Origin: Fusobacterium mortiferum ATCC 9817
Lineage (GTDB): Bacteria > Fusobacteriota > Fusobacteriia > Fusobacteriales > Fusobacteriaceae
Length of the DNA stretch: 64,000 nt
Assembly: GCF_000158195.2 (NCBI RefSeq)
Contig: NZ_GL987994.1
Location: 616,343-680,342 of the forward strand
Direction of reading: 5' to 3'
Under the pieces are notes generated by a model. It was not told the origin of the DNA. It saw only the letters and a list, made by a program, of their open reading frames with translations, and did not search any database. How positions within the stretch are numbered: the stretch's first letter is position 1; each line of letters starts with the position of its first letter. The position numbers and the translations under genes were made by a program. This document shows positions 1-64,000 of this stretch, piece by piece.

Positions 1-552
1 GCCTAACATATCAGCTAGATATGAGATAGAAAGATTAAAATCAATCTCTATTCCTTCATCAGTTTCTTTTCCAAAGTCCCTAGATAGTTTCCAGAGTTTA
101 GAGGCTATCTGCTTATCTAATCTTATAGAGTTAGAAGTATTTTTTAGTTGATGATACAATCTTCTAATTTTATAAGCCATAGAATCAATTACATTTCTTG
201 AAAGTTGGAAGTCACAACTCATTACTTCTAAGAATTTAGTACTAGGGATTTCTAAAATTTCAGTATCACAAAGAAATTCACAGTTTAATGAACTCATATT
301 CTTTTGAAGAATAACCTCATTTAAAATTTCCCCCTTTCCATAGATGAAAATAACTTTTTTATCATGAGCTGAGTTCAATTTATACAGAGAAGCAATTCCA
401 GCTAAAACAAAATAGATACAATTAACTCTATCTCTATCTAAGAAGAGATGCTCTCCCTTTTTATATTTTTTTATTTTACTATATTTTATTAAATTTTTTT
501 TGCTTGAGCTATTGATATTAGAAAAAATCTTAATAGAGTTAAATTTATCCAT
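1..552 (-). CDS. CRP/FNR-family transcriptional regulator (3' end outside window)
   Basis: The visible 184 residues start MDKFNSIKIF and form a cyclic-nucleotide-binding-like beta barrel (about 20-120, including KKGEHLFLDRDRVNCIYFVLAG). A dimer helix follows, then the start of a winged HTH at LSISYLADMLG, where the window cuts the gene. This is the layout of CRP/FNR activators. The barrel lacks an obvious cAMP-binding RxS signature, and no four-cysteine FNR cluster is seen, so the ligand is unknown. The start has a good SD (aaggagaagg) just upstream. The DNA-recognition helix lies outside the window. Family assignment is fairly sure; target genes are not known. Confidence 0.8.
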   Translation of the reverse strand, partial: MDKFNSIKIFSNINSSSKKNLIKYSKIKKYKKGEHLFLDRDRVNCIYFVLAGIASLYKLNSAHDKKVIFIYGKGEILNEVILQKNMSSLNCEFLCDTEILEIPSTKFLEVMSCDFQLSRNVIDSMAYKIRRLYHQLKNTSNSIRLDKQIASKLWKLSRDFGKETDEGIEIDFNLSISYLADMLG

Positions 553-852
553 TTTATTCCTTCTCCTTTTTTTATTAGTTAAAAATAATATATACTATGG
601 GAATATTTCTTGTCAAATAAAAAGTATAATAAAAAAAGAGCTGTTGCAATTTAAGAAATTATAACTAAATTCAAGAATGACTTTCGCTCAAAGAATAAAG
701 AGCAAGTAGGCTTAGCTCACTAAAAACACAAAACTCGTTTCACTCAAACAGTTGTGTTTTTTAGTACTCGCTTTCGCTGACTTGCTCTATTTATTCTCCT
801 CAATCTTCGTCATTCTTGTGTTTAAATTTTTTATTCAAAATTGAATAATAGA
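553..852. other. Intergenic region with long palindrome, no gene
   Basis: About 300 bases between the start of the CRP-like gene and the end of rqcH. It holds palindromic element A (672-818) and AT-rich flanks. No open frame with an SD was found. Confidence 0.7.
672..818 (+). repeat. Long imperfect palindrome, copy A
   Basis: The ends are inverted repeats (CAAGAATGAC / GTCATTCTTG), followed inward by AAGAATAAAGAGCAAGT pairing with ACTTGCTCTATTTATTCT. Unpaired, conserved blocks lie inside: GGCTTAGCTCACTAAAAA on the left and TTTTTTAGT..TCG.TTTC.CTGA on the right. Copies B (20127-20411) and C (29901-30122) share these blocks in the same orientation but have different arm sequences. The element could be a folded RNA, a miniature mobile element or a bidirectional terminator; its role is not known. 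Confidence 0.7.
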
Positions 853-2475
853 TTATACTCTCTCTGGTTTTATAACTAAGATATTTTTCTCATTTACATA
901 TGTAACAAATCCTGGCTTAGCTCCCTTAGGTTTGTTGATATATCTCTTTTGAGTATAATCTATACTTATCTTATCTCCAGTAAATCCCTTACTATAATAA
1001 GCAGCTATCTCTGCTCCTTTCATAAGTAGTTCCTCACTTAGTTCATCACATTTGATAATCACATGAGAACCAGGAATATTTTTAGCATGTAGCCAGATAT
1101 CATTTTTATCAGCTACTTTAAAAGTTAGATTATCATTTTCAATGTTATTTCTACCAAAGAGGATTCTGTAATTTTCCCCTTCAATAACTCCATAACCTAT
1201 CTCTTTATTTTGCTTTTTAGGTTTTCCCTTTTTATTTTGGACTCTCATATATCCTTGAGAGATAAGCTCTTCATGTATGATTTTCAAGTTATTTATATCA
1301 TTACTATTTTCAATAAAAAGTTTGATGCTGTTTAGATAATCTAAATCTTCACTAATCTCTGTTACCCTTCTAGCATTGGCTTCAAGTCCTCTTTTTAATT
1401 TATTGTACTTTTTATATATCTTCTCAAGATTTTCTTGAGGAGTATTTTGAGGTTCAAGAGGAATCTTTATCATAGTATCGTTATAAAAGTCATAAGTTTC
1501 TACAAAAGTCATACCTTTTTTTACATTGTAGATACAAGAAGCTAATATATCCCCTTGCTCCTTATATTTTTCATAGTCAGATTTCTCCTCTTTTTCCTTA
1601 GCAAGTACAGTTAAGATTTTCTCATCTTTTTTTATTCTTTTTAAAATATTATCCATCAGTTGACTTTTTAGAGAGTCAAAACTACTAGATAGATTTTCAG
1701 AAGAGATATAGTAATTTACAGCCTCTCTAAATGAGTCAAACTCAATAACCTCATCATATTTAGATTTAGGGGCTATATCTAACACAGTTCCTAAAACTAT
1801 TCTCTTGTTATTTAGATATATTTTGGGAGATATTTTTTCCTCTAATATAGTTTTAAATTTTTCAAAGGAATCAATATTTTGTAAAAATAGTTTTCCAACT
1901 CCCTCTATATTTTTAAGTAGAGTTCCCTCTTCTAAGAATGAGTTAAAACTACTACTATCTACCTCAAGTGGAGATATTTTTTTCTCAATTATTGGTTGTT
2001 CATAGGTAATTCCTGGGAACATAGCTCTCAGTCTATTCTCCTCCAAAGAGAATCTCTTTAACAAGTCAATAATTTTATTCTCTCCATCAGTAAATACAAA
2101 GTTAGAGTATTTACCCATTATCTCAAAATAGATATTGTAGTTTTTAACTTCTCCTAGCTCATTTATCCTAGAAAACTTAAATTGTAACACTCTATCAAAA
2201 CCAAGTTGAACCACATCTACTAACATAGCATTTAGTAGATGTTTTTTCATATTGGCAGCCAATCCAGCACTGCTCTCCAACACTCCCTCTTTAGAGTTTG
2301 TAATATAGCAGATAGGAAAAGACGGGTTACAAGAGAAAACTAACTCTGTTTTTCCAAAATATATTGATAGAGAAGTTTCAGTATTTTTAGTAATTTTATT
2401 TATCTTTTTCCCATAGAGGTTAGATTTTAACTCCTCTTTTATTTTATTTAAAGATATTCCATCAATATAGAACAT
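853..2475 (-). CDS. rqcH: NFACT-family ribosome quality control protein RqcH
   Basis: A 540-residue protein with the order of the bacterial Rqc2/FbpA family. An N-terminal NFACT-N domain (about 1-190) comes first, then a coiled-coil-rich middle (about 270-395), then an NFACT-R domain (about 425-540) with the family hallmark DIWLHAKNIPGSHVII. In Bacillus, RqcH binds stalled 50S-peptidyl-tRNA complexes and adds C-terminal alanine tails. Older annotations call it fibronectin-binding protein. It is last in the minus-strand operon after the MarR/FeoA regulator (12-base gap) and starts after the SD aaggag. Length is usual for the family. Confidence 0.9.
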   Translation of the reverse strand: MFYIDGISLNKIKEELKSNLYGKKINKITKNTETSLSIYFGKTELVFSCNPSFPICYITNSKEGVLESSAGLAANMKKHLLNAMLVDVVQLGFDRVLQFKFSRINELGEVKNYNIYFEIMGKYSNFVFTDGENKIIDLLKRFSLEENRLRAMFPGITYEQPIIEKKISPLEVDSSSFNSFLEEGTLLKNIEGVGKLFLQNIDSFEKFKTILEEKISPKIYLNNKRIVLGTVLDIAPKSKYDEVIEFDSFREAVNYYISSENLSSSFDSLKSQLMDNILKRIKKDEKILTVLAKEKEEKSDYEKYKEQGDILASCIYNVKKGMTFVETYDFYNDTMIKIPLEPQNTPQENLEKIYKKYNKLKRGLEANARRVTEISEDLDYLNSIKLFIENSNDINNLKIIHEELISQGYMRVQNKKGKPKKQNKEIGYGVIEGENYRILFGRNNIENDNLTFKVADKNDIWLHAKNIPGSHVIIKCDELSEELLMKGAEIAAYYSKGFTGDKISIDYTQKRYINKPKGAKPGFVTYVNEKNILVIKPERV

Positions 2476-2487
2476 TTTTGCTCCTTT

Positions 2488-3171
2488 TTAGTCTGCTTTT
2501 ATTCCTATTAAGTTTTTAGCATCAAGAATGTCTAATTCGATAATTTCACCAGTAGGAGATTTTATTACAAAATTTTCCTTTGAAGTAGGTTTCATTATCT
2601 CAACTATACTAAAGTTTTCTATTCCGTGTCCAGCAAAATAGTTTTGAACAATAGGAGTACCTTTTATCTCTACAATAGAAACTCTCTCTCCTTCGTTGAA
2701 GTCCACAATAGTAAGAGGTCTGAAGTAATCAGTTTTCTCTTGTAAAGCTCCAAGTATTAGTTCAAAAATCTCAATAAAATGGCTTAAATCTTTATCAGCT
2801 ATATTTTCAGTGATACTAGACATTATCATTTTATGATAGTTGTTGTGGTAAGTTAGAGCCTTGCTTCCCTTATCAGTAAGAGAAACATATACCTTTCTTC
2901 TATCAGAATTAGAACGAACTCTAGCTATAAACCCTTTTTCAGTAAGCTTAGATACTGCTACAGTAGCAGTTCCCATAGTTATCCCAACTCTGTCAGCAAG
3001 CTCATTCATAGTAAGTGATTCTTCCCCAATAGCTTCTATTAGGTGTAACTCTGTATGAGTTAAACATTTGATACCTCTTTTTAGAGCCATATCTTCAGTT
3101 TTATAAAATAGTTTGTAAAACTCCTCTAATATTTCATTTACTTTATTAATATTTCCAGTCATAGCAGTCAT
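2488..3171 (-). CDS. MarR-type regulator with C-terminal FeoA-like domain
   Basis: A 227-residue protein. Residues 45-110 form a MarR winged helix (NELADRVGITMGTATVAVSKL, then a wing with DRRKVYVSLTDKG). The final 75 residues (about 150-225) look like the SH3-like FeoA domain, with EGERVSIVEIKG early and a closing beta-rich half. FeoA-like tails are known on DtxR/MntR metal regulators, so a metal-responsive role is possible but is inference. It lies between rpe (4-base gap) and rqcH in one operon. A second ATG three codons on could be the true start. Confidence 0.75.
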   Translation of the reverse strand: MTAMTGNINKVNEILEEFYKLFYKTEDMALKRGIKCLTHTELHLIEAIGEESLTMNELADRVGITMGTATVAVSKLTEKGFIARVRSNSDRRKVYVSLTDKGSKALTYHNNYHKMIMSSITENIADKDLSHFIEIFELILGALQEKTDYFRPLTIVDFNEGERVSIVEIKGTPIVQNYFAGHGIENFSIVEIMKPTSKENFVIKSPTGEIIELDILDAKNLIGIKAD

Positions 3172-3175
3172 ATTT

Positions 3176-3814
3176 TTAACCTCTCTTTAAACTCTCAATT
3201 CTCTCTTTATAATCTCCAGAAAATACATAAGAACCAGCTACAAATACATTAGCTCCAGCCTCTATACATCTTCCTATTGTTTTATCAGTTATTCCACCAT
3301 CTACCTGTATATCCACAGTTTTGCTTAAAGCTCTTACATCTTTTATCTTTTGTACAGCACTCTCTATAAATTTTTGTCCTCCAAATCCTGGGTTTACACT
3401 CATAACTAGTACCATATCTAAGTCATCAATTATATATTTTAATACATCTACTGGAGTAGCTGGATTTAATGAAACACCTGCTTTTTTTCCAGTGGCTTTA
3501 ATTTGTTGGATTACTCTATGTAAGTGTATAGTAGATTCAGCGTGAACTACAATGATGTCAGCACCAGCATTGGCAAAGTCCTCTATATATCTCTCTGGTC
3601 TATCTATCATTAAGTGTACGTCAAAAACTAAGTCAGTTTTATTTCTAATAGCTTTTATAACAGGAGCTCCAAAAGTAAGGTTAGGAACAAAAATTCCGTC
3701 CATTACATCTATATGCACATAGTCAGCACCAGCTTTATCTATTGCTATTACTTCCTCCCCTAATTTACTAAAATCTGCTGATAATATTGATGGAGCAATT
3801 TTTATATTACTCAT
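3176..3814 (-). CDS. rpe: Ribulose-phosphate 3-epimerase
   Basis: A 212-residue TIM barrel that interconverts ribulose-5-phosphate and xylulose-5-phosphate in the pentose phosphate pathway. Visible family signatures are [15 protein letters not shown] at the N-terminus, the metal-site HIDVMDG and VFDVHLM motifs, [11 protein letters not shown], and IQVDGGI near the C-terminus. It overlaps the end of rsgA by 8 bases, so the two are translationally coupled. The rsgA-rpe order is also found in Firmicutes. Confidence 0.96.
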
Positions 3815-4688
3815 ATCTATTCCACCTCTCCTCTTTCAATTTTTCATATACTTTTTTATAGAAATTATATCTGCTTCTCTCTATTTCTCCCTCTCCAACA
3901 CTGTTTTTTATAGCACAACTTGGCTCGTTGAGATGTAAACAGTTATTAAATTTACAGTTTCCTCTATTAGTAAACTCTGGAAAAAGAGCTATCAACTCTT
4001 GAGCATCTTTTATATCTGGTAACTCCACTGATGAAAATCCAGGAGTGTCTATTATATAACCTCCTCCTATCAATTCAAGTAGGTTGGTATCTTTAGTAGT
4101 ATGTTTTCCTCTTCTAAGTCTTTTACTAGTTTCTCCAGTTTCTAATTTTTTTTCATTTTGTAAAAGATTTATTATACTAGATTTTCCCACACCACTAGGA
4201 CCACCAAAGGCAGTGATTTTATCCTTTAAAAATACCTTTAATTCCTCAATACCAATATTCTCTTTTTGTGAAATTAAAAAGTATTTTATATCAAGTTTAT
4301 TTAAAAACTCTAAGTTTTTCTTTACCTCTTCTAACTCCTCAGCTGAAAGTAAATCAATCTTATTGATGATAATTACAGGTTTGATTTTGTAATAAAAACT
4401 TCTAAGCAAAAGGATATTAAGTCTTTCATAATCTATATCTGGGTCTTTTCCAGCAAATTGTATTACTAGATAATCTATATTGGCAACTAGAGGTCTCTCT
4501 ACAAGATTTTTTCTCTCCTCTACATTAATAATATAGTTATCTTCTGAAATCTCTACTATATCCCCAACAACACAGTTATCTTTGCTCTCTTTTCTTTTTA
4601 AAATCCCTCTCAATTTACATTCATAGACTTTATCTTCAGATTTTACATAATAAAATCCTTGAATCTTATTAATAACTCTTCCTTTAAT
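3807..4688 (-). CDS. rsgA: Ribosome small-subunit GTPase RsgA, probable ATT start
   Basis: A circularly permuted GTPase that helps mature the 30S subunit. The order is OB fold, then G4 (IINKIDLL), G1 (GPSGVGKSS), G3 (DTPGFSS) and a C-terminal zinc knuckle (C..C.H.....C in [17 protein letters not shown]). Starting at the TTG at 4613 would lose the first OB strand. In frame upstream lie codons for [14 protein letters not shown], which match the conserved N-terminus of Bacillus CpgA/RsgA. The strong SD aggaggga sits about 7 bases before an ATT at 4686-4688, and no ATG/GTG/TTG exists there. I therefore extend the gene to this ATT (293 residues, normal length). The start codon is inference. Confidence 0.85.
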
Positions 4689-4710
4689 ATTTAATCCCTC
4701 CTAGAGTATT

Positions 4711-5421
4711 TTAGTTGTTAATAGTCAAATCCACAGCTGAACCAGCTGGAATTTTTTCTCCAGATTTAACACTACTCTTTATTATAACATTTTTTTGTAC
4801 TTCTGGTATAGATGTAAACTCAACATTTCCTACTATTAAGGAGTTTTTAGTAAGAATTTCAAGAGCACTATCAAAAGAGATACCTATTATATCAGGCATT
4901 TTTACCTCTACTACTTGTTCAGCACCATTTACAAGGAAAGATATCTTCTCTCCTCTAGTCATAAGAGTATTAGTATTAGGGTCAGTAGCCAATACTTCGT
5001 TATACTCCCCTTGAGCTTTTACTGTAATAACTTTATCTATAATAAGACCTTTTTGTTCAGCTATAACCTTGGCATCTAAGTAATTCATTCCTACAAGATT
5101 AGGTACTTGTACAAGGGCTTTTCCCTTACTTACCCACACCTTTATAGTTCTGCCTTTTTTTACAACAGAGTTTGCTTCTGGCTCTTGTAAGAAAATCTCT
5201 CCAATAGGTAAATCTGAAAACTCTTCCCCAGCCTCTTTTATACTTAGTTCACTATTTTTTAATGCCTCTGTTACCTCTTTCACTGTATATGATTTTAAAT
5301 TTGGAACTTTGTAATATTTCTCATTAAAGTATACTATTTGAAATATTTTAAGAGAAAAAAACATTATAAAAATTATTCCTAAAAGTCCAGCTAAGGAGAT
5401 AAAAACTGTTTTTTTATTCAT
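4711..5421 (-). CDS. Stand-alone PASTA-domain membrane protein
   Basis: A 236-residue protein with a short cytosolic N-terminus, one membrane segment (about 7-30), and then three consecutive PASTA repeats (about 36-102, 103-170, 172-236). The repeats carry typical phrases such as VPNLVGMNYLDAK and MPDIIGISFDSALEIL. PASTA repeats bind peptidoglycan fragments and normally form the outer part of the PrkC/PknB kinase or of some PBPs. There is no kinase domain. The position directly upstream of rsgA-rpe is where prkC lies in Bacillus. It is first gene of the minus-strand operon, with a 22-base gap to rsgA. Confidence 0.85.
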   Translation of the reverse strand: MNKKTVFISLAGLLGIIFIMFFSLKIFQIVYFNEKYYKVPNLKSYTVKEVTEALKNSELSIKEAGEEFSDLPIGEIFLQEPEANSVVKKGRTIKVWVSKGKALVQVPNLVGMNYLDAKVIAEQKGLIIDKVITVKAQGEYNEVLATDPNTNTLMTRGEKISFLVNGAEQVVEVKMPDIIGISFDSALEILTKNSLIVGNVEFTSIPEVQKNVIIKSSVKSGEKIPAGSAVDLTINN

Positions 5422-5456
5422 TACTCCTCCATTATTTCTAAATCTTTATAATAATG

Positions 5457-5485
5457 ATAATATCATAAGATACATAAAATATCAA
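5457..5485 (-). promoter_or_regulatory. Probable sigma-70 promoter of the PASTA-rsgA-rpe operon
   Basis: On the minus strand TTGATA (5480-5485) and TATTAT (5457-5462) are 17 bases apart and lie 36 bases upstream of the PASTA ATG. Confidence 0.45.
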
Positions 5486-5492
5486 TAATTAC

Positions 5493-5521
5493 TTGATAAT
5501 TTCTAGATTAAATGATAAAAT
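5493..5521 (+). promoter_or_regulatory. Possible promoter of hpt
   Basis: TTGATA (5493-5498), 17 bases, TAAAAT (5516-5521). It lies 64 bases before the hpt GTG. This is AT-rich DNA, so chance matches are common. Confidence 0.35.
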
Positions 5522-5585
5522 ATATCGTAATTGATTTTATTAAAATGTAACTTGCCAAAGTTATGTTTTAAAAGGAGGAAATAGA

Positions 5586-6107
5586 GTGGATTATACTATT
5601 AAGACTCTTTTAACAAGAGAAGAGGTTGAAAAAAGAATCAAGGAATTAGCAAAAGAGATTGAAAAGGACTATTGTGGTAAAGACCTTTTAGTTATTGGAC
5701 TATTAAAAGGTTCAATAATGTTTATGAGTGACTTAATCAAAGAGATGGATTTACCAGTTATGATAGACTTTATGAGTGTTTCTAGTTACTCAGGAACAAC
5801 AAGTACTGGAGTAATAAATGTTTTAAAAGATACTGACATCAGTGTAAAGGACAAAGATGTTTTAATAGTTGAGGACATCATAGATACAGGATTAACACTA
5901 AGTCACGTGAAAAAACTTTTAGAAGATAGAGGAGCTAAATCTCTTAAAATATGTACTCTATTAGATAAACCAAGCAGAAGAACTGTTGAGATGAAAGGGG
6001 ATTATGTAGGTTTTGAAATCCCTGATGAGTTCGTTGTTGGATATGGATTAGACTATGACCAACACCATAGAAACTTACCATATGTTGGAATTGTAGTAAA
6101 AAAATAA
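5586..6107 (+). CDS. hpt: Hypoxanthine phosphoribosyltransferase
   Basis: A 173-residue purine salvage enzyme that makes IMP or GMP from PRPP and hypoxanthine or guanine. The PRPP-binding loop VLIVEDIIDTGLTL is intact, as are the family segments LLVIGLLKGSIMFM and VGYGLDYDQHHRNLPYVG. It begins at GTG after a strong SD (aaaggagg). It precedes rsmA with a 12-base gap, so the two are probably co-transcribed. Length is typical. Confidence 0.95.
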   Translation: MDYTIKTLLTREEVEKRIKELAKEIEKDYCGKDLLVIGLLKGSIMFMSDLIKEMDLPVMIDFMSVSSYSGTTSTGVINVLKDTDISVKDKDVLIVEDIIDTGLTLSHVKKLLEDRGAKSLKICTLLDKPSRRTVEMKGDYVGFEIPDEFVVGYGLDYDQHHRNLPYVGIVVKK

Positions 6108-6119
6108 TCGGAGGAGAAT

Positions 6120-6914
6120 ATGTCCTTTAAACATAAGAAAAAATTTGGACAAAACTTTTTGACTGACCAGAGGGAAGTCCTAAGAAAAATTATGGAAGTG
6201 TCTAATGTACAAGCTGAAGATACTGTACTAGAGATAGGACCAGGGGAGGGAGCTTTGACTGCTCTACTTCTTGATACAGCCAAAAAAGTTGTAACTGTGG
6301 AGATAGATAGAGATTTAGAAAAAATCTTAAGAAAAAAATTTGATGGAAATCCTAAATATACTCTTGTAATGAATGATGTATTAGAAACTGACTTGAGAGC
6401 CTATGTAGGAGCTGGAACAAAGGTAGTTGCTAATATTCCATACTATATCACTTCACCTATAATCAATAAGCTTATAGAGAATAGAGATGTAATAGATGAG
6501 ATATATATTATGGTTCAAAAAGAGGTAGCTGAAAGAGTTTGTGCTAAAAAAGGTAAAGAGAGAAGTGTCTTAACTCTTGCTGTGGAATATTATGGAGAGG
6601 CTGAATATCTATTCACTATCCCTAAGGAGTTCTTTACTCCTATTCCTAAGGTGGACTCTGCTTTTATGTCTATTAAACTTTACAAGGACAATAGATATAT
6701 AAATCAAGTTGATGAGGATACTTTCTTTAAGTATGTAAAAGCTGGTTTCTCAAATAAGAGAAAAAATCTATTAAACAACTTCTCTACTTTAGGATATTCT
6801 AAAGATGAGTTGAGAGTTATCTTAGCTAAGGCAGAGATACCAGAAACAGAGAGAGCAGAAAATCTTTCAATAGAGGATTTTATAAGATTGATATCAATAT
6901 TTGAAAATAAGTAA
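6120..6914 (+). CDS. rsmA: 16S rRNA dimethyladenosine transferase RsmA (KsgA)
   Basis: A 264-residue SAM-dependent methylase that dimethylates two adjacent adenines near the 3' end of 16S rRNA. The N-terminal KKFGQNFL box, SAM motif VLEIGPGEGALT and catalytic NIPYY motif are all present, followed by the small helical C-terminal domain (GFSNKRKNLLNN). It follows hpt after the SD ggagga and ends just before a strong terminator. Confidence 0.97.
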   Translation: MSFKHKKKFGQNFLTDQREVLRKIMEVSNVQAEDTVLEIGPGEGALTALLLDTAKKVVTVEIDRDLEKILRKKFDGNPKYTLVMNDVLETDLRAYVGAGTKVVANIPYYITSPIINKLIENRDVIDEIYIMVQKEVAERVCAKKGKERSVLTLAVEYYGEAEYLFTIPKEFFTPIPKVDSAFMSIKLYKDNRYINQVDEDTFFKYVKAGFSNKRKNLLNNFSTLGYSKDELRVILAKAEIPETERAENLSIEDFIRLISIFENK

Positions 6915-6922
6915 TTAAAAAA

Positions 6923-6957
6923 TCAAGAATAACCTTTTTCGTTATTCTTGAATTTTT
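6923..6957 (+). terminator. Rho-independent terminator after rsmA
   Basis: An 11-bp perfect stem (TCAAGAATAAC / GTTATTCTTGA) with a 7-base loop and a T-rich tail. Confidence 0.85.
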
Positions 6958-6979
6958 ATATAGAAGGTTTGGAGGAACT

Positions 6980-7240
6980 ATGTTATCAAGCTATGAGTTT
7001 TTAATACAGAGTAGAAAAGAGGACATAGATTTTATCAATAAGGTAATAGAAGCTTATGAGGGAATAGGAGTAGTGAGAACAGTAGATGCCAATGCTGGTA
7101 TTGTAAATGTAATCTCTACTGATGACTTTAAAGATTTCGTAAGAACTATTATAGAAGACTTAGATAAAAACTATGGAGTAGAGGCAAAAATAACAGAAGA
7201 GGGACCTTGGAAGGGTTCTCTATACATAAATAAAAAGTAG
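6980..7240 (+). CDS. DUF4911-like small protein
   Basis: An 86-residue soluble protein beginning MLSSYEFLIQSRKEDIDFIN. A pattern of predicted helix, hydrophobic strands (VRTVDANAGIVNVIS) and helix is compatible with a small ferredoxin-like fold. It resembles the uncharacterised DUF4911 family, which is often found next to khpA/rimM/trmD genes. It has a good SD (ggagga) and leads the ribosome/RNA operon khpA-rimM-trmD, so a translation-linked role is plausible. No catalytic residues can be named. Confidence 0.6.
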   Translation: MLSSYEFLIQSRKEDIDFINKVIEAYEGIGVVRTVDANAGIVNVISTDDFKDFVRTIIEDLDKNYGVEAKITEEGPWKGSLYINKK

Positions 7241-7252
7241 CTAGGAGGAAAA

Positions 7253-7492
7253 ATGGAAAAATTAGAAAAATTAATGCAATATATAATAGGAGAATTAGTA
7301 GATAATAACTCTGAAACAAGAATCACTTATGATGTAGTAGATGATACTGTTATATTCAAAGTGAGTGTAGCTCAAGGAGAGATGGGAAAAATAATAGGAA
7401 AGAATGGACTTACAGCTAATGCAATAAGAGGAGTTATGCAAGCAGCTGGAGTAAAAGATAAACTAAATGTAAATGTAGAGTTTTTAGACTAG
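7253..7492 (+). CDS. khpA: KH-domain RNA-binding protein KhpA
   Basis: A 79-residue single type II KH domain. The RNA-binding GxxG loop is GKNG, in KIIGKNGLTANAIRG. KhpA binds many RNAs, often as a partner of KhpB/Jag, and affects cell-envelope and division gene expression in Gram-positives. It sits directly before rimM and trmD with a 12-base gap after the DUF4911-like gene and SD taggagg, the same order as in Firmicutes. Confidence 0.93.
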   Translation: MEKLEKLMQYIIGELVDNNSETRITYDVVDDTVIFKVSVAQGEMGKIIGKNGLTANAIRGVMQAAGVKDKLNVNVEFLD

Positions 7493-7500
7493 GGGGTAGT

Positions 7501-8052
7501 ATGGAGCTTTTAACAGTAGGAAAAATATCTGGAACTCACCACCTAAAAGGAGCAGTAAAGGTTGTATCTAATATTGAAAATATTGAGATACTATTAAATA
7601 ACAGAATAGTAGTGGAAGTAGGAGAGAATAATCAAAGAATCCTTACAGTAAAATCTGCTTCTCATCTAGTGGGAAATAAGTGTGTATTAGAGTTTGAGGA
7701 GATAACTAACAAGACAGAAGCTGGAAATTTAAAAAATGGATTTATAAAAGTAAGAAGAGAGATATTAGGTGTTGGAGAAGATGAATACTTATTAAATGAC
7801 TTACTAAATATGAAGGCGATAGATATAGATACTGAAGAAGAGTTAGGAACAGTAGTTGATATTTTTGAAACAGCTGCTCACGATATCTTAGTGATAGAGT
7901 CAGCTAAGTGTGAGGTTATGGTTCCAGATATAGATGAGTTTGTAAAGAAGATAGATTTTGATAAAAGAGTAATATATATCCATCTAATTGAAGGAATGAA
8001 AGAGGAAAAGGGAAAAAAATATCAACAAGATGATGGAATGGACGAGGAGTAA
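7501..8052 (+). CDS. rimM: Ribosome maturation factor RimM
   Basis: A 183-residue protein with the N-terminal RimM beta barrel (starting LLTVGKISGTHHLKGAVKV) and a C-terminal PRC-barrel (about 95-170, with EYLLNDLLNMKAID and VMVPDIDEFVKKID). RimM binds ribosomal protein uS19 and assists assembly of the 30S head. It lies 8 bases after khpA and is nearly joined to trmD, so expression should be coupled. Confidence 0.95.
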   Translation: MELLTVGKISGTHHLKGAVKVVSNIENIEILLNNRIVVEVGENNQRILTVKSASHLVGNKCVLEFEEITNKTEAGNLKNGFIKVRREILGVGEDEYLLNDLLNMKAIDIDTEEELGTVVDIFETAAHDILVIESAKCEVMVPDIDEFVKKIDFDKRVIYIHLIEGMKEEKGKKYQQDDGMDEE

Positions 8053-8053
8053 T

Positions 8054-8788
8054 ATGAAAATTAATATTCTTACTCTTTTTCCTGAGATGTTTTCAGGATT
8101 TAAAAGTGAAAGTATAATAGGAAAAGCTCTTGAAAAAAATCTTTTAGAGATAAATATTGTAAATATCAGAGAATTTTGTTATGATAAACATAAACAAGCT
8201 GATGATATGCCTTTTGGTGGAGGAGCTGGAATGGTTATGAAACCAGAGCCACTTTTTAGAGCTCTAGAAACTGTAAAGGGAAAGGTAATCTATACCACTC
8301 CTCAAGGTGTGAGATTTAATCAAAAACTTGCTATTGAGTTGGCTCAGGAAGAGGAGATAACTATCATAGCTGGACACTATGAGGGAATAGACGAGAGAGT
8401 AGTAGAGAGTAAAGTTGATTTGGAAGTTTCCATTGGGGATTTTGTTTTGACAGGGGGAGAGTTACCAGCTATGATGATGGCAGATTGTATAGCTAGACTT
8501 GTTCCTGGTGTAATCAAAAAAGAATCCTATGAGAATGACTCCTTTTTCAATGGACTTTTAGATTACCCTCACTATACAAGACCAGCTGAATATGAGGGAA
8601 TGAAAGTTCCTGAAGTGTTACTTTCTGGACACCACAAGAATATAGAAACTTGGAGATTAAAGGAGAGTTTAAAAAGAACTTATCTGAGAAGAAGAGATTT
8701 GCTTGTGGGAAGAGAGCTAAGTAAAGAGGAGAAAAAGCTTTTAGCTGAGATTAAAAGAGAGCTTGGAAAGGAAAAAAATGATATATAA
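8054..8788 (+). CDS. trmD: tRNA (guanine37-N1) methyltransferase TrmD
   Basis: A 244-residue SPOUT methylase that forms m1G37 in tRNAs. Visible landmarks are MKINILTLFPEMF at the start, the DDMPFGGGAGMVMKPEP segment, the knot loop GHYEGIDERV, and SIGDFVLTGGELPAM. I start at the ATG at 8054, one base after the rimM stop and preceded by gaggag. A longer start at 8030 inside rimM would add eight residues not seen in the family. Confidence 0.96.
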   Translation: MKINILTLFPEMFSGFKSESIIGKALEKNLLEINIVNIREFCYDKHKQADDMPFGGGAGMVMKPEPLFRALETVKGKVIYTTPQGVRFNQKLAIELAQEEEITIIAGHYEGIDERVVESKVDLEVSIGDFVLTGGELPAMMMADCIARLVPGVIKKESYENDSFFNGLLDYPHYTRPAEYEGMKVPEVLLSGHHKNIETWRLKESLKRTYLRRRDLLVGRELSKEEKKLLAEIKRELGKEKNDI

Positions 8789-9296
8789 GTTGGGAGAAAA
8801 AACTCCAAAAATAGGAGAGAATAACTATATAGCAGAGAATGCCACTGTAATAGGAGAGGTAGTTACAAATGAAAATGTATCTATCTGGTTTGGAGCTGTT
8901 GTGAGAGCTGATATGAGCAAGGTTACTGTGGGAAGAGATTCTAATATTCAAGATAATTGTACAGTTCATGGAGATACTCCATATCCAGTAACTATAGGAG
9001 AGAGAGTAACTATTGGACACAACTGCATTATACATGGTTGTACTATTGGAGATAACTGTGTAATTGGTATGGGAAGTATACTTTTAAATGGGAGTGTAAT
9101 TCCTAAAAATTGTCTAGTAGCTGCTGGTGCTGTTGTAACTCCAAAACTCCAAGCAGAAGAGGGAAGCCTTATAGCAGGTTCCCCAGCTAGAGTAATTAGA
9201 GCTTTAACTGATGAAAATAGAGAGTATCTTCAATATGCTCATAAGGTTTATATTGAGGATATTGAAAAATATAAAAACCTAGAAGAGATAAAATAG
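8778..9296 (+). CDS. Gamma-carbonic-anhydrase-like hexapeptide repeat protein
   Basis: A 172-residue left-handed beta helix made of hexapeptide turns (such as TVIGEV and VTIGHN) with a C-terminal helix, the gamma-carbonic anhydrase/YrdA/PaaY pattern. The zinc histidines expected for the family are visible in CTVHGD, IGHN and IIHG. The start at 8778 overlaps trmD by 11 bases and is favoured by the ggaaagga SD. Actual carbonic anhydrase activity is not proven for many members. Confidence 0.88.
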   Translation: MIYKLGEKTPKIGENNYIAENATVIGEVVTNENVSIWFGAVVRADMSKVTVGRDSNIQDNCTVHGDTPYPVTIGERVTIGHNCIIHGCTIGDNCVIGMGSILLNGSVIPKNCLVAAGAVVTPKLQAEEGSLIAGSPARVIRALTDENREYLQYAHKVYIEDIEKYKNLEEIK

Positions 9297-9320
9297 TTTT
9301 TAAATTTTTAAGGAGAGAAA

Positions 9321-9884
9321 ATGAGAGAAAAAATTTATTTAGGATTAGTTCACTATCCTGTATATAATAAAAATAATAGCATAGTATGTACATCAGTTAC
9401 AAACTTTGATATACATGATATTTCAAGAAGTTGTAGAACATACAATGTAGCTGGATATAGACTTATAGTTCCAGTAGATGCTCAAAAGATGTTAACAGAG
9501 AGAATAATCGGTTATTGGCAAGAGGGAACTGGAGGTCAGTTCAATAAAGACAGAGAGGATGCTTTTTCTATTACTAGAGTGATGAATAGCATTGAAGACA
9601 CTATTGCTGAGATAGAGGAAAGAGAGGGACAAAGACCTGTTATCATAACTACTTCAGCTAGAATTTTCCCTAATACAGTGGGATATAAAGAGTTATCAGA
9701 TAAGATATTTGAAGATGATAGACCTTACCTATTACTATTTGGAACAGGTTGGGGGCTTACAGATGAGGTAATGGATATGTCAGATTACATATTAGAGCCA
9801 ATTAGAGGCAATACACAATACAACCATCTTTCTGTAAGAGCAGCAGTAGCTATCATATTAGATAGATTATTAGGAGAAAAATAA
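9321..9884 (+). CDS. SPOUT-type RNA methyltransferase (Methyltrn_RNA_4 family)
   Basis: A 187-residue protein beginning YLGLVHYPVYNKNN, with the segments SRSCRTYNVAGYRLIVP and YLLLFGTGWGLTDEVM. These match the putative SAM-dependent RNA methylase family that is usually adjacent to, or fused with, trmD. The GTGWGL loop and the C-terminal hydrophobic stretch fit a trefoil-knot SAM site. The RNA target is unknown. It lies 24 bases after the carbonic-anhydrase-like gene and 18 bases before polC. Confidence 0.75.
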   Translation: MREKIYLGLVHYPVYNKNNSIVCTSVTNFDIHDISRSCRTYNVAGYRLIVPVDAQKMLTERIIGYWQEGTGGQFNKDREDAFSITRVMNSIEDTIAEIEEREGQRPVIITTSARIFPNTVGYKELSDKIFEDDRPYLLLFGTGWGLTDEVMDMSDYILEPIRGNTQYNHLSVRAAVAIILDRLLGEK

Positions 9885-9902
9885 TTTCTCTTTGGAGGAA
9901 CA

Positions 9903-12900
9903 ATGAATAGAAATGAGATAAGAATAAAACCACAAGATGGTATCTTTAGAAAAATGGGTATAAAAAATGTAGATGTTACAGAGATTATATTTTCAGAAAG
10001 AAATAAAAAGATGAGATTTATATGTAATGTTCCTTCAGTTGATGAGTTAAATGAATTAGATGTCATCTATGAAAATATTAAGAAAAACTTTGGTAAAGAG
10101 TTAGAGGTAGATTTTACAGTAAGTTTTTCTGAAAATGATATAAGAAAAGAGCAATTAATAGAGATAGTAGAGAGAGCACTCATAAGATTGAAAGCTAGAA
10201 ACGCTATCTCTAAATCTTTTTTATACCTATATAGAATAAGTATTGAAAATGAGAGCATCAATATTACTCTTGCTGAGCAGAGTGCTATTGATATTTTGAG
10301 AAGTTCTCAAATAGATGAGAAGCTAGAAACAATTCTAGAAAATTTTGGAATATACAATTTCAAGGTAAAGTTTGTATTGGGAGATTTCTCACAAGAGGTA
10401 TCTAAAATAGAAGAGGAAAAACAAAAAGAGATTATCACTCTTTCAGCAAAGATTGATATGGAGAATAAAAAAATTGCTGAACAAAATTCCAACAAGCCAA
10501 AGGCTCAAGAGGTAGTTATAAAAAGTGCTAACTTCTCTAAAGGAGGAGGTTTTTCAGCTAATAAAACTAAGGAGATTAAAGGAAGCTCTATTCCACTAGA
10601 GGAGTTTTTCGAACTCTATGATGATGATACTTGTGTAGTAGAGGGAGAGATCTTTGGAATGGAGTCTAGAGATATAAAAAATGATAGAGTAATTCAGACT
10701 ATTAGAATAACTGATAACCACACCTCTCTTACTACAAAAATCTTCTTAGAAAAAGATAAACCTCTAGATATAAAAATTGGGGATTTTGTAAAGATAAATG
10801 GTAAAAAACAAACTGATAGATTCTCTGACAATGAAGAGATAATGATGATAAATTCTATCAACAAGCTTGATAAGGTAAAAGAGGAAAAGGAAGATAAAGC
10901 TGAAGTAAAAATGGTAGAGCTACACACTCATAGTAAGATGAGTGAGATGGTAGGGGTAACTGATATAGCTGATATTATAAAACAGGCTATAAAATTTGGA
11001 CACTCTGCTGTGGCTATTACAGATTATGCTGTTGTACACTCTTTCCCATTTGCTTATAAAGCAGCCAAGGGAAAGGATATAAAACCTATACTTGGTTGTG
11101 AGATGTATATGGTAGATGATGAAGCTCTTATGGTAAGAAATCCTAAAGATGTACCTCTATTAGAAGAGAACTTTATTGTATTCGACTTAGAAACTATGGG
11201 ACTTAACTCTCATGAACATGAGATAATAGAGATAGGTGCTGTAAAATTAAGAGGGAATAGAATAGTAGATAGATTTTCACAACTTGTAAATCCTCAAAAA
11301 CCTATACCTAAGAAGATTCAAGAGTTGACAAATATAACTCAAGAAATGGTAGATAATATGCCAACAATTGAAGAGGTATTACCAAAGTTTATGGAGTTCG
11401 TGGGAGATGCTACAATGGTAGCCCACAATGCAGCTTTCGATATGGGATTTATAAGAAGAGATGTAAAAAGGCTTTTAGGATATGATTACACTCCAGCAAT
11501 AATAGATACATTACAGATGGCAAGGGACTTATATCCAGATTTAAAAGGGTATGGATTGAAAAACTTAAATAAGGTATTGGGACTTTCATTGGAGAGCCAC
11601 CACAGAGCTGTTGATGACTCACAAGCTACTGCTAATATGTTTATCATATTTATGGAGAGATATTTAGAGAAGGGAATCACTAATCTAAATCAGATAACAG
11701 GAGCTTTTCCAATAAATCTTAAAAAACAGGACACTCATAATGTAATGGTACTAGTACAAAATCTTGCAGGATTAAAAAATATGTACAAGCTAGTTTCAGA
11801 AGCTCATATAGACTACTATGGAAATAAAAAACCTAGAATTTTAAAATCTCATCTGGAAAAATATAGAGAGGGATTGATAGTAGGAAGCTCTATGACTGTA
11901 CACTTTTCCAATGATGGAGAGCTTACAGATTACTATATGAGATATGACTATGAGAGTATCGAAAAAAATATTGGTTTTTATGACTATATAGAGTTACTTC
12001 CTAAGGGGGCTTACTCTGAAATTTATGAAGATGATGGAACAGGAAGTATCTCATCTTTTAAAGCTATTGAAGATATGAATAGGTATTTTTATAACTTAGC
12101 TAAGGAGAAAGGCATCTTAGTTACAGCTAGCTCTAATGTACACTATCTAGATGAGGAGGACTATAAGATAAGAAGTATCCTACTATATGGAAGTGGAAAT
12201 GTATTTAGAGCAAATCAATATAAGATAGATAATAAATTTTATTTTAGAACCACAGATGAGATGTTAGAAGAGTTTAGCTACTTAGGAGAGGATATAGCTC
12301 GTGAAATAGTTGTAACTAATACCAACCTAATAGCTGACAAGATAGAGAAGATAAAACCTGTACCAGATGGGTTTTATCCACCAAAGATAGATAATGCTGA
12401 GAATATAGTTAAAGAGATGACCTATGAAAAAGCTTATAGAATATATGGAAATCCTCTTCCAGAGATAGTTAATGCCAGAATAGAAAGAGAGCTAAATGCT
12501 ATCATTGGAAATGGATTCTCTGTACTTTATCTATCTGCACAAAAACTTGTTAAAAAATCCTTAGATAGTGGATACCTAGTTGGTTCTAGAGGTTCAGTAG
12601 GTTCTTCATTAGTAGCTTTTATGATGGGAATAACTGAGGTTAATGCCCTATATCCTCACTATATCTGTACTAATCCTGAGTGTAAAAACTCTGAATTTAT
12701 TGAGAGAGAGGGAGTAGGTATTGACTTACCAGAAAAGAATTGTCCTAAGTGTGGAAAACCATATAAAAGAGATGGATACTCTATACCATTTGAAGTATTT
12801 ATGGGATTTAATGGAGATAAGGTACCAGATATAGACCTTAACTTCTCTGGAGAGTATCAATCAGAAATACATAGATATTGTGAGCAACTTTTCGGTAAAG

Positions 12901-14255
12901 AAAATGTATTTAAAGCAGGAACAATCTCTACTCTTGCTGAGAAAAACGCCGAAGGTTATGTAAAAAAATATTTTGAAGAGCATGATATGAAAAATAATAA
13001 GGCTGAGATACTGAGGCTTGCTAAAAAGTGTGAGGGAGCAAAGAAAACAACAGGGCAACACCCTGGAGGAATGGTTGTAGTGCCACATGACCACACTATA
13101 TATGAGTTTTGTCCAGTGCAAAAACCAGCTAATGATGAGAAAAACGATTCTATCACTACACACTATGACTATCACGTAATGGATGAACAGTTAGTAAAAC
13201 TGGATATACTTGGACATGACGATCCTACTACTATAAAACTTTTACAGGAGTATACAGGAGTGGATATATACTCTATTCCACTATCAGATCCAGATACCTT
13301 GAAGATATTTTCTAGCACTGAATCTTTAGGAGTTACTCCAGAACAGATAAACTCTGTTGTAGGAACTTTTGGAGTACCAGAGTTTGGAACTCCATTTGTG
13401 CGTCAGATGTTAATAGACACTATGCCTAAAACTTTTGCTGAGCTTGTAAGAATATCAGGACTTTCTCATGGTACAGACGTATGGCTTAACAATGCTCAAG
13501 AGTTTATTAGACAGAAACAAGCTACTCTTTCACAGGTAATTACAGTACGTGATGACATAATGAACTATCTTATTGACCAAGGACTAGAGAAAGGAACAGC
13601 CTTTAAAATAATGGAGTTTGTAAGAAAGGGACAACCTACTAAAAATCCAGAAGGTTGGAAAGCTTATTCCGACTTGATGAAAGAGCATAATGTTGCTGAA
13701 TGGTATATAGAGTCTTGTAGAAGAATAAAGTACATGTTCCCTAAAGGGCATGCTGTGGCTTATGTTATGATGGCTATGAGAATAGCTTACTTCAAAGTAC
13801 ACTACCCACTAGCCTTCTATGCTGCATATCTATCGAGAAAGGCTGAGGATTTTGACTATGAGATAATGGGAAAACCTGAATCAGCAAAATCTCATTTAGA
13901 GATACTTTCTAAAGAGCCTAAGCTAGATGTAAAGAAAAAAGCTGAGATGGCTATATGTGAGATTGTAGTGGAGATGTATGCTAGAGGATTGGAATTTTTA
14001 CCAATAGATATATACAAATCAGGTGGAGTAAAATTTACTATTGAAGATGGTAAGATAAGAGTGCCACTTATAGCTTTAGCTGGACTTGGAGGAGCTGTTA
14101 TAGATAATATTATCAAGGAGAGAGAGGAGAGTAAGTTCTTATCTTTTGAAGATTTAAAGAGAAGAACAAAGGTTTCTCAAACTATAATTGATAAGTTAAA
14201 GATGATAAAAGCTATCGATTCTTTAAGTGAGACTAATCAAATCTCATTATTTTAG
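9903..14255 (+). CDS. polC: DNA polymerase III alpha subunit, PolC type
   Basis: A 1450-residue replicative polymerase of the Gram-positive PolC class. An N-terminal region and OB fold (about 1-330) come first. The PHP domain begins at VELHTHSKMSEM (about 338) and is interrupted by a DEDD 3'-5' exonuclease (FIVFDLETMG, about 423-590). A zinc-finger segment follows (CTNPECK...CPKCGKP, about 920-955), then the palm with catalytic PDIDLNFSGEYQ (about 975) and the fingers. Its own exonuclease makes it self-proofreading. PolC together with outer-membrane genes is characteristic of Fusobacteria. Full length. Confidence 0.97.
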   Translation: MNRNEIRIKPQDGIFRKMGIKNVDVTEIIFSERNKKMRFICNVPSVDELNELDVIYENIKKNFGKELEVDFTVSFSENDIRKEQLIEIVERALIRLKARNAISKSFLYLYRISIENESINITLAEQSAIDILRSSQIDEKLETILENFGIYNFKVKFVLGDFSQEVSKIEEEKQKEIITLSAKIDMENKKIAEQNSNKPKAQEVVIKSANFSKGGGFSANKTKEIKGSSIPLEEFFELYDDDTCVVEGEIFGMESRDIKNDRVIQTIRITDNHTSLTTKIFLEKDKPLDIKIGDFVKINGKKQTDRFSDNEEIMMINSINKLDKVKEEKEDKAEVKMVELHTHSKMSEMVGVTDIADIIKQAIKFGHSAVAITDYAVVHSFPFAYKAAKGKDIKPILGCEMYMVDDEALMVRNPKDVPLLEENFIVFDLETMGLNSHEHEIIEIGAVKLRGNRIVDRFSQLVNPQKPIPKKIQELTNITQEMVDNMPTIEEVLPKFMEFVGDATMVAHNAAFDMGFIRRDVKRLLGYDYTPAIIDTLQMARDLYPDLKGYGLKNLNKVLGLSLESHHRAVDDSQATANMFIIFMERYLEKGITNLNQITGAFPINLKKQDTHNVMVLVQNLAGLKNMYKLVSEAHIDYYGNKKPRILKSHLEKYREGLIVGSSMTVHFSNDGELTDYYMRYDYESIEKNIGFYDYIELLPKGAYSEIYEDDGTGSISSFKAIEDMNRYFYNLAKEKGILVTASSNVHYLDEEDYKIRSILLYGSGNVFRANQYKIDNKFYFRTTDEMLEEFSYLGEDIAREIVVTNTNLIADKIEKIKPVPDGFYPPKIDNAENIVKEMTYEKAYRIYGNPLPEIVNARIERELNAIIGNGFSVLYLSAQKLVKKSLDSGYLVGSRGSVGSSLVAFMMGITEVNALYPHYICTNPECKNSEFIEREGVGIDLPEKNCPKCGKPYKRDGYSIPFEVFMGFNGDKVPDIDLNFSGEYQSEIHRYCEQLFGKENVFKAGTISTLAEKNAEGYVKKYFEEHDMKNNKAEILRLAKKCEGAKKTTGQHPGGMVVVPHDHTIYEFCPVQKPANDEKNDSITTHYDYHVMDEQLVKLDILGHDDPTTIKLLQEYTGVDIYSIPLSDPDTLKIFSSTESLGVTPEQINSVVGTFGVPEFGTPFVRQMLIDTMPKTFAELVRISGLSHGTDVWLNNAQEFIRQKQATLSQVITVRDDIMNYLIDQGLEKGTAFKIMEFVRKGQPTKNPEGWKAYSDLMKEHNVAEWYIESCRRIKYMFPKGHAVAYVMMAMRIAYFKVHYPLAFYAAYLSRKAEDFDYEIMGKPESAKSHLEILSKEPKLDVKKKAEMAICEIVVEMYARGLEFLPIDIYKSGGVKFTIEDGKIRVPLIALAGLGGAVIDNIIKEREESKFLSFEDLKRRTKVSQTIIDKLKMIKAIDSLSETNQISLF

Positions 14256-14274
14256 AAAAAAATTATAAAAACAG

Positions 14275-14303
14275 TTGTAAAATAAGGAATGTTGTGGTAT
14301 AAA
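14275..14303 (+). promoter_or_regulatory. Probable promoter of the HU gene
   Basis: TTGTAA (14275-14280), 17 bases, TATAAA (14298-14303), 53 bases before the HU ATG. Confidence 0.55.
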
Positions 14304-14355
14304 AGATAGTATACTACTTATAGTAATTGCTATAAAAATCAAGGAGGATTATCAA

Positions 14356-14634
14356 ATGACTAAAAAAGAGTTTGTAGATTTATATTTTCAAAAAGGAGAG
14401 TTTACAACTAAAGTAGATGCAGAGAAAAAAGCTATGGCTTTCTTAGCAACTATTGAAGAGGTTTTAGAAAAGGGAGATGAAATTTCTTTCTTAGGATTTG
14501 GAAAATTTGAAGTTACTGAAAGAGCAGCTAGAACTTGTAGAAACCCTCAAACTGGAGAAGAAATGAAAGTTGAGGCTAAAAAAGCTGTTAAATTTAAAGC
14601 AGGAAAAGCTTTATCTGAAAAAGTTAACAAATAG
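14356..14634 (+). CDS. hup: HU-family nucleoid DNA-binding protein
   Basis: A 92-residue histone-like protein. The HU signature GFGKFEVTERAARTCRNPQTG contains the DNA-clasping arm, including the intercalating proline in RNPQTG. It bends and compacts DNA. It has its own promoter, the SD aaggagg and a terminator after it, as expected for a highly expressed monocistronic gene. Confidence 0.95.
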   Translation: MTKKEFVDLYFQKGEFTTKVDAEKKAMAFLATIEEVLEKGDEISFLGFGKFEVTERAARTCRNPQTGEEMKVEAKKAVKFKAGKALSEKVNK

Positions 14635-14650
14635 TTTTTAATTTATAGAG

Positions 14651-14675
14651 TGAGGGTGTAAACCCTCATTTTTAT
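14651..14675 (+). terminator. Terminator after HU
   Basis: A 7-bp GC-rich stem TGAGGGT/ACCCTCA with a short loop, followed by TTTTTATTTT. Confidence 0.85.
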
Positions 14676-14754
14676 TTTGCTTGAAAAATATCAAAAATTA
14701 AAGTAAAATAAAGCTATAAAGTAAAAGGTATAGAAATTAAAGATTGGAGGATAC

Positions 14755-16035
14755 ATGAAAAAATATTTAATAGGGATGTTCATTTTGATGAGTTCAATTT
14801 TAACATTAGCAGAATATAAATATCCTTTTCAAAATCCAAATGTAGCTACTATAATTGGAAGCTCAACTCTTATGACTGAAGGTGTAACTACAAAAGTACC
14901 TGTGAAGGAGTATAAGATAACTCTACCTTGGTCAGAGCCAGTACCAGAAAATTTTTGGTATAATGAAGGATTTAAGTTTTCATTAGTTTCTCAAAATAAA
15001 AAAGCTCCTTTAGTATTCTTACTAGCAGGGACAGGGTCAGCTCACAATTCTATAAGAATGGAGTATTTTCAGAGAATTTTTTATGATGCTGGTTATCACG
15101 TAGTGTCTATCTCTTCTCCTATGAATAGCAACTTTGTCATCAATGCTTCTACAAGTAAGATGCCAGGAATGATAGTAGAAGATTCAGAGGACATCTATAA
15201 AGTAATGAAGGAGATTAATAAAAAAATTTCTGATGAGGTGGAGATTAGTGATTACTATCTAGTAGGATATAGTCTTGGAGGAACAGAGGCTGGAATACTA
15301 TCTTGGATAGATGAAAGGGAAAAAGATTTTAATTTTAAAAGAGTATTTATGATAAATCCAGCTGTGGATCTATACAAGTCTGCACAAAAATTGGATAAAT
15401 ATATGGATTTTCCTGAAGAAGATAGGGCAGAAAAGATTTCTCAAATGATAGAGAATATAATAGATACAGTTGTAAGTAATACATTACCAGAGTATTCTTC
15501 TGTTGATGTAGAAACAATCTACAAGATATTTTCACAAAAACAATTGAGTGATAAGGAGATGGAGCAACTTATAGGTGGAGCTTTTAGATTGACTTCTATT
15601 GATTTAAACTATATAGTAGATGTGTTAAATAACAGAGCAGTCTATGTAAAAGAGCCAGTGGGAAAATTTACTCCTATGTTTGAGATTTTTAAAAAGATTA
15701 ATTTTGCTACTTTTGAAGAGTATATTGAAAGACTAGCTCTGCCATATTATCAAGAAAAGTTAGGAAAAGAGTTAGGGTTAGAGGATTTATTAGTAAAGGC
15801 TAGATTAAACTATATAGAGGATTATTTAAAAAATACTCCTAAAATAATGGCTGTTACCAATGCTGATGAATTGATATTAGATAGTGAAGATATAGAGTTT
15901 TTAAAGGCAACTTTTGATGATAGATTGATAGTTTATCCATATGGAGGGCACTGTGGAAATATGTTTTTTACTCCTAATATAAAAGTTATGCTAGATTTTT
16001 TAGAGAAAGGAGAGGTAGAGCATGAAAATAAATAG
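14755..16035 (+). CDS. Exported alpha/beta hydrolase linked to mlaA
   Basis: A 426-residue protein with an N-terminal signal peptide (about 1-19, ending LTLAEY). The central alpha/beta-hydrolase core has a strand-loop LVFLLAGTGSAHN (oxyanion region) and the nucleophile elbow GYSLGG (Ser about 171). Late acid and histidine candidates are DELILDSEDIEF and YGGHCGNMF. It overlaps mlaA by 14 bases, so the two are coupled. A lipase or envelope esterase role tied to outer-membrane phospholipid handling is likely, but the substrate is inference. Confidence 0.75.
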   Translation: MKKYLIGMFILMSSILTLAEYKYPFQNPNVATIIGSSTLMTEGVTTKVPVKEYKITLPWSEPVPENFWYNEGFKFSLVSQNKKAPLVFLLAGTGSAHNSIRMEYFQRIFYDAGYHVVSISSPMNSNFVINASTSKMPGMIVEDSEDIYKVMKEINKKISDEVEISDYYLVGYSLGGTEAGILSWIDEREKDFNFKRVFMINPAVDLYKSAQKLDKYMDFPEEDRAEKISQMIENIIDTVVSNTLPEYSSVDVETIYKIFSQKQLSDKEMEQLIGGAFRLTSIDLNYIVDVLNNRAVYVKEPVGKFTPMFEIFKKINFATFEEYIERLALPYYQEKLGKELGLEDLLVKARLNYIEDYLKNTPKIMAVTNADELILDSEDIEFLKATFDDRLIVYPYGGHCGNMFFTPNIKVMLDFLEKGEVEHENK

Positions 16036-16747
16036 ATTAATTGTTATACTTATGCTGATTTTATCTATCACAACTTTTTCTAAAGAGAGTGAGGAAGTAA
16101 AAAATATAGATAACTCTTTTGAATACTTTGAAGTATATGACCCATTAGAGCCTATCAATAGAAGAATTTATTACTTTAACTATCACTTTGAAAAATATAT
16201 ATCTCTACCAGCAGTAAGAGTGTATAGAAGTGTTACTCCAAGTCCAGTAAGACAAGGGATAACTAATTTTTTCAAAAATACTGACAATATATCTACTACT
16301 GCTAACTCATTGTTACAATTAAAAATAAAAAAGGCTATGAGAGCAATTGGAAGATTTACCATGAATAGTGCTGTGGGAGTTGGAGGCTTTGTAGATGTAG
16401 CTTCAGATATGGGGATGCCTAAACCGTATGAAGATTTTGGGCTTACATTGGCTCATTATGGAGTGAGAAAGGGACCTTATTTAGTGTTACCAATATTGGG
16501 ACCTAGCTCTTTAAGAGATGCCTTTGGAACAGGAGTAGATGTTTTAGGGAGAGGTACTCTATACCATACAGTTGATTTAGATGAGATGAATAATATGTTA
16601 GTAACAGGATTATATGGGATAGATAAGAGAAATAATATACCATTTAAATACTATGATACTGGCTCTCCTTTTGAATATGAGTACATGAGATTTCTGTATT
16701 TTAAATATAGAAAGTTACAAGCAGATTTAGGAAGCGAAGTATTCTAA
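16022..16747 (+). CDS. mlaA: MlaA (VacJ)-family outer-membrane lipid-asymmetry protein
   Basis: A 241-residue protein with a signal sequence (about 1-20) and the MlaA core: YDPLEPINRRIYYFNYHFEKY, FTMNSAVGVGGFVDVA, and YLVLPILGPSSLRDA. In Proteobacteria MlaA is a lipoprotein ring that removes phospholipid from the outer leaflet of the outer membrane. No lipobox cysteine is seen (the signal ends TTFSKES), so this one may be soluble or periplasmic, or anchored otherwise. It is good evidence for a diderm host. It is coupled to the hydrolase upstream. Confidence 0.9.
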   Translation: MKINRLIVILMLILSITTFSKESEEVKNIDNSFEYFEVYDPLEPINRRIYYFNYHFEKYISLPAVRVYRSVTPSPVRQGITNFFKNTDNISTTANSLLQLKIKKAMRAIGRFTMNSAVGVGGFVDVASDMGMPKPYEDFGLTLAHYGVRKGPYLVLPILGPSSLRDAFGTGVDVLGRGTLYHTVDLDEMNNMLVTGLYGIDKRNNIPFKYYDTGSPFEYEYMRFLYFKYRKLQADLGSEVF

Positions 16748-16775
16748 TCATATAAAATAGAAGTTGGAGGTTTTT

Positions 16776-18158
16776 ATGAATTTACAAGAGAAAGTTTTAG
16801 GCTACAAAGATGAAGTAGTAAAACACATTCAAGGTTCTGTACAGTTAAAAAGTGTTATGGAGCCAGCTAAAGAGGGAATGCCTTTTGGAGAGGGACCAGC
16901 TAAAGCGTTAAATTATTTTGTAGAATTAGGAAAAGAGTTAGGATTTCAAGTAGTCAACTATGATAACTATGCTACAACAATAGAGTTTGGAGAGGGAGAA
17001 GAGGTATTAGGAATATTAGGACACGTAGACGTTGTACCAGAAGGAGAAGGTTGGGACTACCCACCATATAGTGGTGCTATTGTAGATGGTAAAATCTATG
17101 GAAGAGGAACACTAGACGACAAGGGACCATCTGTAATCTGCCTATACGCTATGAAAACTATAATGGATTCTGGAATAAAATTAAATAGAAAAGTTAGAAT
17201 GATATTGGGAGCAAATGAAGAGAGTGGAAGTAAGTGTATGGATTACTATTTCAATACTTTAAAGATGCCACAACCTACATTAGCTTTTACACCAGATTCA
17301 ACTTTCCCTGTTACTTTTGCTGAAAAGGGAATAGTACGTATCAAATTAAACAATAACTATCCTACTCTAAAAGAGGTATCACTTGTAGGAGGAAATGCTT
17401 TTAACTCTGTTCCAGAGAGATGTGAATTAAATATTCCTAAATCATTTGTAGCTGGAGTAGAGGAAGCAATAGAAAAATATAACTCAGATAAAGAGTATAA
17501 AGTAACTTGTGAATTAGTAGGGGAAAATTACCTAATCAACTCTTATGGTAAATCTGCTCATGCTTCTAAACCAACATTAGGATATAACTCTGTATCAGCA
17601 CTATTTGAGTTTTTAAAACTTGTAGATGTAAAAAATGAGGAGTTAAAATCTCTAGTAGAATTCTTTAACACTTATATTAAAATGGAGTTAGATGGAGAAT
17701 CTTTAGGAGTTAATTTTGAAGATAATGAAAGTGGAAAGCTTACTTTAAATATAGGAAAAACTACTTTAAAAGATGGAGTTTTAGAAGTTTGTATAGATAT
17801 AAGATGTCCAGTTCATGTAGCTAATACAAAGGTTATAGATACAATCAAAGAAAAAGTTGGAGATAAGATGGAAGTAGAGGTAGCTGGAAATACTGCTCCA
17901 CTTTATGTTTCAAAAGATAGTTTCTTAGTATCTACTCTTATGGGAATCTATAAAGATATAACTGGAGATGCTGTAAGTGAGCCTATCGCTATCGGTGGAG
18001 GAACTTATGCTAGAACTGTAACTAATGGAGTTGCTTTTGGAGCTTTACTTTCATCTCAAGTAGATAATATGCACCAAAAAAATGAGTATCTAGAGATAGA
18101 TAAGATAGATACACTATTAAAGATTTATGTAGAGGCTATCTATCAATTAGCTAAATAA
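16776..18158 (+). CDS. pepV: M20 dipeptidase, PepV-like
   Basis: A 460-residue zinc dipeptidase of the PepV/carnosinase-like M20 group. Metal and catalytic motifs are visible: GHVDVVPEGEGW (His, Asp), GRGTLDDKG (bridging Asp), GANEESGSKC (catalytic Glu pair), and a late GGGTYARTV with the final metal histidine near VDNMHQKNE. It probably cleaves dipeptides in the cytosol. I use the ATG at 16776 after the SD ttggagg rather than an upstream GTG that overlaps the SD. Confidence 0.9.
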   Translation: MNLQEKVLGYKDEVVKHIQGSVQLKSVMEPAKEGMPFGEGPAKALNYFVELGKELGFQVVNYDNYATTIEFGEGEEVLGILGHVDVVPEGEGWDYPPYSGAIVDGKIYGRGTLDDKGPSVICLYAMKTIMDSGIKLNRKVRMILGANEESGSKCMDYYFNTLKMPQPTLAFTPDSTFPVTFAEKGIVRIKLNNNYPTLKEVSLVGGNAFNSVPERCELNIPKSFVAGVEEAIEKYNSDKEYKVTCELVGENYLINSYGKSAHASKPTLGYNSVSALFEFLKLVDVKNEELKSLVEFFNTYIKMELDGESLGVNFEDNESGKLTLNIGKTTLKDGVLEVCIDIRCPVHVANTKVIDTIKEKVGDKMEVEVAGNTAPLYVSKDSFLVSTLMGIYKDITGDAVSEPIAIGGGTYARTVTNGVAFGALLSSQVDNMHQKNEYLEIDKIDTLLKIYVEAIYQLAK

Positions 18159-18174
18159 AAATTTATAGAGAGAT

Positions 18175-18202
18175 TTTATCTTACTAAAATTTTAGTAGAA
18201 TC
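18175..18202 (+). repeat. 28-base repeat with palindromic core, copy 1
   Basis: Identical over 28 bases to 18373-18400. The core ACTAAAATTTTAGT is a perfect palindrome also found inside the 22-base palindrome at 30162-30183. Confidence 0.8.
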
Positions 18203-18273
18203 GAATAAAAAATTAATAAAGATAAAAATTCTACTATATTAAGATTTAAGTATAGAAGAAAAATATAATAAAT

Positions 18274-18325
18274 CAAGAATGACTTTATTTTTATAAAAGA
18301 TAATATTGTCATTCTTGTTTTTTTA
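18274..18325 (+). terminator. Terminator-like hairpin
   Basis: CAAGAATGAC pairs with GTCATTCTTG, followed by a T run. The arms equal the outer arms of palindrome A, so it may be a shortened relative of that element. It could end the pepV transcript. Confidence 0.65.
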
Positions 18326-18372
18326 TATCCCTAATAAATTTATTAAATTGAAATAGTATAAGGGTAGAAAAC

Positions 18373-18400
18373 TTTATCTTACTAAAATTTTAGTAGAATC
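18373..18400 (+). repeat. 28-base repeat with palindromic core, copy 2
   Basis: Second perfect copy of the repeat at 18175-18202, 170 bases downstream and 80 bases before the AAA/PD-(D/E)XK gene. Confidence 0.8.
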
Positions 18401-18479
18401 AAATAACGAATTAGAAAGAAAAATTATTCTATTTTTTCTGATTATGAAATATGATATAATATAATTAGGGGGTGTTAGT

Positions 18480-20120
18480 ATGTTAAAAAGAATTCCAATA
18501 GCAGTAGAAAATTTTAAAGAAATAATAGAAGAAAATTATTATTATATAGATAAAACAAAATTTATAGAGGAGATATTAAATGATGGAACAAAGGTAAAAC
18601 TTTTTTGTCGTCCAAGAAGATTTGGAAAAACTTTAAATATGTCTATGCTTAGATATTTTTTTGATGTAAAAAATAGAGAAGAGAATAGAAAACTTTTTAA
18701 TGGACTATATATAGAAAAATCCCCAATGATATCAGAGCAAGGAAAATATCCAGTGATATTTTTAAGTATGAAGGGAATAAGTAGTTCAAATTTTGAAGAT
18801 GCTCTTGATAAGATAATGGATAAAATAATAAGTGTTTATGAAGACTATTCATATATTTTAGATAAATTAGATGAGAGAAGCAGAAAAAGATATGATGCTA
18901 TACTTGATGGTAATATAAATAGAGCCCAATTAGAAAGCTCCCTACTCTTTCTAACAAAATTGTTGTACAAATACTACAACCAAAAAGTAGTTGTATTAAT
19001 AGATGAATATGATTATCCAATAATGTCATCATATGAAAAAGGATACTATGAGGAGATGAGAGATTTCCTAAAGGCTTTCTATGGAGATGTACTTAAGACC
19101 AATGAATACTTACAAATGGGAGTGTTAACTGGAATAATCAGAGTAGCACAGGCAGGAATATTCTCTGATTTAAATAATTTTAAGTCTTTTACTGTTCTAG
19201 AGGAGAAGTATAGCACCTCTTTTGGACTTGTAGAAGAGGAAGTAAAAGCTATGCTAGCTTACTATGAGATAGGTTATGAGATGCCAGAGGTAAAGAAGTG
19301 GTATGATGGATATAGTTTTGGAAAAGATGAGTTATACAATCCTTGGAGTATATTAAATTATACCTCAGATAAAATACTAAAACCCTATTGGATAAATACA
19401 AGCTCTAACTTTATGATAAGAGAACTTTTAGAACAGACAGGGAAAGAAGGATTAGAAACCCTTGAGAAAATTTTTAACCAAGAGGATATAGCAGTAAGAA
19501 TAACAGATAATGTAAGGTTTGGTAATAATTTATCAGCAAGTGAAGTGTGGGAACTAATGGTATACTCTGGTTATCTAACTGTAAATGGTAGGATAGAAGA
19601 TGGAAGATATTTAGTGAGAATACCTAATATGGAGATAATGAATTTCTTTAAAGATGAATTTTTAAATATTATATTTGGAAATTATGATACAGTAGATAGA
19701 TTAAGAGATGCTTTGAGGGATAAAAACTTAAGGCAGTTAGATAGAGTAATAGAAAAAATCGTTTTAGATGTAATGAGTTTCCACGACACAGGAACAAATA
19801 ATGAATACTCATATCATATGCTATTAGCAGGATTTTTTTATGCCTTAGATAGTTACTATATTACCAAGTCAAATGTAGAAGCTGGCTATGGAAGAGCAGA
19901 TATAATACTATTTCCAAGAGATAAGTCAAAGGCAGGATATATTTTGGAGTTGAAAAGAGCATACACTAAAACTCCAGAAAAAGAAGTAGAAAAAGCACTA
20001 CAACAAATAGATGATAATAAATACTATGTAGAGTTAGAGAGATATGGAGTAAAAGAGATAATTAAGTTAGGTTATATTTTTGATGGGAAAAAAGTAGCAA
20101 GTAGTAATTTATCTTATTAG
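18480..20120 (+). CDS. AAA-ATPase-like protein with PD-(D/E)XK nuclease domain
   Basis: A 546-residue protein of the AAA-ATPase-like/DUF1703 group. The N-terminus IPIAVENFKEIIEENYYYIDKT is followed by a P-loop variant FCRPRRFGKT (about 42-51), a Walker-B-like VVLIDEYDYP (about 172), and a C-terminal nuclease-like core GRADIILFP...YILELKR (about 470-495). The family is widespread, often multicopy in Fusobacterium and Bacteroidetes, and without an established function; a role in defence or mobile DNA is speculative. It is a lone gene flanked by repeats and palindrome B. The start ATG follows tagggggtg. Confidence 0.85.
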   Translation: MLKRIPIAVENFKEIIEENYYYIDKTKFIEEILNDGTKVKLFCRPRRFGKTLNMSMLRYFFDVKNREENRKLFNGLYIEKSPMISEQGKYPVIFLSMKGISSSNFEDALDKIMDKIISVYEDYSYILDKLDERSRKRYDAILDGNINRAQLESSLLFLTKLLYKYYNQKVVVLIDEYDYPIMSSYEKGYYEEMRDFLKAFYGDVLKTNEYLQMGVLTGIIRVAQAGIFSDLNNFKSFTVLEEKYSTSFGLVEEEVKAMLAYYEIGYEMPEVKKWYDGYSFGKDELYNPWSILNYTSDKILKPYWINTSSNFMIRELLEQTGKEGLETLEKIFNQEDIAVRITDNVRFGNNLSASEVWELMVYSGYLTVNGRIEDGRYLVRIPNMEIMNFFKDEFLNIIFGNYDTVDRLRDALRDKNLRQLDRVIEKIVLDVMSFHDTGTNNEYSYHMLLAGFFYALDSYYITKSNVEAGYGRADIILFPRDKSKAGYILELKRAYTKTPEKEVEKALQQIDDNKYYVELERYGVKEIIKLGYIFDGKKVASSNLSY

Positions 20121-20471
20121 AGTTTAAATAGCTTAAGAATTACTCTCGTTCAAAGAATAAAGAGTAAGTAAGGTTTCCAAAATTCTAAGAGCTTTAGCTC
20201 TCTAAAAATTTTGAGACACGGAAAGTAAAACTTTCAGTGCTTCCTTAATGTAACACAGAAAATAAATTTCTGTGTCTCAATAGTAGTAGTCGTTTACACT
20301 CCTCTACTATTGGAAAACTCGGCTACGCCTCAAACAGTTATGTTTTTTAGCACTCGTTTTTACCGACTTACTCTAATATTCTTTTCAATCTCCATAATTC
20401 TTAAAGCTATTTCTTTTTCAACTTCTTGAAATAAGGAACAACTCTTAGTTTTTTCACTATTTAGATAATTT
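20121..20471. other. Intergenic region filled by palindrome B
   Basis: The gap lies between converging genes and is almost completely occupied by palindromic element B. I see no ORF with an SD. Confidence 0.7.
20127..20411 (+). repeat. Long imperfect palindrome, copy B (enlarged)
   Basis: The outer arms are AATAGCTTAAGAATTA and TAATTCTTAAAGCTATT. Next come AAGAATAAAGAGTAAGT and ACTTACTCTAATATTCTT. The right conserved block TTTTTTAGCACTCG...ACCGACTTACT lies at 20343-20374. The centre is larger than in copy A, with extra nested inverted repeats (for example CACAGAAA...TTTCTGTG and the CAATAGTAGTAG / CTACTATTGG region). This suggests an insertion into or expansion of the hairpin tip. Confidence 0.65.
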
Positions 20472-20756
20472 CTATTTCTCCTCTTTTTTAGCAAGATGCT
20501 CCTGTTGAACTATCTCAATCACTTCTAACATCTTCTTTTGAATATGAGCATATCCTACCTCTTTTATATGTGGTAAAATACAATTTGAACAATCTTTTAT
20601 TCCATGAGGAGTATATTTAAAATTTCCACCACACTTATCCCCTAGCATATATAGAGGACAATAGCAAAACATACAGTTAAAATCCTCTAATTTTTCCATT
20701 TGATGACAAGGGAAAAATTCACACTCTTTATGATGTATAAATTTATAATTATTCAT
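20472..20756 (-). CDS. Cysteine-rich small domain protein
   Basis: A 94-residue protein with ten cysteines in its first 63 residues (NYKFIHHKECEFFPCHQ, CMFCYCPLY, KCGG, CSNCILPH). It matches the cysteine-rich small domain family, probably a metal-binding (zinc or Fe-S) module, sometimes fused to cobalamin-biosynthesis proteins. It is monocistronic, on the minus strand, and starts after the SD aaggagga. The function is unknown. Confidence 0.75.
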   Translation of the reverse strand: MNNYKFIHHKECEFFPCHQMEKLEDFNCMFCYCPLYMLGDKCGGNFKYTPHGIKDCSNCILPHIKEVGYAHIQKKMLEVIEIVQQEHLAKKEEK

Positions 20757-20908
20757 AGTCTTCCTCCTTAAATTATTTCTATATAATTAAGTATACTTTT
20801 TTTCTATCTACTTAGCAAGTTTATATTATATATCCATTTGAAAATATATATATATTTTTAAAATTTATGGTATAATATGGAAAGAGATTAGAAAATGGAG
20901 TTGATATT

Positions 20909-22699
20909 ATGATAAGAGGGAATACAGAGGGAATAAAGGATTATATACTTAAAGAATTGGACTCTCTCTATGAGATAAATGTAGAAAAAAATAAACTTAT
21001 TGAGCCAGAGATGTTGATGCTCATAGCTCAAATAAGTAACAAAATAAATAGAGAGATAAATATAGCAATAGATAGAAGAGGAAATGTTACAGAGATTTCA
21101 ATAGGAGATAGTAGCAGTGTACAGCTTCCTATTATGGATATACAGGAGAGAAGACTTTCTGGAGTGAGAGTTATACATACACACCCTAGTGGAAGTTCAA
21201 ATCTATCTAACATAGATATATCTGCACTTATAAAATTAAAACTAGATTGTATAGCAGCAATAGGAATAACTGAAGACAAAATTACAGGAGTAACTTTAGG
21301 ATTTTGTAATGTAGAGAATAATGAGTTAACACATGAGGTAGTAGGGCCACTTAGTATAGAAGAAGCAGTAAACTATCCTATGATAAATAAATTTGATGAG
21401 ATAGAATCTCTTTTGAGAAAGAGAGATATAGTGGAGAATGATACTGAGTATGCTGTTCTTGTGGGAATAGATACACAGGAGAGCTTAGATGAGCTAGCAG
21501 AGTTAGCTAGAGCTTGTAATGTTCAAGTAGTAGGGACATTTATGCAAAAGAAAAATAGAGTGGATTCATGTTTTTTTATAGGTACAGGAAAGGCTCAAGA
21601 GTTGGCAGTATACAAGCAATTAAAAAGAGCAAATCTGATAATTTTTGATGAAGAGTTAACAGGTATGCAGGTAAAAAATCTTGAGATGATAACAAGTTGT
21701 AAAGTCATTGATAGAACTACTCTTATATTGGAGATATTTGCTAGAAGAGCTAGAACTAGAGAGGCAAAAATTCAAGTAGAGTTAGCACAATTAAAATATA
21801 GAAGTACTAGACTCCTTGGACTTGGAAGCACAATGTCAAGAACAGGGGGAGGAGTAGGAACCAAAGGACCTGGAGAGAAAAAACTTGAGATAGATAAAAG
21901 AAGAATAAGAGAAACTATCTATGACTTGAAGCAAGAGTTAGAAAAGATAAGAAAAACTAGAGTTACTCAAAGGGAGAAGAGAGAGGAATCTGGTATTCCT
22001 AAAATATCTTTAGTAGGGTATACAAACGTAGGAAAATCAACTTTGAGAAACCTTTTAGTAGATATGTTCCCAGCAGATAATACTTCTAAAAAAGAGGCTG
22101 TTTTTGCTGAAAATATGCTATTTGCCACTTTAGATATTACAACTAGAGCTATAACTTTACCAGATAAGAGAGTTGCTTCTCTTACAGATACAGTAGGATT
22201 TGTAAGAAAACTTCCACATGATTTAGTAGAAGCTTTTAAGTCTACTTTAGAGGAGGTAAGCTTTTCAGATTTGATTATCCATGTAGTAGATGCCTCTAGT
22301 GATACTGCTATCGAACAGATAATAGCTGTTGAAAAGGTATTAACAGAGTTAGATGCTATGGATAAGCCAATGTTTTTAGCTCTAAATAAGTGTGACAAAG
22401 CTACTGAAGAGCAACTTAATACTATAAAAGAGAAGTTCCCAGCTTATAAAACTATTGAGATAAGTGCAAAATCTCAAATGAATATAGATGGATTCTTAGA
22501 GATGATGGTGGAATCTCTACCTCAAACAACAAGAATATGTACATATCTAATCCCTTACAGTGACTCATCTATGGGAGCTTACCTACATAGAAATGCTATA
22601 ATCCAAAGTGAAGAGTATGAGGGAGAGGGATTAAAAATATCTGCTGTGGTAAATAATGAGGTATACAACAAATGTAAAAAATATTTAATAGGGGAATGA
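20909..22699 (+). CDS. hflX: GTPase HflX with N-terminal JAMM-like domain
   Basis: A 596-residue protein, about 170 longer than Bacillus HflX. The HflX part (about 180-596) has the ND1 segment VVGTFMQKKNRVDSCFFIGTG, a glycine-rich linker, G1 GYTNVGKST (about 370), G3 DTVGFV and G4 NKCDK. HflX rescues or splits stalled ribosomes. The extra N-terminus contains HTHPSGSSNLSNID (about 90-103), which fits the metalloprotease JAMM/RadC pattern HxH-x7-SxxD. Longer HflX forms occur in Clostridia. Whether this module is catalytic is unknown. A MATE pump follows 4 bases later. Confidence 0.92.
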   Translation: MIRGNTEGIKDYILKELDSLYEINVEKNKLIEPEMLMLIAQISNKINREINIAIDRRGNVTEISIGDSSSVQLPIMDIQERRLSGVRVIHTHPSGSSNLSNIDISALIKLKLDCIAAIGITEDKITGVTLGFCNVENNELTHEVVGPLSIEEAVNYPMINKFDEIESLLRKRDIVENDTEYAVLVGIDTQESLDELAELARACNVQVVGTFMQKKNRVDSCFFIGTGKAQELAVYKQLKRANLIIFDEELTGMQVKNLEMITSCKVIDRTTLILEIFARRARTREAKIQVELAQLKYRSTRLLGLGSTMSRTGGGVGTKGPGEKKLEIDKRRIRETIYDLKQELEKIRKTRVTQREKREESGIPKISLVGYTNVGKSTLRNLLVDMFPADNTSKKEAVFAENMLFATLDITTRAITLPDKRVASLTDTVGFVRKLPHDLVEAFKSTLEEVSFSDLIIHVVDASSDTAIEQIIAVEKVLTELDAMDKPMFLALNKCDKATEEQLNTIKEKFPAYKTIEISAKSQMNIDGFLEMMVESLPQTTRICTYLIPYSDSSMGAYLHRNAIIQSEEYEGEGLKISAVVNNEVYNKCKKYLIGE

Positions 22700-22703
22700 T
22701 AGT

Positions 22704-24050
22704 ATGAAAAAAACTATTGGAGAGATTTTAAAATTAGCTCTACCTGCTGTGGGAGAGATGATACTCTATATGATGATATGGGTATTTGACACTATAATGG
22801 TGGGAAGACACAGTGGGCAACTTGGAGTTTCTGCAGTAGGACTTAGTTCAGAGGTAATATATACTTTTTTTAATATATTGGTGGCTATGGGGATTTCTAT
22901 CTCCGTTACCTCTATTGTATCTCGTTCTTTAGGAGCAAAAAATATAGATAAGGCTAGCGAGGTATCAAATATTGCTATAAAGATAGGGATTTTTCTAGGT
23001 GTAGTTTTAAGTGCCATATATTTTATATTTGCTGAAAATATCTTAAAAATAGCAGGGGCTAGTGATGACGTTATCAGCTTAGGAAAGGTGTATCTAAAGA
23101 TTTGTTCCTTTGGAATAATCTTTAATATGCTCACTAATATTTTCAATGGAATATATAGAGGATGTAAAAATACTAGAACTCCACTCTATGGAGCTGCTAT
23201 TATGAATATTGTTAATGTGTCATTAGATTATATTCTTATCTTTGGTAAATTTGGAGCTCCAGAACTAGGAGTAAAGGGAGCTGCTATTGCAACAGTAGCA
23301 GGTATAATTTGTGCCTTTATCTTCTCTTTTTCACAATTGAAGAGATTACCTTTTAAGATACAGCTAAATAGAAAAATCGTGATGAAAGATTTTAAAGAGT
23401 TAGTTTATTTGGCTATCCCATCAGCTTGTCAAGAGGGGGCTTTCAGTATCAATAGACTTATCAATGTATCTATAATAATGGGGCTAGGAAGTCTTGCCTT
23501 TGCAGCAAACCAGATTACGATAACTATTGAGAGTATAAGTTTTATGCCAGGTTGGGGATTTGCTGTGGCTCTTACTACACTAGCTGGACACTCAGTGGGA
23601 GAGAGAAATTTTGAAAAAGCAAAGAAATATATCTATTACACAGTAACTCTCTCTATAATAACAATGGGATTTACAGCTATTATATTTTTTCTATTTCCTA
23701 ATGAGCTAATCTCACTATTTATAAAAGAGAGTGAAAAAGAGGTAATAACATTGGGGGCTATGTGTCTGACATTAGCAGCAATAGAGCAAGTACCTATGGC
23801 AATAGCTATGGTTATTGAAGGGGCTATGAAAGGAATGGGAGATACTAAGACACCATTTAAAGTAGTATTATTTACTAACTGGATAATAAGGTTACCACTT
23901 ATATACTATTTCCTTTACCTTCAAAGATATCCAGTGACTACATTTTGGAAAGTGACAGCTCTTCAATGGAGTATAGAGGCAATAATTATAGTTTTTGTAT
24001 TTGAAAGAAAATGGAAAAAATATTATAGAACAAAAAAAACTACAACTTAG
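22704..24050 (+). CDS. MATE-family multidrug/cation efflux transporter
   Basis: A 448-residue membrane protein with about 12 hydrophobic segments in two related halves, the MATE layout. The starts of the halves are visible as LALPAVGEMILYMM and YLAIPSACQEGAFS, with the characteristic PLYGAAIMNIVNVSLDYILIF region in helix 4-5. It probably exports drugs or metabolites with Na+ or H+ antiport. It begins 4 bases after hflX and converges on the EAL-like gene, sharing 4 bases at the 3' ends. Confidence 0.9.
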   Translation: MKKTIGEILKLALPAVGEMILYMMIWVFDTIMVGRHSGQLGVSAVGLSSEVIYTFFNILVAMGISISVTSIVSRSLGAKNIDKASEVSNIAIKIGIFLGVVLSAIYFIFAENILKIAGASDDVISLGKVYLKICSFGIIFNMLTNIFNGIYRGCKNTRTPLYGAAIMNIVNVSLDYILIFGKFGAPELGVKGAAIATVAGIICAFIFSFSQLKRLPFKIQLNRKIVMKDFKELVYLAIPSACQEGAFSINRLINVSIIMGLGSLAFAANQITITIESISFMPGWGFAVALTTLAGHSVGERNFEKAKKYIYYTVTLSIITMGFTAIIFFLFPNELISLFIKESEKEVITLGAMCLTLAAIEQVPMAIAMVIEGAMKGMGDTKTPFKVVLFTNWIIRLPLIYYFLYLQRYPVTTFWKVTALQWSIEAIIIVFVFERKWKKYYRTKKTTT

Positions 24051-24682
24051 TAGTTGTAGTAGTAGTCAATGCCAAGAGCTTTTATTTGAGAAAGTAAAAG
24101 CTCTTTTTCTTTTTTTAGATTAAAGATAAAAGGAGCATTAATAGAAGCAGATGCTTTGATAAATACTAATGTATCAATGCTTCTTGGCTCAATAAATAGA
24201 GCTTGAGAATTAATGATACTATTGATATTTAATTTTGTCGTTCTGCTCTCTCTTAAAATTATATTGTAACTGAAAATATTGGAGTATTTATTATGAAACT
24301 CACTCCAATTATCAATTCCTTTAATATCAAAAACAATCTTCTCTTTATCCAAATTCAATTCATCAACTATTTTATCAATAGAGTGAAAAAATGATTTTAT
24401 ATCTTTTATATAATTTAGTCTAAGGGTATAAAATAAATAATTATTAGAAAAATTTTTCTCAATGCTATGAGTATAGGCTTTTTTTAGAAGTTGAAGAGTA
24501 AAATTTTCAAAAATACCCATATCATATGCCAATTGATACATATACTCTTTGTCGTTAAATCCTAATTTAGAAAAATCTTTTATAATTCTATAACCTAGAA
24601 TAGAATTATCTCTGAAAGAAAAAATAGGGACAAAATTAAATTCAAGGTTATTAACAATCCTCTCAAAATATTTTAAACTCAT
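24047..24682 (-). CDS. Degenerate EAL-domain protein
   Basis: A 211-residue protein whose layout follows an EAL phosphodiesterase: FVPIFSFRDNSILGYRII (usual substrate strand), FTLQLLKKAY, NYLFYTLRLNYIKD, VFDIKGID where the family has ELTE, and a final LGIDYYYNY resembling the EAL C-terminus (LG.DY.QGY). The EAL signature itself and the DDFG metal motif are missing, so it cannot be a normal cyclic-di-GMP phosphodiesterase. A binding or signalling role is possible. It follows the GrdX-like gene by 14 bases. This is a remote resemblance by eye. Confidence 0.55.
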   Translation of the reverse strand: MSLKYFERIVNNLEFNFVPIFSFRDNSILGYRIIKDFSKLGFNDKEYMYQLAYDMGIFENFTLQLLKKAYTHSIEKNFSNNYLFYTLRLNYIKDIKSFFHSIDKIVDELNLDKEKIVFDIKGIDNWSEFHNKYSNIFSYNIILRESRTTKLNINSIINSQALFIEPRSIDTLVFIKASASINAPFIFNLKKEKELLLSQIKALGIDYYYNY

Positions 24683-24696
24683 ATCTCACCCCAAGA

Positions 24697-25098
24697 TTAA
24701 AAGTTATCAAGTCTTTTTATAAATTCAGTAAGAATATTTAAATCAATAAATCTATATTTTTCTAGCTCTGCCTCTTCAGTATCTGATATAATTTTTCTAA
24801 AAGGTAATTTTTTAGCTATTTTAATAGCTGAATCTATCATTTTCTTTTGAGAATCATCTCTTATTAAAATCTCTCCTAAAAAGTCAGCCTTAGATATAGC
24901 AACAGATTTATAAGGGTTATCTAAATTATCAAGTGTGCTAAGAATAGGGTCAGATAGTAAAATGTGACCAGCATAAATTTTCTCCCTGATAATTTCTAAT
25001 AAATCTATTAAATCTTTTTTTTGATAAAAAAGTACCTCATTAGTTTCTTTGTAAAAATTGTAAACCTTGCTATTATTTGTAATTATAATGTATTCCAT
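24697..25098 (-). CDS. GrdX-like protein
   Basis: A 133-residue protein beginning YIIITNNSKVYNFY and containing GHILLSDPILSTLDNLDNPYKS, which parallels the GrdX pattern GHxLLTHPL.GS..PNETPYKS. GrdX is a small protein of unknown function encoded with glycine/sarcosine/betaine reductases. No grd genes are in this window, so this copy is orphaned. I choose the ATG at 25098 after the SD aggagg. A longer frame to 25185 begins with a low-complexity leader. It is paired with the EAL-like gene downstream. Confidence 0.6.
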   Translation of the reverse strand: MEYIIITNNSKVYNFYKETNEVLFYQKKDLIDLLEIIREKIYAGHILLSDPILSTLDNLDNPYKSVAISKADFLGEILIRDDSQKKMIDSAIKIAKKLPFRKIISDTEEAELEKYRFIDLNILTEFIKRLDNF

Positions 25099-25260
25099 AA
25101 AACAACCTCCTGTTATTTTATTAGCACATAAACTATATTTCGTCAAGTAGTTAATAAAAAAAATATAAATATAGTCATAGTACAAAAAATATGGTATACT
25201 GTATAAAATGTTCTATTCTATATATTAAAAAAAATTTAAAAATTTAAATGTAAAAAAATG

Positions 25261-25289
25261 TTGACAGAATTTAAAAAAATAGTTATAAT
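25261..25289 (+). promoter_or_regulatory. Promoter of the carAB leader
   Basis: A consensus TTGACA (25261-25266), 17 bases, TATAAT (25284-25289). Transcription would begin near 25296, ahead of a 44-codon leader ORF. Confidence 0.8.
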
Positions 25290-25331
25290 TACTTTTAGTA
25301 AAAAAAAAGGTAAAAGATGGAGGGAGTAGAG

Positions 25332-25466
25332 ATGAGAAATATATTATTTAATAAAAAGCTAAGATTTAATATTTTTCTTGTTGATATTTCATCTTATTTT
25401 TCTTTTAAAGATATATTTATTTTAAAATTTATTAATTTTTATTTTAGAAATGATATGACTTTTTAG
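25332..25466 (+). CDS. Putative 44-residue leader peptide of carAB
   Basis: A small ORF with a strong SD (ggaggga, 9 bases upstream). It starts MRNILFNKKLRFNIF and ends RNDMTF. It contains ten phenylalanines and is encoded almost wholly by U-rich codons. Its stop TAG (25464-25466) lies in the loop/right arm of an intrinsic terminator (25448-25482) placed before carA. This is the geometry of E. coli pyrBI attenuation, where a similar-sized leader peptide is translated behind a polymerase that pauses at U tracts when UTP is low. The mechanism here is inference; the ORF, SD and hairpin are seen directly. Confidence 0.6.
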   Translation: MRNILFNKKLRFNIFLVDISSYFSFKDIFILKFINFYFRNDMTF

Positions 25467-25482
25467 TTATATCATTTTTTTT
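25448..25482 (+). terminator. Attenuator terminator before carA
   Basis: A 12-pair stem (AAATGATATGAC with GTTATATCATTT, one G-U pair), a six-base loop and an eight-T run. It overlaps the end of the leader ORF and lies 40 bases upstream of the carA start. Confidence 0.75.
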
Positions 25483-25521
25483 GGGAAAAAATTTTAGTAT
25501 TAGAATTTATAGGAGGTTAAA

Positions 25522-26577
25522 GTGAGAGGAAAACTTATTCTTGAAAATGGTATGAGTTTTGAAGGAAAAATTTTTGGTGAGTTAGGAGAGTGTACTGGAG
25601 AATTAGTATTCAATACAGGAATGACTGGTTATCAAGAACTTTTAACTGACCCATCATACTGTGGGCAAATTGTAGTAATGACATACCCAATGATAGGAAA
25701 CTATGGAATCAACTTAGAGGATATGGAGTCTAGTAAAATTCATTTAAAAGGGTTTGTAATTAAAGAAGATGCTAAACTTCCTAATAACTTCAGATGTGAA
25801 ATGACATTAGATGGATTTTTAAGACAAAACAGTGTAGTAGCATTTAAAGGTGTAGATACAAGACAACTTACAAAAATAATCAGAGAAGAGGGAGCAATGA
25901 GAGCTATAATCACTGCTGAAGACTTAACTGAGAAAGAGATTTGGGAGCGTTTCAATGCATATAGTAATAAAGATGCTGTAAGCCAAGTAAGTACAAAAGA
26001 GATATATGAGATTCCTGGAGAGGGAAAAAGAATAGGAGTAATGGACTTTGGAATAAAAAGAAATATCCTAAGAAGCTTCTCAAAAAGAGGTTGCCATTTA
26101 GTAGTTTTCCCTTGGAATACAACAGCTGAAGAGATAATGAAATATGATTTAGATGGATTATTCCTATCTAATGGACCTGGAGACCCAGCTGATTTAACTG
26201 GTGTAATAGAAGAGATTAAGAAAATGGTAGGAAAACTTCCAATAGTTGCTATCTGCTTAGGACATCAATTATTATCTTGGGCATTAGGTGGAACTACTAC
26301 TAAATTAAAATATGGACATAGAGGATGTAACCACCCAGTTAAAGATTTAATAAAAAATAAAATTTTTATAACTTCTCAAAACCACGGATATGTAGTGGAT
26401 AGAGTACCTGAGGCTATGGAAGTAACTCATATTAACTTAAACGATAACTCTATCGAAGGAATGAGAAGTAAAGATTTAAGAATTATGTGTGTACAATATC
26501 ACCCAGAGGCTTGGCCAGGACCATCAGACTCTGACTATCTATTTGATGATTTCTTAGATGTTATAGAAGGAAAATAA
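25522..26577 (+). CDS. carA: Carbamoyl-phosphate synthase small (glutaminase) subunit
   Basis: A 351-residue subunit that hydrolyses glutamine and channels ammonia to CarB. The N-terminal CarA domain starts RGKLILENGMSFEGKIFG. The class I glutamine amidotransferase domain has the Cys nucleophile in AICLGHQLL and His/Glu in YHPEAWPGP. Carbamoyl phosphate feeds pyrimidine and arginine synthesis. The start is GTG after the SD aggaggt. It is followed by carB after 52 bases and controlled by the leader/terminator upstream. Confidence 0.97.
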   Translation: MRGKLILENGMSFEGKIFGELGECTGELVFNTGMTGYQELLTDPSYCGQIVVMTYPMIGNYGINLEDMESSKIHLKGFVIKEDAKLPNNFRCEMTLDGFLRQNSVVAFKGVDTRQLTKIIREEGAMRAIITAEDLTEKEIWERFNAYSNKDAVSQVSTKEIYEIPGEGKRIGVMDFGIKRNILRSFSKRGCHLVVFPWNTTAEEIMKYDLDGLFLSNGPGDPADLTGVIEEIKKMVGKLPIVAICLGHQLLSWALGGTTTKLKYGHRGCNHPVKDLIKNKIFITSQNHGYVVDRVPEAMEVTHINLNDNSIEGMRSKDLRIMCVQYHPEAWPGPSDSDYLFDDFLDVIEGK

Positions 26578-26629
26578 TTCTTAAGATTTAATTAGTGTAT
26601 TTTAAAGGAAAATTTTTGGGAGGATATAA

Positions 26630-29600
26630 ATGTTAGATAAATCTATAAAGAAAACACTTGTTATAGGTTCAGGACCAATAATCATAGGACAAGCAGCAGA
26701 GTTTGACTATTCTGGAACACAAGCTTGTGAAACATTAAAAAAAGAGGGAATAGAAGTTGTATTAATCAACTCTAACCCAGCAACAATAATGACAGATAAA
26801 GCAGTAGCTGACAGAATATATATCGAGCCAATCACAGTTGAGTTCGTAGAAAAAGTAATAGCTAAAGAGAGACCTGACTCAATACTTGCTGGAATGGGAG
26901 GACAAACAGCTCTTAATATGGCAGTTGAGTTAGCAGAGAAAGGTATCTTAGATAAATATGGTGTAAAAGTAATCGGAACTCCTATTGAATCTATTAAAAG
27001 AGGAGAGGATAGAGAGTTATTTAGAGAGGCTATGGAAAAAATCGGAGAGCCTATCATCAAAAGTAAAATTGTTGAAAGCTTAGAAGAGGGATTCAAAGTA
27101 GCTAACGAAATAGGATACCCAGTAGTTGTAAGACCAGCTTATACACTTGGAGGAACAGGTGGAGGATTTGCTAACAATGACGCTGAATTAGAAGATATTC
27201 TTTCAAAAGGTTTAGCACTATCAAGAGTTGGACAAGTTCTAATTGAAAAATCAATCCTTGGATGGAAAGAGATAGAGTATGAAGTAATAAGAGATGCTAA
27301 TGGAAATGCTATAACAGTATGTAATATGGAAAATATTGACCCAGTTGGAATACATACAGGAGACTCAATAGTAGTTGCTCCATCACAAACTCTATCAGAT
27401 AGAGAGTATCAAATGTTAAGAACTTCAGCTCTTAAAATAGTAAATGAGATAGGAGTAGTAGGAGGATGTAACGTTCAATTCGCTCTACACCCAAAATCAT
27501 TTGAGTATGCTATTATAGAGATTAACCCAAGAGTATCAAGATCATCTGCACTAGCTTCTAAAGCAACAGGATATCCAATAGCTAGAGTTGCTACTAGATT
27601 ATCATTAGGATACCTATTAGATGAAGTTAAAAACGAAGTAACTGGAAAAACATTTGCTTGTTTTGAACCAGCTCTTGACTATATAGTTGTAAAAATCCCT
27701 AAATGGCCATTTGATAAATTCAAAAAAGCAAACAAAAGACTTGGAACTAAGATGATGGCTACTGGAGAGGTAATGGCTATTGGAAATAACTTTGAAGCTG
27801 CTTTCCAAAAAGGATTACGTTCTCTAGAAATAGGAAGATTTAGCTTTGAGCACCCAGTTGTTAAGAAGATGACAATAGAAGAATTAAAAGCTGCTGTTGT
27901 AAAACCAGATGATGAAAGAATTTTCGTAGTTGCTGAGATGTTAAGAAGAGGATACATCAAAGAAAGACTTCAAAAATTAACTGGTATAGATAAATTCTTT
28001 ATGGAAAAAATCGAATGGATAGTTAAACAAGAAGAGTTATTAAAGAAAATGAAATTTAAAGATTTAGATGAGCACTATCTAAGAAATCTTAAGAAAAAAG
28101 GATTCTCTGATAAAGGAATTGCTAGCTTAATGGGAATTTCTGAAAGAGATATCGAAAGAAAGAGAAAAGCTTACAATATAATCCCAACTTATAAAATGGT
28201 TGATACTTGTGCTGGAGAGTTTGCTGCAGACTCATCTTACTTCTACTCTACTTATGACCAATTTGATGAAGTAGTAGTAAGCAATAACAGAAAAGTAGTA
28301 GTTATAGGTTCAGGACCAATCAGAATAGGACAAGGAATAGAGTTTGACTACTGTACAGTACATGCTGTAAAAACTTTAAAGAAATTAGGAATTGAAAGTA
28401 TAATTATCAATAACAATCCAGAAACAGTTTCAACTGACTTCTCAACTGCTGATAAACTATACTTTGAGCCATTAGTAACAGAGGATATTATGGCTATCCT
28501 AGAAAAAGAGAAGCCAGAGGGAGTAATTCTTCAATTCGGAGGACAAACAGCTATAAAACTTGCTAATGATTTAAGTGATAGAGGAATAAAAATCATAGGA
28601 ACAAGTGCTGATAAGATAGACGAAGCTGAAGATAGAGAGAGATTTGAAGAGATGATGGAAGAGCTTAACATCAACAGACCAAAAGGAAGAGGAGTTTGGG
28701 ATGTAGCTCATGGAATAGAGATAGCTAATGAGATAGGATATCCTGTACTTGTAAGACCTTCATATGTACTTGGAGGACAAGGAATGGAAATCTGTCACGA
28801 TGAGTATAACTTAGTAAAATACTTAGAAGCTTCATTTGAAAGAGATTCTGCTAACCCAGTATTAATAGATAAATACTTAAACGGAATAGAATTAGAAGTA
28901 GATGCTATCTGTGATGGAGAAGATGTATTAATTCCTGGAGTAATGGAACATTTAGAGAGAGCTGGAGTTCACTCTGGAGACTCTATAACTATCTACCCTC
29001 AACAAAATCTATATGAAGGAACAGAAGAAGAGTTATTAGAAATAACTAAGAAAATGGCTAAAGCTCTTGAAGTAAAAGGTATGATGAATATTCAATTTAT
29101 CGCTTACCAAAATAAATTATATGTAATTGAAGTAAACCCAAGATCTTCAAGAACAGTTCCATATATCTCTAAAGTATCTGGAGTACCAGCTATTGAAATA
29201 GCTACAAGAGTTGCTCTAGGAGAGAAATTAAAAGACTTAGGATATGGAACAGGAATCTATAAAAAACCAAATGTAGTTGCTGTAAAAGTACCAGTATTCT
29301 CTACTGAAAAATTATCAAGTGTTGAAGTATCATTAGGACCAGAAATGAGATCAACAGGAGAGGTTTTAGGAGTAGGAAATAATGTAGATGAGGCAATCTT
29401 CAAAGGATTATTAGGAGCTAAGAGAGTTCACCTAATCCAAGATAGAAAAATCCTAGTAACTATCAGAGATAAAGATAAAGAGGAATTCTTACCAATAGCT
29501 AAGAGCTTAGTAAAACATGGTTCTACTCTATTTGCAACTAAAGGAACTCAAAAATTCCTAGCAGAAAATGGTGTTGAGTCTACTCTAGTAAATAGAATAG

Positions 29601-29836
29601 GAGAAGAGTCACCTAATATCAACGACGTATTAAAAAATAGAGAGGTTGACTTATTAATCAATACTCCTACTAAAGCTAACGACGCTCAAAGAGATGGATT
29701 CAAAATGAGAAGAACAGCTATTGAGTATGGTGTAGATGTACTTACTTCATTAGATACTATCAACGCAATCTTAAGAATGCAAGATAGCCATATTGATGAG
29801 AGCAAGTTAGATGTATTTGATGTAAGTAAAATCTAA
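26630..29836 (+). CDS. carB: Carbamoyl-phosphate synthase large subunit
   Basis: A 1068-residue enzyme with two homologous ATP-grasp halves. The repeated opening [21 protein letters not shown] is echoed at about residue 556 by [20 protein letters not shown]. Each half phosphorylates in turn, bicarbonate then carbamate. A C-terminal MGS-like allosteric domain (about 935-1068) is where UMP or ornithine regulate the E. coli enzyme. Length is normal. It ends at a strong terminator. Confidence 0.98.
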
Positions 29837-29865
29837 TTTTTCATTAATAATATAGAATAAAAATT

Positions 29866-29898
29866 TTCGAGGGGCTAAAACCCCTCGAATTTTATTTT
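29866..29898 (+). terminator. Terminator after carAB
   Basis: A 9-bp stem TTCGAGGGG/CCCCTCGAA with loop CTAAAA, then TTTTATTTT. Confidence 0.9.
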
Positions 29899-29900
29899 CT

Positions 29901-30122
29901 AGTTACTACTCAGCTATTTATGATTTAAAAAGAAAACTAAGAATTGTTTCATATTCCAAGAAGTTGATTAACTATGAGCTTATCTCACTAAAAATGCAAG
30001 GGTTAAGTCTTCGACTTATTGCATTTTTTAGTGTTCGATTTCACTGAGTTAATCTAACTTCTCTTCATAAATTATACAATTCTTTGAGTTTTCTTAAATT
30101 AATTTACTGGCTGAGTAGTTAC
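29901..30122 (+). repeat. Long imperfect palindrome, copy C
   Basis: The outer arms are GTTACTACTCAG and CTGAGTAGTTAC, then AAGAAAACT..AGAATTGT pairing with ACAATTCTTTGAGTTTTCTT, and GTTGATTAACT pairing with AGTTAATC.AAC. The conserved blocks GAGCTTATCTCACTAAAAA (29976-29994) and TTTTTTAGTGTTCGATTTCACTGA are as in copy A, although the stem arms have different sequence. It lies between the convergent carB and nitrilase genes; no ORF is seen between 29837 and 30188. Confidence 0.7.
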
Positions 30123-30161
30123 ATTTTCTAATATTAGTAATTGAGCAATTCTAGAAATTCA

Positions 30162-30183
30162 TACTACTAAAATTTTAGTAGTA
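30162..30183. repeat. Perfect 22-base palindrome
   Basis: TACTACTAAAATTTTAGTAG followed by TA is a perfect palindrome just after the nitrilase stop. Its 14-base core is the same as that of the two repeats near 18.2-18.4 kb. It could be a terminator for the minus-strand gene or a protein-binding site. Confidence 0.7.
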
Positions 30184-30188
30184 TGGAT

Positions 30189-31112
30189 TTACTTATCATC
30201 AACCTTTAATTGTAAAACATCAGGTCTAGAGTAGTGACCACAAACATCAAACTCCATTCTACTCATAGGAACTTTATTCATATCTAACTCTGCATAGATA
30301 ATCTCTTCTCTATCCCAGACAGGTTCAGTTTCATAGTGTCCATAAGGGTCAACTATACAGCTTCCACCTCTACAAACTATATTATCCAATCTATCTATCT
30401 CCTCTTTAGAAAGTAAATCTTTAGGATAATCATCTTTAGTAAAATACATATCACAGTTGATAAAGTAGCAGTGTCCTTCGATAGCAATATGTTTTATTGT
30501 ATCTTGCCACTCTTTATTATCATTTGTATTAGGAGAGATATAGATAGTGATACCTTTTTCATAAAGAGCAACTCTAGCAAGAGGCATATAGCTTTCCCAA
30601 CAGATTAAACTTCCAATGTTACCCCAAGGTGTATCACATACAGGGAAATAGTACTTGTTGGCATCTCCCCATACCACTCTTTCACTTCCAGTAGGTTTTA
30701 ATTTTCTATGAACTGACACAATCTCCCCTTCTGGAGAAAATATAATATTACTATTATATAAAGTAGCAGTTTCTAAATCTCTTTCTGACACTCCAATACT
30801 CACATAGACTTTATATTTTTTTACAACCTCAGCAATAGCATCTGTTTCTTTTCCAGGAATAACTATTGAGTTATCATAGTATCTTTTCCAATCCACTCTT
30901 CCCAACTCTTTTCTACTTCCAACAGTAAAACCAAATGTCATTCCATAGGGATATCCAGGGATAAAAAGTTCAGGAAAAACTATAAGTTCACTTCCTTTAC
31001 TAGCACTTTCCTCTATATAATCTATAACTTTTTTCACACACTCATCTTTGTTGAAAAGTATAGGTGCTGCCTGTACAACTGCAATTTTACATTTTTCTTT
31101 TAACTCTTTCAT
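30189..31112 (-). CDS. Nitrilase-family carbon-nitrogen hydrolase
   Basis: A 307-residue enzyme with the Glu-Lys-Cys triad in typical contexts: VFPELFIPGYPYG (Glu about 48), HRKLKPTGSERVVWG (Lys about 135), and GSLICWESYMPLAR (Cys about 170). The CWE motif and GD-like follow-up fit branch 1 aliphatic/aryl nitrilases rather than amidases, which would convert a nitrile to acid plus ammonia. The substrate is unknown. It is the second gene after a WYL-domain protein, with 26 bases between, so the pair may be regulated together. Confidence 0.85.
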   Translation of the reverse strand: MKELKEKCKIAVVQAAPILFNKDECVKKVIDYIEESASKGSELIVFPELFIPGYPYGMTFGFTVGSRKELGRVDWKRYYDNSIVIPGKETDAIAEVVKKYKVYVSIGVSERDLETATLYNSNIIFSPEGEIVSVHRKLKPTGSERVVWGDANKYYFPVCDTPWGNIGSLICWESYMPLARVALYEKGITIYISPNTNDNKEWQDTIKHIAIEGHCYFINCDMYFTKDDYPKDLLSKEEIDRLDNIVCRGGSCIVDPYGHYETEPVWDREEIIYAELDMNKVPMSRMEFDVCGHYSRPDVLQLKVDDK

Positions 31113-31138
31113 ATTAAACCTCCACTTTAATATATTAT

Positions 31139-31975
31139 CTAATCCCCATATTTTTCTAGTGCTAACTTATATTTTTGTATAAACCACTCCTTTAGAGAGA
31201 GAGGCTCTAGTATTTTTACATCATCTAAAAAATATGCAAAATATCTTTTAGCTTGCTCTTCAGAACACCTAAATTCATAGATATCTCCATTTTGAGAGAT
31301 AGTCTCTGGACGGTTGAGTGCAAGGGTAGAGAGAAGTTTTTGTCCCTCCTCTGTCAAAGAAACTTTTATTTTCTTTCCTTGAGATAAAAAAGGGTCAAAG
31401 TTTTTTATTACATTTTCAATAAAATCTTTATTTTCCCACTCTTTTTCCTCTTGAGTTATAAAAATAGTTTTGATATTACTAAGCTTATAGTTTTTATATC
31501 TCATCTCAAGAAAGTCATAACAAAAGATATAGTTTCCCAATTCTAGCTTAGAGCTGCCAATATAAAAAGGGAGAATAGAAGTTTTTCTCTCATCATCAAA
31601 GGTAAGCTTTAGAACTCTTTTATTTTTAATTCCATATTTTATACGATTTACAATATCCTCATAGAGAAACAACTCTCTAGAACTTTTAGATTGATGAGTA
31701 TATCTATATATCATTTTTCTTATAAAGTCAGCCTCTATCTGAATTTTTTGCTCAGCTAAAATATCATAATAAATATTTCTATTGTTTTTATTAAGATTGA
31801 ATTGAATAATCCCTTTATTATCCTCTTCACTATAAATGTTTTCAATTCTTTCTTCTTTCAATTTGTCAAAGATATAATTTATAAGAAAGTTTTTAGTAAC
31901 TTTAAAACTCTGACAATCAGCCTCAATAATATCAATAGCACATTTATTAAGTGTTACACGAATTTTTTTTTCCAT
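31139..31975 (-). CDS. WYL-domain protein, probable regulator
   Basis: A 278-residue protein with an N-terminal region that may be HTH-like (about 1-60), a central WYL-type beta barrel (about 115-185: NRIKYGIKNKRVLKLTFDDERKTSILPFYIG), and the C-terminal WCX extension (about 200-275). WYL proteins are ligand-sensing transcription regulators. No clear recognition helix can be shown by eye. It may control the nitrilase just downstream. Confidence 0.7.
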   Translation of the reverse strand: MEKKIRVTLNKCAIDIIEADCQSFKVTKNFLINYIFDKLKEERIENIYSEEDNKGIIQFNLNKNNRNIYYDILAEQKIQIEADFIRKMIYRYTHQSKSSRELFLYEDIVNRIKYGIKNKRVLKLTFDDERKTSILPFYIGSSKLELGNYIFCYDFLEMRYKNYKLSNIKTIFITQEEKEWENKDFIENVIKNFDPFLSQGKKIKVSLTEEGQKLLSTLALNRPETISQNGDIYEFRCSEEQAKRYFAYFLDDVKILEPLSLKEWFIQKYKLALEKYGD

Positions 31976-31993
31976 TATATAATCCTTTCAAAA

Positions 31994-32021
31994 AATATAG
32001 AGGAGTTTCCTCCTCTATATT
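31994..32021 (-). terminator. Terminator of the met transport operon
   Basis: Inverted arms AATATAGAGGA/TCCTCTATATT with a short loop, and a T run on the minus strand, 38 bases after the M20 gene. Confidence 0.8.
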
Positions 32022-32059
32022 GTAACATATTTAAATAGTTTTCAGCTATCTTTTTCTAT

Positions 32060-33238
32060 CTACTGATTTCTTATATTTTTAAATTGAGATTTTATTAAAT
32101 TTAATTTTTCAGGAGAAGTAAGTAGTTCATATCCTAAAATGGCTAAGGCTTTTCCTCCTAAGATTACAGCTTCATTCCCACAAGATGATTTAGCAGCTTC
32201 AGCAAATTCCAAACTATGCCCTGCAACATCAGAGTTACAAATTTTTATACTAGGTTGAATAGTTGGAATAACTTGGCTAACATTTCCAACATCAGTAGAA
32301 CCAATTCCTTTTTTATGTTCTTTACTAACTTCTACTCCTAATCTTTTCATAACATCAACATAAAAATCATCAAATATAGGAGTAGGTATTACATTATCAA
32401 CTTTGTTTTGAAAACTTGAAACTTTCTCTTTACAACCTGTCATAGTAGCTGCACCTTTAGCTATTGCAACTACTTTTTCAGTCACTTCATCACAACCTTC
32501 TTTAGTAGCTGCTCTTATATAAAAACGAGCTTTTGTATAGCTTGGAATAATATTAGGAGCATCTCCACCATGAGTTATGATACCATGTATTTTTATATCA
32601 GGAGTAAGATGTTGTCTTAAAGTAGCTATTCCATTGAAAAAGTGTAAAAGAGCATCTAAAGCATTCTTTCCTTTTTCAGGACAACCTGAAGCATGAGCTG
32701 GAGTTCCAAAGAACTCAAAGTCTAAAGGATTTACAGCTAAACTTTTTCCAGTTGTTAAGTTCTCTGTACCTGGATGTATAATCATAGCTACATCAATATC
32801 TTTAAAAAGGTTTTCCCTAACAAAAGAACCTTTAGCACTTCCATTTTCTCCTCCCTCTTCAGCAGGGCAACCAAAAACAATAATTTCTCCGGGAGTGTTT
32901 TTTAAAGTTTCTCCTAGAGCAATAGCTCCAGCTATACTAATACTTCCTATTATATTGTGCCCACAAGCATGCCCTAAGTTTGGAAGAGCATCATATTCAG
33001 CTAAAAAACTTATCTTAGGATAAGCTCCAAGAGAAGATTTTTTTCTAGCTATAAATCCTGTTGGATGACCAGCTATATTTTTTTCTATTTCAAAACCATA
33101 CTCTTTTAAAGTGTTTGTAAGTAATTCACAAGCAAAATACTCTTTATTTCCAACTTCTGGATTTTTATGAATCTGTTGGCTCACTTCTATAAATTTTTCT
33201 CTATTTAAATCAATAAAATCTATAATTTTTCTTTCCAT
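32060..33238 (-). CDS. M20-family amidohydrolase (aminoacylase-like)
   Basis: A 392-residue zinc hydrolase of the M20D type. Metal motifs are NLGHACGHNIIG, CPAEEGGENGSAKG, VAMIIHPG and a late GHSLEFAEA. The insertion domain shows GNALDALLHFFNGI-like helices. It resembles p-aminobenzoyl-glutamate hydrolase and N-acyl-amino-acid deacylases. It is the last gene of the SAM-riboswitch operon after metQ (34 bases), which suggests it frees methionine or a related amino acid from an imported N-acyl or peptide form; that is inference. The ATG at 33238 has SD aggag at good distance; the upstream GTG does not. Confidence 0.85.
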   Translation of the reverse strand: MERKIIDFIDLNREKFIEVSQQIHKNPEVGNKEYFACELLTNTLKEYGFEIEKNIAGHPTGFIARKKSSLGAYPKISFLAEYDALPNLGHACGHNIIGSISIAGAIALGETLKNTPGEIIVFGCPAEEGGENGSAKGSFVRENLFKDIDVAMIIHPGTENLTTGKSLAVNPLDFEFFGTPAHASGCPEKGKNALDALLHFFNGIATLRQHLTPDIKIHGIITHGGDAPNIIPSYTKARFYIRAATKEGCDEVTEKVVAIAKGAATMTGCKEKVSSFQNKVDNVIPTPIFDDFYVDVMKRLGVEVSKEHKKGIGSTDVGNVSQVIPTIQPSIKICNSDVAGHSLEFAEAAKSSCGNEAVILGGKALAILGYELLTSPEKLNLIKSQFKNIRNQ

Positions 33239-33272
33239 AAATATCACTCCTATTAGTTAACTATTATATTTT

Positions 33273-34085
33273 TTAGAATACAGGAACAGATGAACCTTTG
33301 TAATATTCGATTATTAAATCTTTTATTTTTTGTGATTGATAAACTTCTACTACTCTTTTTACAAGAGGATTATCTTTGTTGTCTTCTCTACTAGCAATAA
33401 TATTAAAGTAAGGTTTTAACTTTTCATTTTTAGCATCTTCCAAAAATAATGAGTCTTCTAATGGAGAATAATTAGCTTCTACAGCAACTCCATTATTTAT
33501 AACAGCTATATCCACATCATCAATAGATCTAGGGATTTGAGTTGCTACAAGTTCAACAATTTTTAAATTCTTAGGATTAGATATTATATCTTTAATTCTA
33601 GGAAACAATCCTGACCCTTCTGCTAATTTTATAAGTCCTGCTTCTTGAAGTAGGATTAAGGCTCTTCCAGAGTTAGAGCTATCATTGGGTATAGCAACAG
33701 TTGAATTATCCTTTAGTTGTGATAAATCTGTAATTTTTTTAGAGTATATTCCCATAGGGGCTATCACAGTATAAGCTATATTTTCAATAGTTAAATTATG
33801 TTCTTTCTTAAAAGTATCAAAGTATATCTCTGTTTGAAAAGCATTTAAATCTATCTCTTTTTCTTGAAGAGCTAAGTTTGGTCTAATATAATCTCCAAAA
33901 CTAACAAATTTCAAAGTTATGTTTTCCTTTTTTAATTCATCTCTCACTGTTTCCCAAACAATACTTTCATCTCCATTGATTCCTAGTTTAATTATATTTT
34001 CTTGAGAAGTTTTTTCACCACCACAGTTAACAAAAAGTAGTGTTAGAATTGATGTAATAATGATATATTTTAATTTTTTTAACAT
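33273..34085 (-). CDS. metQ: Methionine ABC transporter substrate-binding lipoprotein
   Basis: A 270-residue NlpA/MetQ-family lipoprotein. The signal peptide ends at a lipobox (LLFVNCGG, Cys about 21). The binding domain has the landmarks LNAFQTEIYFDTFKKEHN, YTVIAPMGIYSKKI and VAIPNDSSNSGRALILLQEAGLI. It delivers methionine to MetNI in the inner membrane. It is third in the operon, 20 bases after metI. Confidence 0.93.
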   Translation of the reverse strand: MLKKLKYIIITSILTLLFVNCGGEKTSQENIIKLGINGDESIVWETVRDELKKENITLKFVSFGDYIRPNLALQEKEIDLNAFQTEIYFDTFKKEHNLTIENIAYTVIAPMGIYSKKITDLSQLKDNSTVAIPNDSSNSGRALILLQEAGLIKLAEGSGLFPRIKDIISNPKNLKIVELVATQIPRSIDDVDIAVINNGVAVEANYSPLEDSLFLEDAKNEKLKPYFNIIASREDNKDNPLVKRVVEVYQSQKIKDLIIEYYKGSSVPVF

Positions 34086-34105
34086 AGTATCTCTCCTTTT
34101 ATATT

Positions 34106-34786
34106 TTAGTGTTTAATTTTTTGAATAAGTTTTTCCCCTACCCATTGTATAGTAGTAATCATAAGAATTAAGATTATAATAGTTACTACCATAATATCTG
34201 TTTTAAAATGTTGATATCCATATCTGATGGCAAAATCTCCAAGTCCTCCACCACCAACTGTACCAGCTACTGCAGAAAAACTAATAAGACTAACTGTTGT
34301 AATAATTAGAGCATATATGATTTCTGGTAGAGCTTCTCTTAGAAGAACCCTATAGATTATTTCAAATGGAGAGGAACCCATAGCATAAGCTGCTTCAATT
34401 ACTCCAGAATCTACACTAGATAGAGCTGATTCAATCTGTCTAGCTATAAATGGAGCTGACCCAAAGATTAAAGGAACAATCGCTCCCTTTAGTCCTATTG
34501 TAGTTCCTACTATAAATCTAGTTACTGGGATTAAAGCTGCTAATAGAATAACAAAGGGAATAGACCTTAATATATTTATTATTCTAGCTAAAGTTGTATT
34601 TATAAAGGTATTTTCTAAAATACCATTTTTTTTAGTAACAGCTAGGGCTATTCCTAAAATTATACCAATGAGAGTGGAAATTATACCAGCTATAAATACC
34701 ATTATAATTGTTTCTCCAAGTGCTGTATAAAGTTCTTCACGATAGTATATTACATTTTCTAAATATTTATATGCAAATTCCAACAT
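34106..34786 (-). CDS. metI: Methionine ABC transporter permease
   Basis: A 226-residue inner-membrane permease with five or six hydrophobic segments. The ABC-coupling EAA loop is EAAYAMGSSPFEIIYRVLLREALP, which has the G of the EAA motif. SIPFVILLAALIPVTRFIVG is a MetI hallmark. It overlaps the end of metN by 20 bases and so is translationally coupled to it. Confidence 0.95.
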   Translation of the reverse strand: MLEFAYKYLENVIYYREELYTALGETIIMVFIAGIISTLIGIILGIALAVTKKNGILENTFINTTLARIINILRSIPFVILLAALIPVTRFIVGTTIGLKGAIVPLIFGSAPFIARQIESALSSVDSGVIEAAYAMGSSPFEIIYRVLLREALPEIIYALIITTVSLISFSAVAGTVGGGGLGDFAIRYGYQHFKTDIMVVTIIILILMITTIQWVGEKLIQKIKH

Positions 34787-35801
34787 TTTTTAAAACCTCC
34801 GTATCTATATTGTTTTGGTTTAAGTAGTTTATAGCATTTGAAACCTTTTCTTCACTTCCTTCAAATTTAACAATGAGATTTCCAATAGATGTTCCTTTAA
34901 TAATTTCAATATTACCAAAAAGAATACTAGCATCTATATCCAATTCCCTAGAAATTTTTGAAATATAAGCTTCCTCAGCATTTTCACCTATATATGATAG
35001 CTTTATAAAATGCTCATCAGGTTTTGAGGGTAGATTTTCAAGATATTCAGATATTTTTTTACTATTAAATATTGTAGAAAGAAATTTTTTTGTAATGTCA
35101 GCTTTTGGTCTTGAAAATACTTCTACAATATCTCCTTGTTCCTTAATTTCTCCATCTTCCATAACTATAACTCTATCACATATTTCTTTTATTACCTCCA
35201 TTTGATGTGTTATTAGGATAATTGTAACTCCTAATTCTTGATTAACTTTTTTTAGAAGCTTCAGAATAGAAATTGTAGTTTCAGGGTCTAGAGCAGAAGT
35301 AGCTTCATCACACAGAATTATATCTGGTTTATTAGCAAGAGCTCTTGCTATACCTACTCTCTGTTTTTGTCCTCCAGATAGTTGAGATGGATAATTCTCC
35401 TTTTTCTCTTTTAAGTTAACTAGTTCAAGTAACTCCTCTACTCTTAAATCTATCTCCTTTTTAGATAAGTTACTTCCCTTTAATGGATAGGAGATATTTT
35501 TAGAGATGGTTCTACTTTTCATTAGATTAAAGTGTTGAAATATCATTCCTATTTTTTTTCTAATTTCTCGAAGTTCTTTATCATTTAGAGTATTTAGTGT
35601 GACTCCATTAATGATAACTTCTCCAGTAGTGGGTGGTTCTAAGAGATTTATACATCTGAGTAGTGTACTTTTACCTGCTCCAGAGTATCCTATAATCCCT
35701 ACGATTTCCCCAGGATTAAAAGAGAGATTGATATTTTTCAATGCCTCTACTTTTTTTCCATTGTCATAGTAAGTCTTGCTGATGTTCTTTAGTTCAATCA
35801 T
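34767..35801 (-). CDS. metN: Methionine ABC transporter ATP-binding protein
   Basis: A 344-residue ATPase with Walker A GYSGAGKST (about 38), signature LSGGQKQR (about 142), Walker B IILCDEATSALDP, and a switch histidine in ILITHQM. A C-terminal NIL domain (about 265-340) binds methionine to inhibit transport in E. coli. It is first gene after the SAM-I riboswitch, with metI, metQ and an M20 hydrolase behind it. Confidence 0.96.
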   Translation of the reverse strand: MIELKNISKTYYDNGKKVEALKNINLSFNPGEIVGIIGYSGAGKSTLLRCINLLEPPTTGEVIINGVTLNTLNDKELREIRKKIGMIFQHFNLMKSRTISKNISYPLKGSNLSKKEIDLRVEELLELVNLKEKKENYPSQLSGGQKQRVGIARALANKPDIILCDEATSALDPETTISILKLLKKVNQELGVTIILITHQMEVIKEICDRVIVMEDGEIKEQGDIVEVFSRPKADITKKFLSTIFNSKKISEYLENLPSKPDEHFIKLSYIGENAEEAYISKISRELDIDASILFGNIEIIKGTSIGNLIVKFEGSEEKVSNAINYLNQNNIDTEVLKNVGICI

Positions 35802-35826
35802 AAAATCCTCCCTAGAAAAAAATTAT

Positions 35827-35860
35827 AAAAAAAACTCTATTACCATCAAGTAATAGAGTT
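35827..35860 (-). terminator. SAM riboswitch expression-platform terminator
   Basis: An 11-bp stem AACTCTATTAC/GTAATAGAGTT with loop TTGATG, followed on the minus strand by eight T. CTTGATGG, spanning the loop, is complementary to CCATCAAG at the 5' side of the aptamer's P1. Confidence 0.85.
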
Positions 35861-35880
35861 GGATACAAAATTAGTATCTT

Positions 35881-35963
35881 CCATCTGTCTGGAATTAGCA
35901 CCACATCTATAAGATAGGTTGCTGAAACGTCATAGAGCCAGTCTCTCGGTTTCTCTTGATGGT
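35881..35963 (-). promoter_or_regulatory. SAM-I (S-box) riboswitch
   Basis: On the minus strand the conserved core reads ATCAAGAGAAACCGAGAGAC, then TGGCTCTATGA, TTCAGCAACC and GTGGTGCTAATTCCAGACAG. These are the S-box landmarks (AAGAG kink-turn region, GCAACC, GGTGCTAA.TCC). P1 is CCATC/GATGG. High SAM should allow the terminator and switch off metNIQ-M20. The aptamer lies about 80 bases before metN. Confidence 0.92.
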
Positions 35964-35984
35964 TTGTTTTTTGTTGTTGGGGTA

Positions 35985-36014
35985 ATTATATACCTGAGAA
36001 TACTATTTTGTCAA
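35985..36014 (-). promoter_or_regulatory. Promoter of the SAM-riboswitch operon
   Basis: On the minus strand TTGACA (36009-36014), 18 bases, TATAAT (35985-35990), directly upstream of the aptamer. Confidence 0.75.
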
Positions 36015-36021
36015 TATTTTT

Positions 36022-38763
36022 TTATAATAATTCTCTATATTTTTTGATATACTGTTTTTTAACTAGTGTAACTAGTAGCATATATCCTACTATTGTTAGG
36101 ATTAAGAAGAACCAATAGATAAGTGGTAATTGAGTTAATCCTAATAGATTTCCTAAAGGAGTATATGGAATTATTGAAACAATTAAAATTCCTAACATTG
36201 TAAGTACAGTTACAGGTAAAGAAGTTATACTTTGAATAAAAGGAATTTTTGGAGTTCTTATCATATGGATAACTAGAGTTTGCGACCACATAGATTCAAT
36301 AAACCAACCTGTTTGGAACATAGCTTCATAAGCTGCTCTCAATGTTTCTTGCTCAACTGGGATAGAGTTGTATAGCACTCCATTCGATACAAACATAGGA
36401 CAGATTACAAAATACATCAATAAGTATGTAGTTATATCAAATATAGAACTAGTAGGTCCTATCCATAACATAAATTTTCCAATAGAGCTTGCTTCCCATT
36501 TTCTAGGAATTTTTAAAAACTCTTTATCTACATTATCCCAAGGGATAGCAGTACAAGATAGGTCATAGATTAGATTTAATAGAATTAAGTGTATGCTCAT
36601 CATTGGTAAAAATGGTAAGAAAGCACTAGCAGCTAATACTGAAAACATATTACCAAAGTTAGATGAAGCAGTCATCTTAATATACTTAATCATATTAGCA
36701 TAAGTTTTACGTCCCTCTATAATTCCCTCTTCTAATACCATTAAATCTTTTTCAAGTAAGATTATATCAGCAGATTCCTTAGCTATATCCACAGCTGTAT
36801 CAACAGATATTCCTATATCTGCCTCTTTCATAGCAGCAGCATCATTTATTCCATCTCCCATAAATCCAACTGTATGTCCATTCTCTTTTAAGATTTGAAC
36901 AATTCTAGTTTTTTGCATAGGAGATAGTTTTGCAAAGATATCTACCTTTTCAATAACAGTTGAAAGTTCTTCATCACTCATATTATCTATATCTGAGCCA
37001 AGTAAAATATTTTTACTATTAAGTCCAACTTTTCCACAAATACTTTTAGTAACTTTATCATTATCTCCAGTTAGAACCTTAGTTCTTACACCATACTCTT
37101 TTAGAGCAGCAATAGCCTTAGCAGTTGTAGGTTTAGGTGGGTCTAAGAAAGCAAGATATCCCATAAGTACCATATCTACTTCATCTTTTACTCCAAAACT
37201 ATCCACAGGAGATGGATTAGTTTTTTGAGCAAGAGCAATAACACGAAGTCCGTCTTCATTGAATTTTTCAACAGTTTTTAAAACTTCCTCTTTTATCTCA
37301 TCAGTAAGTAAAACTATCTCACCTTTAAACTCTGTATATTTACAAATAGATAACATCTCTTCAACAGCACCTTTAGTTATCATCTGTCTTTTTCCTGATT
37401 TATCTTCTACCACTACAGTCATACGACGACGAGAAAAGTCAAAAGGAATCTCATCAACTTTTGTATATATCTTTTCTAATTCTAAAAGAGAACTATCCTT
37501 TTCTCCTTCTTCATGAGTTTTTTCAATGATAGATAAATCTAATAGATTTTTTAATCCTGTTTGAAACCAGCTATTTAAAAAAGCATGACGCAATACTCTA
37601 TTATTTTCATTTCCATGTACGTCCATATGATACTCTAGAACTACCTTGTCTAAAGTGATAGTTCCTGTCTTATCTGTACAAAGGATATCCATTGAACCAA
37701 AGTTTTGAATAGAATTAAGATTTTTAACAATAGTTTTCTTTTTAGCCATAGATACAGCACCTTTAGCTAGACAAGTTGTAACTATCATAGGTAACATCTC
37801 TGGAGTAAGTCCTACAGCTATTGAGATGGCAAATAGTAGAGCTTGTACCCAGCTTCCTTTTGTAAATCCATTTACAAAGAATACAATAGGAACCATTACC
37901 ATCATAAAACGGATAAGCAACCATGAAACAGAATTGACACCTTTTTCGAAACTAGATTCAATTTTTTCATCTGATACTAAAGTTTTAGATATAGAACCAA
38001 GAAGTGTATTATCTCCAGTAGAGATAACAACTCCAATAGCTGAGCCACTGATAACATTGCTTCCCATAAAAGCTATGTTATTTAACTCTGTTACAGCAAG
38101 TTTATCATCTAGTATAATTTGAGCTTTTTTCTCTACTGGCTCACTCTCACCTGTTAGAGAAGATTGGCTGATAAAGAAGTCTTTACACTCAATTATTCTT
38201 AAATCAGCAGGGATAATATCCCCAGCAGCAAGATAAACTATATCTCCGATTACTACATCTTCTAAAGGAATCTCCTTTTTATTTTCTCCAAATCTTTTAA
38301 CTGAAGTAGTAGTAGTTATCATAGCAGATAAGCTTTCAGCAGCATTATTACTTTTTTCCTCTTGAATAAAACGTAATAATCCAGAGATAGTAACCATAGT
38401 AGTGATAATGATTACTGTAATAGGAGAAAAATCTTCTGGAGTGTTGCTGTACCAAGGAATAATCATATCAGTAACAGTAGATACAAGAGCTAGACAGAAA
38501 AGTACAGCTGTAAAAGGATTTACAAAAGCCTCTACTATTTTTTTGAAGAAAGATTTTTTCTTTCCATGAGTTATTATATTCTTTCCAAATATATCTAAGC
38601 TTTTTTCAGCTTGTTCCTTAGTAACTCCCTCTAAAGATGTATCTAATTTTTTTAGTAACTCCTCTGTTCCTAGAGAAGAGTACACTCTTATTTTTTTGTT
38701 TTCTTCATCTTTTAGATTTCTTGAGTTGATTTCGGTTTTATTAATGTTTTTAAATTTTTTCAT
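36022..38763 (-). CDS. mgtA: Magnesium-translocating P-type ATPase MgtA
   Basis: A 913-residue P3B-type ATPase that imports Mg2+ into the cytosol. Motifs are the actuator loop [12 protein letters not shown], the phosphorylation site [27 protein letters not shown] and the hinge [13 protein letters not shown]. About ten membrane segments are grouped as in MgtA/MgtB. I start at the ATG at 38763 (KKFKNINKT) after the SD aaggagg. The longer frame to 38814 adds residues without an SD. It is preceded by an M-box, a terminator and a leader ORF with a second terminator, as fits Mg2+ control. Confidence 0.95.
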
Positions 38764-38838
38764 TGCTATCCTCCTTAATTTTAAAATATCTTTAAATCTT
38801 AAACAGGGTAGCATATATTTAAAAGAACAAGGGCGAAC

Positions 38839-38919
38839 TTAAAAACAGACATAGAAAAAGATGTCTGATAAATATTGAACTTTTAAATACATACTACTGC
38901 CACTATTTTCTACGTCCAT
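38839..38919 (-). CDS. Putative 26-residue leader peptide of mgtA
   Basis: On the minus strand a perfect SD (aggaggtg) precedes an ATG at 38919. The peptide is MDVENSGSSMYLKVQYLSDI followed by FFYVCF. Its last ten codons run through a terminator hairpin (stem 38846-38852 with 38861-38867) and the stop follows the U tract. It lies between the M-box terminator and mgtA. Salmonella mgtA also has a Mg2+-linked leader peptide (MgtL), but with no sequence likeness. Acidic residues at positions 2 and 4 are notable because acidic N-termini are linked to ribosome drop-off at low Mg2+; this link is inference. Confidence 0.5.
   Translation of the reverse strand: MDVENSGSSMYLKVQYLSDIFFYVCF
38841..38867 (-). 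terminator. Second attenuator terminator before mgtA
   Basis: Stem CAGACAT/ATGTCTG with an 8-base loop and five T on the minus strand, embedded in the 3' part of the leader ORF. Confidence 0.65.
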
Positions 38920-38943
38920 TTTGCACCTCCTAAAAAATCAAGA

Positions 38944-38984
38944 AAATAAAAAACTCCATACCAATTCAAACAGTGGTATGGAGT
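38944..38984 (-). terminator. M-box expression-platform terminator
   Basis: An 11-bp perfect stem ACTCCATACCA/TGGTATGGAGT, followed on the minus strand by a T-rich run. Confidence 0.85.
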
Positions 38985-39009
38985 AATATCCAAATAAATA
39001 TAAAAAATA

Positions 39010-39180
39010 AAAAACTATTTTTTACCACCGTTTGAGCTTTAACTCTGTAGGGCGGTGAAGTTACATTAGATAACACCTTGGTTTCGATGTTGCCTGTTCA
39101 AACCAGCGCATAGTGTCTCCACTATTTTGCGGCAGTAACCCATATCCCTATAGTAGCCTTACTTACCGGAACTATTAAGT
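39010..39180 (-). promoter_or_regulatory. M-box (ykoK) Mg2+ riboswitch
   Basis: On the minus strand the order GGTAAGTAAGGCTACTATA, GGGATATGGGTTACTGCCGC, GAGACACTATGCGCTGG, AACAGGCAACATCGAAACC, AAGGTGTTATCTAATG and CTACAGAGTTAAAGCTC matches the M-box consensus blocks, including ACTGCCGC and AGTTAAAGCTC. Mg2+ binding should permit the terminator and silence mgtA. It begins close to the transcription start. Confidence 0.9.
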
Positions 39181-39187
39181 TGTCTAA

Positions 39188-39216
39188 AGTATAGTATAAT
39201 TTTTTTTATTTGTCAA
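39188..39216 (-). promoter_or_regulatory. Promoter of the M-box/mgtA unit
   Basis: On the minus strand TTGACA (39211-39216), 17 bases, TATACT (39188-39193). Confidence 0.7.
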
Positions 39217-39224
39217 GCAAAAAT

Positions 39225-40763
39225 TTATTTTACTTTTTCTAAAATTTTAAAAACTTCCTTCATTTCAGAGTTTAAGAGCATCTTTCTAGTTTCAAAAATT
39301 TTTCTATAATAATCAGTTTTTTCTTTTTGAGGAAGATAATTTTTATTAATCTCTAAATTATTTTTTATTATCTCTTTTAAATCTTTTATATCTCCAAGAG
39401 CATAAGCCACAGTTAATACATTCATCATCACAGCTCCACCAGATTTCTTAAAAGTTTTAGTTTTAGTATTTAACATATCAGCTTTTATCTGATTCCAAAG
39501 GTTACTTTTGCTTCCACCCTCAGTTATAGTTATCTCCTCTAGAGATACTCCACCTTTTTTATAGATATCTGTGATTCCAATATAGTCATATCCAATAGCT
39601 TCAAGTACAGCTCTCCACAGTGTAGCTTGATCTGTATCCATTCCCATATTCAGAAAACAACCAGAGGCATTTGCTAATTCTCCAACTCCCTTAGTGAGAT
39701 ATGGTAAGAATAAAACTCCATTAGCTCCAGTTGGAATTTTTTCTGCTGCTTCAGAGAGCTTATCAAAATATGAATCTTCCCCAACTTTATCACAGATATT
39801 ATCTCTAAACCATCTAAGGGCAAGTCCACCTGTTCTTATAAATCCCCAATAAAAATATGAATTTTCTAAAGTTCCACTATTAAAAATCAATCCATTTTCT
39901 GGTTTGCTCAATTCCTCTTTTATTCCATCAGTTGATACACAGAACATAGCACAAGTACCAGCTACATCAGCAGCCATATTTTTCTCTAAAAGTCCACACC
40001 CTAACATAGATTGCATAGTATCTCCAGCACCAGCACAGATAGGAATACCTGCTGGTAAACCTGTAAACTCTGCCATCTCTTGAGAGAGATTTCCAATTAT
40101 ATCCCAAGGTTTTACTATTTTAGGAAGATATTTTTTATCTATATTTAAGATTTTAAGTTGCTCATCTGACCACTCTTTTTTATAGACATTGTATCCTAAT
40201 CCCCAACCAGACATAGTTCCCCAATCTATAAAAGCATCTTTAGGAGATAATCCAGCTAGATTCATCAAAATATATGGAGCATTGTGAACAAATTTACAAC
40301 CATTTTCAAGAAATCTAGTATTTTTTAAAAACCATCTAGCTATTATAGCTGGAAACATACAGTTAGGAGTAGGATTTCCAGTTTCTTTAGCCCAGATTTC
40401 AAAATTTTTACTTGAAAGCTCCTCTACATCTTTTTGGCAACGAGAATCTAAGTAGTTTACATACGGTGTTATAGGCTTACCATTTTCATCTATTCCAGCA
40501 ATACCACAGATTATTCCATCACCAAAAATTCCTCTCACTTCATTTGGATTTAAGCCTTTTTCCTTCATCTGTGTAACACAATCTCTTATCCCTTTTTTAC
40601 AAGCTTCTAAATATTCATTTACATCCATCTCTACCCAACCAGATTGAGGATAATTGAGAGTAGTAGGATAAGATTTCTCAGCTACACACTCCATTTCTAA
40701 TGAATAGATAGCAACCTTAACACTTTGAGTTCCAGCATCAAATCCAATATAATATTTGTTCAT
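39225..40763 (-). CDS. FGGY-family carbohydrate kinase under FMN riboswitch
   Basis: A 512-residue sugar kinase. The N-terminal ATPase fold opens YYIGFDAGTQSVKVAIYS (phosphate loop). YPQSGWVEMDVNEYLEA and the catalytic-Asp-region segment NYLDSRCQKDVEEL follow, then the second domain with GAGDTMQSMLGCG and ITEGGSKSNLWNQIKADML. The family includes xylulo-, ribulo-, glycero- and ribitol kinases; the substrate cannot be fixed from sequence. The ATG at 40763 follows SD ggaggtt. The nearest upstream elements are an RFN aptamer and its terminator, so expression probably falls with FMN. This hints at pentose or ribitol supply linked to riboflavin, which is inference. Confidence 0.88.
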   Translation of the reverse strand: MNKYYIGFDAGTQSVKVAIYSLEMECVAEKSYPTTLNYPQSGWVEMDVNEYLEACKKGIRDCVTQMKEKGLNPNEVRGIFGDGIICGIAGIDENGKPITPYVNYLDSRCQKDVEELSSKNFEIWAKETGNPTPNCMFPAIIARWFLKNTRFLENGCKFVHNAPYILMNLAGLSPKDAFIDWGTMSGWGLGYNVYKKEWSDEQLKILNIDKKYLPKIVKPWDIIGNLSQEMAEFTGLPAGIPICAGAGDTMQSMLGCGLLEKNMAADVAGTCAMFCVSTDGIKEELSKPENGLIFNSGTLENSYFYWGFIRTGGLALRWFRDNICDKVGEDSYFDKLSEAAEKIPTGANGVLFLPYLTKGVGELANASGCFLNMGMDTDQATLWRAVLEAIGYDYIGITDIYKKGGVSLEEITITEGGSKSNLWNQIKADMLNTKTKTFKKSGGAVMMNVLTVAYALGDIKDLKEIIKNNLEINKNYLPQKEKTDYYRKIFETRKMLLNSEMKEVFKILEKVK

Positions 40764-40819
40764 AACAACCTCCATAAAAAATTTAAATATTTTTAATGGA
40801 AAATTTAAAGATAACTATT

Positions 40820-40844
40820 AAAAAAGCCCAGAAAAAATCTGGGC
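40820..40844 (-). terminator. FMN riboswitch terminator
   Basis: A perfect stem GCCCAGA/TCTGGGC with five-base loop and a T run on the minus strand, 57 bases before the FGGY kinase start. Confidence 0.88.
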
Positions 40845-40870
40845 AGGATAGACGAAAAATAGTATATCTT

Positions 40871-40986
40871 TTCTTCTTCCATCCAGACTATACTGTCGGT
40901 TTTGGAATTTCACCAAATCAGAATTAAAAAATTCTCGTGGACTATAACCACCGGTCGGGAATTGTTACCTCACCCTGCCCTGAAGA
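40871..40986 (-). promoter_or_regulatory. FMN (RFN) riboswitch
   Basis: On the minus strand the classic RFN blocks are all visible: CAGGGCAGGGTGAGGTAAC, ATTCCCGACCGGTGGTTATA, GTCCACGAG, GATTTGGTGAAATTCCAAAA, CCGACAGTATAGTCTGGATG and GAAGAAG. FMN binding should allow the terminator downstream to form. The controlled gene is the FGGY kinase and no rib gene is nearby. Confidence 0.95.
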
Positions 40987-41007
40987 TAAAATATTCTTAC
41001 TAATTTG

Positions 41008-41036
41008 AATATATCACTTTTAAATCTAATTGTCAA
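41008..41036 (-). promoter_or_regulatory. Promoter of the FMN riboswitch/kinase unit
   Basis: On the minus strand TTGACA (41031-41036), 17 bases, TATATT (41008-41013). Confidence 0.7.
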
Positions 41037-41176
41037 TATAATATTCAAAAGTTCTGAAAATGACATATTAGTGTGATAAAATTAAAATGTAAACTTGTAG
41101 TTGCAAAAAAGTATGTATATAGTTGGTTGCTTTTTTTAAAAAAAGAAAGTATAAATTATTAAAAGGAGGGGTGAAT

Positions 41177-41668
41177 ATGAACTTTGGTGATAAAATTCAG
41201 CTTCAGAGAAAAAAGAAAGGAATGACACAAGAGGAGCTAGGAGAGGAATTAAATGTTTCTAGGCAGACTATAACTAAATGGGAATCTAATCAATCTTTTC
41301 CAGAGATAAAAAAGATTATAAAACTTAGTTATTTCTTTGATGTAACTATTGATTATTTATTAAAAGATGAAATAGAAGATGAAGAAAGAAATGTTATAAA
41401 AATAGAGAAAGAGGAGAAAAATATTTTTTCCACAAAAATAAAGTTGCTAATAATTCCATTGATTGTTTCATTGGTAGGTATGCTTATATTATATGTAGAT
41501 TCGTATATTCATCCTATAACTACTACTGATTGGGATGGGACTTATTATGATGGATTTTGGGGATATCTTTATATAAATGAAAGAAAAGAGTTGTTTTTTA
41601 TTTTATTACTGGTTTTTTTAATAAATTGTACATTTATTTTGTATTTTAACAAAAAAGGTAAAAATTAG
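41177..41668 (+). CDS. XRE-family HTH regulator with two membrane segments
   Basis: A 163-residue protein with an N-terminal XRE helix-turn-helix (about 4-60: QLQRKKKGMTQEELGEELNV, then SRQTITKWESNQSFPEI). A short linker and two hydrophobic segments follow (about 84-105 and 138-157). Membrane-bound XRE proteins of this build are common in Firmicutes and are of unknown signal. It is the first gene of the 23-kb plus-strand array and ends 12 bases before the DUF3592-like gene, so it may control that unit. The ATG at 41177 follows SD aaaggagggg. Confidence 0.85.
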   Translation: MNFGDKIQLQRKKKGMTQEELGEELNVSRQTITKWESNQSFPEIKKIIKLSYFFDVTIDYLLKDEIEDEERNVIKIEKEEKNIFSTKIKLLIIPLIVSLVGMLILYVDSYIHPITTTDWDGTYYDGFWGYLYINERKELFFILLLVFLINCTFILYFNKKGKN

Positions 41669-41680
41669 GTTGGTGATACT

Positions 41681-42154
41681 ATGTTTAAAATAATAGGATT
41701 GATACTTATATTTATAGGAGTATTTAACCTTTTTCAATATAATAAAGCTCAAAAGGGAAATTTTTATGTAAAAGGAACTTTTATTGATTATCGTTATTCT
41801 TCAGCATTAAATAAATATTTTCCTGTCTTTAGATATACCATAGATGGAATAACTTATGAAGAAGAGTATAGGGGAGTTTATAAAAGTAAAGAAAAAATAG
41901 AAAAATTGAAAAATATAGATATTGATGAGATACCAGAAGTTACTAGAAAATTTATGAAAAAAATAAAAGATGTTAATTATATAGAATTTGAAATTGGAAA
42001 AGAATATAAATTATTAGTAAATAAAAATAATCCTAAAGAATTTTGGATAGCTGAAGATGGAACTAATAGGGGAAGGGAATATATTTGGATAGGAGTAGGA
42101 GTTGTGTTTTTAATAATATCATATCTTTTTGAAGTTATAAAAGGAGTATTTTAA
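41681..42154 (+). CDS. DUF3592-like membrane protein
   Basis: A 157-residue protein with an N-terminal membrane helix (about 3-19), a beta-rich exterior domain, and a C-terminal membrane helix (about 133-152). The domain contains VKGTFIDYRYSSALNKYFPVF, YTIDGITYEEEY and GKEYKLLVNKNNPKEFW. This is the DUF3592 arrangement, in which a strand pattern between two membrane spans ends with a P..pe.f phrase. The function is unknown. Similar small membrane proteins occur among immunity genes. Confidence 0.65.
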   Translation: MFKIIGLILIFIGVFNLFQYNKAQKGNFYVKGTFIDYRYSSALNKYFPVFRYTIDGITYEEEYRGVYKSKEKIEKLKNIDIDEIPEVTRKFMKKIKDVNYIEFEIGKEYKLLVNKNNPKEFWIAEDGTNRGREYIWIGVGVVFLIISYLFEVIKGVF

Positions 42155-42182
42155 AAGTTAGAAAGAATTGAGGAGGAAATCT

Positions 42183-43160
42183 ATGAAAGTAAAGATAGTA
42201 TTAGGGATAGTAGCATTATTAGGAATAGGAGTTGGAACTTATATTTATCAAAATAGATATTCTTTTTATAGATATTTACCTGCTGAGAATGAAAATAAAC
42301 TTCAAAGTATTAACTTTAAATTATGTGATGAAAATGGGAATTTATTTAGTGGAAGAGTTAAAAGTAGAAGTGATTTATATTTAAATATTTATTCCTATAA
42401 AGATGGGGAGTTAAATGGATTAAATGTAATCTATTATAAAGATAGTATAAAAGAGTTGGGACATTGGAAAGAGGGAAAACAAAATGGACTTTTTCAATTG
42501 TACACAGAAGATGGAATCTTAATTGAAAGTGCTAATTTTAAAAATGGAGAAAGAGATGGACTAACAGAACAATATTTTAGTTCCACAGGAAAATTAAGAG
42601 TATCAGCAAATTATAAAGAGGGAATACTTGAAGGAGAATATAAGGTATATTATCCTGATGGAACTCTTCAAGGAGAGGTAATTTATAAAAATGGAGAAAT
42701 GAATGGAGAGTTTAAAGAGTATTATGAAAATGGAAATATAAGATTTACTGGAAGTTATAAAGAGAGTTTACAAGATGGAGAGTGGAAATTTTATTTAAAA
42801 AATGGAAACTTACAAACAATAGCGAACTATAAATCTGGAGAACTTAATGGATTAAAAGAGGATTACTATGAAAATGGAAAGCTGTGGACAAGGCAGGAGT
42901 TTAAAGATAATATTCCAGAGGATATTTATGAAATCTATTATGAAGATGGGACACCTCAATTAAAAGCTAAAATAAAAGAGGGAATTGTTATAGAGGAGAA
43001 AAGGTTTAATAGAGATGGGACACTTTATGATGAAGATGATGATAGAGTAATTATAAGTGAATCTGTTGATAATAATTTTGATGATATTTCCTTTAGTGAA
43101 AATAAAGAAGAGATAACTATAACCGAAATTGATGAAGCTGAAATTATAAGAACAAACTAA
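42183..43160 (+). CDS. YwqK-family MORN-like repeat protein
   Basis: A 325-residue protein with an N-terminal signal/anchor helix (about 4-20), followed by about nine repeats of roughly 23 residues with the consensus YY..G.L...a.YK.G...G (examples: YYENGNIRFTGSYKESLQDG and YYPDGTLQGEVIYKNGEMNG). The tail is acidic (DDDRV...). Databases call such proteins YwqK antitoxins because ywqK lies in the Bacillus YwqJ toxin operon; antitoxin action is not shown for most. A related gene closes the window at 63743. The ATG at 42183 has SD gaggagg. Confidence 0.75.
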   Translation: MKVKIVLGIVALLGIGVGTYIYQNRYSFYRYLPAENENKLQSINFKLCDENGNLFSGRVKSRSDLYLNIYSYKDGELNGLNVIYYKDSIKELGHWKEGKQNGLFQLYTEDGILIESANFKNGERDGLTEQYFSSTGKLRVSANYKEGILEGEYKVYYPDGTLQGEVIYKNGEMNGEFKEYYENGNIRFTGSYKESLQDGEWKFYLKNGNLQTIANYKSGELNGLKEDYYENGKLWTRQEFKDNIPEDIYEIYYEDGTPQLKAKIKEGIVIEEKRFNRDGTLYDEDDDRVIISESVDNNFDDISFSENKEEITITEIDEAEIIRTN

Positions 43161-43214
43161 GAGAAGCTTTATCTAGTTTTATACTTAAGATATGATATGT
43201 GGAGTGGATAGGAT

Positions 43215-43904
43215 ATGAGAAAGAGATTTTTAATAGTTGTAATTTATTTTATATTGTTTATTCCTATAATTGTGGTGGGAGCTAATAATTCAAGAGTAAT
43301 TTCAGAAGATATGGAGGAAAAAAATAAAATGAAATTAGAAGTTGAAATCAATGATATATACTTTTCTGTTCCTAGCACCTTGAAAGAGGTTATAGCTAAA
43401 GGATGGAAGATAAGTGATAGAGAGCCGTACTTTTTAAAACCATTGATTGGAGAAGATTACTATGAAATGAGAACAAACTGGTCATTGTCTAAAGATAAAA
43501 AAAGTATTGCTAAGGGGGGAAGAATTATTCGACTTTTAGAAAAAGATGGAGTACTTTTAGAAGTAACAATAGCAAATCAAAACATTGATGAAGATGATGA
43601 ACCGTTCCAAAAAATTGAAGAGGGGATAGTAGATTCTGTGGTTGTTTTCTATGATAAGATTCATTCTAGTATAAAATTAAACGGGATAGAGTTAAAAGAA
43701 CTAACACCTGATATTATACTTAAAAACTATCCTGTAAATGAAGGTTGGGAACATATTCCAACAAACTATAGGAATCATCCAGAATTTGAAACTTCATTGG
43801 AATATACAGTTATGAAGATTGTAGGTAATAGTGAGGAGAGTATCACTATATATTTTGATTTAGATAATAGAGCTTATAAGGTAGAGATATTAAATCAAAT
43901 ATAA
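43215..43904 (+). CDS. Exported protein of unknown function
   Basis: A 229-residue protein with a hydrophobic signal peptide (about 4-23, VVIYFILFIPIIVVGA). The mature part is acidic with a repeated plan: EVEINDIYFSVPSTLKEVIAKGW, then later IKLNGIELKELTPDIILKNYP, both followed by a strand-rich portion. This suggests two related alpha/beta modules. I do not recognise a family. It follows the YwqK-like gene and is followed by a 33-codon gene remnant. Confidence 0.6.
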   Translation: MRKRFLIVVIYFILFIPIIVVGANNSRVISEDMEEKNKMKLEVEINDIYFSVPSTLKEVIAKGWKISDREPYFLKPLIGEDYYEMRTNWSLSKDKKSIAKGGRIIRLLEKDGVLLEVTIANQNIDEDDEPFQKIEEGIVDSVVVFYDKIHSSIKLNGIELKELTPDIILKNYPVNEGWEHIPTNYRNHPEFETSLEYTVMKIVGNSEESITIYFDLDNRAYKVEILNQI

Positions 43905-43907
43905 TGA

Positions 43908-44009
43908 TATATACTTCATAAGGATACTTCTTTTATTCCTTGTACTTTGGGATTTAATATTACAGATTTAGAGAATGCTATTAAAAAGTTAAAAGTTAAA
44001 AAATTATAA
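43908..44009 (+). pseudogene. 3' remnant of a lost gene
   Basis: This is an open stretch right after the previous stop that lacks any start with SD. It encodes a natural-looking C-terminus, FIPCTLGFNITDLENAIKKL then KVKKL, before TAA. It sits just upstream of the SD of the creD-like gene. I read it as the tail of a deleted immunity-type gene. It is short, so chance cannot be excluded. Confidence 0.4.
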
Positions 44010-44019
44010 GGAGGAGTTT

Positions 44020-45318
44020 ATGATTAGTTTAAAAGATAATAATTCGTTAATTAGAAAAGTTGGTTTTCTTTTTATGCTAGTTATTTTATTACAGATACCA
44101 ATGTTTTTTATAAATAGAATAATAGATGAGAGAGAGTATTCTTATAGAAATATGGTAAGGGAAATAGGTAATGAATGGGGTGAAAAACAAACTATTGCTG
44201 GAGCATTTTTAATAATACCATATAGTGATGTAAAGGTAGAATATGATGAGTATGGTAAAAAAATAGAGAGAAATGTTGTAAAAGATTGGATATTACTTCC
44301 AGATAAATTAAATGTAAAAGTTGATTTAAAAGATGAGGTCAGAAAAAGAGGGATATATAAGACAACTGTTTATAGTGGAGATATTATATTAGAGGGAGAG
44401 TTTCCTAAATTACGTGATATACTTCCAGCTAATCTTAATCCATATAATATAGGAATCGGCTTAGGGATAACAGATACAAAATCTTTGATGAAGGTAGAGG
44501 AGTTTAAAGTAGAAGGAAAAGATATTTATTTAGAATCGGGAACAGGAGTTACTCAACATCTATTAAATACAGGAATATCTGGAACTATCAGTGAAAATAT
44601 CTTACAAAAAGATAAGATAAAATTTTCTATTAAGCTCAGTCTGAGAGGAAATGGTGGGATAGAGATATTACCTTTTGGAAAGGAAAATCACTTTGAAATA
44701 AGTTCTACTTGGAAATCACCAAGCTTTTATGGAATTTTACCAAGTACTAAGATTATAGATGAAAATGGATTTAAAGCTCAATGGGATGTGTCATTTTTTG
44801 TAAGAAACTATAAACAAGATTTTGCTGAAGGATATTATTCTGATATTAGTGAAGGAAAAATAGGAATAGACTTATATGAAGGTGTAACTCATTATAGACA
44901 GGTTATGAGAGCAGTAAAATATAGTATGCTATTTGTGATGTTAAGTCTTTTTGTAGTATATATCTTTGAAGTGACTAGTAAAAGATTTACTCACTATATT
45001 CAATATGGAGTAGTAGGTTTTTCATTGACACTATTCTATTTAGTTTTACTTTCAATGTCAGAGTATTTTAACTTTAATCTAGCATATATTATAGCCACTT
45101 TGATGGTTGTTATTCCAAATTCACTATATATAAAAGCAGTAACTAAAAATAAAAATTATGGTTTGGGAATGTTGGTATTTTTATCAGGAGTCTATGCAGT
45201 ATTATATTCTATATTGAAGATGGAACAGTATGCTTTAATGACAGGAACTCTTCTATTGATGTTAGTTCTTTATGTAATGATGTATATTACAAGAAACATA
45301 GAAATTTCTCAAGAATAG
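44020..45318 (+). CDS. creD: CreD-family inner-membrane protein
   Basis: A 432-residue protein with one N-terminal membrane helix (about 12-30), a large beta-rich extracytoplasmic domain (about 31-300), and four or five C-terminal membrane helices (about 305-425). The segment YSMLFVMLSLFVVYIFE, followed by RFTHYIQYGVVGFSLTLFYL, is the CreD hallmark region. CreD is linked to envelope stress and beta-lactam or colicin tolerance in Proteobacteria, but its biochemical activity is unknown. Its place among immunity genes is notable. SD aaggagg. Confidence 0.85.
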   Translation: MISLKDNNSLIRKVGFLFMLVILLQIPMFFINRIIDEREYSYRNMVREIGNEWGEKQTIAGAFLIIPYSDVKVEYDEYGKKIERNVVKDWILLPDKLNVKVDLKDEVRKRGIYKTTVYSGDIILEGEFPKLRDILPANLNPYNIGIGLGITDTKSLMKVEEFKVEGKDIYLESGTGVTQHLLNTGISGTISENILQKDKIKFSIKLSLRGNGGIEILPFGKENHFEISSTWKSPSFYGILPSTKIIDENGFKAQWDVSFFVRNYKQDFAEGYYSDISEGKIGIDLYEGVTHYRQVMRAVKYSMLFVMLSLFVVYIFEVTSKRFTHYIQYGVVGFSLTLFYLVLLSMSEYFNFNLAYIIATLMVVIPNSLYIKAVTKNKNYGLGMLVFLSGVYAVLYSILKMEQYALMTGTLLLMLVLYVMMYITRNIEISQE

Positions 45319-45327
45319 GAGGTATTT

Positions 45328-45600
45328 ATGAATAATCCTATCAGTGATTTATATGTAAAATTTATGGAAACAATAGAACCCTATATAAAGAAATATCCCT
45401 ATCTTTTTGGAATAATTATAGGAGGAATATTTTTCTTTGGAGCTATTTTTAAATGGAGATGGATATGTGATAATAGAGGTTCGACTAGGTTTATGAGAAA
45501 TGTATATGAGTTTTTTGGAGAAGATGGAATAAGATTTTTTACAGGACTATTTGGTGTAATAATAATGATTATTTGTATATTTGAATGGATAAAAAAATAA
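45328..45600 (+). CDS. Imm17-family immunity protein
   Basis: A 90-residue membrane protein with two hydrophobic helices (about 25-41 and 68-88). A hinge WRWICDNRGSTRFMRNVYEF, ahead of FGEDGIRFFTGLFGVI, resembles the Imm17 immunity family (W.W......G.R...R......G...R.F.G..G). It probably protects against a toxin acting at the membrane. It lies 9 bases after creD with SD taggagg, so it is probably coexpressed. Confidence 0.65.
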   Translation: MNNPISDLYVKFMETIEPYIKKYPYLFGIIIGGIFFFGAIFKWRWICDNRGSTRFMRNVYEFFGEDGIRFFTGLFGVIIMIICIFEWIKK

Positions 45601-45668
45601 TTTGTAGAGAGGTAAATATATAAAAATAAGATTTAGAGAATACTAAGTAAATATGAATATAAAAAATC

Positions 45669-45710
45669 TTGGAGGAAAAGTATGGATAATTGGAGGAAAA
45701 GTATGGATAA
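45669..45710 (+). repeat. Tandem 21-base duplication of SD and start codon
   Basis: Bases 45669-45689 are repeated exactly at 45690-45710. Each unit holds the SD ggagg and an ATG. Because 21 is a multiple of three, both starts (45682 and 45703) read the same frame. Confidence 0.95.
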
Positions 45711-46452
45711 AAAGTTTATAAATTTAACAATTGAGAATATAGAGAGTGAGCACTTATGTTGTGCAATTTCAGATAAAAAACATCAGATGGGAGTAGTTGC
45801 AAAAAAGAATTGGTTAAAAGAAAGAATTATTGAAGGACATGTATTTCGTAAACTTGATGAAAAAGGAAAAGCTTTTATTGAATATGCTCCTTTAGAAACT
45901 GCATGGGTACCTATTTATGGAAATAATTATTTATATATTTATTGTCTTTGGGTATCAGGTTCTTTCAAAGGTAAGGGGTATGCAAAATCTTTGATTGAAT
46001 ACTGTATTAATGATGCAAAAGAAAAGGGAAAATCTGGTGTTTGTATTCTTAGTTCAAAAAAGAAGAGACCATATTTAATGGATAAAAAATTTTTACTTAA
46101 ATATGGGTTTAAAACTGTAGATGTAATAAAAGATGAATATGAATTATTAGCATTATCTTTTAATGGGGAAAAACCTTATCTTTCTGAAAAAGTAAAGGAG
46201 ATGAAGATAGATAACAAGGAATTAACAATATACTATACTTTACAATGTCCATATGTTCTTAACTGTATTAAAGAAGTAACAGAGTATTGTAGTAGAAATA
46301 ATATATTATTAAGCTTAAAAATTGTAGATACTTTAGAGAAAGCTAAAAATCTTCCATGTATTTTTAATAATTGGGCAGTTTTCTATAATGGTAAATATGA
46401 AACGAATCATCTTCTAAATGAAACTTTTTTAAAAAAGAAATTTCAACTATAA
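45682..46452 (+). CDS. GNAT acetyltransferase with YoaP-like C-terminal domain
   Basis: A 256-residue protein. A GNAT fold occupies about 10-150, with the acetyl-CoA loop in VSGSFKGKGYAKSLIEYCI (G-x-G-x-A variant). A C-terminal YoaP-like domain (about 170-256) has IYYTLQCPYVLNC and NWAVFYNGKYETNHLL, looking thioredoxin-like with two cysteines. Such fusions are usually annotated as N-acetyltransferase; the substrate is unknown. It may detoxify an antibiotic or toxin. The start is ambiguous because of the duplicated SD/ATG. Confidence 0.75.
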   Translation: MDNWRKSMDKKFINLTIENIESEHLCCAISDKKHQMGVVAKKNWLKERIIEGHVFRKLDEKGKAFIEYAPLETAWVPIYGNNYLYIYCLWVSGSFKGKGYAKSLIEYCINDAKEKGKSGVCILSSKKKRPYLMDKKFLLKYGFKTVDVIKDEYELLALSFNGEKPYLSEKVKEMKIDNKELTIYYTLQCPYVLNCIKEVTEYCSRNNILLSLKIVDTLEKAKNLPCIFNNWAVFYNGKYETNHLLNETFLKKKFQL

Positions 46453-46511
46453 GAAAAATTATAAATTTTTTAAAAATCAATTAAGAGATTTTTAGTCTAT
46501 AGGAGGTAGTT

Positions 46512-47615
46512 ATGAGTTTAAAATATAAATGCCCAGAATGTGGAACACCTTTAGGATTTGAAGGACTTTGTTGGAGATGTAGAGCTAAGCATCATAGAGA
46601 GGAAGTAAATAATTGGACAGAAGATGAGATACAGAAAAAAATAAACCAAGTAATAGAAAGATTAAAAACTTCAACAGAAGATGAGTTCTATCAAACTGAT
46701 GAGTGTGATATATTTCAAGATTTAATGACTAGAGGGATAGATATAGAAGAAATTTCGAAAGTAGCCTGTGAAAGGGAGATTTATTATCCAAGTGAACTAT
46801 ATTATAAAGCTAGTGAAGAGGTTAGAGATAAAATAATAGAAAAAATTATGAGTACAAAATCTGCTGATGATGGTGGAAGATTTTTACAATGTCTTGCTAT
46901 GATAGGAGATAAAAAATCAAAAGATATATTATATGAACTTAAAATAAATCCTAGACCTTGGAGAAAGAAACTCTATGTAGATTCAGATATATATGCTGAA
47001 GAGGGTGGTTGGACTTTTGATAGTAAAAATAATTATATAAAGCTTAATTATGATAAATGTTTCTCTTTTGAAATAGGAGAGAATAAAGATGAGAATAGAA
47101 CTTTTATAGCTAGAAGAAGAGGGGAAAAATGTCTTCGTTGTGGTGGTGAGATGCTAGATATTCTAGTGATAGATGGTAGAGATGAGAGATTTTCATTTTT
47201 AGGATTAGATGGAATAATCACAGTAAGTTGTTGTCCTAACTGTGTAACTTTATGTGAGGGAATATCTACTAAATTCAATCTTGATGGAACAAGTGAAGTG
47301 CTAGATTATGAGGGAGAAGAAGAGAACTATTTTAGTGAAGATATAATAGATGAAATGGTAAATAATAAATTTGTTGTTTCAATGAAAGAAAAACCTCTAT
47401 TTTATGGTGCTTTTGGAGATGATGTAAGCACAATAGGTGGATTTGCTAGTTGGGTACAAGATTGGGAGTATAGAGAGTGTCCAGAGTGTGGAAAGAAAAT
47501 GAAATATCTTGCTCAAATTCATTGGGATACTATAATGGATTCAGCAGAGGGAACTCTATATATAGAGATTTGTCCAAATTGTAAAATTGTAACAGCTTTT
47601 CATCAACAAACTTAA
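46512..47615 (+). CDS. Zinc-ribbon protein with YwqG-like C-terminal segment
   Basis: A 367-residue protein beginning with a zinc ribbon (YKCPECGTPLGFEGLCWRCR). A helical stretch follows that may be HEAT-like (about 35-145), then a second CxxC pair (KCLRCGGEM...CCPNC, about 200-245). The C-terminal part GGFASWVQDWEYRECPECGK then MKYLAQIHWD...ICPNC resembles the closing part of YwqG/DUF1963-type immunity proteins. Three CxxC pairs suggest bound zinc. It is probably cytosolic. SD ataggagg. Confidence 0.6.
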   Translation: MSLKYKCPECGTPLGFEGLCWRCRAKHHREEVNNWTEDEIQKKINQVIERLKTSTEDEFYQTDECDIFQDLMTRGIDIEEISKVACEREIYYPSELYYKASEEVRDKIIEKIMSTKSADDGGRFLQCLAMIGDKKSKDILYELKINPRPWRKKLYVDSDIYAEEGGWTFDSKNNYIKLNYDKCFSFEIGENKDENRTFIARRRGEKCLRCGGEMLDILVIDGRDERFSFLGLDGIITVSCCPNCVTLCEGISTKFNLDGTSEVLDYEGEEENYFSEDIIDEMVNNKFVVSMKEKPLFYGAFGDDVSTIGGFASWVQDWEYRECPECGKKMKYLAQIHWDTIMDSAEGTLYIEICPNCKIVTAFHQQT

Positions 47616-47634
47616 TTAAAAGTAAGTGATAAAA

Positions 47635-47817
47635 ATGAGAGATTTTGATATAGTAGCTTTTATCTGTTCAATAATTGTAATTTTTATGATTGTTGGTTGT
47701 ACTTTGTTTGTTATAAGAGAGTTGAGATATAACTTAAAATTTACAATTATAATATTTATCTCTGTAATAATAGGATTAGGACTAATTTGCATATATAATT
47801 ATTTTAAAAATTTTTAA
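47635..47817 (+). CDS. Small two-helix membrane protein
   Basis: A 60-residue protein almost fully hydrophobic: AFICSIIVIFMIVGCTLFVI and FTIIIFISVIIGLGLICIY form two membrane helices with a basic turn between them. It has no known family. The SD is weak (aaagtaagtg). A GTG nine bases upstream is an alternative start. It is compact between neighbours on both sides, which supports a real gene. Confidence 0.5.
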   Translation: MRDFDIVAFICSIIVIFMIVGCTLFVIRELRYNLKFTIIIFISVIIGLGLICIYNYFKNF

Positions 47818-47834
47818 TAAGTTAGAGGGATAAT

Positions 47835-48389
47835 ATGGAAAAATATAATTTATCAGCAGAAAAAACTGTTAAATTTTTATACAGAGGAAAGATAAATAGA
47901 TTTAAAGACAACAAAGGAGTTTTTACTGATAACAGTTCTAAAGAGAAATTTGGTAGTAATTTTTTACAAAAATATTTTAGTCTAAGTAAAAATAAATATG
48001 TAATAAGTTGGGAAGAGATAAATAGAACAGAGATAAAAAAGAGAATAACATTACCTAGAGTTTTAAAAGATTATTACCATGAATGTGGAGATTTAGATAT
48101 AAATACAGCTTGTAGTGAACTTTTTAAATTGGAAGATACATATTTTTCCCATGATGGTTTGAGAGAATTTTTAGAAGATGATGAGTATTCAGAAGAGCAA
48201 ATAGAGAAAATTTTACAAAAAACAGAAAATATCCTTATATTTTGGTGTGAAAATCAAGGAATATGGAATGTTGGAATAAAAAAGGAAGATTTATCTTTGA
48301 AAAATCCACCAATATATATGAGTACTAATGATGATTTATACTCTTGGGAAAAAGTCACTGAGGATATAGATACTTTTATTATCTCTTAA
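47835..48389 (+). CDS. SMI1/KNR4 (SUKH) domain immunity protein, truncated
   Basis: A 184-residue acidic protein. The SUKH fold is visible in LPRVLKDYYHECGDLDI (conserved helix), ILIFWCENQGIWNVGIKKED (the W..G core) and YMSTNDDLYSWEKV. It is a close paralogue of the first 185 residues of the gene at 53013. The TAA at 48387-48389 replaces a CAA (Gln) in that paralogue and homology continues in frame beyond it. The SUKH domain itself is complete and may still work. It probably binds a nuclease or deaminase toxin, by analogy with the superfamily. Confidence 0.75.
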   Translation: MEKYNLSAEKTVKFLYRGKINRFKDNKGVFTDNSSKEKFGSNFLQKYFSLSKNKYVISWEEINRTEIKKRITLPRVLKDYYHECGDLDINTACSELFKLEDTYFSHDGLREFLEDDEYSEEQIEKILQKTENILIFWCENQGIWNVGIKKEDLSLKNPPIYMSTNDDLYSWEKVTEDIDTFIIS

Positions 48390-48641
48390 GTGATAGATAA
48401 TATTGAATCAACTGAAATTTATACAGAAATTGTAGAGGGAGAGGAGATAGAAAATATTTTATCAGAGAAAAAAATCTCCTATGACGAACTCAAAAAAAGT
48501 AGATATATCAGTAGTAATGGGAAAATAAAATTTTCTAATTATGCTGATTATGATAGTGATACAATTTATCTTTTTATTTTAAATAGTGATGAGATAAAAA
48601 GAGTTTATATTGTAAAACCTAAAGAGAAGAAATATGAGTAA
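48390..48641 (+). pseudogene. In-frame 3' continuation of the truncated SUKH gene
   Basis: Eighty-three codons follow the nonsense codon directly, opening with GTG. VIDNIESTEIYTEIVEGEEI then ENILSEKKI aligns with IIDNLSDSKFYFLTFDSEQI then NSILSDKKI of the intact gene at 53013. There is no SD for the GTG, although termination-reinitiation at TAA-GTG is conceivable. The whole gene is therefore 47835-48641, broken by one C-to-T change. The paralogue's DUF6630-like and DUF4241 parts are absent here. Confidence 0.7.
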
Positions 48642-48758
48642 ATATATTCAATTAAGAGTTGACTTTGCTAAAAAAATATAGTATTTTCTATTATAAGATA
48701 AAAAATATTAAGCTATATGATAAATATAACTGAAAAATTTGGTAAAGGAGGAAATCTT

Positions 48759-49649
48759 ATGACAAAGAAAAAATTTACTGAAGAAGAATTAAGATTTAAT
48801 GAAGATATTAAAAAAATTGTTTTAGACATTTTAGAAAAGAATAAAAAACCAACGATAAAAATAGAAGTATCAGATGATAAACCTAATTTATTTCAAAGTA
48901 AATTTGGAGGATTACCATATTTGCCAAAAGATAAGGAAGTGCCAAGAGATAAAGAGAATAGACAATTTACACTACTTACTCAAATAAATATAGAAGAGTT
49001 ACCAGAAAATAATATCTACCCTATGAAAGAGGGAATATTACAATTTTGGATATTAAATGATGATGTTTATGGACTTGATTTTGATAACCTTTTAGGAAAT
49101 GGATATAAGGTAGTATATTATAAAGAGATAGATAAAAGTGTAACAGAGGAAGAGATATTAGAGAAATATAAACCATATGAAGAGGATGAGAATTATTTTC
49201 CAATAGAGGGAGAATTTTCTTTAAAATTTGAATTAAGAGATGGATATTTTTCAGATAGTAATGATGATTTTAGAGAGATAGTAGATGAAGAAATGAAAAA
49301 GTTTTATCTTGAAAATAGAGAAAAATATCCAGAGATATTAAAAGTATATAAAGATGGAGAATATTTAAATTATTGGGATATATGGGATATACTAGAAGAA
49401 GATAAAGAAATAGGGGAAAAATTATTTGAGGCAGGACATAAAATAGGAGGTTATCCTAATTTTACCCAAAGTGATGTAAGAGATTTAAAAGCTGGATATA
49501 ATATTTTGCTTCTACAAATAGATAGTGAAGGAACAGATGAACATGAGATTATGTGGGGAGATTGTGGAATAGCTAATTTCTTTATAAGAGAGAAAGATTT
49601 AAAAGAGCTTAACTTTGATGAGGTAATATATAATTGGGATTGTTGTTAG
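48759..49649 (+). CDS. YwqG/DUF1963-family immunity-type protein
   Basis: A 296-residue acidic cytosolic protein with the DUF1963 order: SKFGGLPYLPKDKEVPRD, LLTQINIEELP, GILQFWILNDDVYGLD, GGYPNFTQSDVR, LLLQIDSEG, and the closing WGDCGIANFFIREKDL. YwqG proteins occur in polymorphic toxin operons. Two related genes lie at 46512 and 57222 in this array. The ATG at 48759 has the SD aaaggagg; an upstream in-frame ATG at 48717 lacks one. Confidence 0.82.
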   Translation: MTKKKFTEEELRFNEDIKKIVLDILEKNKKPTIKIEVSDDKPNLFQSKFGGLPYLPKDKEVPRDKENRQFTLLTQINIEELPENNIYPMKEGILQFWILNDDVYGLDFDNLLGNGYKVVYYKEIDKSVTEEEILEKYKPYEEDENYFPIEGEFSLKFELRDGYFSDSNDDFREIVDEEMKKFYLENREKYPEILKVYKDGEYLNYWDIWDILEEDKEIGEKLFEAGHKIGGYPNFTQSDVRDLKAGYNILLLQIDSEGTDEHEIMWGDCGIANFFIREKDLKELNFDEVIYNWDCC

Positions 49650-49679
49650 AATTTTGCATAAAAGATAGGAGGGGATGAT

Positions 49680-50600
49680 ATGAGTATAAGTTTTTTTATA
49701 AAAAATTTAAACAATAAAGAAAGTATAACTCCAGCAAAAGTATTAGAAATAGGGGAAGCTATTTCCCAATATAATTTAGATGAATCTGATGAAAATATAG
49801 AAGAGTTTTTAAATGAAAAATTAGAAAATTTTGAATGTATTCTTCTTGGAGAAGAGGGAAGAAGTGCTAGAGGTTTTGAACTTTCATATAGTGATGAAAA
49901 TAGATATTATGGAATAAGAGTTTTTACTCCTTGTAGTATAGGAGATTGGGAAGTAGTATTTGAGTTTATTGAAAAGTTGGGAAAATTTTTAGAAAATAAT
50001 AATTTAGTAAATGAGCATGGAGAGGAATATACTTTAGCAACTATTAGAAATTATCCATATATTGAAGATATAGAGTATGGTATAAAAAGTATAGAAGAGA
50101 ATTTGAAGGAAAAAGGAAGTGAGATTTCCAAATTATATGGAATATATAGACCTATTTCTTTTAATAATGAGTTATTAGAGAGTATAAAAAATTCTGAAAA
50201 TCCAGTAGAAACTTTTAGTAACTTTATAACAAAAACTCAATATATAGATGCGTATTCAGCAAGACAAAGGTTTTATAAAAATAATAATAATGAGATATTT
50301 GGAATGTACACTCTAACTGAAACTGTAAGGACAATACTACCTTTTAAACCAAGTGTTGAGTATGAAAACTTTGGTATAGTAAAAAATGAAGATGTAAAAT
50401 TTTGGAGATTAGTTTTTGTAATTATAGATGGAAATCCAGATGATGAAAATTCTTATAAAATGTTAGGAGATATAGATTATTTTAAATTTATAGAAAATTT
50501 ACCTAAAGATAAATACTCTTTTATAGATGGAGAATATATGGTAGTAGAATCTTTAGAGAAAGAAGAGATAGAGAGATTATATAATTTATTAGTAGAATAA
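49680..50600 (+). CDS. DUF4299-like protein
   Basis: A 306-residue acidic cytosolic protein starting SISFFIKNLNNKESITPAKVLE, with GFELSYSDENRYYGIRVFTPCSIGDW in the first half and a C-terminal alpha/beta part ending with KYSFIDGEYMVVESL. The opening and the RVFTPCS..DW segment remind me of DUF4299, an uncharacterised family found among toxin-immunity genes; I give this at moderate confidence. It follows the YwqG gene by 30 bases with SD taggaggg. Confidence 0.55.
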   Translation: MSISFFIKNLNNKESITPAKVLEIGEAISQYNLDESDENIEEFLNEKLENFECILLGEEGRSARGFELSYSDENRYYGIRVFTPCSIGDWEVVFEFIEKLGKFLENNNLVNEHGEEYTLATIRNYPYIEDIEYGIKSIEENLKEKGSEISKLYGIYRPISFNNELLESIKNSENPVETFSNFITKTQYIDAYSARQRFYKNNNNEIFGMYTLTETVRTILPFKPSVEYENFGIVKNEDVKFWRLVFVIIDGNPDDENSYKMLGDIDYFKFIENLPKDKYSFIDGEYMVVESLEKEEIERLYNLLVE

Positions 50601-50677
50601 GTTAGAAAGTCTAACTAAAGATAGTTTAGAAAAAAGAGAAATTTAAGAGATTTTAAAACTTATAGGAGGTTGAAATT

Positions 50678-51256
50678 ATGTTAAAAGTAGAAGATATTTT
50701 AAGAGAAGATTTCGATTGGGAAGATATAGAGATAGATGAAGATGAGTTTGACGAGTTAGAAACAGCTTTGATTATAGATTATCTAAAGAAAAATACTCCA
50801 AAAGAAAGACAACTTTTAGCAATAGATTGGAATTTTGACAACTCTAAGGAAGTTATTAAATGGATAGCAGAACAGCCTGATACTGATAAGGGAACAGCAC
50901 TATTTTTATATTGGTATATGAATCCTCAAGATTTAAAAAAATATAAGGATAGAGAAGAGTGTGAAAAAGATGGTGGTTGGATTTTAGAGGATTTTGATAT
51001 TGTGGAAACTCTTGAAAAAAATTATATTTCAGGATTTTATAAAAATCAAAAATATGCTTTTGACCCTAAAAATGATGTATATTCTGGCTATGATTGGACA
51101 AAGGAAGTTGACGAAGATGAGATGAAAGCTAAGATACCTGAAGAGATGTATGTTGCTTTAGAGGGAGAAGTTTTAGAGAGTCCAGGTTGGGAAGAGGGAA
51201 TCCCAGATGATATTATTCCTATTTTTGATAAACTTTGTGAAGCTTTAGGAGAATAA
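50678..51256 (+). CDS. DUF4274-family protein
   Basis: A 192-residue very acidic protein. The central LLAIDWNFDNSKEVIKWIAE, followed by QPDTDKGTALFLYWYMNP, matches the DUF4274 pattern (LA.n.nwd.G.....wi...p.cD.gTAl..fw). The C-terminal 90 residues contain WILEDFDIVETLEKNY and VALEGEVLESPGWEEGIPDD. Function is unknown; the family is often near immunity genes. It is preceded by SD taggagg and followed with one base between stop and next ATG. Confidence 0.7.
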   Translation: MLKVEDILREDFDWEDIEIDEDEFDELETALIIDYLKKNTPKERQLLAIDWNFDNSKEVIKWIAEQPDTDKGTALFLYWYMNPQDLKKYKDREECEKDGGWILEDFDIVETLEKNYISGFYKNQKYAFDPKNDVYSGYDWTKEVDEDEMKAKIPEEMYVALEGEVLESPGWEEGIPDDIIPIFDKLCEALGE

Positions 51257-51257
51257 G

Positions 51258-51851
51258 ATGAAAAATATAGAAAAAAATCTCAAATATATAAAAGAGGTAA
51301 AGGCTGAAGATATAGAGTGGACTAAACTTTTTGGAGCTTATAGTTGTGGAAGAAAAATAGGAGAAGATATAAAAAATAATAATCTTCTTAATTTAGAGAT
51401 TTTAAAAAATATTAGAGGAGAGATAGAACATCAATCAACATTATGGACTTTGACCCCTTTTACAATGATTTTTCTCATAAGACAGTTAGAAAAAGAGTAT
51501 GGAGAGAAAAAAGAGGAGTATTGTTACATATTAAAAATTTATAAATTGATAGTGGAAACTATAAAAGATATAAAAAATGAGTATTTTGTAGAGGAATCTA
51601 TTGAAGATTTAGAAGTTTATCCAGAGATGAGATGTCTTTTCAATATAGAGATAAATTTAGAAGATTTTGATGATGAAGAGGAGTATATAGAAGCACATTT
51701 TGAGGAAGAGGACTTAGAAAGAGAGTATAATAGTAGTTTTTATTATACAAATTTTGTAATAGAAAATAGTAAAGATATTATAAAAAAGCTTTTGAATAGT
51801 GAAGATAAAGATATAAAAAATCTTGCAAAGGAAATATTAGAAAATTTTTAG
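51258..51851 (+). CDS. Acidic helical protein of unknown family
   Basis: A 197-residue protein, mostly helical, with VKAEDIEWTKLFGAYSCGRKI and TLWTLTPFTMIFLIRQLEKEYG early, and an acidic stretch DFDDEEEYIEAHFEEEDLE late. No family recognised. It begins two bases after the DUF4274 stop, using an SD inside that gene (ttaggag), so it is translationally coupled and probably acts in the same complex or pathway. A HEAT-like immunity protein is possible. Confidence 0.55.
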   Translation: MKNIEKNLKYIKEVKAEDIEWTKLFGAYSCGRKIGEDIKNNNLLNLEILKNIRGEIEHQSTLWTLTPFTMIFLIRQLEKEYGEKKEEYCYILKIYKLIVETIKDIKNEYFVEESIEDLEVYPEMRCLFNIEINLEDFDDEEEYIEAHFEEEDLEREYNSSFYYTNFVIENSKDIIKKLLNSEDKDIKNLAKEILENF

Positions 51852-51863
51852 GAGGTATTTATT

Positions 51864-52196
51864 ATGGCTAAAAAATTAAATAAAGATTTTGTTTATTTAA
51901 AAGATATGTATAATGATGATTACTATCCAAAATTTTTAGTAGATAAAGTAAAAGATTGCATAGTTGAAGTAGTTGAATTTTTAGAGAAAGAAGAGTATGA
52001 GGATTTAGAAGAAGTTCAAGAGAAACTTGATGAGATGACAGAGAAAATTAATGATTTACAAGATGAATTTGATGAAAATGATAGTGAGATAGAAACAGTA
52101 GCAAGAGATAGTATAGGAGTAACAGTAGAGAAAATACTTGAATATTTTGGAATTGATATAGATATAGAAGAAGCTATAAGAGAAAGAGATTGGTAA
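51864..52196 (+). CDS. DUF5713-like small acidic protein
   Basis: A 110-residue protein: VYLKDMYNDDYYPKFLVDKV then KDCIVEVVEFLE, followed by a coiled-coil-like acidic middle (EEVQEKLDEMTEKINDLQDE) and a closing helix. The opening matches the DUF5713 pattern (yl..MY.D.YfP..LVdk.kd.l). It follows the previous gene by 12 bases with SD aggaggt and ends before a hairpin at 52223. Confidence 0.6.
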   Translation: MAKKLNKDFVYLKDMYNDDYYPKFLVDKVKDCIVEVVEFLEKEEYEDLEEVQEKLDEMTEKINDLQDEFDENDSEIETVARDSIGVTVEKILEYFGIDIDIEEAIRERDW

Positions 52197-52222
52197 AACA
52201 AAAAGATAATTAAAGTGAGGTG

Positions 52223-52287
52223 GTGCTTATGACATTAGTTGTTCTTTAATTTAAAGTAAGGAACAGCTTTGTCATGGGCATTTTTTA
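52223..52287 (+). terminator. Long hairpin with T run inside the immunity array
   Basis: GTGCTTATGACA pairs with TGTCATGGGCAT (including G-U pairs), and an inner stem TGTTCTTTA/TAAAG...GGAACA adds to it. TTTTTTATA follows. The SD of the next gene begins directly after. G-U pairs point to an RNA structure. It may end one transcript and start regulation of the next. Confidence 0.55.
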
Positions 52288-52298
52288 TAGGAGGGATT

Positions 52299-52997
52299 AT
52301 GGAAAATGTAAAATTTTTCCCTGATTATAAAGAGGTTTTTATAGATGAAAGACTAAAATATTACTTTAAACCTATTTGCACAATAGGAAAATATCATTTC
52401 TTAACTATTGATGGAATATTTTGTATAAGAAATTATAAATTTGCAGAAAATGATTATTTTGGATTTAAGCTAAAAGATGGGAAATATGAATTTTTAGGAA
52501 ATTTAGATTGTTTTGGAAAAGATGATGTAGAAAGACTTTATGATATTTTAGAAAGAGATTTTGAAGAAAATAAAAAATTTTATCTTGATAAAAAAATAAA
52601 AATAGCTAACTATGTAGAAAATATTTTATCTAAGATAGGGGAAATAACTTTTGAAGAGGAACAAGATTTAGAATATTATATTGAAAGTTTTTATTGTTAT
52701 AATATGGCAAAATACTATTATGAACTCAATAAAAAAGTGGTTTCTGTAAAAGCTCTTACAGAAAATTATGGAATAACTCCTGAAGATGAATTACTTATAG
52801 ATAAAGAAGAGTTAAAAAATTGTTTGGGAGATTTCTTTATTAATATTGAATATGAATTAGAATTGACACCAGCACCTACTGAAGATATGTGTATAATGGG
52901 AGTGGATGTTGTAGAGTTTACAATGTGGGGAGAGATAGTAGGTCTTTTATATAATGAGAAAGATAATATCATTTATTTAAAAGAACAACACTCTTAA
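52299..52997 (+). CDS. Unknown protein in immunity array
   Basis: A 232-residue protein. The first part (FKPICTIGKYHFLTIDGIFC, FGFKLKDGKYEFLGNLDCFG) is strand-rich. The second (about 95-232) contains a helical stretch and ELTPAPTEDMCIMGVDVVEF. No family recognised. I start at the ATG at 52299 with SD ggaggga; the ATG at 52269 upstream lies in the hairpin. It is 15 bases before the large SUKH fusion gene. Confidence 0.55.
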   Translation: MENVKFFPDYKEVFIDERLKYYFKPICTIGKYHFLTIDGIFCIRNYKFAENDYFGFKLKDGKYEFLGNLDCFGKDDVERLYDILERDFEENKKFYLDKKIKIANYVENILSKIGEITFEEEQDLEYYIESFYCYNMAKYYYELNKKVVSVKALTENYGITPEDELLIDKEELKNCLGDFFINIEYELELTPAPTEDMCIMGVDVVEFTMWGEIVGLLYNEKDNIIYLKEQHS

Positions 52998-53012
52998 ATA
53001 GTAGGGGGAATT

Positions 53013-55076
53013 ATGGAAAGATATAATTTATCAGCAGAACATATAGTCAAATTGTTATATAGAAAAGAGAATAATAGAGTAAATATTACGAATACAGATA
53101 CTTTTTTTAATAATCCAATTGTAGAAAAAGTTTTTATAAATAAGGGTAGTTATAAAATAAGTTGGGAACAGATATACAAAAATGAGATTAGATTAAAAAC
53201 TGACTTACCCAGAGTTTTAAAAAGATATTATCACGAATGTGGAGATTTTGATATAAATAGTTGTTTTAGTGAAATTTTAAATTTAGAAGATGTTGAGTTT
53301 TCTCATAATTGGTTGAAAGAACAATTAAAAGATGATGATTATTCTCAAGAGGAGATAGAAAAAATTTTAAAAGAAACAGATAATTTTCTGATATTTTGGA
53401 CTGAAAATCAAGGGGTATGGAATGTAGGAATAAAAAAAGAAGATTTATCTTTAGAAAATCCACCTGTCTATATGACAACTAATGATGATTTATACACTTG
53501 GAAAAAAGTTACAGATGATATTGATACTTTTATTTTATTGCAAATTATTGATAATTTATCAGATAGTAAATTCTATTTTTTAACTTTTGATAGTGAGCAG
53601 ATAAATTCTATTTTATCAGATAAGAAAATTTTAAAAGAGAGCTTGATAAAAAATGCCTTTGAGATAAAAGATAGAAAGATAAAACTATCTACCTATACAG
53701 AGTATGATTATACTCAAGATAGAGTCTATATTTTTAAAGTAAATAATGATGAGTTTGAAAAATGTTGGCTTATAAAATCAAAGGTAAAGAGAGATAAAAC
53801 TTCCTATGTTGATGAGGTTTTATTAAAAATAGCAGAGCTTATCTCTTTTAATGATAGAAAGATTGTAAAAGAGTTAGAAGTAATTTTAGAGGATTTTCAT
53901 AATTATTTAAGAAAAAATAGTAACTTTAATTATAGCTTTGATGAGATAAATTATCTCTCAACTAAAGAGAAGATTGAACTGAAAGTTGTGGCTATGGTTT
54001 TACTTTTAAATAAAAGTGGCTATATTTGTTACTTAGATTGGAAATGTGAGCTAGAAGATTTTAAAATATTTTTTGATGTAATTAAAAAACTTGGTATAGA
54101 TGAAAATATCTATAATTTTAATAGATTAAAACTTAATGAAGATGATGATATAGAAGTTTGGAGTAGAGAGTTTAATAAAGTCTTTAGTAAAAAAGGAATT
54201 TTCATTGGAAATATAAATACAAATTCTGACAGTTATTCAATTTTTCCTACAACTAAGAAAAGTTTAGAAGAGCTAAGAGAATTGGGAGATAAAATTGATA
54301 TAAAAATAGATTTTTTAGCTTACGTAGAGGAGGATAGTATGGATAAAAATTGGCAAGAGATGTATGAAAGAAACAGAGAGAAATTTAGATGTAAAATAGA
54401 TTTAGATAGTTACTTTACTGAAAAGAAAATTGGAAAGATGGAAGTAGATATCCTAGATATTGGAGAGGTAAACTTACCTACTGGAGAAATTTTAGCTTGT
54501 GACCCATTGGTAGAATTAGAGGACGCAAAAACATTTATCCAAAGAGTTCCCACTGGGAAATATCCTGTAAAGATAGCAGTAGTTCCAAGTAAAGAGCATG
54601 GAGATAGATATGCCTGTGTAAAAGTAGAGCTCAATAAAAATAAACCAGTAGTTTATGAATTAGCTATAACAGGAGTAGAAGAAAATATGGACGAAGCTAA
54701 TGAAGATGAATTTTATGGATTTGGTGTAGATGCAGGAATGGGTTGTGTAGTAGATAAAAAAACTCAAGAGGAGTATATAAAATATTGGGAAAAATTAGTG
54801 GAAGAGGAAGAGGCTGACAATCCATTTGATGATATATTTGATGATTTATTAGCAGAGAGTGCTAAAAAATATCCTAAATATCAAAGAGAATATGGAGATT
54901 GGGCTAATTGGACAATTCCGAATACAGATGTAAATATTCCAATTTTTACATCAGGGTGGGGAGATGGATATTATCCATGTTACTTTGGATACGACAAAGA
55001 TGGAGAGCTTTGTGGATTTTATATCCATTTTATAGATATTGAAAGAGAGTATTCTGATGAGGAAGAAGAGGAGTAA
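53013..55076 (+). CDS. Fusion protein: SUKH (SMI1/KNR4) - DUF6630-like - DUF4241
   Basis: A 687-residue protein made of three immunity-type modules. The SUKH module is about 1-185 (LPRVLKRYYHECGD, ENQGVWNVGIKKED), with an extension to about 255. A DUF6630-like middle is about 265-435 (GYICYLDWKCELEDFKIFFD, GIFIGNINTNSDSY). DUF4241 is about 445-687 (LPTGEILACDPLVELEDAK, RVPTGKYPVKIAV, FGVDAGMGCVVDKKTQ, FTSGWGDGYYPCYFGYDKDG). An internal SD gaggagg before an ATG at 54339 marks the join, suggesting two genes became one. The DUF6630 label is less sure than the others. Confidence 0.78.
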   Translation: MERYNLSAEHIVKLLYRKENNRVNITNTDTFFNNPIVEKVFINKGSYKISWEQIYKNEIRLKTDLPRVLKRYYHECGDFDINSCFSEILNLEDVEFSHNWLKEQLKDDDYSQEEIEKILKETDNFLIFWTENQGVWNVGIKKEDLSLENPPVYMTTNDDLYTWKKVTDDIDTFILLQIIDNLSDSKFYFLTFDSEQINSILSDKKILKESLIKNAFEIKDRKIKLSTYTEYDYTQDRVYIFKVNNDEFEKCWLIKSKVKRDKTSYVDEVLLKIAELISFNDRKIVKELEVILEDFHNYLRKNSNFNYSFDEINYLSTKEKIELKVVAMVLLLNKSGYICYLDWKCELEDFKIFFDVIKKLGIDENIYNFNRLKLNEDDDIEVWSREFNKVFSKKGIFIGNINTNSDSYSIFPTTKKSLEELRELGDKIDIKIDFLAYVEEDSMDKNWQEMYERNREKFRCKIDLDSYFTEKKIGKMEVDILDIGEVNLPTGEILACDPLVELEDAKTFIQRVPTGKYPVKIAVVPSKEHGDRYACVKVELNKNKPVVYELAITGVEENMDEANEDEFYGFGVDAGMGCVVDKKTQEEYIKYWEKLVEEEEADNPFDDIFDDLLAESAKKYPKYQREYGDWANWTIPNTDVNIPIFTSGWGDGYYPCYFGYDKDGELCGFYIHFIDIEREYSDEEEEE

Positions 55077-55077
55077 A

Positions 55078-55506
55078 ATGGAATATAGATTAATTCAAGA
55101 TGATGTATTCAATCATAAAGATTGTTATTATGCTCACTGTATAAGCAGAGATTATGCTCTTGGAGCTGGAATTGCTGTGGAATTTGATAAAAGATACGAT
55201 ATGAGAAATAGATTATTAAAACTAGCTGAGGAAAAACCAGAAACTTTAGATGAAAAATGTATAGAAGTAGAGAATGTATTTAACTTGATAACTAAGGAAA
55301 AATATTGGCAAAAACCAAGTTATAAATCTTTAGAAGAATCCTTATTAGAGATGAAGGAGAAACTATCTAAAAATAAAAATATAAAAAAATTAGTTATGCC
55401 AAAGATAGGTTGTGGACTTGATAGATTATCTTGGTGTAAGGTTGAACCTATGGTACAAGAGCTATTTAAGGATTTGGATATAGAGATAGTAGTATGCTAT
55501 TTATGA
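55078..55506 (+). CDS. TARG1-like macrodomain, probable ADP-ribose hydrolase
   Basis: A 142-residue macrodomain closely resembling human TARG1/OARD1 in order and key residues: YAHCISRDYALGAGIAVEFDK, LITKEKYWQKPSYKSLEESL (with the TARG1 catalytic Lys equivalent in LITK) and MPKIGCGLDRLSWCKVEPMV (with the catalytic Asp in GLDRL). TARG1 and bacterial DarG remove ADP-ribose from proteins or DNA. In this setting it may reverse an ADP-ribosylating toxin. It begins one base after the fusion gene with SD gaggag. Confidence 0.85.
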   Translation: MEYRLIQDDVFNHKDCYYAHCISRDYALGAGIAVEFDKRYDMRNRLLKLAEEKPETLDEKCIEVENVFNLITKEKYWQKPSYKSLEESLLEMKEKLSKNKNIKKLVMPKIGCGLDRLSWCKVEPMVQELFKDLDIEIVVCYL

Positions 55507-55520
55507 TAGGAGGAATGAAA

Positions 55521-55868
55521 ATGACTAAGGATTTACAAGAGAAGATTAAACCATTTTTCTGGGTAGAACATGATAATTCATACTCAGTTTGTTTGACAGT
55601 AGGAGAATATTTACAGGAAGTATTTGATACTCGTGTAGAAGAGGGATTTGAAGGAAATGGATATGATTGGGCTAGTTTAGCACAGGTATTTTTAGATGAA
55701 AAATGTCCAGAGTTACAAGAGAAGGTAGATTTTGACCCAGAGGGTAGTATGTTTGTAGCATATTCAGAGAATAAAGAGGCTTTAATAGATTTTATTTCTA
55801 AGTTTAAAGAGGCTTGTGAGAATAGAGAGGAGATTTTAGATTTATTTAGTAGGGCTGAATTAGATTAA
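55521..55868 (+). CDS. Imm51-family immunity protein
   Basis: A 115-residue acidic protein. GFEGNGYDWASLAQVFLDEK, FDPEGSMFVAYSENKEALID and the C-terminal LDLFSRAELD are hallmark Imm51 phrases. The family neutralises unknown polymorphic toxins. I use the ATG at 55521, seven bases after aggagg, rather than 55515 which almost touches the SD. It follows the macrodomain gene closely. Confidence 0.85.
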   Translation: MTKDLQEKIKPFFWVEHDNSYSVCLTVGEYLQEVFDTRVEEGFEGNGYDWASLAQVFLDEKCPELQEKVDFDPEGSMFVAYSENKEALIDFISKFKEACENREEILDLFSRAELD

Positions 55869-55882
55869 TAGGAGGGAGTTAT

Positions 55883-56431
55883 ATGTCCAAGAAAGTATGT
55901 GAAAGAAAGGCTGGTTATTTAGCTTTTTGGGCAGGAAACTTTAAAGATGTAGAAGATTTCTATAAATATATTCAATCATTTTACTGTATCTTTGAGGGAG
56001 AAGAGGACGAATATAATCCTGAATATAACTTTTTAGAAAAAGATTTTAATAAAGAGTTAGAAAAAATCTTTTCTGTAGAAAGAGAGTGGAAAGAAAAATT
56101 TGAAGAGATGTTTGAAGAAGCATTTAATAGATTTGAATATGATTTTGGAGTAACTTTTGATGAAGATTTCCAAGTATGTGGAAGTAGTGAAGAGCCAACA
56201 GATGAATTAGAAGTTTTATTTAAAGATTGGGAGGAGTTAATTGAGCCTGTAAAAAAATTCTTAGGAAAAGATAAATTTGATAAAAAATATAATTGTTTCT
56301 TTGGAATACCATCTTGTAAATATAGTGGAATTATCCCAAAAATTTCTAATGAATGGGGAGAACTTGAATTTTTAGGAAATGTAGAAGAAAATACTTTTTC
56401 AACTGATATGGCAGAAGAGTATAATTGTTAA
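55883..56431 (+). CDS. Imm22-like immunity protein
   Basis: A 182-residue acidic protein. GYLAFWAGNFKDVEDFYKYI at the N-terminus matches the opening of Imm22/DUF4289 (h.iW.GnF.s.eef..Y). Next come a helical middle and FGIPSCKYSGIIPKISNEWG then ELEFLGN near the C-terminus. The SD aggaggg is 9 bases upstream. It lies 14 bases after Imm51. Confidence 0.62.
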   Translation: MSKKVCERKAGYLAFWAGNFKDVEDFYKYIQSFYCIFEGEEDEYNPEYNFLEKDFNKELEKIFSVEREWKEKFEEMFEEAFNRFEYDFGVTFDEDFQVCGSSEEPTDELEVLFKDWEELIEPVKKFLGKDKFDKKYNCFFGIPSCKYSGIIPKISNEWGELEFLGNVEENTFSTDMAEEYNC

Positions 56432-56446
56432 AAGGAAAGTGATATT

Positions 56447-57211
56447 ATGGTAGAAATGAGTGAATTAGCAAAGGAGTTTGTAGAATTTTTTGACTGTGAG
56501 TATGAATATTTTCCTAAAAATACCTATGAAGAGATAATGGAAAAGTTTGAAAAATATGTGGAAGATGGAAAAGAGAAAGGATATTTTCCTGTTATTGTAA
56601 CAGTAGATGAAACACTTTTAGAATGTTTAGCTTTTAATGTATCAGATGATGAAGAGTTTAATATAGAAGATATAAGAAAATATAGAGAAAAATATATCTC
56701 CTCTATCTATTCAGAAGGTGGAGAAAATATATTGAAAGATTTAGTGAATAGAAGAAAAGAGGAAGCTGAAGATGATGAAATAGCTTGGGAAGAGGAAATA
56801 ATAGGAGAGTTTGAAGATAGTGGAGAGGATAGACTTAACTCTCCAATAGGATTTTTAGATTATAGAACAGAAAAACCTGTTGAACTATTTATAGTAAAAG
56901 TTCCTGTTAAAAATCCTTGGGAGATATTTGCTTGGTTACCAATGGGAAATTGGAATGAGTGTCCTACTACTTCAGAACATATGGCAATATCAAGGTATTG
57001 GTTTGAGAAATATGGAGCTGTACCAATTAGTATGACACATGATGTAGTGGAATATAGAGTTGAGAAGGTTATAAAAACAGAAGATGAAGCTATGGAAGTA
57101 GCAGTAGAGATGTATGGATATTGCCCTGATGTAGACCAAAGTTATGATACTCTTGGATTATTAGCTGGTAGTTTAGTAGATTCTAGTGTTTGGTATTTCT
57201 GGTGGGATTAG
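56447..57211 (+). CDS. DUF4253-family protein
   Basis: A 254-residue protein whose C-terminal 115 residues are a clear DUF4253 domain: VPVKNPWEIFAWLPMGNWNE, then CP, RYWFEKYGAVPISMTHDVVE, AMEVAVEMYGYCPDVDQ and the final WYFWWD. The N-terminal part (FFDCEYEYFPKNTYEEI, VTVDETLLECLAFN) is typical of the same family. Function unknown; recurrent in polymorphic toxin and immunity loci. It starts 15 bases after the Imm22 gene. Confidence 0.85.
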   Translation: MVEMSELAKEFVEFFDCEYEYFPKNTYEEIMEKFEKYVEDGKEKGYFPVIVTVDETLLECLAFNVSDDEEFNIEDIRKYREKYISSIYSEGGENILKDLVNRRKEEAEDDEIAWEEEIIGEFEDSGEDRLNSPIGFLDYRTEKPVELFIVKVPVKNPWEIFAWLPMGNWNECPTTSEHMAISRYWFEKYGAVPISMTHDVVEYRVEKVIKTEDEAMEVAVEMYGYCPDVDQSYDTLGLLAGSLVDSSVWYFWWD

Positions 57212-57221
57212 AGGTGGTAAT

Positions 57222-58076
57222 ATGATAGATAAAAAAGAATTAGAACCTTTAAAAAGAAATGCAATAGTAATAAATTATAGTGAAGAGAATAGAGAAAAAA
57301 TTCCTAAAGGTAGTTCAAAAATTGGAGGAAAACCTGATTTACCAAAGGATTTTCAATGGTATTACTACAATGGAGAAGATTATAAAAGAAAAGTTGCAAA
57401 TAGACCCCTTTCATTCTTAATGCAAATTAATTGTGAAGAGGTACATAAATACGATAAAGAGAGTCTTTTACCAGAGAAGGGAATACTATATTTTTTCTAT
57501 GAGTTGATGACTATGACTTGAGGATTTTCTCCTGATGATAGAGGAAGTGCAAGAGTTTTCTATTATGATGGAGATATAGAAGATTTGGTGTCTACTGATT
57601 TTCCAGAGGATATGGAAAAGGATTGTATAATTCCTGAAGCTAAAATAGATTTTGAAAGTATGAATGACTATCCTATTGACTTTTTTGATTACTATGATGA
57701 TGAGGATAGTGATGAGGAAATTGAAAGAAAAGAGAAAGAGTTTGAAAAAGATTTAGAGGAATTAGGATATAAAACTGATACCACAAAACTTTTAGGACAC
57801 CCAGAACTTATTCAAGGAGAGTATTTTGAAGAGTGTGAGGGAGTTGCTAGGAAAAATCTTTATTATGGTTCTGCACCTATAAAATATGGAGATTTAAAAG
57901 GTGAGATAAGGGAAAATGCTAAGGATTGGATACTGCTTATGCAAATGAGTGAGTTTGAGTTTGAAGATTATGGACTATATTTTGGAGATTGTGGAAAGAT
58001 ATATTTTAATATTAGGAAAGAGGATTTAAAAAATAGAAACTTTGATAATGTATGGTTAATTCTTCAATGTTACTAG
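57222..58076 (+). pseudogene. YwqG/DUF1963-family gene interrupted by TGA
   Basis: The 285-codon frame is split by a single TGA at 57519-57521. Before it: SSKIGGKPDLPKDFQWYYYN, LMQINCEEVHKY and GILYFFYELMTM. Directly after it, in the same frame: GFSPDDRGSARVFYYDGD, and later LLGHPELIQGEYFEECEG, WILLMQMS and FGDCGKIYFNIRKEDL. The family usually has Trp before GF.P.DRGS, so TGG-to-TGA is the likely lesion. The second half contains an acidic insertion. It starts after SD gaggtgg, 10 bases after the DUF4253 stop. Confidence 0.8.
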
Positions 58077-58091
58077 GGAGAGGAGGTAATT

Positions 58092-58658
58092 ATGATATAT
58101 AAATTTACAGAAGTATTGAATGATTTAGTTAATTATTTTTTTCTTAGTGATATTTTATTATTAGAAAAATGGAAAGAACAGAATAATCTTTCTGATAATT
58201 TAGGAGCAGAATTTATTTCAAATGAAAGTGGGGATAGAGTTTTTTATGAAAATATTGCTATTCCTATGATGGATATTGAAAATTATCCTTATATAGTTCT
58301 ATTTAATCTTTCTAATGATATACCAGAATTATGTAAACAAGAAAATAAATTACAGTTTAGAAAAAGTGGTTATTATCTTAAAATAGAGAATAATATACTT
58401 ATGCTTTTTACGTGGAGAATATTAGAAAAATTTACTCATAATAATATAGAGAATTTAATTACTTGCTATAAACAATATAACAAACCTCTTATTGAACTTC
58501 CAAATGGTTGGTATCATATTGAAATTTTAGGTGGAGAAATTTTAGAAAATGGTTATTATGAACCAACATTAGAATTTATAATTCAAGTAGTAGAAGAAAT
58601 AAATGTAGTAAAAGAAGATATGAATTTGAGCTTTAAAATAATAAGTTCTACTTATTAA
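58092..58658 (+). CDS. Unknown protein in immunity array
   Basis: A 188-residue protein, less acidic than its neighbours. It contains FLSDILLLEKWKEQNN, ENYPYIVLFNLSNDIPEL, NNILMLFTWRILEKFTHN and a closing part LPNGWYHIEILGGEILENGY then EPTLEFII. The NGWY.IEI.GG phrase followed by a strand-rich tail suggests a beta-barrel-like domain. I do not recognise a family. SD gaggaggt. Position and size fit an immunity protein. Confidence 0.55.
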   Translation: MIYKFTEVLNDLVNYFFLSDILLLEKWKEQNNLSDNLGAEFISNESGDRVFYENIAIPMMDIENYPYIVLFNLSNDIPELCKQENKLQFRKSGYYLKIENNILMLFTWRILEKFTHNNIENLITCYKQYNKPLIELPNGWYHIEILGGEILENGYYEPTLEFIIQVVEEINVVKEDMNLSFKIISSTY

Positions 58659-58673
58659 ATAAAAGATAAAGGA

Positions 58674-58886
58674 TTGAGTAGAGAAGCTATTATCAATGAA
58701 AGTGATGAGGTAGCTATAGCTACAGCCTTTGCACAAATAAAAATAACAGGTAAGATAGATAAAGAGCTAAAAGAAAAGGCTTTGTTATCTTTAAAAAGAA
58801 TGGAATTGATAGCTAAAATCTGTGGTTATGGAGAATCTGAAATTAATAAACAACTTTATAGTGATTTAGAGAGTTTTAAAAGTTAA
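58674..58886 (+). CDS. Short helical protein, TTG start, or gene remnant
   Basis: A 70-residue frame beginning at TTG (SREAIINESDEVAIATAFAQ), rich in helix (ELKEKALLSLKRMELIAKIC). The candidate SD (ataaagga) is weak and overlaps. It reads in the same frame as the previous gene after its TAA, so it might also be a C-terminal remnant. Codon usage looks like coding DNA. No family recognised. Confidence 0.4.
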   Translation: MSREAIINESDEVAIATAFAQIKITGKIDKELKEKALLSLKRMELIAKICGYGESEINKQLYSDLESFKS

Positions 58887-58896
58887 GGAGATTACT

Positions 58897-59421
58897 ATGG
58901 AATATATAAAAGATTTTCTAAAAAATGAAGATAGAGAAAGTTTTGACAAATTATGGGAAAATTGTACAAAGCTTGTTTGGATAGATTGGAGAGAATACGA
59001 CGAGGATATAATTAATTATATAGAGAATGTAATTCAATCTGGAAAACTTATTGGAAAAAATGAAGATACTGATAACAAAATGGGATTTAATATAATTATC
59101 GAATGGAATGGAAAGAAGTATAAAATATCTTATCCTAATGAGGAAGGGTCTGATAGAGATACTACAATAAAAACTTTAAATAAGGTAATACAGCCAGAGT
59201 ACGAAATAAGATTGTTTATGGAAAGCTTAGGAAGTGATACCCTAGCTTTTGTTCCACTTTCTAAAGAGGAGTGGGAGGAATTAGAAAAAGAGTTTGGAGA
59301 AGAAAAAGTAAACTATTATTTCTCTAAGATAAAGGATAATAGTAAGATGTTTGATTTGGATATGGATGAACTTTTTAAAATTTTGGATAAGAGAAAAGAG
59401 ATAAAAAATTTCTTTGATTAG
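58897..59421 (+). CDS. Acidic protein of unknown family
   Basis: A 174-residue protein with LVWIDWREYDEDIINYIENV, a strand pair around GFNIIIEWNGKKYKISYPNE, the striking GSDRDTTIKTLNKVIQPEYE then IRLFMESLGSDTLAFVPLS, and a helical end. The pattern resembles immunity proteins that I recall near SUKH genes, but I cannot name a family. It begins 10 bases after the short ORF with SD aaggag and precedes the next gene by 9 bases. Confidence 0.6.
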   Translation: MEYIKDFLKNEDRESFDKLWENCTKLVWIDWREYDEDIINYIENVIQSGKLIGKNEDTDNKMGFNIIIEWNGKKYKISYPNEEGSDRDTTIKTLNKVIQPEYEIRLFMESLGSDTLAFVPLSKEEWEELEKEFGEEKVNYYFSKIKDNSKMFDLDMDELFKILDKRKEIKNFFD

Positions 59422-59430
59422 AGGTGGAAT

Positions 59431-59970
59431 ATGGAAAAATTAAGAGTAGATGATTTTGAAATAGAAGAAAATGAATGGGGATATGTTTTTTCAACCTATT
59501 TTGACTTTTGGGAAGATGAAGTAGGAGTAACATTAGATTTAGATTACAATATAAAAGATGAAAAAGAGCTTTCAGAAGAGGAAATCAGAGAAGTTATAGA
59601 AAAAGCTTTAAAAAATCTGAATCCTCTATTGAAAAAAGCTGAAAGTAATAGAAATCAACTCATAGAACTTTTAAAAGAAAAAAACTATATAGAATTAGCA
59701 AATGAATGGATAGCAGGAGCTGAAGAAGTAGAGGGAAAAGAGGGATATTATTTAATAGATGATGAAGAAGTTCATATTCCTATTACAGAGGAAGAATTTG
59801 AAAAAAGTATTAGTTGTAGAGGAGGAATAGGAGCTACTATTGGTTTAGATGGAGAACTAGACTTTATATCTATTTACTTAGTATTTGAACCAGATTATTT
59901 TGCTGGACATTGTATAGAAGGGTATATTAATGAAGATGGTAGTTTTTCAGTTAATGGATTAGCTGGATAG
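59431..59970 (+). CDS. DUF2004/DUF2262-like protein
   Basis: A 179-residue acidic protein. The N-terminal half carries FWEDEVGVTLDLDYNIKDEK, and a helix of about 35 residues follows. The C-terminal half carries GIGATIGLDGELDFISIYLV and the closing YFAGHCIEGYINEDGSFSVN, then GLAG. The ending (F.GH.IEG.I..DG......G..G) resembles DUF2004/DUF2262 domains of the immunity-type group. Which of the two is uncertain. SD gaggtgg. Confidence 0.5.
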   Translation: MEKLRVDDFEIEENEWGYVFSTYFDFWEDEVGVTLDLDYNIKDEKELSEEEIREVIEKALKNLNPLLKKAESNRNQLIELLKEKNYIELANEWIAGAEEVEGKEGYYLIDDEEVHIPITEEEFEKSISCRGGIGATIGLDGELDFISIYLVFEPDYFAGHCIEGYINEDGSFSVNGLAG

Positions 59971-59980
59971 GGAGGTAACT

Positions 59981-60466
59981 ATGGGAGCTTGGGGTATAAA
60001 AGCATTAGAGAGTGATGAAGGATTAGATGTTGTTGATGTTTTAAGAGAATATCTTGAAGGATTTAAAAATAAGAGAGTGATTACTTTAAAAGAAATAATA
60101 AATTTAATGATTGAACAAGGAATGTTAGGAGAAACTCTTGAAGAGATAGAATTTCTTTATGATAATACAGCAATAGCCATATCAGAACTTTATTTTGATT
60201 TTAAAGAGAATGGAAAATTAGATTATGATGATGAAGAGGAAGATGAAACTACTTTTTCTAAATTAGAAAAATTTTCTAGTGATAAAAAATCTTTAAAATA
60301 CCTTATTGACTATTTAACTAATATTTATAATAAAGTTCCTGATGAAGATGGCGAAAGAGAAATAGTAGATTTGTGGTATGATAATGGACAAAATCCAAGT
60401 TATGAAGAATGGTATAATCATTTAAAATCTTTGATAGAAAAATTAAAAGGTGAATATGGAAACTAG
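59981..60466 (+). CDS. DUF4259-like protein
   Basis: A 161-residue acidic protein opening with MGAWGIKALESDEGLDVVDV, the recognisable DUF4259 start (MGAWG.g.fe.D.alD). The rest is helical with an acidic stretch (DYDDEEEDETT) and a final WYDNGQNPSYEEWYNHLKSL. It begins 10 bases after the previous stop with SD gggaggt. Its last codons, YGN and TAG, are echoed as YGS TAG at 61371, marking a duplicated junction. Confidence 0.7.
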   Translation: MGAWGIKALESDEGLDVVDVLREYLEGFKNKRVITLKEIINLMIEQGMLGETLEEIEFLYDNTAIAISELYFDFKENGKLDYDDEEEDETTFSKLEKFSSDKKSLKYLIDYLTNIYNKVPDEDGEREIVDLWYDNGQNPSYEEWYNHLKSLIEKLKGEYGN

Positions 60467-60473
60467 GAGATGT

Positions 60474-60515
60474 TTAGCTTATCAAATTTTAGAATATACT
60501 AGTTGTCATATATGA
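60474..60515 (+). pseudogene. Fragment of the SUKH-3 gene 5' region
   Basis: Fourteen codons (LAYQILEYTSCHI, stop) match LAHQVLEYAGWYE near the start of the SUKH-3 gene at 61434-61472. Together with the preceding gatatggaa.ctaggagatg match, this is a decayed copy of the DUF4259/SUKH-3 junction left before an inserted gene. Confidence 0.7.
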
Positions 60516-60580
60516 ATAATAAAGAAAAAACAGTAAATATATAAGTGAACTAAAGACCTAAAGTGAGGGAAAAATATTTA

Positions 60581-61357
60581 ATGGATAAAAAAAGTAAAAA
60601 AATTCTGATGAATTATATGAATGATACAAAAAGAAATCTATTATCATATGAAGAAATTGCATATGCAAAGGAACAGGGAGCTATTTTAGAGGATTTGCCT
60701 ATTTCATCTGAAGAAGCTATATCTATTTTAACACAAAGTCTTAAGTGTATTTCTCTTAATGATGTTGCTAATGCTTTTTTATATAGTTTATCTACTCGTG
60801 ATATGGAATATAGATATATTTTAGCGTCATATGTGTATGCTGTAAGCTGGTTGAAGTTTGACAGGGGAAGAACAGACAAAGTTCCATCTCAACTGGATAG
60901 AACATTTTATAATTGGGTTAAGTACCAAGGTGGTGGGATTTGGGGTGGAATAGGAAAACCAATTTTTTATCTTAATGAATTTACTCATATGGATAAAAAA
61001 ATCCCTACAAATATTGACAATGATATTTTAGAGAAAATAATATCAATATCATCTACAATGAACGACGGAGCTACAGGCATTATGTTATGTAAAAAAATTC
61101 AGGAAAGAAAACTGTTACCTTGTAATAAAAGTGAGATTATTGGAATCCTTGAAACACTTGCTATTTGTGGAATTTTAGAAACACCAGAGCATAAAGGATA
61201 TATAGATTCTTTTACTCCACCATTAATGAGAGATACTGGTAATTTAAAACAAAGTTTATCCTATCCACTCAACTGGTGGCATGGAGAAAATAAAGTAAAT
61301 TATGATAACTGCTACAAAATTTTTAATATTGATTTTTCTTATTTATCAGAAAAGTAA
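60581..61357 (+). CDS. Unknown protein carried on inserted cassette
   Basis: A 258-residue protein, not notably acidic. It opens MDKKSKKILMNYMNDTKRNL, has helical repeats (LPISSEEAISILTQSLKCIS, RYILASYVYAVSWLKFDRGR), a glycine-rich centre VKYQGGGIWGGIGKPIFYLN, and ends with SLSYPLNWWHGENKVNYDNC. No family recognised by eye. It sits between two copies of the DUF4259/SUKH-3 junction, which indicates late insertion. The ATG at 60581 follows gaggga with longer than usual spacing (11 bases). Confidence 0.6.
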   Translation: MDKKSKKILMNYMNDTKRNLLSYEEIAYAKEQGAILEDLPISSEEAISILTQSLKCISLNDVANAFLYSLSTRDMEYRYILASYVYAVSWLKFDRGRTDKVPSQLDRTFYNWVKYQGGGIWGGIGKPIFYLNEFTHMDKKIPTNIDNDILEKIISISSTMNDGATGIMLCKKIQERKLLPCNKSEIIGILETLAICGILETPEHKGYIDSFTPPLMRDTGNLKQSLSYPLNWWHGENKVNYDNCYKIFNIDFSYLSEK

Positions 61358-61397
61358 TAAAATTAGAAGTTGGATATGGAAGCTAGGAGATGATTGT

Positions 61398-61937
61398 ATG
61401 GGAAAAGTCTATAAACTTAATAGTGAAAAATCTTTAGCCCATCAAGTTTTAGAATATGCTGGTTGGTATGAGGGAAGAAAAGTAGATGTAGAAAAAATAA
61501 TAGAGTATTACCAAAAGAACAATTATATTCTAAATGATTTTGCCAAAAAATTTTTACAAGAATTTTCAGGTATAAAAGAGAATTGGTTTTTCAAATATAT
61601 TGGTAAAAATGGAGAAGTACGAATAGATGGAAATGATTTTAGCTTTTCTATTCCTTATGATTTACCTTTTGAGGAAGAAGATAAAGAGTATGAATTAAAA
61701 CAAATTCCAGAAGAGGTAAGAGATAAAGTAATTCCAATAGTTGAAACAGGCTGGCATATTGGTGGCACTTTATGGATAGATGATAAAGGAAAATTTTATC
61801 ATACTCTTTATTATAGAAATGATTGTATGGAACAGTATGATTCTATCTTTGATTATTTAGAATATAACTTTAGGTACTATTTAGGAAATGAAATTTATGT
61901 AACTTTTGAAAATCAAAGAGATTTAGAGAAAAATTAA
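61398..61937 (+). CDS. SUKH-3 domain immunity protein
   Basis: A 179-residue protein. VLEYAGWYEGRKVDVEKIIE, AKKFLQEFSGI and GWHIGGTLWIDDKGKFYHTL are the SUKH-3 hallmarks (AGW.pgR.v.......y...G..........L.ef.G). SUKH-3 proteins neutralise nuclease-type polymorphic toxins. The ATG at 61398 is used, with the gctaggag SD; an upstream frame to 61302 is inside the preceding gene. The 5' part is duplicated as a fragment at 60474. Confidence 0.85.
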   Translation: MGKVYKLNSEKSLAHQVLEYAGWYEGRKVDVEKIIEYYQKNNYILNDFAKKFLQEFSGIKENWFFKYIGKNGEVRIDGNDFSFSIPYDLPFEEEDKEYELKQIPEEVRDKVIPIVETGWHIGGTLWIDDKGKFYHTLYYRNDCMEQYDSIFDYLEYNFRYYLGNEIYVTFENQRDLEKN

Positions 61938-61963
61938 TATGAAAAAGTATAGGAGGAGTTTTT

Positions 61964-62503
61964 ATGAAAAAAGAATTACCATTTTTTAAATATTATCCAG
62001 ACCCTTTAAAAACAGGAGAGTTTGAAACTGACGAAACAGTAACATGCGAATGTTGTGGAAAAGAAACTGATGTTTATTATACAGGACCTTTTTATTCAGT
62101 TGAAGATATTGAATATTTATGTCCAGAATGTATAGCTAATGGAAAAGCAAGTAAAAAATTTGATGGTGATTTTGTATCACTTTATTTTGGAAAAGTTAGT
62201 GATGAGGAAAAAATTGATGAGCTAATACATAGAACTCCTAGTTATTGTGGTTGGCAACAAGAGTGTTGGATAACTCATTGTGATGATTTTTGTGCTTTTA
62301 TTGATTATGTAGGAGCTAAAGAATTAGAAAAAATGGGAGTTTTAGAAGAAGTTATTAAAAATGGAAATCCTGATGATGGAAATGAATGGAGTAAAGAGCA
62401 GATAGAAATAATAAAAAATATGGTTAATGGTGGACATGTACAGGGATATTTATTCAGATGTTTACATTGTGGAAAACATTTTTTATATTTTGATGTTGAT
62501 TGA
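61964..62503 (+). CDS. cbrC: CbrC-family (UPF0167) protein
   Basis: A 179-residue protein with FKYYPDPLKTGEFETDETVT, then CECCGKET (first CxxC), LCPECIANGKA (second CxxC), RTPSYCGWQQECWITHCDDF and the terminal FRCLHCGKHFLYFDVD (third). This is the full CbrC order. CbrC was linked to colicin E2 tolerance in E. coli, and relatives occur as immunity proteins. It probably binds zinc. SD aggagg, and 26 bases after SUKH-3. Confidence 0.9.
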   Translation: MKKELPFFKYYPDPLKTGEFETDETVTCECCGKETDVYYTGPFYSVEDIEYLCPECIANGKASKKFDGDFVSLYFGKVSDEEKIDELIHRTPSYCGWQQECWITHCDDFCAFIDYVGAKELEKMGVLEEVIKNGNPDDGNEWSKEQIEIIKNMVNGGHVQGYLFRCLHCGKHFLYFDVD

Positions 62504-62515
62504 GGAGAAAGAATT

Positions 62516-63703
62516 ATGAGTTTATTAAAACAAGATTTTTTTACAATAAATAATATCCCTGTAATTTTATGGGGAGAAAAGAGTAATAAAATTATAATAG
62601 CAATTCATGGAATGATGTCAAATAAAGCTGATATTCCAATAGAGATACTAGCTAAAATTTCAATAAAATATGGCTATCAAGTTTTAAGTTTTGATTTACC
62701 AAAGCATGGAGAGAGAAAAAATGAGATGATACCCTTAACTCCTCAAGTTTGTGTAAAGGAATTAAATAATATATATGAAAAATTACAAAAAAATTGGGAA
62801 GAAATTTCTTTATTTGCTAATAGTTTAGGAGCATATTTTAGTCTTTTATCTTATAAAGATAAAAAAATAGAGAAAGCTTTCTTTTTATCTCCACTTGTGG
62901 ATATGAGAGAACTTATTGAAAATATGATGAAAGCATTTGGAGTAACAGAGAAAAAGTTAAAAAAAGAGAGAGAAATAGCTATACCAATAGGAGAAACTCT
63001 GTCTTGGGATTATTATTTATATGTTAAGGAAAATCCAATAACAATATGGACTCCTTTTACACATATTTTATGTGGAGATAAAGATGAAATTTGTAATATA
63101 GAAACAACTAAAAAATTTTCAAAACAATTTAATTGTGAGTTAGAAATTTTAAAAGATTCAGAACACTATTTTTACAAAGAGGAACAATTAAAAAAATTAG
63201 CTGAAGACTTAGAAAAGTTTTTAGAAAATAAATTGGAGATAAGAGAGATAAAGAGAAGTGAATACCACTTATTAGATGATTTTTTATATGGAGCAATTTT
63301 TATTTCTGAAAATGAAATTACTCCACCAAGAGAGATTACTAAACTTCCAGAATTACAAATATATATTAAAGATTTTGGAAATAAGAAAGATGATATAGCT
63401 TTAGTTGCTGAAGTAAATAAAAGAGAGATTGTTGGAATGATTTGGACTAGAATAATGAATGATTATGGGCATATAGATGATGAAACTCCATCATTAGCAA
63501 TATCAGTAACTAAAAAGTACCAAAATAAAGGAATAGGAATGGCTCTTTTAAAAGAGATGATAAAAATTATGAGAAAGAAAAATTATAAGAAAGTATCTTT
63601 ATCAGTTCAAAAAGAGAATTATGCAGTAAAATTATATCAAAAAGTAGGGTTCAAAATTTATAAAGAAAGTGAAGAAGAGTTTATAATGTTGCTAGAATTA
63701 TAA
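62516..63703 (+). CDS. Alpha/beta hydrolase - GNAT acetyltransferase fusion
   Basis: A 395-residue protein. The N-terminal alpha/beta hydrolase (about 1-235) has IIIAIHGMMSNK (oxyanion strand), nucleophile elbow ANSLGAYF (Ser about 104), acid candidate in CGDKDEICN, and His in DSEHYFYKEE. The C-terminal GNAT domain (about 240-395) has the acetyl-CoA loop in KKYQNKGIGMALLKEMIKIM and LYQKVGFKIYKE. The two enzymes on one chain suggest processing of one small molecule; the substrate is unknown. SD gaggag. Confidence 0.82.
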   Translation: MSLLKQDFFTINNIPVILWGEKSNKIIIAIHGMMSNKADIPIEILAKISIKYGYQVLSFDLPKHGERKNEMIPLTPQVCVKELNNIYEKLQKNWEEISLFANSLGAYFSLLSYKDKKIEKAFFLSPLVDMRELIENMMKAFGVTEKKLKKEREIAIPIGETLSWDYYLYVKENPITIWTPFTHILCGDKDEICNIETTKKFSKQFNCELEILKDSEHYFYKEEQLKKLAEDLEKFLENKLEIREIKRSEYHLLDDFLYGAIFISENEITPPREITKLPELQIYIKDFGNKKDDIALVAEVNKREIVGMIWTRIMNDYGHIDDETPSLAISVTKKYQNKGIGMALLKEMIKIMRKKNYKKVSLSVQKENYAVKLYQKVGFKIYKESEEEFIMLLEL

Positions 63704-63742
63704 TAGAAATTTATAAGTACTATTAAAATAAAGAGGTAAATT

Positions 63743-64000
63743 ATGAAAAGACTAATAATGTTGATATTTTTTAGCTTAATAACTTATTCTTTTAGTTATC
63801 AGATAGAAGAAAATTTTACAGGACAGATAGTAAAAAAATATGAAAATGGACAAGTACAATCAATAGAAAATTTTAAAAATGGGAAATTAGATGGAGAGTT
63901 TAAAGAATTTTATAAAGATGGAACTCTAGCTCAAATAGGAAGTTTTAAGAATGGAGATTTAGAAAGTATAAAAGCTTTTTATGAAAATGGAAGTTTAAAG
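63743..64000 (+). CDS. YwqK-family repeat protein (3' end outside window)
   Basis: The first 86 residues are visible: a signal peptide (KRLIMLIFFSLITYSFS) and then MORN-like repeats such as KYENGQVQSIENFKNGKLDG and FYKDGTLAQIGSFKNG. It is the same family as the gene at 42183, at the other end of the array. The window cuts it. SD agaggt, 39 bases after the hydrolase-GNAT gene. Confidence 0.78.
   Translation, partial: MKRLIMLIFFSLITYSFSYQIEENFTGQIVKKYENGQVQSIENFKNGKLDGEFKEFYKDGTLAQIGSFKNGDLESIKAFYENGSLK

Follow-up and report, generated by a model that had tools for sequence, protein, structure and literature searches.

A predicted leader-peptide attenuator between the M-box riboswitch and mgtA of Fusobacterium mortiferum, with similar leader ORFs in other Fusobacteriota and in Bacillota

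M-box riboswitches are assumed to suffice by themselves, and, to our knowledge, only a few enterobacterial leaders are known in which the destabilization of ribosomes by acidic nascent chains serves to sense Mg2+. In Salmonella mgtQ this destabilization is induced by Asp2/Glu5, and alternative stem-loops free the ribosome binding site of mgtB (Choi et al. 2021, PMC8092293). In MgtL, encoded in the mgtA leader of E. coli and Salmonella, low Mg2+ leads to drop-off of ribosomes at EPDP and mgtA is switched on (summarized in PMC11282234). The pe20 M-box of Mycobacterium tuberculosis is followed by short ORFs and an SD/anti-SD switch; this M-box itself acts on translation, with a link to Rho, and its target is a conserved small protein encoded before pe20 (D'Halluin et al. 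2026, PMC12810186). M-boxes of the Bacillus subtilis ykoK type (RF00380), with aptamer, terminator and antiterminator, act alone.

Here we describe a locus that shares elements with each of these systems. The window analysed, a stretch of 64,000 nucleotides from F. mortiferum ATCC 9817, carries on its minus strand, in this order, a promoter, an M-box, the M-box terminator, a strong SD sequence, an ORF of 26 codons, a hairpin with five U residues and mgtA (Table 1). A preliminary description had proposed that an M-box is combined before mgtA with a leader ORF preceded by a perfect SD, and both elements were confirmed: the aptamer belongs to RF00380 by its covariance-model score, and downstream of the M-box terminator there is, as in leaders of the MgtL type, a short SD-led ORF in the 5' leader of mgtA. 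The 3' strand of the M-box, TCAAACGGTGGTA (39035-39023), can form an antiterminator of 13 bp with TACCACTGTTTGA (38978-38966), which sits within the 5' half of the M-box terminator, so that this pairing excludes the terminator; the two structures are predicted to be a standard expression platform. The mgtA gene starts with ATG at 38763 and has the SD GGAGG. The 227 bases from the M-box terminator to mgtA (38764-38990) folded far better than shuffled sequences (z = -4.56), and an Rfam scan downstream of the M-box matched no known RNA family, with two chance microRNA matches far below the cut-off. The same window also holds an FMN riboswitch (40867-40991, minus strand, 109.4 bits) and a SAM riboswitch (35878-35965, minus strand, 64.2 bits).

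Table 1. Features of the M-box and mgtA leader region (window coordinates)
Feature	Position	Strand	Remarks
Sigma-70-type promoter TTGACA-17-TATACT	39188..39216	-	11/12 consensus positions
M-box (Mg2+) riboswitch aptamer	39016..39177	-	Rfam RF00380, 97.3 bits, gathering score 44
M-box intrinsic terminator hairpin	38953..38984	-	-15.9 kcal/mol; U tract TTTTTT 38952-38947
Leader ORF SD GGAGG	38926..38930	-	Seen in the sequence; conserved in relatives
Leader ORF, 26 codons, MDVENSGSSMYLKVQYLSDIFFYVCF, acidic D2 and E4	38839..38919 (stop included)	-	Kept in relatives
P0 5' arm AAAATGGACGTAGAAAA, leader start-codon region	38906..38922	-	17 uninterrupted pairs with 38858-38842; covariation
P0 3' arm TTTTCTATGTCTGTTTT, leader ORF end	38842..38858	-	Overlaps loop, 3' arm and U tract of P2
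P1 5' arm GTAGTATGTATTTAAAAG, leader codons 8-14	38880..38897	-	18 uninterrupted pairs with 38825-38808; covariation
P1 3' arm CTTTTAAATATATGCTAC, between leader stop and mgtA	38808..38825	-	Pairing and covariation
P2 hairpin, ORF end, nested in P1	38846..38867	-	7 bp, 8-nt loop, -6.5 kcal/mol; U5 at 38845-38841
P3 masking arm GCTACCCTGTTTAAG	38798..38812	-	Predicted to pair with mgtA SD region in the P0+P3 fold
mgtA SD region GGAGGATAGC	38765..38774	-	Predicted to be masked by P3
mgtA, Mg2+-translocating P-type ATPase	36022..38763	-	TIGR01524, 1144.5 bits, cut-off 610.75

As in Salmonella mgtQ-mgtB, the region has a short ORF with an acidic start and alternative stem-loops predicted to mask or free the ribosome site of the transporter gene, which would give translational control, and a helix inside the ORF is predicted to compete with the freeing helix. 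The alternative helices are given here by prediction and covariation, more weakly for P3 than for P0 and P1. However, mgtQ has eight codons and lies between mgtC and mgtB in the PhoP-controlled mgtCBRU operon with no M-box, whereas the ORFs described here, of about 20-48 codons, lie behind an M-box and before mgtA in Bacillota and Fusobacteriota. With MgtL the locus shares an mgtA leader peptide with acidic residues at positions 2 and 4, but MgtL has the EPDP prolines and acts via a Rho-dependent terminator, whereas the predicted alternative structures here fit masking of the mgtA SD rather than Rho-dependent termination as the output, and a true M-box lies upstream. The closest described system is the pe20 M-box with its uORFs, which differs in target, platform and peptide (PMC12810186): unlike in pe20, the M-box here has its own intrinsic terminator and the acidic-start ORF would be a separate, later layer before mgtA. 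The first layer matches the ykoK type in aptamer, terminator and antiterminator, and M-box loci before mgtE, mgtC and uppP are mostly without an ORF.

Conservation of the ORF, which the preliminary description had left to be checked, was examined in leaders of relatives obtained by genome search. Fusobacterial M-boxes were confined to 18 of 98 genomes from three genera, which we infer to be Fusobacterium-, Cetobacterium- and Sebaldella-like. A short SD-led ORF followed the M-box terminator in all fusobacterial M-box-to-mgtA loci read, and the persistence of start, SD and frame across the three genera places the leader ORF above chance. The peptides begin MDVENS or MDTGNS in the genus of the window, MDAGVSDS or MEGDVQSS/MEGEVQSS in the second genus and MPEEPS in the third; start, SD and acidic N-terminus are constant, and lengths and C-termini vary. 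A starvation codon or arrest peptide at the C-terminus was rejected because the C-terminal peptide is not conserved. A second mgtA of one Sebaldella-like genome (L060), not directly behind an M-box, has a leader of its own with the same design (MNEGEL), and the M-boxes before the mgtC-like gene of that genome (G092), a tandem pair (L038/L049) with L060 downstream, are followed by no leader ORF. Many fusobacterial mgtA paralogues are without a leader ORF, and none was found for the M-box-less mgtA genes L061-L063 and L072-L077.

Acidic residues are concentrated at the start of the peptides. Across 57 leaders, of which the Bacillota part was chosen regardless of sequence, Asp and Glu make up 36% of residues 2-5 and 6% of those beyond residue 16, and an acidic pair falls within residues 2-8 in 38 leaders, against 6.9 expected when each peptide is shuffled. 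In 55 ORFs, a partly hand-picked set, the dinucleotide GA in codons 2-5 reaches 38% in frame versus 7% and 2% in the other phases, and is contributed by all four GAN codons. This dependence on frame is our best evidence both for translation of the leader ORF and for selection on the acidic residues. An EPDP-like proline motif is present in some leaders only (MPEEPS, MQIDDHPEP, MAHHQEDEVEEPDS), and the peptide of the window has D2 and E4 without proline. In several leaders (MDTGNS, MDAGVS) only one acidic residue stands near the start, and di-acidic motifs alone are reported to be insufficient to destabilize translation (PMC11282234), which weighs against the attenuator proposed below.

Similar leaders occur beyond the fusobacteria. 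We sampled 80 mgtA loci containing 59 mgtA genes with a usable start, and scored SD-led short ORFs lying 80-330 bases upstream, with genes from the flanks of the same loci as controls. Such an ORF precedes 34 of the 59 mgtA genes, mostly in Bacillota, compared with 8 of 135 control genes, two of which are probably positive through mgtA leaders counted via mis-called starts; by these criteria the remaining 25 mgtA genes have no leader ORF. Examples are MDSDSSP, MDEGSSTG (Trichococcus palustris), MESQSINSPEPERP (Lactococcus cremoris), MEEGSSK (Clostridium gallinarum) and MIQIDDHPEPHR (Streptococcus parasanguinis). Rfam M-boxes lie upstream of mgtA in 25 of 39 loci scanned, and the leader therefore occurs both with and without an M-box. 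When M-box loci from two further orders were compared, the ORF was found before 29 of 35 MgtA genes and 7 of 28 others. The P values of these two comparisons (~1e-14 and 7e-6, respectively) are indicative only, because the sets are samples that include related species. At least four of the seven non-MgtA positives are acidic ORFs before mgtE or mgtC, and the leader may also serve other Mg2+ transporters. The ORFs MMDSDGSSC, MEDEWNSRQ, MDGECSG and MMEVSDDQ (L211, L215, L216 and L225), for instance, follow M-boxes before three mgtE genes and one mgtC gene. As judged from these comparisons, the same two-layer arrangement appears in many Gram-positive and fusobacterial genomes. M-boxes were also seen before uppP-like genes (undecaprenyl-diphosphate phosphatase; L200-L203, L207, L209 and L221), which would not be expected as targets of a Mg2+ riboswitch; family membership was confirmed for L200 alone. 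In Lactobacillales and Lachnospirales the M-box scores seem bimodal, at about 110-165 and about 72-105 bits; the mgtA M-boxes of fusobacteria, Lactococcus and Streptococcus fall in or near the low-score group, which may be a structural subtype.

The preliminary description had also raised alternative pairing within the leader, and such pairing is present and covaries, in P0 and P1, across fusobacteria. The recurring helices are P0, between the SD/start region of the leader and the ORF end, P1, between ORF codons from about +23 and an arm lying after the leader stop and in front of mgtA, and P3, in which this same arm pairs with the mgtA SD. In the window, the P3 masking arm overlaps the P1 3' arm at GCTAC, and the two folds are isoenergetic (-40.3 and -39.4 kcal/mol). 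As drawn, P0 and P1 cross as a pseudoknot, so that both cannot enter one covariance model, and their mutual exclusivity is assumed. Covariation was read from an unfitted alignment of few rows, nine related Fusobacterium-type leaders from two clades, in which 91.9% of P0/P1 cells are standard pairs and nine pairs have changed on both sides, against at most four with one arm slid; shuffles gave a mean of 5.6 such pairs and reached nine in 1 of 500. Compensatory changes include A-U to G-C in P0 (columns 19/101 and 20/100) and U-A to C-G in P1 (columns 44/156, 49/151 and 54/146). The same helices, built from unrelated sequences, are found in the other fusobacterial genera. In most fusobacterial loci P1 and P0 were stronger than in dinucleotide shuffles and, among the other loci, were significant (at most 5 of 200 shuffles) in 18 of 27 and 19 of 27, respectively; true arms paired better than arms swapped between loci (both ranks <=0.05) in 24 of 43 for P1 and 16 of 43 for P0. 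P3 is the weakest helix, being significant in 9 of 27 loci by shuffling and 7 of 43 by arm swaps.

We consider it reasonably probable that this second layer is a translational attenuator like Salmonella MgtQ or E. coli MgtL, stacked under the M-box. Two Mg2+ controls would then act in series on one mRNA, the first being an ordinary transcription-terminating M-box and the second a ribosome-read translational attenuator with an acidic N-terminus encoded by its leader ORF. In the OFF fold, P0 (leader start and ORF end) plus P3 would mask the mgtA ribosome site, and in the ON fold P1 (codons 8-14 and the masking arm), with P2 nested inside, would leave it free. At low Mg2+, ribosomes beginning the leader would prevent P0 and then stall or drop off at the acidic codons near its start; the P1 5' arm would thereby be free, P1 would form and mgtA would be translated. 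At high Mg2+, ribosomes would traverse the ORF, melt P1 and allow P3. Both layers would act in the same direction. ORF translation, Mg2+-dependent drop-off and the direction of control are the parts of this scheme that we infer.

Taken together, the evidence favours regulation at the level of translation, acting on the mgtA ribosome site through two states, P0+P3 and P1. The mean cost of opening the site in fusobacteria is 2.7 kcal/mol when a ribosome sits at the leader start versus 10.8 kcal/mol when the ORF is occupied (16 of 16 loci), and the other loci have the same, weaker tendency (5.9 versus 10.3 kcal/mol; 22 of 27). When the ORF is shuffled beyond codon 6, the ribosome-at-start value rises to 9.2 kcal/mol in fusobacteria (mean z -3.9), which makes the low opening cost a property of the ORF sequence; it rises to 9.1 kcal/mol in the other loci (z -1.7). 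In the leader of the window the SD remains under a local hairpin even when P1 forms, the mean unpaired probability is 0.20 in every state and the states differ in opening energy only (5.2 versus 10.7 kcal/mol); unpaired probability was thus too blunt for this leader, and opening energy with the shuffled-ORF control was adopted. The energy test is not borne out in some loci, among them L124, L131 and L095. By comparison among loci, the ORF and its acidic start are conserved, as are P0, P1 and the predicted change in how accessible the mgtA site is.

An alternative is transcription attenuation, in which the ORF-end hairpin would be a second intrinsic terminator governed by translation of the ORF. 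As stated in the preliminary description, the final codons of the ORF do form a hairpin with a U tract (38867-38846, then TTTTT and the stop codon), the ORF stop lies within this tract of five U residues, hairpins with U tracts are also present in the five Cetobacterium-like leaders and P0 would serve as antiterminator. The stem is weak, however, when set against the M-box terminator (Table 1), and a conserved terminator function was rejected because the U tract is missing in most relatives: a terminator detector found no site at the ORF end of varium-like, Sebaldella-like and nearly all Bacillota loci, where P0 and P1 persist, and outside the Cetobacterium-like loci terminator-like sites were found in only 2 of 27 other loci. 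A ribosome held at the start would, moreover, promote termination at low Mg2+, opposite to the M-box, and we regard a second terminator as unlikely. The hairpin of the window falls below the detector cut-offs yet is listed by a simpler consensus scan, and weak termination there is possible. The A-rich spacer between the SD and AUG of the leader ORF has its complement in the U tract of that hairpin (P0), and where the spacer differs the U tract is gone and P0 is kept (AGAAGGAUGGACA/UGUCCAUCCUUCU in L006, GGUGGAAGAAAU/AUUUCUUCCACC in L048 and GUGAGAAGAAUGGACG/CGUCCAUUCUUCUCAC in L120); the 3' arm of the hairpin is more readily accounted for as complementary to the start site of the leader ORF itself. 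A likeness to the carAB leader of the same window (25258-25522, plus strand) had also been suggested, and a hairpin followed by a long U tract does close the carAB leader, but its arrangement is different and the likeness superficial. The carAB leader has a perfect TTGACA-17-TATAAT promoter and a Phe/U-rich leader ORF, MRNILFNKKLRFNIFLVDISSYFSFKDIFILKFINFYFRNDMTF, with its stop at the loop of the hairpin ATGATATGAC/GTTATATCAT, and looks like pyrBI-type UTP-sensing attenuation, not the mgtA design.

The strong, covarying P0, P1 and P3 and the lack of conservation in the C-terminal peptide would also suit a second RNA element, binding a protein or ligand, in which the ORF is incidental or untranslated. 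This is improbable in our view, because SD and ATG are always kept, acidic codons are enriched in a single frame and by way of all four GAN codons, the indels seen in the mortiferum-like clade (L001 versus L005) come in multiples of three and no Rfam family matches. We give similarly little weight to a leader that answers a cue other than Mg2+ through stalling, such as ribosome abundance, an amino acid, an antibiotic or polyamines. Drop-off at acidic stretches does depend on L31 and ABC-F factors as well (PMC8092293, PMC11282234), but the ORF tracks Mg2+ transporters among M-box loci, extending to mgtE and mgtC in the exceptions described above, and the peptides have no conserved run of a single regulatory amino acid.

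A search of the open-access literature gave no description of a leader peptide lying between an M-box and mgtA, nor of one for mgtA outside enterobacteria; with the search covering open-access papers, novelty is provisional. We lean slightly towards the view that Bacillota and Fusobacteriota have a broad, as yet undescribed class of leader peptides that sense Mg2+, in which acidic-start drop-off would be a second sensor under the M-box. If so, an RNA aptamer and the ribosome would sense one ion successively on a single mRNA, and the acidic drop-off principle would extend to two or more additional phyla, some of whose species, Lactococcus cremoris for one, are easy to study. It would then be a testable question why two Mg2+ sensors of different chemistry, and presumably of different thresholds, guard one pump.
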